Shown piece by piece: positions 1-32,749 of a stretch of 32,749 bases of DNA. The DNA is taken from contig CAKZTD010000438.1 of assembly GCA_937921595.1 (NCBI GenBank), forward strand, positions 1 to 32,749, written 5' to 3'. Position 1 is the first letter of the stretch; every line of letters starts with the position of its first letter. The notes under the pieces were generated by a model. It did not search any database and was not told the origin of the DNA. It worked only from the letters and a program-made list of their open reading frames with translations. The position numbers and the translations under genes were made by a program. This stretch comes from an uncultured Saprospiraceae bacterium (GTDB taxonomy: Bacteria; Bacteroidota; Bacteroidia; Chitinophagales; Saprospiraceae).

Positions 1-1
1 A

Positions 2-88
2 TTTCAAATTAACATCATCGATTTTCTCAATTCAGATTGTGGATGCCCAGCGGTGACAGGTAATATTTATAAATTTACGAAGCAATAA
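2..88 (+). CDS. 3' end of an unidentified gene (partial)
   Basis: One plus-strand frame is open from the left edge to a TAA at 86-88 and encodes about 28 residues ending NIYKFTKQ, with a Cys-Gly-Cys-Pro motif (SDCGCP). The composition (hydrophobic then CGCP then basic end) looks like a real protein C-terminus, and a strong hairpin begins five bases after the stop, as expected at the end of a transcript. The fragment is too short to name a family. It would be convergent with the GH13 gene on the minus strand. Confidence 0.45.
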   Translation, partial: FQINIIDFLNSDCGCPAVTGNIYKFTKQ

Positions 89-92
89 AAAA

Positions 93-147
93 ACGGTATT
101 TGGTATTAGGTTTTCGGAAGTGCCGAATACCTAATACCGAATACCGT
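93..147. repeat. GGTATT-type palindromic repeat / likely bidirectional terminator
   Basis: Two 25-base arms (93-117 and 123-147) are reverse complements with two mismatches around a 5-base loop. Each arm is itself built from short direct copies of GGTATT[T/C]GG and GGTATTAGG. It sits between two convergent genes, with an A-run before it (86-93), so it can work as a terminator for both. The internal GGTATT periodicity suggests a dispersed REP-like element rather than a simple terminator. Confidence 0.7.
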
Positions 148-224
148 AAATCTAATTTTTCAAAAAGGAAATGAACTTTAAAAGATTTCATTTAAAAAGC
201 AAGCTCCAGAATTAACAAGCTTCT

Positions 225-1658
225 TTACCGATTCGACAAGACCAAATAATCCCAAGCATCCAAAGTCAACTCCGTATCCTTTTCAATAGAAATCGTACTC
301 TTCGCAAAGACATTGGTATATTTTCCGATACATTCTTCTGAGGATATTTTAATGTCCTGGCTTTTGTCACTCAAGTTGATAATCACCACTACTCTATCGC
401 CATTCTTCTCCCGCGTAAAAGCAAAAACCTCAGCATCCTTTCCTGTTGGAATTCTTAAAATATCACCTCCATATTTTCCATTCCAGAGTGCTTGATTGAT
501 GTGTTTTAATTTAAAAAGCGTTTTATAAAAATCCTCGTATTCATAACCATTCCAATCGATCGGATCTCTCTCAAAAAAAGCCAAGCGTTTTTTAATCGGT
601 GCTTCCTGACCTCCGTAAAGCAAAGGCATCCCATCCAGGGTAGCTGCTAAAACTGCAAAGGCTTTATGACCTTCTTTGAGTCTTTCAAAGACCGTTCCCT
701 GCCAACTATTTTCATCATGATTGGTCGTAAAATACATATGGAATCCACGTTTAAATTCCATCCGATCATTTTTTAAATACTCATCAATATCTCCAGCATT
801 TGCTTCTTCTTTTGCAATCGCATTCATAAGATTATTAAACTTCCAAGCATAAGTCGCTAAAAAATCTCCTGAGTTAGCATGGTGAGGTACCTCGGATTCT
901 GCTAATAGAAACAAAGGTCCATTTTTTAAAAGAACCTCCATCGTTTCATCCCAAAAATCATTCGGTACATTATGAGCTACATCACATCTAAATCCATCAA
1001 CTCCAATTTCTTTGACCCAATATTCCATTGCTAAAATCATTGCTTTTCGAAGATCAGGATTATCATAATTAAAATCTGCAACATCGGTCCAGCCCCAACT
1101 TTCTCCAGTCTCCGGATCTATCGGATCAACGATCGCCCCATCTATTTGGGTGTAATATTCTGGATGTGCTTCAATCCAAGGATGATCCCAACCTGAATGA
1201 TTTGGCACCCAATCAAGGATGACATGAATCCCTAAAGCATGCGCTTTTTCCAGCATTCTTTTAAAATCTTTAATCGTTCCGAGCTCTGGGTTGATCGTTC
1301 GATAATCGGCAACCGCATATGGGCTCCCAAGGTTTCCTTTTCTCTTTGCTTCGCTAATTGGAAAGACAGGCATAAACCATAAAATATCGATTCCTTGTTC
1401 TTTGATTCTGGAAAGGTGTGATGAAAAAGCATTGATGGTTCCTTCTGGTGTAAATTGCCGTACATTCACTTCGTAGATCGTTGCATTTTTCGCCCAATCA
1501 GGAAAATTGTTTTGCGCTTTTACAGGCGAAATATTTGAAAGACCATCATTTTGCTTGATCACTTCAATGGCTTCGACTTCCTCTTTAGGTTCACTTTTAT
1601 CACAAGCAACAAAAAGGATAGAAAGCATTATAAAAAAGAAGAGATTTATTTTATTCAT
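225..1658 (-). CDS. Alpha-amylase family (GH13) lipoprotein
   Basis: A glycoside hydrolase of family 13 that should cleave alpha-1,4 glucans or maltooligosaccharides at the cell envelope. The N-terminus is a lipoprotein signal with lipobox LFVAC (Cys19), followed by an acidic linker. The four GH13 signature regions are present: DWVPNH (149-154), GFRCDVAHN with nucleophile Asp226, LLAESE with general acid Glu254, and TTNHDEN with Asp315. A C-terminal beta domain of about 80 residues closes the protein, a normal length for a single-domain GH13. It lies downstream of a GH65 phosphorylase and beta-phosphoglucomutase on the same strand, so it probably supplies maltose or maltooligosaccharides to them. 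Whether it faces the outside or the periplasm, and its exact product, cannot be told from sequence. Confidence 0.93.
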   Translation of the reverse strand: MNKINLFFFIMLSILFVACDKSEPKEEVEAIEVIKQNDGLSNISPVKAQNNFPDWAKNATIYEVNVRQFTPEGTINAFSSHLSRIKEQGIDILWFMPVFPISEAKRKGNLGSPYAVADYRTINPELGTIKDFKRMLEKAHALGIHVILDWVPNHSGWDHPWIEAHPEYYTQIDGAIVDPIDPETGESWGWTDVADFNYDNPDLRKAMILAMEYWVKEIGVDGFRCDVAHNVPNDFWDETMEVLLKNGPLFLLAESEVPHHANSGDFLATYAWKFNNLMNAIAKEEANAGDIDEYLKNDRMEFKRGFHMYFTTNHDENSWQGTVFERLKEGHKAFAVLAATLDGMPLLYGGQEAPIKKRLAFFERDPIDWNGYEYEDFYKTLFKLKHINQALWNGKYGGDILRIPTGKDAEVFAFTREKNGDRVVVIINLSDKSQDIKISSEECIGKYTNVFAKSTISIEKDTELTLDAWDYLVLSNR

Positions 1659-1758
1659 ACTATTTTGAAGATTCGTAATTCTGAAATTAAGATGGTTTTT
1701 AAGATTTTTATTTGACTCTTAGCGCGACATTTTTAAATAGCAATCTATAATCACAAAC

Positions 1759-1858
1759 AAAAAAACCACATAGATATAGAACTGAATTAATTTGATTTTA
1801 AAAAATCAAATTAAAGGTTCTCACTATCTTTGTGGTTTTTTAGATTTTAAAAAATCTA
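1759..1858. repeat. Nested palindromes between two minus-strand genes
   Basis: Three inverted repeats lie together. The outer one pairs 1759-1782 (A-run, CCACATAGATATAGAAC) with 1817-1841 (GTTCTCACTATCTTTGTGG, T-run) with a few mismatches. Inside it, AATTTGATTTT (1789-1799) pairs perfectly with AAAATCAAATT (1802-1812). Just beyond, TAGATTTT (1841-1848) pairs with AAAATCTA (1851-1858). On the minus strand the outer hairpin ends in a T-run, so it may terminate the upstream small lipoprotein gene. The CCACAAAGATA-type arm looks like a dispersed intergenic palindrome. Confidence 0.6.
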
Positions 1859-1877
1859 TTAAAACAAAAGTTCTAAA

Positions 1878-2375
1878 CTACTGCTTAGATGGACGCTGAT
1901 TTTCTGGCTCCAACATTACTTGAAATCCTTTTCGATTCCCTGCAACATTCCCTTTCCATAAAATTCTTCCTTTTCCACCAGCTCCTTGAATTTGCCAATT
2001 CGAAGGAATCAACTCTTGCTTGTTAAATTGCAATTTGATAATAGTTGTCTCTTTTTCGATAGACCATGTTCCATCATTCGTTTGTTCTTCATAACGTCCT
2101 GATTCAAAAGAACCATCCGTTTTTAAATCAAACCACAGACCTTTATAATCTTGAGGATTATCTACTTCAGCAGCAAATTTCACCACCCATAACTTGCAAT
2201 ACGGCGCTTCATGGCTCGCTTCATAATGCTTTTTGACAGGTGCTACTGCTGCTGTGTTGGTAGTTGAAGTCGAAGAACCTGCAGTTGCTGCTTCTCCATT
2301 AGACGTATTTGTTGAATCACCACCACCACAAGAAAATATAAAGACGATGGAACATAGTAAAAACAATCTGGACAT
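1878..2375 (-). CDS. Small lipoprotein of unknown function
   Basis: I do not recognise the family. The N-terminus is a lipoprotein signal (hydrophobic stretch ending IFSC, Cys16, then GGGD). A low-complexity Ser/Thr/Ala linker runs to about residue 48. The remaining ~115 residues contain a pattern of the type GLWFDLKTDGSFESG...GTWSIE, which resembles lipocalin-like or DUF-type beta barrels where a 'width of effect' strand (GxWxxxxDGxF) recurs; this resemblance is weak. It sits between the GH65 and GH13 genes, 79 bp after the former. A good -7 box lies 46 bp upstream, so it may have its own promoter. A role in glucan handling is only suggested by position. Confidence 0.8.
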   Translation of the reverse strand: MSRLFLLCSIVFIFSCGGGDSTNTSNGEAATAGSSTSTTNTAAVAPVKKHYEASHEAPYCKLWVVKFAAEVDNPQDYKGLWFDLKTDGSFESGRYEEQTNDGTWSIEKETTIIKLQFNKQELIPSNWQIQGAGGKGRILWKGNVAGNRKGFQVMLEPENQRPSKQ

Positions 2376-2420
2376 AAGTGTATTATTTTAGATAATAAAT
2401 TAGAATTACGTTCTTTTAGA

Positions 2421-2428
2421 CAAAGTTA
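2421..2428 (-). promoter_or_regulatory. Candidate Bacteroidota -7 box for the small lipoprotein gene
   Basis: Read on the minus strand this is TAACTTTG, a full match to the Bacteroidota -7 consensus TAnnTTTG. It lies 46 bp upstream of the ATG at 2375, which would give a leader of about 40 nt. No clear -33 TTTG was found at the usual distance, so the assignment rests on the -7 box and position. Confidence 0.45.
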
Positions 2429-2454
2429 GCGAATTTGTATCTTGTATTCTGATT

Positions 2455-4764
2455 CTAACTTGAAACCGTTTCATTCATCGGTTCTAATTCAATTTCCTTA
2501 CCATTTAATAATACTTTTATAACATTTGGTGACAGATTGTTAATCGTTGTACCATTTTCCTTGACAATCACCTGTAAAAGGTTTCCTCTAAAACGTATTT
2601 TAAAGGCAAATCCTTGCCACTGTTTTGGTAAAGAAGTGTTAAATACTAACTGGTCATCCATCACTCGCATCCCTCCAAATCCTTTAACTACGGCCATCCA
2701 GGTACCTGCCATACTCGTGATGTGGCAACCATCTTCGGTATCATTATTATAATCATCCAAATCTAGACGAGCGGTACGAAGATACATTTCGTAGGCTTTA
2801 TCTATTCGACCTAATTTTGCAGCCTGAATCGCATGAACGCATGGCGACAAAGAGGACTCATGAACCGTTCTTGGCTCATAAAAGTCAAAATTCTTTGCAA
2901 GAGTTTCCTGATCAAAATGATCTTCGAAAAAGTATAAGCCTTGTAATACATCGGCTTGTTTGATAAACACCGAACGAAGAATTCTATCCCAAGACCAATT
3001 CTGATGAATTGGACGATCTTCTGCTTTTAAATCATCGGCAGTCAATTCCCATTCTTTATCAAAAAATCCATCGGCTTGTTCAAAAACACCAAGTTCTTTA
3101 TCAAAAGGCAAGTACATATTTTCAGAAACTTTCTTCCACTCTCCTAGTTCTGTAAACTCGTAAAATTTTATTTTCTCTTCGATTTCTTTCCACCGATCCG
3201 GTGCCTCCGTTCTCACATATTCGATCGCATGAGTCGCATATTTTATACACCAGGCAGCAATGTAATTTGTGTACCAATTGTTGTTTACATTATTATCATA
3301 TTCATTTGGACCAGTCACGCCATGCATGACATACTTACCTCTTCGGGAAGAAAAATGTACGCGCTGATTCCAAAATCTAGCAATACCAATTAAGACTTCC
3401 AATCCGTATTCTATCAAATATTTTTTATCGCCAGTATATCGGATATAATCAAAAATCGCATAAGCAATGGCTCCATTTCTATGAATCTCTTCAAAAGTAA
3501 TTTCCCATTCATTATGACATTCCTCTCCATTCATGGTAACCATCGGGTAAAGTGCAGCTCCATTTTTAAATCCTAATTTCTCCGCATTTTCAATGGCTCG
3601 ATCTAAGTGCTTATAACGATACACCAGTAAATTTCTACTCACTTGTTCATCGGCAGTTGCCAGATAAAATGGTAGACAATATGCTTCCGTATCCCAATAA
3701 GTGGAACCGCCATATTTCTCTCCGGTAAAACCTTTAGGCCCGATGTTCAATCGTTCATCTTCTCCAGTATAAGTTTGATGCATCTGGAAAATATTAAACC
3801 GAATTCCTTGTTGAGCAGCAACATCACCTTCGATAATGACATCACTCACTTCCCACTTTTTCGCCCAAGCTGCTGCTTGTTCTTCTTTCATCGTTTCAAA
3901 GCCTTTTTCAAAAGCAACTTGCACTACTTCCTTGCAATTTTTCAAAAGCGATTCCTTCGGATGATTCATCGAAGAAAGGTTAGCAGCGTATTTATAAATC
4001 AACAACTCTTTTCCTTCTTCACATTTGAAATCTACCACGCAAGCTGCGTACTTATCTCGATTGATATGCGTACAATCGTAATCTATTTTTTCACCATCAG
4101 AAAGAATATTTAACTTCATTCCTGTACAAACCTGAAAAGCTGTTTTCTTAGTTTCTGCGATTACATAAGCTTCATCATGTTCCGTTTCAGTCTTAATTCC
4201 TTCCCAAAATTTTTCATCATAATTAGAATCTTCATTGACCACATCGACATCGACCAAAGCGCTGATGGTAATAGGTCCTGAAAAATTCACAGGAGTCAAA
4301 GCATATCGAATCGCCCCTACTTCATCATCCACAATACTGCAAAATCGTTGAGCAACTACTTTTACAATTTTACCACTGACCAATCGAGCTTCAAAGCGAC
4401 GTTCCAAATAGCCTTCTTTCATATTCAAAACCCGATAAAAATCATCGACTTCGCATTTCGCAAGATCGAGCATCTCACCATCTAATTCGATATGTAAACC
4501 CACCCAATCTGCAGCGTTTAAAACTTTTGCAAAATATTCTGGATATCCATTTTTCCACCAACCAACTCTTGTTTTATCTGGATAATAAATACCGGCTACA
4601 TAATTCCCTTTGAGAGAATCGCCACTATAATATTCTTCAAAATTTGCTCGCTGACCCATTCGTCCATTTCCAAGACTAAAGACACTTTCGCTAATTCGAT
4701 TGTGCTTTACATGGAATCCTTCTTCAATGATATTCCACTCGTCATGTTTTAAATAATCTTTCAT
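2455..4764 (-). CDS. GH65 glycoside phosphorylase, probably maltose phosphorylase
   Basis: Inverting phosphorylase that should split an alpha-glucosyl disaccharide with phosphate to glucose plus beta-glucose-1-phosphate. The full family layout is present in 769 residues: N-terminal beta-sandwich (about 1-270), linker helices, (alpha/alpha)6 barrel (about 320-690) and a C-terminal beta-sheet. The general acid should be Glu488 in GPNEYD, at the position expected from Lactobacillus maltose phosphorylase. TYWDTEAY (356-362), IKQADV (601-606) and the phosphate-loop motif HESSLSP (635-641) are all in place. There is no signal peptide, so the enzyme is cytoplasmic. The neighbouring beta-phosphoglucomutase uses exactly the product expected here. 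Maltose is the likeliest substrate because a GH13 enzyme is nearby, but kojibiose, nigerose or trehalose phosphorylases share the fold. Confidence 0.93.
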   Translation of the reverse strand: MKDYLKHDEWNIIEEGFHVKHNRISESVFSLGNGRMGQRANFEEYYSGDSLKGNYVAGIYYPDKTRVGWWKNGYPEYFAKVLNAADWVGLHIELDGEMLDLAKCEVDDFYRVLNMKEGYLERRFEARLVSGKIVKVVAQRFCSIVDDEVGAIRYALTPVNFSGPITISALVDVDVVNEDSNYDEKFWEGIKTETEHDEAYVIAETKKTAFQVCTGMKLNILSDGEKIDYDCTHINRDKYAACVVDFKCEEGKELLIYKYAANLSSMNHPKESLLKNCKEVVQVAFEKGFETMKEEQAAAWAKKWEVSDVIIEGDVAAQQGIRFNIFQMHQTYTGEDERLNIGPKGFTGEKYGGSTYWDTEAYCLPFYLATADEQVSRNLLVYRYKHLDRAIENAEKLGFKNGAALYPMVTMNGEECHNEWEITFEEIHRNGAIAYAIFDYIRYTGDKKYLIEYGLEVLIGIARFWNQRVHFSSRRGKYVMHGVTGPNEYDNNVNNNWYTNYIAAWCIKYATHAIEYVRTEAPDRWKEIEEKIKFYEFTELGEWKKVSENMYLPFDKELGVFEQADGFFDKEWELTADDLKAEDRPIHQNWSWDRILRSVFIKQADVLQGLYFFEDHFDQETLAKNFDFYEPRTVHESSLSPCVHAIQAAKLGRIDKAYEMYLRTARLDLDDYNNDTEDGCHITSMAGTWMAVVKGFGGMRVMDDQLVFNTSLPKQWQGFAFKIRFRGNLLQVIVKENGTTINNLSPNVIKVLLNGKEIELEPMNETVSS

Positions 4765-4835
4765 CGTTGTGGTTTGATTTTTTATCCGAGATTCAGTTTT
4801 TTTTAACTACAGTTCACTTATAAAATCCAAATTAT

Positions 4836-4940
4836 AAATGAGTGAATTTAGAAATGAGTGAATGGCTTCCAAAATATAAAAAACAAGCTTGGGACATAGA
4901 TCTTCCCTAACTTTCAATCATTCGCTCATTTACTCATTCC
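4836..4940. repeat. AATGAGTGAA direct/inverted repeat cluster
   Basis: In the 248-bp gap between the phosphorylase and phosphoglucomutase genes, AAATGAGTGAAT occurs twice in direct order (4837-4848 and 4852-4863). A reverse-complement version built from ATCATTCG, CTCATTTA and CTCATTCC follows at 4917-4940. Together they can form an imperfect stem around a ~50-base loop. It may be a dispersed intergenic repeat, or an attenuator within the operon. Confidence 0.45.
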
Positions 4941-5012
4941 GAAAAGAAACATTGAATAAAACTCTAAAGTCAAAGTTCTATCAAAAAAGTATATACCAAA
5001 CCTCGTTTACTA

Positions 5013-5693
5013 TTAATTCTTTATCGGAGACATTTTCTCTTCTAATATTTCTAAGAGCACATCATAATCTAAGTTTTTAAAATCAGGAATAACATAATGC
5101 GCGTGTCCTAAGACTTCTTCTTCTCCCACTCCAACGGCCAACATTCCTCCTCCTAAAGCTGCATCGACTCCTTTCTCTGCATCTTCAAAAACAATGCATT
5201 GAGCAGGCAGTACTCCAAGATAAGAGGCACCTTTTAGAAAGACTTCCGGATGCGGTTTACTATTGGTTACTTGTCCGCCGTCAACAATTGTTTCGAAATA
5301 ATCAAATAGGCCAACTTGCTTTAAAATCATCGGTGCATTTTTACTGGCAGATCCAAGGCCTATTTTTATACCTTTTTCTTTTAAAACGTCTAAAAGTAAT
5401 TTTACACCAGGTAGAATTTCCTCTTCATTCATTTTTTGAATGTGCTCCAAATACCACTCGTTTTTACGATCGGTCAATTGTTCTCTTTTTTCATTTTCGA
5501 TTTTAACACCACCCCATTCCAGAATCAAATTCAATGACTCAGCTCGGCTAACGCCTTTCAACTTTTCATTTTCCTTTTCCGTAAAATCTATTCCTAATTC
5601 ATTCGCTAATCTTCTCCAAGCAACAAAGTGGTATTTCGCAGTATCAACGATAACTCCGTCCAAATCAAAAATACAGGCTTTTATATTTAACAT
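5013..5693 (-). CDS. pgmB: Beta-phosphoglucomutase
   Basis: HAD-superfamily enzyme converting beta-glucose-1-phosphate to glucose-6-phosphate, the step that follows GH65 phosphorolysis. Motif I DLDGVIVDTA gives nucleophile Asp10 and acid/base Asp12. His22 and Arg50 (GVSRAESL) match residues typical of beta-PGM cap control and substrate binding. Motif II is Ser115 (GLGSASKN), motif III Lys146 (SKPHPEVF), and motif IV Glu170-Asp171 (FEDAEKG). The length, 226 residues, is usual. It is the first gene of the minus-strand sugar cluster and has a divergent neighbour (tilS). A generic HAD phosphatase is possible in principle, but the motif set and the GH65 neighbour make beta-PGM strong. Confidence 0.93.
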   Translation of the reverse strand: MLNIKACIFDLDGVIVDTAKYHFVAWRRLANELGIDFTEKENEKLKGVSRAESLNLILEWGGVKIENEKREQLTDRKNEWYLEHIQKMNEEEILPGVKLLLDVLKEKGIKIGLGSASKNAPMILKQVGLFDYFETIVDGGQVTNSKPHPEVFLKGASYLGVLPAQCIVFEDAEKGVDAALGGGMLAVGVGEEEVLGHAHYVIPDFKNLDYDVLLEILEEKMSPIKN

Positions 5694-6062
5694 GTTTTTC
5701 TTTTATTTTTTAATAATTATCGTGTCTTATGCAGATTTATTAATCTTCAAATACGATATAATATCAACAAAGTTTTATCAGTATATAACATTCAAAATGC
5801 ATCGTTTTGGAAAAGACAAACAGATATGCTATTTGAATTGTATCAATTAATCCTCAAAATGAACGATCAGGAAGTTTTATTTAGATTGGTATTGAAAAGA
5901 CAAAAATAAGTTAAATATTAGATTTTGTAAGATTTTTTTGAAATTCCTTTTGATAAAATTATGATTATTAATCAAAACAAGTGCTTTATGGTCATTGCTT
6001 ATCAGACTCAAGATGAAAAATTAGTAAACAATTAGTAATATTGCTTTTTATAAAACCACATA
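5694..6062. other. Divergent intergenic region, pgmB / tilS
   Basis: 369 bp of AT-rich sequence between divergently transcribed genes, so it should hold both promoters. One minus-strand TATTTTTG (5901-5908) fits the -7 consensus for pgmB, but it is about 210 bp from the start codon and has no clear -33 box. No convincing small gene was seen; an open frame at 5440-5850 overlaps pgmB on the other strand and has no coding character. Confidence 0.5.
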
Positions 6063-7400
6063 ATGCTTCAGCAATTCTTAGCTTATATCAAAACTCAGGC
6101 ACTCTTCTCCTCAGAAGACAAAATTTTGCTGGCCGTAAGTGGCGGAATGGATTCGGTTTTGATGGCTCATCTTTTTGCAGAAGCTGGCTTGTCTTTTGGA
6201 ATTGCGCATTGCAATTTTAAACTTCGAGGAATCGAATCTGATGGAGATGCTGATTTTGTTGAGTCATTGGCAAAGGATACGAAGGTCTCCTTTCATTTGA
6301 AAAACTTTGATACTCAGGCTTATGCTGATCAAGAAAAAATCTCTATTCAGATGGCTGCTCGGGATTTACGATATGAATGGTTGGAATCGATTCGTAAGGA
6401 AAACAACTACAGTTATATTGCCACTGCTCATCATCTCAATGATAGTATCGAAACCGTGATTTATAATTTTTCGAAAGGTTGTGGCATCCGAGGACTTCAC
6501 GGAATTTCACCTAAGAAGGACAAGATTATCCGGCCATTACTTTTTGCAAAACGAGCAGAGATCGCAGATAACATCAAAGATAATAGTTTTCAATTCAGAG
6601 AAGACGCTTCGAATGCTTCTGAGAAATACAGTCGAAATTTTATCCGTCATCAGATTGTTCCAAAACTGAAAGAGCTGAACTCCTCTTTTGAAAAGTCTAC
6701 TCAGGAAACCATTCAAAAAATAAGAGAGACCGAATTCCTTTTCCAACAGAGCGTTGAATTTTATAAAAAAGAAATTACCACGATTAAAGAGGATTCACTT
6801 TTTATTGACTATAAAAAACTACCCAAGGAAGCTGCTCATACTTTGCTTTTTGAAATTCTAAACCCTATGGGATTTCATGGAGATCAGGTAAAAATGATTT
6901 TAGATCAGGATCATCAAAGTGGCGTGTCATTTTTTACAAAATCTCATATTTTGCTCATCGATCGAGATCAATATATTGTTAAGAAAAATGAAGTTCCGAA
7001 ATTAGTGACGCTCAAGATAAAAGCAAGTGAAGAAGCGGTGATGATCAAAGACAAAATGTTAATCTTTGAGGTTTTAGATAATGTACCTGATCCTATTCCA
7101 CGAGATGCTACTATCGCTATTTTAGATTTTGAAAAACTAAGCTTTCCTTTACAGCTTCGACCGTGGAAAGACGGAGATATTTTTCAGCCATTCGGAATGA
7201 ATGGACAACATCAGAAAGTAAAGGATTTTTTGACCAATAAGAAGCTAAGTCGATTTGAAAAAGACGAAGTCCATGTGATCGAAAGTGATGGAATAATTTG
7301 TTGGATTGTTGGATTACGAATTGATGAGCGGTTTCGTATCTTAGAGAATACTTCTAAACTTTTTAGAATCACTCAAAAACATACTTTAGTTTCACGCTAA
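6063..7400 (+). CDS. tilS: tRNA(Ile)-lysidine synthetase
   Basis: Makes lysidine at the wobble C of the AUA-reading tRNA-Ile, using lysine and ATP; cytoplasmic and essential in most bacteria. The N-terminal PP-loop ATPase motif is SGGMDS (26-31), followed by CNFKLRG (50-56), the AHHLNDSIET motif (122-131) and GIRGLHGI (141-148). The substrate-recognition region fills the middle, and the C-terminal TilS domain (about 365-440) has LRPWKDGD and KVKDFLTNKK. At 445 residues the protein is full length. The start follows ACCACATA directly, with no Shine-Dalgarno, as is common in this phylum. It is monocistronic; the next gene is 337 bp away. Confidence 0.96.
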   Translation: MLQQFLAYIKTQALFSSEDKILLAVSGGMDSVLMAHLFAEAGLSFGIAHCNFKLRGIESDGDADFVESLAKDTKVSFHLKNFDTQAYADQEKISIQMAARDLRYEWLESIRKENNYSYIATAHHLNDSIETVIYNFSKGCGIRGLHGISPKKDKIIRPLLFAKRAEIADNIKDNSFQFREDASNASEKYSRNFIRHQIVPKLKELNSSFEKSTQETIQKIRETEFLFQQSVEFYKKEITTIKEDSLFIDYKKLPKEAAHTLLFEILNPMGFHGDQVKMILDQDHQSGVSFFTKSHILLIDRDQYIVKKNEVPKLVTLKIKASEEAVMIKDKMLIFEVLDNVPDPIPRDATIAILDFEKLSFPLQLRPWKDGDIFQPFGMNGQHQKVKDFLTNKKLSRFEKDEVHVIESDGIICWIVGLRIDERFRILENTSKLFRITQKHTLVSR

Positions 7401-7737
7401 AAAGTACAAGGTTCATATGGCAACATTCCGAAAACTGTTTTCTCTATAAAACTTCTCCTTGATATTCCCCTCTTTCCTAAAACTAACCAACGCTTGTCGC
7501 TCCATATCTATTGACTCAACTTTTCAAATTCAAAGCTACAAAAGTCATTGAATCATTGACAACAACAAAATCGCTAATCAAAAAAGCTACAACTGTCATC
7601 ATTCCGATCTAAATACTAAAACCATGGTACTATAAACTATCTTTAATTTTATATTTTTGTAGTATCCGGAATTATTGATAAAAACCCGGAGTCAACCCTA
7701 ATTCAATCTTAATTAAAGTCAACTCAAAAATTCTACA
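7401..7737. other. Intergenic region before the LamG/PNGase F-like gene
   Basis: 337 bp with no coding signal. It contains an imperfect direct repeat, AAAGCTACAAAAGTCATT (from 7532) and AAAGCTACAACTGTCATC (from 7583), 51 bp apart with few mismatches. A promoter-like TATTTTTG lies at 7652-7659. No strong terminator was found after tilS. Confidence 0.45.
7652..7659 (+). promoter_or_regulatory. Candidate -7 box for the LamG/PNGase F-like gene
   Basis: TATTTTTG matches the Bacteroidota consensus TAnnTTTG, 79 bp before the ATG at 7738. No good -33 element is visible, so this is tentative. Confidence 0.35.
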
Positions 7738-10254
7738 ATGAAGAACATCTACTTTACTTTAATTTTATTACTTGGTTTTTCAATAGGCTTTGCTCAAAAC
7801 AATGGTATCCTTTTCAATGGAACTAGTGAGAGTCTGGAAATCCCTAACAAACCAGAATATAATATTCAAGCAAGCTACACCATTGAAGCTTGGATTTATG
7901 CAAACGAATGGAAGTCTTTATCTTGGCAAGGCAGTATCATAACCAAAGATGCACAAGGTCCTAATCGTGGATTTGCTTTCAGAGCAGGAGACAATGGTAA
8001 ACTTTCATTTGCTATGGCTGCAGATGGCATCTGGCCTGAAGTATTAACACCATCGATTATGAATTTACAACAATGGCATCATGTAGCTGTCGTCGTAAAT
8101 AATGGAGGAATGACTCTTTATGTAGATGGTCAGGCAGCTGCAAATTCGACCTATTCTGGAACGCTAAATACAAATGATGATCTTCCTGTAACGGTTGGAG
8201 GTTCCTCAGGTTTTGCAGATCGATACTTTGATGGAATAATCGATGAAATCAGAATTTGGAATCTTGCCCGTACTGCTACTGAAATCGCTGATAATACAAC
8301 CACCGAATTCACAGGATCAGAGAGTGGACTGATTGCTTATTTTCCAATGAACGATGGTTCTGGAACGACTGCAACTAATTTAGTTGATGCGGCTTGTTCT
8401 GCGACACTTCTTGACATGGATGATACTAACTGGGTTGACGGTTATACCATTCCTGAATTTGATGTTGGAATTCAAGGTATCACAAACATTGACATCGTAA
8501 ACCTAAAAACCAGACCAATTTTAGTGAGCACAGAAGTTCAGAACTTAGGTAGCAATAATATTAGTGGTATTGATTTGACCTTTCAAATTGATGGAAGTGA
8601 TGTAATTACAGAAACGGTATCGCAAACTATTTTACCTGGTGAAAAGATCACCTATACTTTTGCAACACCAATAGATTTAACAGAAGCAACTGATCCAGAA
8701 CTTACCGTAATTGCTACTCATCCTGATGATGAGAATATGCAGAACAATAGCAAGAGCATCACCTTAAGTACACAAGCTGGCAACATCATACGTTTGTTTG
8801 ATGCGGAGGTTCACAACTTTGGTGCAGATGGTCAATCTCAATCCTCTAGTGTTGTCTTACCTGGCAACCTTTATACTTACTCACAGTTACTTTTACACAT
8901 TGATGTAGCTTGCCCTTCTGGAGGTTGTGATCCTTGGGATCAAACGGGTAAAGTAGTTGCTACAACAGACGAAGGTAGTTTTGAGATTGCACGATATATT
9001 ACTCCTTATGGGATTGCTTGTGGTCCTTGGACTGTTGATGTTACCGATTTTAAAAATGTACTTGCAGGACCAGTTACTTTCGAATCTTTTATTCAGGTTT
9101 GGGGCTCATCAGGATGGGCAACTACGATTGACTTAGAGTTAGTAGAAGGTGCTGATCCTACTCCGTTTACCAAAGTAAATCCATTATGGCAAACTGATTA
9201 TTGGGTATATGGTGACCCAGGAATCAATGATGATTTAGCTCCTGTTGAGATTAATGTTGCTAGCATCACGGAGTCTTCTCATATTAGAATGACAATCTCT
9301 GGGCACGGTCAAGGAAATACCAATAACGCCGCTGAATTTTACAATGTAAATCATCAGTTTCAATTGAATGGTAGTATGTTGAATAACCATAATTTATGGA
9401 AAGATGATTGTGCAGCAAACTCATGTGCAGATCAAGCTGGAAACTGGCTTTTTCCTAGAGCTGGATGGTGCCCTGGTCAACAGGTTGAGCCTTATATTGT
9501 AAATACAACGGGAGACATTGCAGCAGGTTCTACTGTCTATTTAGATTATGATTTACAAGATTATGAAAATTTATTGAATACCGGTTACAATGGTAGTTCT
9601 CATACTGAACCTCACTATAGAATTCATTCTTATTATATTGAAGAAAGTAGTCAACGTTATGAAGATTACCTCAATCTAGTTAGTGATGCCATCACGCCAA
9701 CTATCTCTGGGATGGATGCCAATGAAACATTGGATGCTTTAACAATCACGATTAGCAATGATGGTAGTCAGCCACTCTCTGATTTCGAGGTGAGTTATTT
9801 TATAAACAATACTTGGGTTGCTACTGAAACAGTCAACGCTACTTTAGCTCCTGGCGAAAGTATGGATTATAATTTCACAACGATTGATGGTTTCTTACCA
9901 GGTTTTCAAAATATCTTTTACGGTGTCGTTGCACATCCAATGGATGAAAGTATTGGAGATAATGTTTCTCAAACACTTATTGATGGAATGACTGACACAG
10001 ATGATTTTGAAATATTGGAAGAAGATATCACGATCTTTCCTAATCCTGCCACTGGAGGTTTCTATATTGAAATGAATCCAAGTTTACTAGGAAGTCAGAT
10101 TGAAGTAATCAATACGAATGGTCAAATTATTAAAAATGAAATTCTAAGAAATACAACTAGTAATTTTACGCTTATTGAAAATGGAATTTACTTTTTGAGG
10201 TTTACACATCCTGATGGTTATGTGGCGAACCGGAAATTGATTGTGATCAAATAA
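7738..10254 (+). CDS. Secreted LamG + PNGase F-like protein, T9SS sorted
   Basis: A signal peptide (cut near FAQ, residue 20) leads into a LamG jelly-roll (about 21-205), a CARDB-like beta domain (about 240-345), a PNGase F-like region (about 349-640), another CARDB-like domain (about 650-745) and a type A T9SS sorting domain (FPNP at 767-770 to the end). The PNGase F likeness rests on CDPWD (397-401), EIARYITPYG (416-425), DVTDFK (434-439), a TISGHG strand (519-524) and RAGWCPG (574-580), which run colinear with Elizabethkingia PNGase F as I recall it. The catalytic Asp60 and Glu206 equivalents are Asp401 and Glu533; the Glu118 equivalent is Gln453. It may remove N-glycans from proteins, or only bind them if that change inactivates it. 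A hairpin terminator separates it from the SusC gene. Confidence 0.85.
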   Translation: MKNIYFTLILLLGFSIGFAQNNGILFNGTSESLEIPNKPEYNIQASYTIEAWIYANEWKSLSWQGSIITKDAQGPNRGFAFRAGDNGKLSFAMAADGIWPEVLTPSIMNLQQWHHVAVVVNNGGMTLYVDGQAAANSTYSGTLNTNDDLPVTVGGSSGFADRYFDGIIDEIRIWNLARTATEIADNTTTEFTGSESGLIAYFPMNDGSGTTATNLVDAACSATLLDMDDTNWVDGYTIPEFDVGIQGITNIDIVNLKTRPILVSTEVQNLGSNNISGIDLTFQIDGSDVITETVSQTILPGEKITYTFATPIDLTEATDPELTVIATHPDDENMQNNSKSITLSTQAGNIIRLFDAEVHNFGADGQSQSSSVVLPGNLYTYSQLLLHIDVACPSGGCDPWDQTGKVVATTDEGSFEIARYITPYGIACGPWTVDVTDFKNVLAGPVTFESFIQVWGSSGWATTIDLELVEGADPTPFTKVNPLWQTDYWVYGDPGINDDLAPVEINVASITESSHIRMTISGHGQGNTNNAAEFYNVNHQFQLNGSMLNNHNLWKDDCAANSCADQAGNWLFPRAGWCPGQQVEPYIVNTTGDIAAGSTVYLDYDLQDYENLLNTGYNGSSHTEPHYRIHSYYIEESSQRYEDYLNLVSDAITPTISGMDANETLDALTITISNDGSQPLSDFEVSYFINNTWVATETVNATLAPGESMDYNFTTIDGFLPGFQNIFYGVVAHPMDESIGDNVSQTLIDGMTDTDDFEILEEDITIFPNPATGGFYIEMNPSLLGSQIEVINTNGQIIKNEILRNTTSNFTLIENGIYFLRFTHPDGYVANRKLIVIK

Positions 10255-10261
10255 AAACCTG

Positions 10262-10314
10262 ACTAGGTTTACTAAATTTTCTCAATCGATTCGGAGATTT
10301 TTAGTAAACCTAGT
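10262..10314 (+). terminator. Hairpin terminator after the PNGase F-like gene
   Basis: Perfect 15-base arms ACTAGGTTTACTAAA (10262-10276) and its reverse complement (10300-10314), with a 23-base loop, followed by TTTATTTT. It starts 8 bp after the stop codon. Confidence 0.75.
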
Positions 10315-10345
10315 TTTATTTTAAAGAAGAAAAATTCTCCACATC

Positions 10346-10365
10346 GGTCGGTGTCCATACTGACC
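10346..10365. promoter_or_regulatory. Small inverted repeat upstream of the SusC gene
   Basis: GGTCGGT (10346-10352) and ACTGACC (10359-10365) form an inverted repeat with one mismatch, 13 bp before the first possible ATG. It could be an operator or a leader hairpin; nothing else supports a specific role. Confidence 0.25.
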
Positions 10366-10377
10366 CTTTTCTAAAAA

Positions 10378-13300
10378 ATGATAATGATGAAACGACTGAT
10401 ACTCTTTGCATTTTTATTTCTATTTATTGGAAATAGCTATGCCCAAAAGACTATCTCCGGTGTTGTAACTGATAAAGATAACGGTGAACTCTTGATTGGG
10501 GTTTCTATCGTTGAAATTGGCAATAGCAAAGGAGCGACTACTGATATTGATGGTTTTTACACTTTAAACATTTCGGATAATACGACTGCTTTATCTTTTT
10601 CTTATTTGGGTTATCAAACGCAAGTAGTTGATGTAAATGAACGAACAACAATTAATGTTGACTTATCTGCGGAAGGTGTTTCGCTTGATGAAGTGGTCGT
10701 AACTGGGCTTGGTATAAAAAGACAAAAACGAGAGCTTGGATATTCAACAGAAAAATTTGAAGGAAAGGAATTGGCCTTATCAAATGCCCCTAACCTGGTC
10801 AATGCTTTAAGTGGAAAATCCGCCGGTGTCAATATTGTTTCTCCAAATGGTGTGGATGGTGGAACAACGAGAATTACAATTCGTGGAAACAATAACATCA
10901 AAGGAAACAACCAACCGCTCATTATTATTGATGGGGTTCCTTTAGAAAATAATCCAGGGCTTACTGACATCGGAAGAGGTGTCGATTGGGGATCTGCCAT
11001 TAACAATATTAATCCAGAAGACATCCAAGATATCAATATTTTAAAAGGACCAACGGCTGCTGCAAAATATGGAACAAGAGGAGCCAATGGAGTCATTTTA
11101 ATTACCACAAAAAGAGGTAGCCAGCAAAAAGGTTTAGGGATTCAATATGTTCTAACTCATAAAGTGATCAATCCTTACCGATATAGAGATGTTCAAAACA
11201 CCTACGGTGCAGGCGGCCCTCTAAATTTATTAGAACCAGCTTTTAAAACCAATTCCGCTGGAGAGTTCATCTATCCAAGAGAGGTACATACTAATAATGG
11301 CCCATTTGGAAGACCAACTACGGAGCAATTTGGCTTCTACTCTACCGGAATGTCCTGGGGTCCAAAAATGGAAGGACAGATCGTAAGATGGTGGGATGGT
11401 GAGCTCCGATCTTTCGATCCTCAGCCGGATAATTTAAAACAGTATTTTAGCAACGGATCGACTACAACTCATAATCTAAATTTTTCATCCGCTACTGAAA
11501 AAGCAACGATGCGGGTTTCCTTAACCGCTCAGGATCATGATGCCATTGTTCCGAATTCTAACTTCCAACAATACACCGCGAATCTAGGTTCGACTTTGAA
11601 CATCAGCGAAAAATTAACCGCAGATATTGCGCTTTCTTATATTAATTATAATCGAAAAAATAGTCCTTCTCTAGGAGATGATAATAATGCTTCTTTTGGA
11701 AAAGGGATTTTATATAGCTGGCCAAGATCTTATAAAGGTTTAGAAGAAACGTTGAATATCCGAGAAGATGGTACTCGATTTAATTATAATGGTCAATATC
11801 CTTTTTCATTTTCGCCGACTCATCTTTGGTGGAACACCTACAATCAAAACACCTACTTAACACGTAACAAAATCATCGCGAGCCTTGGCCTTTCTTTCCA
11901 ACCCTTTTCTTGGCTCAATATTACAGGCCGAACAGGTTTAGATTTCAATCTCAATGAATTTGAAGAGCGTTTTAATCCGGTCGATCTCGGCGGAGTCAAT
12001 GAAGGAAGATACGGTCGGGAGTTGGATAGAAACAGTGTGGTAAATAATGAATTTGTAATGACTGCTTCGAAAGAGAATATCTTTAACTCGCCAATCGGAA
12101 TCCAGTTTTCTGTTGGTGGCACACAATGGAGTAGAAGTCAATATGGTTTAAAAGCAACGGCTTCGGATTGGCAAAACCCATGGCTATTTAGTTTTTCTAA
12201 TTTTGGAGAAATCAGGCCTAGCAACTTACCTTCAGAATTTCGATATGATAAAAAAATCAATTCGCTTTTTAGCTTTGTCAATCTTTCCTATAAAAAGTTT
12301 TTATTCCTTGAAATATCAGGAAGAAACGACTGGTCTTCTGCATTACCGATAGACAACAATAATTATTTTTATCCATCGGCATCATTAAGCTACATTCTTA
12401 CAGAATCTTTTCAATCTCCATTCTCTTGGTTGAGCTTTTGGAAGTTAAGAGCAGCATATGCTCAAACAGCAAGTGATACCGATCCATTCTTATTGGATTT
12501 CGTTTATAATACCGGAAGTTTCGGAGGCCAACAAACTGCTAGTCGTCCTGGCGTCAAGCCACCAAACGAGCTACAACCACAACGAGCAAACTCTTACGAA
12601 GTAGGTACAACGCTAGGTTTATTTGATGATAAAATAAATATGGATTTCACTTATTACTACATCAAATCTTTTGACCAAATCCTCTCCTCCCCTGTCCCGA
12701 GTTCTTCGGGTGTCAATGAAATCATTATCAATAACGGAGTACTTGAAAACTTTGGATTTGAAATAGGCATCAAGGCAACGATCATCCAAAAGCCAAATTA
12801 CTTTTTGGAAACTGGTTTGAATATAAGTCGAAACAGAAACTTTGTTCTTAGTCTTGGCGAAGGGGCGAAGATTTTGGAACTCGCAAATATTTGGGGAAAT
12901 TTTGGACCTAACATTTCTGTCCAAGAAGGGCAAAATTATGGAACCATTTACGGCTACGATTATGTCTATCATGAAAACGGCCAACCTATCCTCAACGATG
13001 AAGGAACTCATTATCAAATTTCAGAAAATGTAAAACCAGTTGGTAATGCATCTCCTGATTTCTTAGCGGGTTGGACTGTCCGAGCAAAGTACAAACGATT
13101 TACTTTCAATACCCTAGTCGATGCTAAAATCGGTGGAGATATTTACGCTGGCTCTTATGTCATTGGTTTGCAAACCGGACAAAGTCCTGAAACTTTGGAA
13201 GAACGATCTGGTAATGGTTTACCTTACGAAGACCCGGATGGTAACATTAGAAACGTTGGAATTATTCTTCCTGGTGTTTACTCCGATGGTACACAAAATG

Positions 13301-13632
13301 AAAAGGTGGTTCATTACTATCATAAATATTTGCCAAACGCTGGTGGCTGGGGGCAGATTTTAACCAAGCCTGGAATCCTCGATAATACTTGGGTCAAACT
13401 TCGTGAAGTATCCGTGACTTATGATGTTCCTCAAGATTGGTTAGGTAAAAAGAAACTCTTCCAAGATGTCAAAATATCTTTAGTCGGTCGAGATTTATTC
13501 TACATCTATACTTCGCTACCCGATCGTATCAATCCAGAAGGAAACAATGGCGCAGGAAATGCGCAAGGCCTAGAATGGGCTTCCTATCCAGGAATTCGAT
13601 CCTTCAGTGTTCGACTTTCAGCTAGCCTTTAG
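10378..13632 (+). CDS. SusC/RagA-family TonB-dependent outer-membrane transporter
   Basis: Outer-membrane channel that imports oligosaccharides or peptides together with its SusD lid, powered by TonB. A signal peptide (cut near SYAQ, residue 23) precedes a carboxypeptidase-D regulatory-like domain (about 24-98). The SusC linker VVVTGLGIKRQKRELGYS (106-123) is followed by the plug (about 118-245, with IIIDGVPLENN) and the beta-barrel to the end. Length, 1084 residues, is typical. Four Met codons cluster at the start; the third or fourth (10384 or 10387) gives the more usual signal peptide. The SusD gene follows 36 bp downstream, so the two are co-transcribed. The substrate is unknown; the PNGase F-like gene just upstream hints at a glycan or glycopeptide. 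Confidence 0.95.
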   Translation: MIMMKRLILFAFLFLFIGNSYAQKTISGVVTDKDNGELLIGVSIVEIGNSKGATTDIDGFYTLNISDNTTALSFSYLGYQTQVVDVNERTTINVDLSAEGVSLDEVVVTGLGIKRQKRELGYSTEKFEGKELALSNAPNLVNALSGKSAGVNIVSPNGVDGGTTRITIRGNNNIKGNNQPLIIIDGVPLENNPGLTDIGRGVDWGSAINNINPEDIQDINILKGPTAAAKYGTRGANGVILITTKRGSQQKGLGIQYVLTHKVINPYRYRDVQNTYGAGGPLNLLEPAFKTNSAGEFIYPREVHTNNGPFGRPTTEQFGFYSTGMSWGPKMEGQIVRWWDGELRSFDPQPDNLKQYFSNGSTTTHNLNFSSATEKATMRVSLTAQDHDAIVPNSNFQQYTANLGSTLNISEKLTADIALSYINYNRKNSPSLGDDNNASFGKGILYSWPRSYKGLEETLNIREDGTRFNYNGQYPFSFSPTHLWWNTYNQNTYLTRNKIIASLGLSFQPFSWLNITGRTGLDFNLNEFEERFNPVDLGGVNEGRYGRELDRNSVVNNEFVMTASKENIFNSPIGIQFSVGGTQWSRSQYGLKATASDWQNPWLFSFSNFGEIRPSNLPSEFRYDKKINSLFSFVNLSYKKFLFLEISGRNDWSSALPIDNNNYFYPSASLSYILTESFQSPFSWLSFWKLRAAYAQTASDTDPFLLDFVYNTGSFGGQQTASRPGVKPPNELQPQRANSYEVGTTLGLFDDKINMDFTYYYIKSFDQILSSPVPSSSGVNEIIINNGVLENFGFEIGIKATIIQKPNYFLETGLNISRNRNFVLSLGEGAKILELANIWGNFGPNISVQEGQNYGTIYGYDYVYHENGQPILNDEGTHYQISENVKPVGNASPDFLAGWTVRAKYKRFTFNTLVDAKIGGDIYAGSYVIGLQTGQSPETLEERSGNGLPYEDPDGNIRNVGIILPGVYSDGTQNEKVVHYYHKYLPNAGGWGQILTKPGILDNTWVKLREVSVTYDVPQDWLGKKKLFQDVKISLVGRDLFYIYTSLPDRINPEGNNGAGNAQGLEWASYPGIRSFSVRLSASL

Positions 13633-13668
13633 TATATCGATTGTATTAAAATAACAAATCAATTAGAC

Positions 13669-15249
13669 GTGAAAAAATATATCCTTTTATTAATCAGCAT
13701 TTGTGTTTTTCAAACTTCCTGCGACAAGGATTTTGAAGAACTTAATCAAAATCCATTCTCTCCTACTGTTGTTGAGATTGGTCCAATATTTAATGGGCTG
13801 GTAGAATCTCTTCGCTTAGGTTGGAACAGGCAATTATTTTTACACAATGAAAATCTTTATGACATAACGGAGTTGGCAGTCGTTACTGCTCAGACGTTCA
13901 ATAATGCCGAAGGTGGTGCCGAAGATGTTTGGAGTAATTATTATACTGCATTAAAAAATGCCAGAGATTTAGAAAATAGATTTAGCACTTTTACTGGTGA
14001 TCAGGAGCGAACCAATATAACGAGTGCTCAATTAAAAATACTCATGGCTTACAAGACTTTTCAAATTACCGATCTCTTTGGTGATATTCCTTATACTGAA
14101 GCAGGCCGTGCATTTGATGAAGATCCTATTATTCGTCCGAAGTATGACAAGCATGAAGATATTTATAAATCATTGATTGATGATTTGCTCTGGTCGACAG
14201 ATATTTTGACCAATAGCGGAGACATGACGGCAAACGGAGAAAGCTTTTTAAGCTATGGATCTTTTGATACTTTTTTGGGAAACAATCGTTCGACATGGGC
14301 TAAATTTGCTAACTCTATGCTCTTGAGATATTTGGTTAGAATCTATGATAAAGAACCAAATTATGCTGGTGATATTATAAAAAATATGATCGACTCCGGA
14401 GCTTCTTTTCTCGTTGAAGGAGAAGACATCGTGATGAGTCCGGAAATCCAATCTTGGTCAAACCTTGGTGTCAATTGGTCCTTTCGGGAACACAACAAAT
14501 TGCGAATGGGAACTACCATGTGGAATTATATGAGAGATGATAATGGAAGCGAAGTGATAGATCCAAGATTGTTTATCTTTTTCGAACCTAACAACGCTGG
14601 TGACTGGGTTCCTTTTCCACAAATCTCCAACGACAATACTCCTCAATCAGGAGGAGAACCTTATTCTAACCAACGAGATAATTCCTATGAAGATAAAGGA
14701 GCGGAAAATATTTATGCTTCTTTTAATTATTACCTGATCAGAGATGAAGAGGATATTCCTGAAATTATCATGACAAGTGCTGAAGTAAAATTCCTGCAGT
14801 CTGAAATTTTCCTTCGAGGAATTGGAGTTGCTCCAGATGCCGCAAATGCTAGTTTTACATATCAGCTAGGTGTTTTGGAATCTCTGAAATTTTGGCAAAA
14901 CATTGTAATCAATTCTGGAATCTGGGCCAATCAACCTGATATCCTCACCACTGGTGAATTGTTCTCTGTTGTTACCCATCCGAAGTACAATATTGATACT
15001 GCTCCAGATAATGAAGCAAAATTAAACCTCATCTATGCACAGAGATGGGTGGATGCTTTTCGCCAACCTTGGGAAGCTTATTCCTTGTTGAGAAGAACCA
15101 ATCAACTTCCTCGAGAAAAAGGATTGAACACTTTTAATCGTTTTAAATATCCGCCTTCTGAAAGTATTAATAATGCAGATAATTACTCAATTCAGGTTGC
15201 TGAAATGGGAGGAGATGAAACGGGAAATAAATTGTGGTGGATGGAGTAG
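13669..15249 (+). CDS. SusD/RagB-family nutrient-binding lipoprotein
   Basis: Cell-surface lipoprotein that caps the SusC barrel and binds its substrate. The N-terminus is a lipoprotein signal ending in Cys18 (QTSC), followed by the family's DKDFEELNQNP. The TPR-like helices and the C-terminal stretch WVDAFRQPWEAYSLLRRTN (463-481) fit the SusD-like_2 branch. Length, 526 residues, is normal. The start codon is GTG (13669-13671): this frame gives a complete signal peptide and there is no better ATG. It forms an operon with the SusC gene. No SusE/F or glycosidase follows; a terminator comes next, so this is a minimal SusCD unit. Confidence 0.94.
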   Translation: MKKYILLLISICVFQTSCDKDFEELNQNPFSPTVVEIGPIFNGLVESLRLGWNRQLFLHNENLYDITELAVVTAQTFNNAEGGAEDVWSNYYTALKNARDLENRFSTFTGDQERTNITSAQLKILMAYKTFQITDLFGDIPYTEAGRAFDEDPIIRPKYDKHEDIYKSLIDDLLWSTDILTNSGDMTANGESFLSYGSFDTFLGNNRSTWAKFANSMLLRYLVRIYDKEPNYAGDIIKNMIDSGASFLVEGEDIVMSPEIQSWSNLGVNWSFREHNKLRMGTTMWNYMRDDNGSEVIDPRLFIFFEPNNAGDWVPFPQISNDNTPQSGGEPYSNQRDNSYEDKGAENIYASFNYYLIRDEEDIPEIIMTSAEVKFLQSEIFLRGIGVAPDAANASFTYQLGVLESLKFWQNIVINSGIWANQPDILTTGELFSVVTHPKYNIDTAPDNEAKLNLIYAQRWVDAFRQPWEAYSLLRRTNQLPREKGLNTFNRFKYPPSESINNADNYSIQVAEMGGDETGNKLWWME

Positions 15250-15288
15250 GAATTAGAGGAACCATTGGCTTTGTGAGGAGTGAAAAAT

Positions 15289-15329
15289 AAAAAAAGGTCA
15301 TTAGTGAAATTCACTGATGACCTTTTTTT
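15289..15329. terminator. Bidirectional terminator
   Basis: Two 20-base arms (15289-15308 and 15310-15329) pair with one wobble position, with an A-run on the left and a T-run on the right. It sits between the convergent SusD gene and the SPOR-type PorE-like gene, so it can stop transcription from both sides. Confidence 0.85.
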
Positions 15330-15350
15330 ATTAGCGAGATAAGTACTTTC

Positions 15351-17975
15351 TTAATTCTCGATCTTTTCTAATTCACCATTAATGTTTTCAACTAAATAAG
15401 CGCCTCTGAATCCTGCTGTGATTGCTTTTTTACGTGCCACTTCAGCAGCTGAGATAGAATCAAATCCTGCAATATACATCACTGTAAAATCTCCATTCTT
15501 CCGTTTTTCAATGACACCTAAACTGCTTATTTTTGATGCTTTGAAATATTGAGGATTTTTATAAGCTGCTAAACGAACCAAAATTTCATTTGAATTATTA
15601 GCTGCGGGCTCCGTTGAAACTGGTGGCGTATCTTCTGTTTCCGTTTCAACACTAGTCGTAGATGTTTCTTCTTCCTCTTGTTCTGTATTCATATGATACA
15701 CTTCCAAACCTTCTGTATCGTTTAATATTTCGTTGACAACAAAAGCTTTTTTGAAACCTGCTTTTTCAATAGTTCGACGAGCTTCGTTGGCTTCTTCTTC
15801 ACTTTCAAAAATTCCAACTCTTAATTTTTTATATCCTTTTTCAGGTCGACTATAAAGGTTTCCTAAGTCATTTAGTTTGGTATAATTTCCAGGAATAACT
15901 TTTTGATCAATTCCCATCGCAGCAATCTGTACGGCATATCCTTTTTGAACAAACTCATCCGAATTTCCAATCTCCTCTTCGCTTCCAGTTGAAGAAGATT
16001 CTAAAGATCCATTCCCAGGATTTGCATCAACAATATCACTTCCAGCGCCTACTTCTTCTGAACTTGAAGATCCAGTAGAACCATTAGAATCGGTACTTCC
16101 ATCTGCTCCATTATCGTTATTTCCAGAACCACCATTATTGACAATAATTCCAGATCCAACTCTTGTTGTTGAAGGCATAAAAGTAAGTGTCCCTAACATT
16201 CCTTTATCAGAACCATTACCCGTTGAAATTCTTTGATGCATATCTGTGAATCCAACTTTAGAATAACGGATCACATATTTTTTATTTGGCAATAAAGCCA
16301 ATCTATATTCACCACTTGCAGTTGAAGTAGTTTCCATTTGACTTCCATCTTCTTGATTAGTCGCTTTTACAAAAACATCAGCTACTGCAGAATTATCCGT
16401 ACCATCAATGATTCTCCCTAATAACTGATCGGCTTCTTTACTTAAAAAGATTTCAATGCTTTGTAATTTCTTTCTACCATCAGAGCTAATATTAAAACTA
16501 CTTTTGGTAAAACCATTTTTATAAACAGCACCTTCACATTCCAAGCCTGGTAAAGCCTGAAAACTATACGTTCCATTTTCATTGGTCGAAAAAGAAGATT
16601 CACCACAAGCAGAAAAATCTACTGTTGCATTTTCTATTGGTGAATTATCTAAAGCATTTTTAACCGTGATCACAATATTATCAGAAAGCTGTGAAAATTG
16701 GTATAAATCTTCATTGCCTTTTCCGCCCAATCGGTTACTCGTTATATATCCGATATTTTTTTCTGTTTTAAAAACAAAACCATAATCATCTCTGCTGGAA
16801 TTGATCGTATTTCCCAAATGAAAAATTCGATTCCAATTACCATTATTATATTCTGATTTAAAAACATCAAAACCACCAAGTCCTTGATGCCAATCTGAAG
16901 AAAAATACATGATTCCATTTTCTACAAATGGAGTAATCTCATTTCCAGGAGAATTGACTACTGGTCCAAGGTTTTGAGGACTAGACCAAACACCTGCTTT
17001 TTTATCAGAAACATAAATATCATATCCACCATAACCATCTGGACGATCTGATGCAAAGTACATTTTAGAACCATCATGATTTAAATAAGCATATCCAGAA
17101 GAATAGCCACTGCCATTGAATGCAAAAGCTTTTGCATCTCTCCAATCACCATCTCCAGTAACCTCTGCAACATAAAGACTTAGCTCCATTCCACTTGTAG
17201 GGATCTGACGTGTTCCATTTACAAAATTGTTTTTTGTAAATACAGCCCATTTGCCATCTGCCGAATAGGACACTGGTCCTTCGTTATAGTTATTTTTATA
17301 ATCTCCTTTTAGAAAGGTAGGTTGTTGAAGATAACCATTGTCATCAGTCGTTGTAATAAACAATTGATTTTTTGCCAAGCCAGTCCAGTTAGAACTACTT
17401 TTATCATCTCCTCTTTTTATATCCGTTCGAGAAGAAGAATACACCACTTTATCTTTATAAAAAGTAGCTCCAAAATCTGAAGCTGATTTATTGAGGTATT
17501 CTTTTTTTACCCGATACATTGCCGGTACTCCTTGAAGAGAAATTGCATAATCACAATTTTCAACAAAATGAGAACCTACATAAGGATTGGATTCTGCATA
17601 TTTTAAAAACCATTTTTTAGCATCCTCATATCTACCTTTATTAACCAATACTTGCGCAAAGTTAAAATAAGCCGCTGGCTCTACCTTAGCTTGAGCTACC
17701 GCTTTTTGGTAATAAGAAATAGACTGATCGATTTGATTTAAATGCCTGAAACACTCCGCAGTTTTGTAAAGTGCTTCCGCATGATCAGGTTTATCATTGA
17801 GGATTGCCCGATAAGATTTAACGGCAAGATTGAAAGCATGCAACTCAAATTCTTTGTTGGCTTTCTTAATGTTTTGTGCATCCGATGCAATCGTAAAAAA
17901 TACGAGTACCCCGGTCAGGATAGAAGTTATTATGTGTTTCATGTGGCACTTCCGATTTATTAACTGTTTTCTCAT
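15351..17975 (-). CDS. PorE-like envelope protein with two SPOR domains
   Basis: Envelope protein with TPR helices (about 35-145), a PD40/WD40-like beta-propeller (about 165-425), two carboxypeptidase-regulatory-like modules (about 432-512 and 515-605), a Gly/Ser/Asn linker (605-677), SPOR domain 1 (about 678-750, GYAVQIAAMG...), an acidic Thr/Glu linker, and SPOR domain 2 (about 797-865). The front half matches the PorE-like protein at 25992-28397, but the OmpA domain there is replaced here by SPOR domains, which in other proteins bind glycan strands lacking stem peptides. A role as a peptidoglycan-linked T9SS or envelope scaffold is inferred. The first Met (17975) gives a charged lead; Met12 (17942) opens a standard signal peptide ending near SDAQ and is the likelier start, leaving a ~45-nt leader from the -7 box. 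Confidence 0.88.
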   Translation of the reverse strand: MRKQLINRKCHMKHIITSILTGVLVFFTIASDAQNIKKANKEFELHAFNLAVKSYRAILNDKPDHAEALYKTAECFRHLNQIDQSISYYQKAVAQAKVEPAAYFNFAQVLVNKGRYEDAKKWFLKYAESNPYVGSHFVENCDYAISLQGVPAMYRVKKEYLNKSASDFGATFYKDKVVYSSSRTDIKRGDDKSSSNWTGLAKNQLFITTTDDNGYLQQPTFLKGDYKNNYNEGPVSYSADGKWAVFTKNNFVNGTRQIPTSGMELSLYVAEVTGDGDWRDAKAFAFNGSGYSSGYAYLNHDGSKMYFASDRPDGYGGYDIYVSDKKAGVWSSPQNLGPVVNSPGNEITPFVENGIMYFSSDWHQGLGGFDVFKSEYNNGNWNRIFHLGNTINSSRDDYGFVFKTEKNIGYITSNRLGGKGNEDLYQFSQLSDNIVITVKNALDNSPIENATVDFSACGESSFSTNENGTYSFQALPGLECEGAVYKNGFTKSSFNISSDGRKKLQSIEIFLSKEADQLLGRIIDGTDNSAVADVFVKATNQEDGSQMETTSTASGEYRLALLPNKKYVIRYSKVGFTDMHQRISTGNGSDKGMLGTLTFMPSTTRVGSGIIVNNGGSGNNDNGADGSTDSNGSTGSSSSEEVGAGSDIVDANPGNGSLESSSTGSEEEIGNSDEFVQKGYAVQIAAMGIDQKVIPGNYTKLNDLGNLYSRPEKGYKKLRVGIFESEEEANEARRTIEKAGFKKAFVVNEILNDTEGLEVYHMNTEQEEEETSTTSVETETEDTPPVSTEPAANNSNEILVRLAAYKNPQYFKASKISSLGVIEKRKNGDFTVMYIAGFDSISAAEVARKKAITAGFRGAYLVENINGELEKIEN

Positions 17976-17992
17976 TATATATAAATACGTCT

Positions 17993-18000
17993 CAAAATTA
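17993..18000 (-). promoter_or_regulatory. Candidate -7 box for the SPOR-type PorE-like gene
   Basis: On the minus strand this reads TAATTTTG, a match to TAnnTTTG. The predicted transcript start falls about 10 nt before the first Met but about 45 nt before the second, which supports translation from 17942. No clear -33 box is seen. Confidence 0.4.
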
Positions 18001-18365
18001 CATCAAAAGATGTACTTTTTCTTCATTAACGCTATTTATAAGCGCTTAAAGTATCACTTTTGTTAGTTATTTTAACAAAAAGCCTACCTAAAATATTAGT
18101 TTTTTTAATAATCAGTGAGTAAAAAGCAAGTCACAACCATAATATTATAATTATTTAACTTATTTAAATCACTGTATTTCAGACAAAAACAACATTAAAG
18201 TAATTTAACCTCTCAAATCTTTACACTCTCAGTCTCATACCTTTTGATGGTAAAAAATGGCTTTAGGTACTTATTCAAATAATATTTAAGAAAAGTTTAA
18301 CCCCTAAACTGAGGCCAATCGTTCTGAAAAATACAAATTTCAGGTAGATTTATTCAAAAATAAAA

Positions 18366-18400
18366 AGCCGTAGAATCTAGCAAAAGCTAAAATCTACGGC
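18366..18400 (-). terminator. Hairpin terminator of the three-module secreted protein gene
   Basis: GCCGTAGAATCTAGC (18367-18381) pairs with GCTAAAATCTACGGC (18386-18400) apart from three positions. On the minus strand the stem is followed by a run of T (CTTTTTATTTTT), making a standard intrinsic terminator 25 bp after the stop codon at 18425. Confidence 0.8.
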
Positions 18401-18424
18401 CATTATATCAGAATAATTTTCGAA

Positions 18425-20149
18425 TTATTGCTTGATAAACTTCAATATTTGTTGTTTATCGTCAGCAGCTACTCTTACAAAGTAAATACCTGAGCTATAA
18501 TTGCCCATATTTACATCAATAAGGTGTGTTCCAGTAGAAAGATTTCCTTCATTCTGCTCAAAAATCACTTGCCCTACTGAATTGACTACTTCTATATTTG
18601 TAAGCGCAGATTCTTCTAAAATAAGCTCAACTGTTGCTGTTTGCTGAACCGGATTAGGGAATAAGCGTACATTTTCTAAAGTATACTCATCATTTACACC
18701 ATCGATGATATCATTTTCAATCGTAACCAACTGCAACCAAAAAGGACCAGGAGGGTCAAAAGTGATATTAGTAGAAACTCTGATCCAATAATCAGTATTT
18801 GGAGTAAGCCCAGTTAATGTATCATTAGCGGGAGATGGTTCCTCAGGTGCGTAGTTAAAGCAAACCGTTGGGATAGTTCCTCCATTTGCAGTATCTACAG
18901 CAGGAGTCATACAATCAGTATATAATTCCATATAAAATCCTGCAAGTAAATTATCAGATTGATTACTAAATCTAGTCTGAATAGAATCACTGTCACCAGT
19001 ATTAAAAGTATACCAAACATCAAAGAATTCTCCATTATTTACACAGGAAGGAACTCCCCCATCTTGTGAGCCAGCACTGGTCGTTCCTACAAGATTTCCA
19101 ACGCCTATGTCAGCATCTTCAGGAGTTACAACCATCGCTTGTTCAGCACCAGTTGCACAATCATCATTTGCAGGTGGCTCCTCAGGAATAATTTCAGATA
19201 AAGAGAATGTTCCTTCACCTTGATCTCCAGCTAAGTATCCTCCTAGTCTTAAAATATAAGTTGAACCAGCTTCTACTTCAAATGTCATATTAGAGGTAAA
19301 ACCAGTACAAGGATTCCCATCAGCATCTAATCCATCATCATTACAAGCCAATAAATCACCATCTTCTAATGGACAAGTTGCTCCAGCATTGTATACTGCC
19401 ATACGAGTATCAAATGGAGAAGTACCGCAAGTAGTCCATTGAATAGTTGCAGCAGCTGGTGCTACAAAAAAGTAAAAAATGTCATCATTGACAAAGTCAT
19501 CTCCAAAAGCAAAACAAGAAGCTGTTGGATGCTCTGGTCCAGTTGTTACCGCATTTAATGTATTAAATGGCTGGTCTGGTCCTAACATCACCTCTGTTGC
19601 ATTTTCACAAAGATTATTATCTGGTGCTGGAGGAGGAGGATCTGTTTCCGAAACAGTAAAAAATCCTGTTCCTGATTCCGCAGGAGCTATTCCATCTCCA
19701 TAAGCCCCAAGTCGTAATAAATAACTCTCCCCTTCTACTACATCAAAAGTAACAACGGATGCTGAGTTGGCACAACCAGTACCATCTTCATTACAAGCAT
19801 ACAAATCTCCGTCGGTAACAGGGCATGCTGTGCCAGCATTATAGACTGCAATTTTTGTATCAAAATCAGCAGTTTGACACATCGTCCATTCTGCTAATCC
19901 TGAAAATCCTGCAGTATAAAGGTACCACATATCATTATAAATAGAATCTGGTGTATCACCTCCTGAAACGCAATCCATTGGGTGATTTGGGCCATCTGTA
20001 GTGGCCATTGTATTATCAAAAGCTAAATCTGTCACTTCTCCAATTGCAGTAGCATCTGCGCAATTGTCATTAACGGGTTGAGCGAAAAGCATTGATGAGC
20101 TCAAACTGAACATCAATACCATGAACATGGCTAGTAAATTTTTTTGCAT
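18425..20149 (-). CDS. Secreted protein with three beta modules, T9SS type A
   Basis: A signal peptide (cut near MLFAQ, residue 24) is followed by three tandem Cys-containing beta-rich modules (about 26-168, 177-320 and 327-478), then a type A T9SS sorting domain (LFPNP at 496-500 to the end, with GIYFVRV near the C-terminus). Modules 1 and 2 share AVYNAGxxCPxxDGDLxACN at 101-120 and 251-270, exactly 150 residues apart, and an ILRLGxY strand; module 3 is more diverged. Each module resembles pre-peptidase C-terminal (PPC) domains, which are common in secreted bacteroidetal proteins. No catalytic domain is visible, so it is probably a surface adhesin or carbohydrate-binding protein; that role is inference. 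Confidence 0.87.
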   Translation of the reverse strand: MQKNLLAMFMVLMFSLSSSMLFAQPVNDNCADATAIGEVTDLAFDNTMATTDGPNHPMDCVSGGDTPDSIYNDMWYLYTAGFSGLAEWTMCQTADFDTKIAVYNAGTACPVTDGDLYACNEDGTGCANSASVVTFDVVEGESYLLRLGAYGDGIAPAESGTGFFTVSETDPPPPAPDNNLCENATEVMLGPDQPFNTLNAVTTGPEHPTASCFAFGDDFVNDDIFYFFVAPAAATIQWTTCGTSPFDTRMAVYNAGATCPLEDGDLLACNDDGLDADGNPCTGFTSNMTFEVEAGSTYILRLGGYLAGDQGEGTFSLSEIIPEEPPANDDCATGAEQAMVVTPEDADIGVGNLVGTTSAGSQDGGVPSCVNNGEFFDVWYTFNTGDSDSIQTRFSNQSDNLLAGFYMELYTDCMTPAVDTANGGTIPTVCFNYAPEEPSPANDTLTGLTPNTDYWIRVSTNITFDPPGPFWLQLVTIENDIIDGVNDEYTLENVRLFPNPVQQTATVELILEESALTNIEVVNSVGQVIFEQNEGNLSTGTHLIDVNMGNYSSGIYFVRVAADDKQQILKFIKQ

Positions 20150-20509
20150 AATAATTTAAATTTATTTGTGAATTGATTGAAACCGTTGAATTTGGTGTAG
20201 AGGTAAGTCCTTTTAATTCTCGTTATTTTCTTTATTCTCTCTCTAACTAAAATTAAATTTAAATAAATTTTAATATAAATTATAAAAGCGAGCTTGATAC
20301 CTCTAAAAAAGAAAGCAAATCTCTATCATAAATCAAAATATTGGAAGATTTCTAGAAAACTGTCATTTATCGGGCTCTTTCAAATAAGGTATTGCTTTTA
20401 TATTTTCGATATATTTGTTTGTAAGTAGATGTAAAGAATTATGTTTAATCTGTTTTTAAAAATAATTTAGTCCAACTACTTAAATCATTACTCACCTATA
20501 ACGATTCAC
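20150..20509. other. Divergent promoter region
   Basis: 360 bp between the minus-strand three-module gene and the plus-strand S8 protease gene. It has a very AT-rich core (about 20240-20290), a separated inverted repeat TAGAGGTA (20198-20205) / TACCTCTA (20298-20305), and a plus-strand promoter candidate at 20392-20417. No small gene was found. Confidence 0.5.
20392..20417 (+). promoter_or_regulatory. Candidate promoter of the S8 protease gene
   Basis: The -7 box TATATTTG (20410-20417) matches TAnnTTTG. A TTG at 20392-20394 could be the -33 element, with 15 bp between them, slightly short. The ATG at 20510 is 92 bp downstream. The protease and the Kazal gene after it are probably co-transcribed from here. 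Confidence 0.4.
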
Positions 20510-23470
20510 ATGAAAAAATGCTTCCTATATTCCATTCTAACCTTCATCCTTTTCTCTAGTTTTAATGTTTTGACGGCTCAACGACTAAATCATGTACTCG
20601 GTGATGTTTTAATTCAACCAGTATCCGGAATAGACATTCAAAATATAAAAAAGGAACTTCAACAGTTTGAAGGTACAAATACGAAACTCGAAATAATTAA
20701 TCTTGTTTCAAAACCTCTGAACATTTGGAAAATTCATTTTGATCAAAATAGTATCAATGAATTTCATTTTCTTAGGTTTTTAAATGGACACCCTAAAATA
20801 GCTGTAGCTCAATTTAATCATCTAGTAAAAATGCGGGAAACAATTCCCAACGATGCTTTTTTTGCAGAACAATGGCAATACATTAATGATGGGTCGAATG
20901 GCGGAACAATAGACGGAGATATAGATGCTGATCTTGCCTGGGACATAACAACTGGAGGTGTGACCGCATTGGGAGATACCATAGTCGCTGCTGTACTAGA
21001 TGATGGTATAGATTTAAACCATGAAGATTTTGGAGACAATCTTTGGGTCAATCATGCTGAAATTCCAAACAACGGAATCGACGATGACAACAATGGATAT
21101 GTGGATGACTATAGAGGCTGGAGTATCATCTCAAATGATGATAATATAACTGGAGGTGGTCATGGAACGCCAGTTGCTGGAATCGTCGGAGCACAAGGGA
21201 ATAATGACATTGGTGTTTCGGGTGTCAATTGGGATGTAAAAATCATGGTCATCAAAAATAATTTCAATACCAATGAAGCTGCCGTTTTAGAGGCTTATTC
21301 TTATGCTTTGGAGGCTCGAATAAAATACAATCAAACAAACGGAGCAGAAGGTGCTTTTGTCGTTTCTACCAATGCTTCATGGGGTGTAGATTTCGGAGAT
21401 CCTGCTGACGCACCGCTTTGGTGTGGATTTTATGACACCCTGGGAGAAGCTGGAATAATTAGCTGTGGAGCGACCATTAATGGGAATCAAAATGTGGATG
21501 AAGTTGGTGATTTACCGACGGCTTGTCCAAGTGATTATTTAATTGCTGTTACGAATATGGATCGTACCGATAACAAAGTTTCAGGTGCAGGTTTTGGTGC
21601 AATGACTATTGATCTTGGTGCTCATGGAGCGGATGCTTACACGACAGCTAATGGAAATTCTTATAATGGTTTTGGTGGAACATCTGGAGCGACACCTCAT
21701 GTCACCGGAGCAATTGCCCTACTCTATTCTAATCCATGTGCCAACTTAATCTCTTTAGCAAAATCGAACCCAGGACAAGCAGCTAGTTTTGTTAGGCAAT
21801 ATATTTTTGATGGTGTAGATCCGAATAACAGTCTCGAAGGAATTACAACAACTGGTGGCCGACTTAATATCTTCAATAGCCTTCAATTGGTTATGAACGA
21901 TTGTTCGCCTTGCCCTCCTGCATATAGTTTGGGTACTGAAAACCTAATAGATGTAAGTACAGATTTAGTTTGGTCCGATGGCGTTTTTGCAGATTCCTCA
22001 AACCTTAGATGGAGAGCTGTAGGAGCTGCTTCTTGGAATGAAGTTTTAAATGCAAGTAGTCCTTTGAGTATAGACAATCTTACAGCTTGTACCGATTACG
22101 AATTCCAAATTGATGGAATCTGTGAAAGTGAAAATAGTGGTTATTCGGAAAGTTTTATTTTTACTTCAGATGGTTGTTGTGAGCCACCAGCGGTGATAGA
22201 AGCAACGATGATTGGAGTAAATACAGCAAGTATTTCTTGGACAGATGTGTTTGCTGCGGAGTCTTATAATTTACAATTGACTACGCCGACTGGCACTTTT
22301 ATTATTCAGGATATTTTAACCAATTCATTTGACCTAAGTGACCTTGAAGCTTGTACAAATTATTCCCTTTCGATACAAACAGTTTGTAGCGTGGAGGTAA
22401 CTGAATTTTCTGAATTATTTTCTTTTACAACCATTGGATGTGGTGCATGTACCGACTTAACTTACTGTGAATCTCAAGGAGATAATGGTAGCTTCGAATG
22501 GATAGAATCGGTAAGCGTTGCTGATTTAGAAAACACCTCTGGAGGCAATGATGGCTATGGTGATTTCACAGGATTGTTTGCAAGTGTAATGACTTATAAT
22601 ACTTACGAGGTTTCACTAACGCCTGGTTTTGATGGAAGTGCTTTTCCAGAATATTTTAAAATATGGATTGATTTTGATCACAATGGTGTATTAGATCCAA
22701 TTGAGGAATTAGCTTTTGACGCAAGTGCCGGATCAACTGAAACAGTTGAAGGCATGATTACTATTCCTGAAACAGCTACCATTGGTCTTACTCGTATGCG
22801 AATAGGAATGGAATGGGTCGGTACTGGTGGGGATGGTTCACCTGAACCTTGTGAATCTTTTGGTTTCGGAGAAGTTGAAGATTATTGTATTCTTATTTCT
22901 GAAGGCACGCCTCCAAATTGTGATGTTGCAATCAATTTAGACACCATCAATGTTACTGAAAATGAAGCGACCTTATTATGGGATGATTTCACAGATGATC
23001 ATTCAAATCATAATGTCAGAATCAAACAAATCATGGATACAGAATGGATTCTTTTTCCAGAAGTAGATCCTCCTTTCACGGTTACCGATTTGATAAAATG
23101 TTCTACTTATGAATATCAGGTGGAATCAAATTGTACGGGATCAGGCACTAGCGGATGGAGTGACAGTTTTGAATTTAACACCAGTTGTCTATCTGGTACT
23201 AACGATCTTTTAACAGACAACAGTGTCAATATTTTTCCAAACCCTTTCACCAGCAATTTTCAGATAGAGTTAGAATTGACCGAATCAGGAAAAGGTGAAT
23301 TATTTTTTATGGACATGCAAGGAAAAATGATTTTTCAAAAAACATTTGATGCACAAACTCAAAGACAATCTTTAGAAATAAACAACCTCGATCAAATCCC
23401 GCAAGGTATTTATATTTTAAAAATCATGACTCCAGAAGGATTGATCTTTAAGAAACTAATGAAATATTAA
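20510..23470 (+). CDS. Secreted S8 (subtilisin) protease with FN3 and GEVED domains, T9SS type A
   Basis: Secreted serine endopeptidase. Order: signal peptide (to about 24, LTAQ), an N-terminal propeptide-like region (about 25-115), S8 catalytic domain (about 135-460), two fibronectin III-like domains (about 465-642), a GEVED domain (about 650-795, ending GEVEDYC at 787-793), a third FN3-like domain (about 803-893) and a T9SS type A sorting domain (IFPNPF at 908-913 to the end). The catalytic triad is Asp164 (VLDDGID), His218 (GGGHGTPVAG) and Ser392 (GGTSGATPHV), with Asn288 (NASWG) as the oxyanion residue. An acidic DDDNNGYVDD loop (191-200) probably binds calcium. All key residues are intact, so it should be active. 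A Kazal inhibitor lipoprotein gene follows 84 bp downstream on the same strand. Confidence 0.94.
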   Translation: MKKCFLYSILTFILFSSFNVLTAQRLNHVLGDVLIQPVSGIDIQNIKKELQQFEGTNTKLEIINLVSKPLNIWKIHFDQNSINEFHFLRFLNGHPKIAVAQFNHLVKMRETIPNDAFFAEQWQYINDGSNGGTIDGDIDADLAWDITTGGVTALGDTIVAAVLDDGIDLNHEDFGDNLWVNHAEIPNNGIDDDNNGYVDDYRGWSIISNDDNITGGGHGTPVAGIVGAQGNNDIGVSGVNWDVKIMVIKNNFNTNEAAVLEAYSYALEARIKYNQTNGAEGAFVVSTNASWGVDFGDPADAPLWCGFYDTLGEAGIISCGATINGNQNVDEVGDLPTACPSDYLIAVTNMDRTDNKVSGAGFGAMTIDLGAHGADAYTTANGNSYNGFGGTSGATPHVTGAIALLYSNPCANLISLAKSNPGQAASFVRQYIFDGVDPNNSLEGITTTGGRLNIFNSLQLVMNDCSPCPPAYSLGTENLIDVSTDLVWSDGVFADSSNLRWRAVGAASWNEVLNASSPLSIDNLTACTDYEFQIDGICESENSGYSESFIFTSDGCCEPPAVIEATMIGVNTASISWTDVFAAESYNLQLTTPTGTFIIQDILTNSFDLSDLEACTNYSLSIQTVCSVEVTEFSELFSFTTIGCGACTDLTYCESQGDNGSFEWIESVSVADLENTSGGNDGYGDFTGLFASVMTYNTYEVSLTPGFDGSAFPEYFKIWIDFDHNGVLDPIEELAFDASAGSTETVEGMITIPETATIGLTRMRIGMEWVGTGGDGSPEPCESFGFGEVEDYCILISEGTPPNCDVAINLDTINVTENEATLLWDDFTDDHSNHNVRIKQIMDTEWILFPEVDPPFTVTDLIKCSTYEYQVESNCTGSGTSGWSDSFEFNTSCLSGTNDLLTDNSVNIFPNPFTSNFQIELELTESGKGELFFMDMQGKMIFQKTFDAQTQRQSLEINNLDQIPQGIYILKIMTPEGLIFKKLMKY

Positions 23471-23554
23471 ATTTCTTTTCTAATTTGCATCCAAACTTTG
23501 AGCATGATTAAACTTTCATGGTTGAACATACTCTATAAACAAACACATTAAAAT

Positions 23555-24415
23555 ATGAAAAACAGTATCAATCTAAGTTTTTACATTGCACTACTTGCTT
23601 TTTTAAGTATTCAGATGACTTGCAATGACATTCCAGTAACTGGGCCAGACGTAGTGGAAGCTACTTGTATCGATAAGACAAAGATTGACAAAAACAAAGG
23701 TTGCCCTCGTAACTTTGATCCGGTCTGTGGTTGTGACAACAAGACCTATTCTAATGAGTGTACCGCAGAAAAAAATGGACTTACTTCTTGGGTTAAAGGA
23801 GAATGTCCTTGTATTGTTGAAAGCCTGATCAGGCCGGAGATGCCTTGTACAAAAGAACTTAAACCAGTTTGTGGTTGCGACAATGTAACCTATAGCAATG
23901 AATGTCTTGCTCAAAAAGCAGGTCTGACAAAATGGACCAAAGGTAAATGTGCAGCTACAACTTCCACAGATTGTATTGACAAAACTAAGATTTCATTGCG
24001 TCCATGTGATGATAGCTATGATCCAGTTTGTGGATGTGATATGGTTACCTATGCAAATCAGTGTAAGGCAGAAGTAAAAGGTGTAACGAAATGGACAAAA
24101 GGAGCTTGTTGTGTTGATCCTTCAAAAATATCGAAACGTGCTTGTGCTAAGATTTACAAACCAGTCTGTGGTTGTGATGGCAAAACTTATGGCAATGAGT
24201 GTGAGGCCAAAAACCAAGGTTTACTTTCTTGGACCAAAGGTAAATGTGAGACTGCACAAAATTGCATCGATAAAACTAAAGTTGACCCAAATAAAATGTG
24301 CACTAGAGAATACAAACCAGTTTGTGGATGTAATGACAAGACCTATAGCAATGAATGCGAAGCTGAAAAAGCAGGGGTGACCACTTGGACTGCTGGAAAA
24401 TGCAAAGATAATTAA
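23555..24415 (+). CDS. Five-domain Kazal-type protease inhibitor lipoprotein
   Basis: Five tandem Kazal-like domains fill nearly the whole protein, each with six cysteines and the core PVCGCDxxTYxNxC: Cys38-84, 86-132, 140-185, 186-231 and 237-283. By Kazal convention P1 lies two residues after the second Cys; that gives Arg52, Lys100, Asp153, Lys199 and Arg251, so four domains look suited to trypsin-like proteases and one does not. The N-terminal hydrophobic segment ends in MTC (Cys23), a non-standard lipobox, so lipoprotein anchoring is likely but not certain. Kazal proteins inhibit serine proteases, usually extracellular ones. The gene follows a secreted subtilisin gene and probably shares its transcript; it may guard the cell surface against that protease or against outside proteases. 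Confidence 0.9.
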   Translation: MKNSINLSFYIALLAFLSIQMTCNDIPVTGPDVVEATCIDKTKIDKNKGCPRNFDPVCGCDNKTYSNECTAEKNGLTSWVKGECPCIVESLIRPEMPCTKELKPVCGCDNVTYSNECLAQKAGLTKWTKGKCAATTSTDCIDKTKISLRPCDDSYDPVCGCDMVTYANQCKAEVKGVTKWTKGACCVDPSKISKRACAKIYKPVCGCDGKTYGNECEAKNQGLLSWTKGKCETAQNCIDKTKVDPNKMCTREYKPVCGCNDKTYSNECEAEKAGVTTWTAGKCKDN

Positions 24416-24444
24416 TTTTATAAGTAACCAAGTTATTAAACCAC

Positions 24445-24478
24445 CAATGGAACAATGAAATAGATCATTGTTCCATTG
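24445..24478 (+). terminator. Perfect 14-bp hairpin after the Kazal gene
   Basis: CAATGGAACAATGA (24445-24458) and its exact reverse complement (24465-24478) are separated by 6 bases, 30 bp past the stop codon. The T-run after it is weak (ATAATTTTAG). It ends 29 bp before the rlmI start, so it may also act in the rlmI leader. Confidence 0.6.
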
Positions 24479-24507
24479 ATAATTTTAGTGCTGTAAAAAT
24501 ATATTTT

Positions 24508-25683
24508 TTGAAAAAGATAATTCTAAAAAGAGGAAAAGACGCCTCCTTACTTCGTTTCCACCCTTGGGTTTTTTCAGGAGCAATTTATTTTAAACCAGAT
24601 GACATTGCAGATGGTGACCCTGTAGAAGTTTTTGATTCAAAAGATGAATACTTGGCTACTGGTCATTATCAAAATGGCAGCATCATGGTTCGTATTTGTT
24701 CTTTTGAAAAAACAAATCTCAAGCAAAATTTCTGGACCAAAAAAATCCAGAAAGCTTATCACCTTCGATCTCTTTTAAACCTCGCGGCAAATGGCACAAA
24801 TTGCTACCGACTCATTCATGGTGAAGGAGATGGTTTACCTGGTTTGATCATTGACATTTACAATACCACAGCCGTTATTCAATGTCATTCCATTGGTATG
24901 TTTTATGAAAAAGAAAAGATTGCACTTGCTATTCAAAAAGTTTTTAACGACGATATCAAAGCGATCTATAATAAAAGTTCTAATGCCTTACCTCCTGATT
25001 TCGGTAAGACGACAGAGAATGATTACCTGTTTGGAACTGGAGAAGATCAGGTTGTTCAAGAGTATGAAAATCAATTTGCGGTCAACTGGGTAACTGGACA
25101 AAAAACAGGTTTCTTTTTAGATCAAAGAGAAAATAGAAAACTACTTGCTCATTATGCAAAAGGAAAAAAAGTATTAAATGCTTTTTGCTATTCTGGTGGT
25201 TTTTCAATTTATGCTTTAAAAGCTGGAGCACAACTAGTCCACTCTGTTGATGTCTCTCAAAAAGCGATGGATCTTACGGATGAAAATGTTACCTTAAATC
25301 AACCCTACGAAGGTCAACACACCTCTTTCACAAGCGATGTAATGAGTTTTTTAAAAGAAACGGACACGGAGTATGACTTGATGGTCGTCGATCCTCCTGC
25401 CTTCGCTAAAAACTTAAAGAAAAGACACAATGCCGTTCAAGGATACAAACGCCTGAACACCTTGGCTATGCAGAAGATCGCAAAGAACAGTATTCTCTTT
25501 ACCTTCTCTTGTTCTCAAGTTGTTGATGAAAAATTGTTTTACAATACCATTGTCGCTGCCGCGATTGAAGCGAAAAGAAAAGTGAGTGTTTTGCATCGAC
25601 TTACTCAACCTGCGGATCATCCAGTGGGTTTGTTTCATCCTGAAGGATCTTACTTGAAGGGGCTGGTAGTTTACGTGGAGTAG
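24508..25683 (+). CDS. rlmI: 23S rRNA (cytosine-C5) methyltransferase, RlmI family
   Basis: SAM-dependent enzyme that methylates C1962 of 23S rRNA in E. coli. It has an N-terminal PUA domain (about 1-75, starting KKIILKRGKDASLLRFHPWVFSGAI-like), the family motif GFFLDQRENR (201-210), SAM-binding VLNAFCYSGGFS (222-233), DPPAF (295-299) and the SCS region with the likely catalytic Cys335. At 391 residues it is full length. The start codon is TTG (24508-24510): the frame is open further upstream but has no ATG, and this start gives the conserved N-terminus. An unusual repeat array lies between its stop and its terminator. Confidence 0.93.
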   Translation: MKKIILKRGKDASLLRFHPWVFSGAIYFKPDDIADGDPVEVFDSKDEYLATGHYQNGSIMVRICSFEKTNLKQNFWTKKIQKAYHLRSLLNLAANGTNCYRLIHGEGDGLPGLIIDIYNTTAVIQCHSIGMFYEKEKIALAIQKVFNDDIKAIYNKSSNALPPDFGKTTENDYLFGTGEDQVVQEYENQFAVNWVTGQKTGFFLDQRENRKLLAHYAKGKKVLNAFCYSGGFSIYALKAGAQLVHSVDVSQKAMDLTDENVTLNQPYEGQHTSFTSDVMSFLKETDTEYDLMVVDPPAFAKNLKKRHNAVQGYKRLNTLAMQKIAKNSILFTFSCSQVVDEKLFYNTIVAAAIEAKRKVSVLHRLTQPADHPVGLFHPEGSYLKGLVVYVE

Positions 25684-25700
25684 ACCCTCCTTCCAGTCGG

Positions 25701-25927
25701 ATAGTGCTTAGATTCGGATCGCTGCGCTCCCGAATAGGGATAGATTGCCTTCGGCAATAGGGATAGATCTCGACAAGTCGAGATAGGGATAGATTCGCTA
25801 CGCGAATAGAAAAATGCACTATGGTAACCTTTCATTCGCGAAGCGAATCTATCCCTATTCACGTAGTGTTTACTATCACTATCGACGCAGTCGATCTATC
25901 CCTATTCGCAAAGCGAATCCTATCACT
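25701..25927. repeat. Array of eight mini-hairpins with an inverted second half
   Basis: Short palindromes alternate with the 12-base spacer ATAGGGATAGAT. First half, spacers at 25734-25745, 25757-25768 and 25783-25794: hairpins at 25712-25735 (imperfect), 25744-25758 (ATTGCC-TTC-GGCAAT), 25767-25784 (ATCTCGAC-AA-GTCGAGAT) and 25793-25807 (ATTCGC-TAC-GCGAAT). Second half, spacer in reverse complement (25847-25858, 25894-25905): hairpins at 25834-25848 (ATTCGC-GAA-GCGAAT), about 25857-25870 (decayed, CAC-GTA-GTG), 25881-25895 (ATCGAC-GCA-GTCGAT) and 25904-25918 (ATTCGC-AAA-GCGAAT). The stems differ but always pair, while loops are free. The two halves face each other; 25783-25807 and 25834-25858 are reverse complements in 24 of 25 positions. 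AGTG (25703-25706) and CACT (25924-25927) bound the element. Confidence 0.92.
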
Positions 25928-25991
25928 AAAAATCAGACAAAAAAAAAGCCTTGAATCAATTGATTCAAGGCTTTTTTTTTGTCTGATTTTT
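25928..25991. terminator. Perfect 64-bp palindrome, two-way terminator
   Basis: Bases 25928-25959 and 25960-25991 are exact reverse complements with no loop: an AAAAATCAGAC outer stem, then a run of A against a run of T, then GCCTTGAATCAA in the centre. On either strand it gives a GC-containing hairpin followed by T-runs. It sits between the convergent rlmI and PorE genes and its last base touches the PorE stop codon (25992-25994). Confidence 0.9.
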
Positions 25992-28397
25992 CTAGAAAGG
26001 GCATCCTACACAAACATCCGTTCGTGGATTAGCATTAGGTTGTGATCTTTCGATATAGTCAGCATCACCAATCGTCCCTACAATTCTGAACTCCGTTCGT
26101 CTATTCAACTGGTGTTCTTCCTCGCTACAAGGAATTAAGTTTTTACAGTTATTGACATTGACTTGTTCGCCATATCCAACTGGTATTAATCGATCTCTTG
26201 AAACACCTTTATTCGTTAACCAACGAACGACCGATTCGGCACGTCTTTGAGACAATCTGGTATTATACCTGTGCGATCCACGAGAATCCGTATGTGATCC
26301 AATCTCTACAATATATTGTGGATTATCGCTTAACATAGTTAATAATTTATCCAATTCAGGTTCCGCTTCATCTCGGATAAATGATTGATTGAAATCGTAG
26401 TATATGTGAACTAGATATGTAACTGGATCACCTTCCACAGGATCACTTGGTCCTCTTACTGGAGGCTCGTCATATCCTTCTTCTCCCTCTTCTCCTTCTT
26501 TAGGAATTGTTGTGTTGTTAACAACTGGTGGCTCAACGATTGTTGCTGGATCGGGCATAATCGTCGGTTGCAAATTCAAATTCACCTGCAAAGTCATTGA
26601 CTCTGTCAAACCACGAGTGCTTTGATCTGTTGCGATAGCAGCAAGGTAATCTACTTTGGTTCCCTTGATCGTATAGGTACATTCTTCTTTTAATTTGAAA
26701 GCGAAAATACCAGTATCATCAGTCACCGCAGTCTGCTCTTCATCTTCGCAGTCATTAGTCAGGGTAAGTTCTACTCCTGCTAAAGGCAACAAGGTCAAAG
26801 CGTCAAAAGCGGCACCTTCCAAAGCAAACTCGATTGCTCGGTTTAATGGAATTTCAACTAGAACTTCCTCACCGATTGGAATGTCTTTGGTACAACCATC
26901 TTTTGCATTGTCTGTATATTCTTCTTTACTTGCTGTAAACGTACAGCAGATATTCATTTTTTGATCGACCGTTACATATCCATCCGCAGCAGTTGTCAAA
27001 GTGTCACCAGAACAACCATTGATTACCATAGCCCCTTCGATAGGCTCATTGGTGTTTTCGTCAAAGACATAAACTTTTACTGGAGATGCCATTTTTCTAA
27101 AAGAATAAATATCATCTCGCCCTACTCCACCTTCACGGTCAGAAGATAAATAACCACAAGTTCCTTCTTCATTGAATACAATTCCAAAATCATCAGAAGT
27201 GGTATTCATTGGGTATCCAAGGTTTTCAATGGTTCCCCATTCACCCTCTTCTTTCTCTTCCATATAGTACAAGTCTAATCCTCCAAGTCCGATGTGTCCA
27301 TCAGAAGCGAAGTATAAACGTTTTGCACCTCCATGATAATATGGAAATAATTCATTTCCTTCTGTGTTGATGGAAGGTCCCATATTCATAGGAGGTCCCC
27401 ATCGGCCATCACCTTTTTCAGAGTAGTACAAGTCCATTCCTCCAAAACCACCTGGCATATCAGAAGTAAAAAATAATTTTTCACCATCACCAGATAATGT
27501 CGGGTGCGCTACCGAGTATTCATCAGAGTTAAAAGGAAGGCTATTTAAATCACCAACTTTTCGATTCTCTCCGATCTCACCATAGTATACTTTTAGTTTT
27601 ACAATTCCTTCATCACTCTTTCCTACTTTTCCTTCGTTATAATTATTACGAGTAAAATAGATTGAGCTTTGATCACTTGAAAAAGTAACCGCAGCATCAT
27701 GATATTTGGAATTTAAATCTTTCGAAAATTTCTCAGGCTGGCTAAAAGTTTTCTCACCACAAGGATCATCTTTCTCTACTGGTTCTGATTTAATATAAAA
27801 CATCTCTAAGAAAGGATTTCCTGTCCATCCATGCTTACGTTTGATCGCTGTACCTTTGTCTCGTTCTGATGCGAAGACCAATCCGTCGCCATAAAGCATC
27901 GGACCAAAATCATCGACATTCGAATTGAAAGGCAAGTTTTGGATATCATAAATCCCTGCGTTTTTGGTTCTCAGTTCTTGCTCATAATCACAAGCTTTTA
28001 ATAGAAACTGTCCCCGAACATCAGCAGGATTATCTTCTACATATTTCTGATACCATTCTTTGGCAAGGTCACATTTTCCATTTCGTTGGAGCATTTGACC
28101 ATAATATAATTTATCATAGGCTTTTGACTCCGGAAGCCGAACAACCTGTCCATACCAGTATTCAGCATTTTCAGTATCGTTTACTTTCCGATAACATTCT
28201 GCAATATTCATTTTTGCATCAGAGTCATCACCTTTTTGTAATACTTCATTATAAATCTGGATAGCATCTTGGTAATTCAGCTGTTCCATATATTGTTTTG
28301 CACGTTTCATTTTCGAAAATTGTCCGAACGAAACGTTACAGGTAAATGCAGTAATTACGGCTGCGAATATCAGTTTTTTAATATTCATTTTATACAT
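25992..28397 (-). CDS. PorE-type T9SS envelope protein (TPR, beta-propeller, OmpA)
   Basis: Envelope protein with the PorE layout: TPR helices (about 28-145), PD40/WD40-like beta-propeller (about 150-435), carboxypeptidase-regulatory-like domains (about 437-520 and 525-608), an acidic Pro/Glu linker (610-655) and an OmpA peptidoglycan-binding domain (about 660-775, with GSHTDSRGSHRYN at 700-712 and NRRTEFRI at 765-772). In Porphyromonas, PorE ties the T9SS to peptidoglycan. The first Met is at 28397; Met4 (28388) begins a standard signal peptide ending near SFGQ and is a good alternative. The PorP/SprF gene lies 45 bp upstream, so they form an operon. The C-terminal tail after the OmpA domain (CVGCPF) carries two cysteines. 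Confidence 0.92.
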   Translation of the reverse strand: MYKMNIKKLIFAAVITAFTCNVSFGQFSKMKRAKQYMEQLNYQDAIQIYNEVLQKGDDSDAKMNIAECYRKVNDTENAEYWYGQVVRLPESKAYDKLYYGQMLQRNGKCDLAKEWYQKYVEDNPADVRGQFLLKACDYEQELRTKNAGIYDIQNLPFNSNVDDFGPMLYGDGLVFASERDKGTAIKRKHGWTGNPFLEMFYIKSEPVEKDDPCGEKTFSQPEKFSKDLNSKYHDAAVTFSSDQSSIYFTRNNYNEGKVGKSDEGIVKLKVYYGEIGENRKVGDLNSLPFNSDEYSVAHPTLSGDGEKLFFTSDMPGGFGGMDLYYSEKGDGRWGPPMNMGPSINTEGNELFPYYHGGAKRLYFASDGHIGLGGLDLYYMEEKEEGEWGTIENLGYPMNTTSDDFGIVFNEEGTCGYLSSDREGGVGRDDIYSFRKMASPVKVYVFDENTNEPIEGAMVINGCSGDTLTTAADGYVTVDQKMNICCTFTASKEEYTDNAKDGCTKDIPIGEEVLVEIPLNRAIEFALEGAAFDALTLLPLAGVELTLTNDCEDEEQTAVTDDTGIFAFKLKEECTYTIKGTKVDYLAAIATDQSTRGLTESMTLQVNLNLQPTIMPDPATIVEPPVVNNTTIPKEGEEGEEGYDEPPVRGPSDPVEGDPVTYLVHIYYDFNQSFIRDEAEPELDKLLTMLSDNPQYIVEIGSHTDSRGSHRYNTRLSQRRAESVVRWLTNKGVSRDRLIPVGYGEQVNVNNCKNLIPCSEEEHQLNRRTEFRIVGTIGDADYIERSQPNANPRTDVCVGCPF

Positions 28398-28442
28398 TTT
28401 TTATTGATCGCTAACTATAAACTTTGGTTAGTAAATTGGTTT

Positions 28443-29441
28443 TTAAAAATATCTAGGGGTTACAGCTTGCTTGGTCACATAGTTGAACTCGTAACCGAGC
28501 ATCACTTCAAATGAACCTTGAGCTGGAGATTGAATTTTCGTAAGGGTATAATCATAAGCTGCTCCGATTCGAAGTCCGTTTGTCAAATAATAAGACGCCC
28601 AGAAATCAACAGAATCAAAAGAACTGGTGCCATTCGTTATTGCTTCTACAGCAGAACGGAATGAGGTACCTACCCATAATGTATTATAAAACAAAAAGGA
28701 TACATCAACGTCAAACTCTGTTGGTGCTCCAATATTTTGATACGCTTCATCTTTATTCGTATTACTTAATAGTCCAACACTTTTCACCAATATTGAAGGT
28801 TTGAAAACGATATTATCTCCTTTGATTGGTACAACAGCTCCAGCACTAAAAAAGTAATGTCTATATGATTTTGCCCACTGAGCAGAGTTAATATTTTCTT
28901 CTCTCAAATCATACTCGATCAAATGTGGTACTCCCATCCCTAGATAAAATTTACTGGTAGAAAAATAAAGCCCAGCACCGAAATTAGGTAGCAAATAATT
29001 AGGCGTCGTTTCTGAAAAAGCATCGTCTACGATTTCTTCTAAAGAAAGCTTTGACCAATCGGCTCTCCAATTCAAGACTCCACCTTGTACACCAACAGCT
29101 AATCTCGCTTTCCCAAAAGGAATACGGTAAGCATAACTTACATTGGCACTTATGGTATTAGTCGGTCCAATGGCATCATTGACGGCACTAAAACCTAAAC
29201 CAACTCGCTCATTTTTCAATGGCGAGTGTATCGTAAATGTTTGAGTATTTGGTCCACCATCTATACCCCACCACTGCGTTCTATGCAGGAGGGAAATAGC
29301 CATGTGATCTTTTGCACCTGCGTATGCAGGATTATAAGCCAAGCTATTGAACATATATTTAGTGAACATCGCGTCTTGTTGTCCGAAGGACGTTGCGCTG
29401 ATGGCCATCAAGCAGATTACCAGTGTGTATATTTTTCTCAT
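28443..29441 (-). CDS. PorP/SprF-family T9SS outer-membrane protein
   Basis: Outer-membrane beta-barrel of the PorP/SprF family. A signal peptide (cut near TSFGQ, residue 21) is followed by the family hallmark QDAMFTKYMFNSLAYNPAYAG (22-42) and HRTQWWGIDG, then barrel strands to the end (a run of FGAGLYF, GLRIGAAYDYTL and VMLGYEF). Length, 332 residues, is typical. SprF-like proteins in Flavobacterium are needed for export or surface attachment of the neighbouring type B sorted cargo. Here the upstream gene encodes such a cargo and the downstream gene is PorE, which fits this function. A CATTTTTG sequence 73 bp upstream resembles a -7 box. Confidence 0.94.
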   Translation of the reverse strand: MRKIYTLVICLMAISATSFGQQDAMFTKYMFNSLAYNPAYAGAKDHMAISLLHRTQWWGIDGGPNTQTFTIHSPLKNERVGLGFSAVNDAIGPTNTISANVSYAYRIPFGKARLAVGVQGGVLNWRADWSKLSLEEIVDDAFSETTPNYLLPNFGAGLYFSTSKFYLGMGVPHLIEYDLREENINSAQWAKSYRHYFFSAGAVVPIKGDNIVFKPSILVKSVGLLSNTNKDEAYQNIGAPTEFDVDVSFLFYNTLWVGTSFRSAVEAITNGTSSFDSVDFWASYYLTNGLRIGAAYDYTLTKIQSPAQGSFEVMLGYEFNYVTKQAVTPRYF

Positions 29442-29589
29442 AATAATAAATATTCTGGTTATGAAAACGGTAATGTATTATGTTGTATGGCCTTGTATAA
29501 AGCATTCATTTTTCAAAAATGATGCTAAGTTTATATCAAGGCTTTTTTATTAATCTATTCTATTAAAAATCAATCCTTTATACTTTATT

Positions 29590-31908
29590 CTATCTACCTA
29601 TGTAAACATAGCCGGATCGTATATCACCTTCTCCGGTATCAAAGACATAGTAGTAAGTACCATCTGGTAAATCTGCTCCTTGCCAAGTTGCTCCCCAGTC
29701 ATTTTGATAATCAGAAACCTTAAGGACTTCATTCCCCCATCTATTAAACACATAAAGCATATGATCAGGAAATTGTTGGACACCATTGATTTTAAAGAAA
29801 TCGTTCACGCCATCGCCATTCGGAGAAAATGCATTGAATATTTTAAAATCTGCATCGGGACAAATTACTGCAATAGTGATCATCGCAGTATCACAACCTA
29901 CAGCGTTGCAAATCACATAAGTAATCTCATCATCTCCACAATAATCATCGTTAGGGACATAACTTACGGTACAATCTGTATTAGAAAAAGCCGTTCCATT
30001 TAATGGTCCTACTCCACCTGAAGCAACTGGTAAAACAAAGAAATTGGTGATTGGCAAATCGACAGGAATACTATCATTCAAACATGAATTTACAATGATT
30101 GAATTATTCAAAGTCGTCGAATCAGTATCATCAAAAGCTATAGGAGCTTCCATCATTACTGCATCTTCAGTTACTGTAACTGCAAATATTGTGGTATCAC
30201 AAATTCCGAATTCATCACAGATCACAATACAGGCACTATCGGTCCCTAGCATAATAGGATTTGCAGTGATGCAGAAAGTTGTTGAATCAATCACAAAATC
30301 TATAGCTTCGCCAGAATCATCTGGACAAATATTTTCTATACTAGTAATGTCTCCTGCTAACTGAGTCGTATCAACACAGTACGTAGGATTGACTGTAATT
30401 CGAATGGTATCCAATACCATTTCAGTTTCTGGTTGCAAAACACAAATTATTGCAAAGGTTGTATCCATTGCTCCTGTATTGTCCGTCAGATAAATACATG
30501 CCGTATCTTTTCCAACATCCATTGCATCATAACCAATACAGAAATTTGTTACATCTACATCAAACATTACTTCCGTTCCTGACATTCCAACACAACCGTT
30601 TTCAATATTGACTATTGGTCCAAATAAATTGGTAACATCCCAATCACAAAAGAAACCTTCTTGATTAACGTAGAGTGTATCATAGTAATAACTAGGTCCT
30701 ACTCTTCTTACTGTTGTATTTATTGTCGTTGTGTCACAATTATTCAAATCATCACAAACCACAAAACAACCTTGCTCTGTTCCTAAACTGGCAAGACCAG
30801 TATAGTCAACACAGAAGTTGATCGGGTCGATTACAAATTCCGTAAATGTTCCTGAAGCACCAGGGCAGATATTATAAATGGTATCCACCGTTCCCATAAA
30901 AATGGATTGATCAACACACCACTGTGCAGATTCTCCGATCATCAAGGTGTCGAAAATCTCTTGGTTACCCATTGCCTGAAGTGATTCAATCATCAAGTAA
31001 GTTGTATCACAAATACCGAAGCCATCACAAGCAACAAAGCAAGCCGTATCGCTTCCGATCAATAGGCCAGTATATAGTACGCAGGAATCACCATTTATTA
31101 ATTGAAAATCTATATTTGACGTTGGACAAATATTAGTGACAGATTCGACATCTCCAGGGAGTTCACTAAAATCTAAGCAAAAGGTTTCCCCAACTCCGAC
31201 AAAAGTATTATCAATCAGTGTATCTAATTGAGCACAACTAGCAACGATAAGCGCAGTATCACTATCTCCAGTCAAACTCTCCGTTACGATGAGCTCAGTT
31301 ACCCCTGAGTTTATAAAAACCATGGTTCCTTGTGGGTCAAAATTATCGTTGTGTCCTAGAATGTTATTTGATCCAATAGCTAGTACAAATACATCCATAT
31401 CTCCATAAGTATTACCTGGCGTTCCTCCAGTAATAATCTTATCTACAGTATTATTTACCCAGTTTCCGGTTGGATCCCAAGAATTCATACTGTCTACTAA
31501 TTCAGGTATATTATTAAATGGAGTAGAAAATACCGAAGCATTGATTTCCCAAGTTTGCAAAATATAAGGGCCTAAGTCTCCTTGGCCGAATAAAGTCGCA
31601 TAACTATAAAGATTGGTGGTATCAAAATCACAGGGAGCAATTCCATTTGTGTACTGGGCTCCATTAACCGTAACTTGATAATTACTTATATCATCCAATG
31701 CAATGCCCATGCAGACTTCTGCTGTTGCAGCACAATTAATAAGATTAAACAGGAGGGTATCCTCCAGATTTAAAATAGGACCATTTAAAATTGGAAAATT
31801 AAAATTGTGCTCACTTAAATTGGTGTCTGATCGCCCATCTACATTTGAAGGGGATATTAAGATCATAAACATTAAAACAGTGAAACACCGTGTACATATT
31901 TCTCTCAT
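29590..31908 (-). CDS. Surface protein with four ~90-residue modules, T9SS type B sorted
   Basis: Large secreted surface protein. After a signal peptide (hydrophobic to about residue 20, cut uncertain) and a beta-rich head (about 40-225), four Cys-rich modules repeat with a period of about 90 residues. The DTL/DTI marker falls at 229, 320, 410 and 500, and each module carries an NICP-like and a CDxxGxCDTT-like segment. An Ig-like or cadherin-like region (about 587-683) precedes a type B (gliding-motility-associated) sorting domain (AFSPNGDGVNDFF at 693-705, through FNRWGN, LPDGTYYY and GYVYIGR). The role is probably adhesion. Its PorP/SprF and PorE partners follow directly. A CATCTTTG near 31945-31952 resembles a -7 box about 37 bp upstream. 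Confidence 0.9.
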   Translation of the reverse strand: MREICTRCFTVLMFMILISPSNVDGRSDTNLSEHNFNFPILNGPILNLEDTLLFNLINCAATAEVCMGIALDDISNYQVTVNGAQYTNGIAPCDFDTTNLYSYATLFGQGDLGPYILQTWEINASVFSTPFNNIPELVDSMNSWDPTGNWVNNTVDKIITGGTPGNTYGDMDVFVLAIGSNNILGHNDNFDPQGTMVFINSGVTELIVTESLTGDSDTALIVASCAQLDTLIDNTFVGVGETFCLDFSELPGDVESVTNICPTSNIDFQLINGDSCVLYTGLLIGSDTACFVACDGFGICDTTYLMIESLQAMGNQEIFDTLMIGESAQWCVDQSIFMGTVDTIYNICPGASGTFTEFVIDPINFCVDYTGLASLGTEQGCFVVCDDLNNCDTTTINTTVRRVGPSYYYDTLYVNQEGFFCDWDVTNLFGPIVNIENGCVGMSGTEVMFDVDVTNFCIGYDAMDVGKDTACIYLTDNTGAMDTTFAIICVLQPETEMVLDTIRITVNPTYCVDTTQLAGDITSIENICPDDSGEAIDFVIDSTTFCITANPIMLGTDSACIVICDEFGICDTTIFAVTVTEDAVMMEAPIAFDDTDSTTLNNSIIVNSCLNDSIPVDLPITNFFVLPVASGGVGPLNGTAFSNTDCTVSYVPNDDYCGDDEITYVICNAVGCDTAMITIAVICPDADFKIFNAFSPNGDGVNDFFKINGVQQFPDHMLYVFNRWGNEVLKVSDYQNDWGATWQGADLPDGTYYYVFDTGEGDIRSGYVYIGR

Positions 31909-32277
31909 ACTTGTAGTATTTGAACTTAGCTTTTTACTCTAACACAAAGATGGTAGTAGTTAAAAGGAAAAATATCAGTAGATTGGGTGCTATAGTGATA
32001 TTAGGAATATATTAGATACCTAATAATAACAATAGAGAAATAACCGAAAATCATGCCAATTACATTAAAATAATCCTTTATGTGGGGCCAGTTTTCACAA
32101 TACATTTTGCATAATTTTCAACTTGATTAGAGAATCATTCATATTGCAATAAAAAATCTTTGTATTTTGCAGTATGTCAATTATTTAAATATTTCAATAT
32201 AGTATAAGTATTGTTTTTTTATGTCCCTATTGACTTTATTAAAGAAACGTTAAAAAAAATATCCTCAAAAAAGTACC
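31909..32277. other. Divergent intergenic region
   Basis: 369 bp of AT-rich sequence between the type B surface protein gene and the MOSC gene. It contains the promoter-like CATCTTTG (31945-31952, minus strand) and a short inverted repeat ATTAGG...CCTAAT (near 32000-32025). No small gene or strong RNA structure was found. Confidence 0.45.
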
Positions 32278-32749
32278 ATGGAATTAACTGGAATATTTGT
32301 TTACCCAATCAAAGCAATGGGTGGAATTGCTCTAAATTCAGCTAAAATTGAAGAACGTGGGATCAGGTTTGACCGTCGGTGGATGTTGATCGATGACCAG
32401 AATAGGTTTATTTGCCAACGGCAGAAAGCAGATTTGGCGCTTTTTAAAATTGAGATTCAAGAAGATCAACTAGAAGTATATTGGAAAGGAGAAAGTATTA
32501 CTATCCCATATATCGAAAAAGCCTATACACAAGAAACAATCGCTACGGTATGGGATGATGAGGTTAAAAAGGTTCTAATCGCCTCTGAAGAGATCAATGA
32601 ATGGTTTTCAAAACACTTAGAAATCTCTTGTCGCTTAGTTTTTCAAGGTGTAAATGCAAAAAGATTGACTAGTCGAAAATATGCTCCATCTCAAGAAGTA
32701 AGCTTTGCTGATGGATATCCTTTTCTTATTATTAGTGAAGAGAGTTTAG
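32278..32749 (+). CDS. MOSC-domain protein, 5' part (runs off the window)
   Basis: An ATG at 32278 opens a frame that stays open to the window end (157 full codons). The sequence MELTGIFVYPIKAMGGIALNSA, with ERGIRFDRRWMLIDDQNRFICQRQ after it, is the MOSC N-terminal beta-barrel domain, and the last residues (SFADGYPFLIISEESL) enter the MOSC domain proper. Relatives transfer sulfur to the molybdenum cofactor or detoxify N-hydroxylated compounds as amidoxime reductases (YcbX/mARC). The catalytic Cys of the MOSC domain lies beyond the window, so activity cannot be judged. Confidence 0.88.
   Translation, partial: MELTGIFVYPIKAMGGIALNSAKIEERGIRFDRRWMLIDDQNRFICQRQKADLALFKIEIQEDQLEVYWKGESITIPYIEKAYTQETIATVWDDEVKKVLIASEEINEWFSKHLEISCRLVFQGVNAKRLTSRKYAPSQEVSFADGYPFLIISEESL

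Follow-up and report, generated by a model that had tools for sequence, protein, structure and literature searches.

CRISPR arrays alternate a constant short sequence with variable ones, and a REPIN consists of two inverted hairpin groups around a core. In BIMEs, REPs stand in alternating orientation. REPs themselves are described as short palindromes with complementary stem changes and loops of 2-3 nt, located at ORF 3' ends, where TAG stops can be supplied (PMC3733652). Their families have stems of 5-13 bp, some being restricted to one species (PMC3733652; PMC2817692), and inverted REPs are said to flank RAYT genes in every case (PMC2817692). REPs gather at gene ends; it is presented as unsettled whether they act as parasites, as RNA regulators or in both capacities (PMC3733652). 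Here, we describe arrays of mini-hairpins in the genome of an uncultured Saprospiraceae bacterium and compare them with these systems.

The hairpin array in the window

In the window—the whole stretch of 32,749 nt that was analysed—an intergenic stretch between two convergent stop codons harbors eight palindromes at 25701..25927 (Table 1). The preliminary description had counted eight, and eight do lie there; one of these pairs only partly, however, and a ninth, imperfect palindrome precedes them at 25684-25700. It had further taken the spacers to be constant, which is true of five junctions (three with ATAGGGATAG forward, two with it reversed) but not of the others, namely a 26-nt non-repeat middle and a CTATCACT linker. 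The + array lies directly 3' of the methyltransferase stop, and the - array faces it from the convergent OmpA-family gene. Read from the latter gene, the inverted repeat at 25919-26000 consists of TAG, a hairpin and AGTGATAG, like a unit of the - array. Seen from the same gene, its array lies beyond this terminator-like palindrome, which begins at the stop.

Table 1 Features of the hairpin locus in the window.
Feature	Position	Strand	Remark
SAM-dependent methyltransferase with PUA-like domain	24508..25683	+	host gene of + array; stop TAG
Imperfect first hairpin	25684..25700	+	type CCTCC...GTCGG; right behind TAG stop of + gene
Bulged large hairpin	25712..25735	+	inner GC-TGC-GC (other strand: GCGCAGC)
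Linker ATAGGGATAG	25734..25743	+	its AT overlaps hairpin end
15-mer hairpin	25744..25758	+	stem ATTGCC, loop TTC
Linker ATAGGGATAG	25757..25766	+	
18-mer hairpin	25767..25784	+	stem ATCTCGAC, loop AA
Linker ATAGGGATAG	25783..25792	+	
15-mer hairpin	25793..25807	+	stem ATTCGC, loop TAC; final unit of + array
Non-repeat middle, 26 nt	25808..25833	.	separates two facing arrays
15-mer hairpin of - array	25834..25848	-	GCGAAGC on +
Reversed linker	25849..25858	-	
Imperfect (partly pairing) hairpin of - array	25857..25872	-	
Variant linker CTATCACT	25873..25880	-	
15-mer hairpin	25881..25895	-	stem ATCGAC
Reversed linker	25896..25905	-	
15-mer hairpin	25904..25918	-	stem ATTCGC
Terminator-like long inverted repeat	25919..26000	.	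41-nt arms, 90%, near-perfect; A and T runs
OmpA-family protein	25992..28397	-	host gene of - array

When the region 25684-25930 was folded as DNA, none of 200 dinucleotide shuffles folded as well (z -9.5), and the same held for RNA (0/200; z -8.9). A search of 25600-26050 against Rfam listed 38 matches, none of which reached the gathering score. We confirm that the mini-hairpin array in the window is real and exceeds what chance would give.

A genome-wide family with paired stem changes

The exact 12-base spacer ATAGGGATAGAT is present in 84 copies in the 8.04 Mb draft genome, as opposed to one copy of its reversed control, and GGGATAGAT in 220 copies (control: 15). The DNA read amounted to 724 kb, comprising 302 kb around sites (78 merged segments, the window included) and 422 kb of background; the latter was made up of 40 regions picked by contig number and contained four copies of GGGATAGAT. 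For GGGATAGAT, the sample covers the first 100 of the 220 places, minus at least two of these (C56 and C128). Genes were called with a hexamer-based caller built for this analysis. Arrays were counted if a stem was 5 bp or longer and there were at least two units or an exact linker; this yielded 85 arrays, 19 weaker ones among 104 being excluded. None of the 85 falls inside a called gene, which, together with the 84 exact spacers, bears out the earlier suggestion of a genome-wide, mostly intergenic repeat family. Past the final hairpin of some arrays (L014, L019, L021, L026 and L081), a similar ATAGTGGCGCTTCTGTTTGATAAA-like tail was observed. The window also carries a second repeat family at 4838-4935, where AATGAGTGAAT repeats stand next to a core like CCTCCAAAATGTAAAAGAAACAAGCTT; across the 724 kb read, the motif AATGAG[TC]GAAT forms 30 clusters, some of which are simple tandem repeats of GAAT.

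In a unit of the family, a tiny loop closes a stem of ~5-8 bp that is bordered by AT at both ends and can have nearly any sequence; units are joined head-to-tail via AGGGATAG (or AGTGATGAGGGATAG). As in CRISPR arrays, a constant short sequence separates variable parts; here, however, palindromes of recurring types make up the variable parts, the linkers measure 8 nt, and the arrays are small, numerous and spread over the genome.

We selected units by their flanks alone, without requiring a palindrome: GGGATAG with an intact ATAG and no more than one mismatch, or either of two variants, plus AT at both ends and AG after. Of 183 units so defined, 175 pair with at most two mismatches, and the remaining eight were excluded from the mismatch and pair tables. 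The 93 15-mers include 62 distinct sequences. At stem pair 3 we counted G-C 39, A-T 31, C-G 13 and T-A 1 times, and at pair 4 C-G 51, T-A 16, G-C 14 and A-T 8 times. Paired arms had nevertheless been maintained, as the preliminary description proposed: the Watson-Crick fraction of 15-mers was 0.914, compared to 0.519 on average and 0.608 at most in 500 arm shuffles, and it fell to 0.10-0.37 when the 3' arm was slid by 1-3 bases. Similar excesses over shuffled arms were seen for 18-mers (0.926 vs 0.637), 17-mers (0.947 vs 0.519) and 19-mers (0.798 vs 0.448), but not for the 12 13-mers, whose fraction of 0.944 equalled the shuffle maximum of 0.944. Cells changed on both sides numbered 120, as against at most 18 in any slid register. 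Stems thus change in matched pairs across the family. Within this genome, the array is neither unique to its locus nor altered in ways that break pairing, and no homologous arrays were found in the other species searched.

Neighbouring hairpins were identical in 0 of 91 cases (chance expectation: 1.17), which rules against simple tandem duplication, as had been surmised. Instead, the hairpins represent recurring types in a preferred order. TT-type 15-mers are final in 29 of 61 multi-unit arrays, compared to 12/91 elsewhere (p=5e-6); for TC-type 15-mers, the order was not significant (p=0.09).

Stop codons, orientation and the folding strand

Features beyond the preliminary description are an anchoring at stop codons, a sense bias and a strand asymmetry. 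With respect to the first, 67 of the 85 arrays start between -7 and 102 nt from a same-strand stop, while of 11952 intergenic points drawn at random from the background regions, each given a random strand, 1703 (14%) obeyed the 102-nt rule. The linker itself supplies the stop codon in 8 of these 67. Among the other 18 arrays, nine are antisense between tandem genes, five have diverging neighbours (in the array's frame) and four are one-sided, that is, lack a called neighbour on one side; some of the 18 reflect misses of the caller, as a looser ORF list gives upstream ORFs (for example, C126 13786 and C234 21229). The first helix begins at most 3 nt from the stop in 38/67 array genes vs 96/314 other genes. 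Host-gene stops (n=67) comprise 37 TAG, 18 TAA and 12 TGA, compared to 159 TAG, 251 TAA and 71 TGA in the total of 481 called genes whose stop lies in the data, and the TAG enrichment persists when the eight linker-supplied stops are removed (odds 2.3, p=0.004). With TAA or TGA at the end of 30 of the 67 host genes, a target need not be TAG. In a descriptive scan of ten host proteins, nine had Pfam matches, to unrelated functions.

Between tandem genes, 33 arrays are in sense and nine in antisense (p=2.7e-4); between convergent genes, all 30 lie closer to the gene with which they are in sense. Arrays therefore mostly begin at a stop codon and share the orientation of the gene upstream. A facing array is present within 450 nt for 14 of the 30 convergent arrays and for three of the 33 tandem sense arrays. 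At the asparaginase locus, for instance, a terminator-like palindrome is flanked by one array on each side. Given that facing arrays share one intergenic region, replication-strand bias is probably not the cause of orientation.

The hairpins are also asymmetric between strands. Loops had been thought to vary freely; this is wrong for triloops: on the sense strand, 75 of 99 distinct hairpins have TNY, which corresponds to purine-N-A on the antisense strand. TNC in sense (GNA in antisense) accounts for 60 of the 99 and GNA in sense for seven, so that the loop ends are conserved and the middle base varies. Likewise, mismatches in distinct hairpins comprise 26 C.T vs 4 G.A on the sense strand (p=6e-5), the former reading as G.A pairs on the antisense strand. 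By class, this imbalance is 14 vs 0 in 19-mers and 12 vs 4 without them (p=0.08), and it is not significant for 15-mers alone (6 vs 3, p=0.51). A tandem T.C/C.T mismatch recurs in 11 of 17 19-mers, at one site in eight and shifted one step inward in three. By nearest-neighbour energies, the antisense strand of distinct 19-mers folds better (p=0.008 as DNA, 0.004 as RNA), and the strands of 15-, 17- and 18-mers do not differ significantly. Around arrays, GCGNAGC is found 27 times on the antisense strand vs 9 times on the sense strand; DNA mini-hairpins with GNA loops on G-C stems are reported to be extraordinarily stable (PMC4686876). Together, loops and mismatches—C(GNA)G loops and tandem G.A pairs—are suggestive, if unevenly so, of folding by the antisense strand, although the asymmetry could partly stem from the copying of a few founder hairpins. 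We infer single-stranded DNA as the active form, and put at about even the chances that this is a REP-like family of single-stranded-DNA hairpins, inserted or retained directly behind stop codons.

The chief alternative is selection at mRNA 3' ends. Hairpins just past the stop would delay or halt ribosomes as they terminate, or protect the mRNA from 3' exonucleases, as has been proposed for E. coli REPs less than 16 nt from a stop. Such an RNA element is favoured by the sense bias and the anchoring at stops, and also by a lower mean RNA folding energy over the first 60 nt past the stop (-14.0 vs -8.0 kcal/mol). The E. coli REPs at this distance, reported to down-regulate translation, supply a precedent (PMC12306157). 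Both asparaginase arrays lie between a stop and the terminator-like palindrome and would hence be transcribed; the - array in the window, in contrast, is located beyond the terminator-like palindrome from its gene. Selection on the mRNA fold should make G.U exceed A.C in the sense strand, but distinct hairpins showed no such wobble excess (G.T 12 vs A.C 21, p=0.16). The TNY loops and recurrent C.T/T.C mismatches suit the opposite strand, and congeners lack the linker at the same genes. A UNCG tetraloop in the mRNA was also considered; it requires a register slid by one, where 15-mer pairing drops from 0.91 to at most 0.27, and was rejected for that reason. Selection on the mRNA explains the orientation better and the mismatch and loop pattern worse, and we regard it as possible, if on the doubtful side. 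A mixed history, in which a DNA element was later retained for an RNA effect, is possible as well.

Neutral quasipalindrome correction, in which template switching during replication of tiny-loop hairpins copies arm changes without selection, would account for the paired arm changes and the very small loops of nearly all units. We consider it improbable, as correction would erase the tandem mismatch kept in the 19-mers, and the order of hairpin types and the conservation of loop ends around a variable middle base also count against it; stop anchoring and linkers would be left unexplained. Tandem intrinsic terminators, despite the position of the hairpins at gene 3' ends, are scarcely credible: only 2 of 92 array ends have the U-run of such terminators, with at least four T in the next 8 nt, and the asparaginase locus has a separate terminator-like palindrome between its two arrays.

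Relatives, comparison with REPs and possible origin

The exact two-linker pattern was found in none of four congeners (one of them 75% complete) and in none of a further 148 genomes sampled from the order. We compared three host genes (methyltransferase, asparaginase and S41 peptidase) across the four congeners, in 12 loci of 3.9-4.3 kb each; GGGATAGAT or ATAGGGATAG occurred in 0 of the 12. Congener methyltransferases are 65-77% identical, so these array-free sites do not belong to close relatives. As judged by eye, congener G151 has kept the convergent OmpA-like neighbour of the methyltransferase, across a short gap with an inverted repeat. In G149 and G151, the asparaginase gene faces a convergent gene across a gap of ~80 nt with a plain terminator-like palindrome, from which the palindrome of the array-bearing genome differs in sequence (both by eye). 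The gaps at the congeners' S41 peptidase locus are without an array. The arrays are thus absent at the same genes in congeners.

A looser pattern, searched in genome_contigs (84,980 species), matched 48 contigs of other genomes once each; none of these matches contains an end-to-end palindrome of more than 5 bp, the fixed AT included, and we take them as chance. Plasmid and phage collections, which may omit the source genome, returned no match, and two viral contigs that fit the pattern turned out to hold an ordinary tandem repeat that forms no hairpins. When 3'-UTRs sampled from five relatives were surveyed for k-mers and hairpins, no such linker appeared among the top k-mers. Another genus of the bacterial family (L206 in G168) has mini-hairpins of its own, of the ACTTCGGAGAAGT type, 3' of the orthologous gene. 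Among the genomes searched, the mini-hairpin family was found only in this one.

The preliminary description had recognised no described element here. This needs revision, as REPs share the palindromes, stem changes, loops and 3' placement (PMC3733652); no title among the open-access matches listed describes this very family. The units are short, palindromic, extragenic and numerous per genome, as in REPs generally. REP copies share one consensus sequence; here, the linker and loop ends are common to the units and the stems are not. GTAG-REPs are likewise short, mostly intergenic palindromes with tiny loops and paired stem changes at ORF 3' ends, and the units described here are found near ORF 3' ends with possible TAG supply. 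Unlike in GTAG-REPs, there is no unpaired GTAG tag beside the stem; the tag is GATAG inside the constant AGGGATAG linker (GGGATAG/GATAG), many distinct stems of several length classes have only linker and loop rule in common, and there is a sense bias. Whereas REPs alternate in orientation within BIMEs, units here run head-to-tail, and opposite arrays form facing groups (read strand by strand).

The genome contains two Y1_Tnp genes, one of them a RAYT (NF047646, 99 bits, cut-off 80). GGGATAG is absent from either locus (3.2-3.3 kb each), and no RAYT flanked by units of the family was found in the draft genome, which, at 465 contigs and 99.2% completeness, may have a missed transposase gene. 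The RAYT gene (L061 1237-1794, -) is flanked by another palindrome type, CAAGTTT..AAACTTG, and the IS200-like transposase gene (L060 1399-1971, -) by GCCCTTTTAGGGC-type palindromes. Given the absent GTAG tag, the head-to-tail order and Y1 loci without the linker, we regard the family as REP-like and do not class it among the GTAG-REPs.

Facing arrays around a core, as in the convergent cases above, also recall REPINs. However, the core at the asparaginase locus is a terminator-like palindrome, sited where congeners have their terminator, and facing partners are rare among sense arrays between tandem genes. These two observations likewise weakened the idea of array-core-array as one mobile unit, initially favoured because 9 of 13 cores measure 61-68 nt and some cores are similar.

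As to how REP-like hairpins might reach stop codons, a putative enzyme of the Y1/HUH kind, either a nuclease or a transposase that reads hairpins on one strand, would copy units beside TAG-like tags. The first tag may be the stop codon and subsequent tags each unit's own GATAG, and with the latter as the next target, arrays would grow head-to-tail. Since recognition would depend on shape, linker and loop, and not on the sequence of the stem, stems would drift by paired change only; as insertion 3' of a stop codon would be harmless, copies would be more readily kept there. Mobile single-stranded-DNA hairpins recognised solely by their shape (linker and C(GNA)G loop, with any stem), with stop codons as their address and self-targeting head-to-tail growth, strike us as rather unlikely in this full form. 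Three points count against our preferred reading of REP-like single-stranded-DNA hairpins copied in this way: no mobilising enzyme is linked to the family, TAG-adjacent insertion alone does not predict the sense bias, and 18 of 85 arrays are not 3' of a same-strand stop. Between this genome and the congeners, direct gain or loss of a unit was not seen.

A fold kept with nearly free stems, anchoring of most sites at stop codons in one orientation and absence from the same genes in congeners all come together in one genome. DNA vs RNA shape, and insertion preference vs selection, thereby become testable within this single organism.
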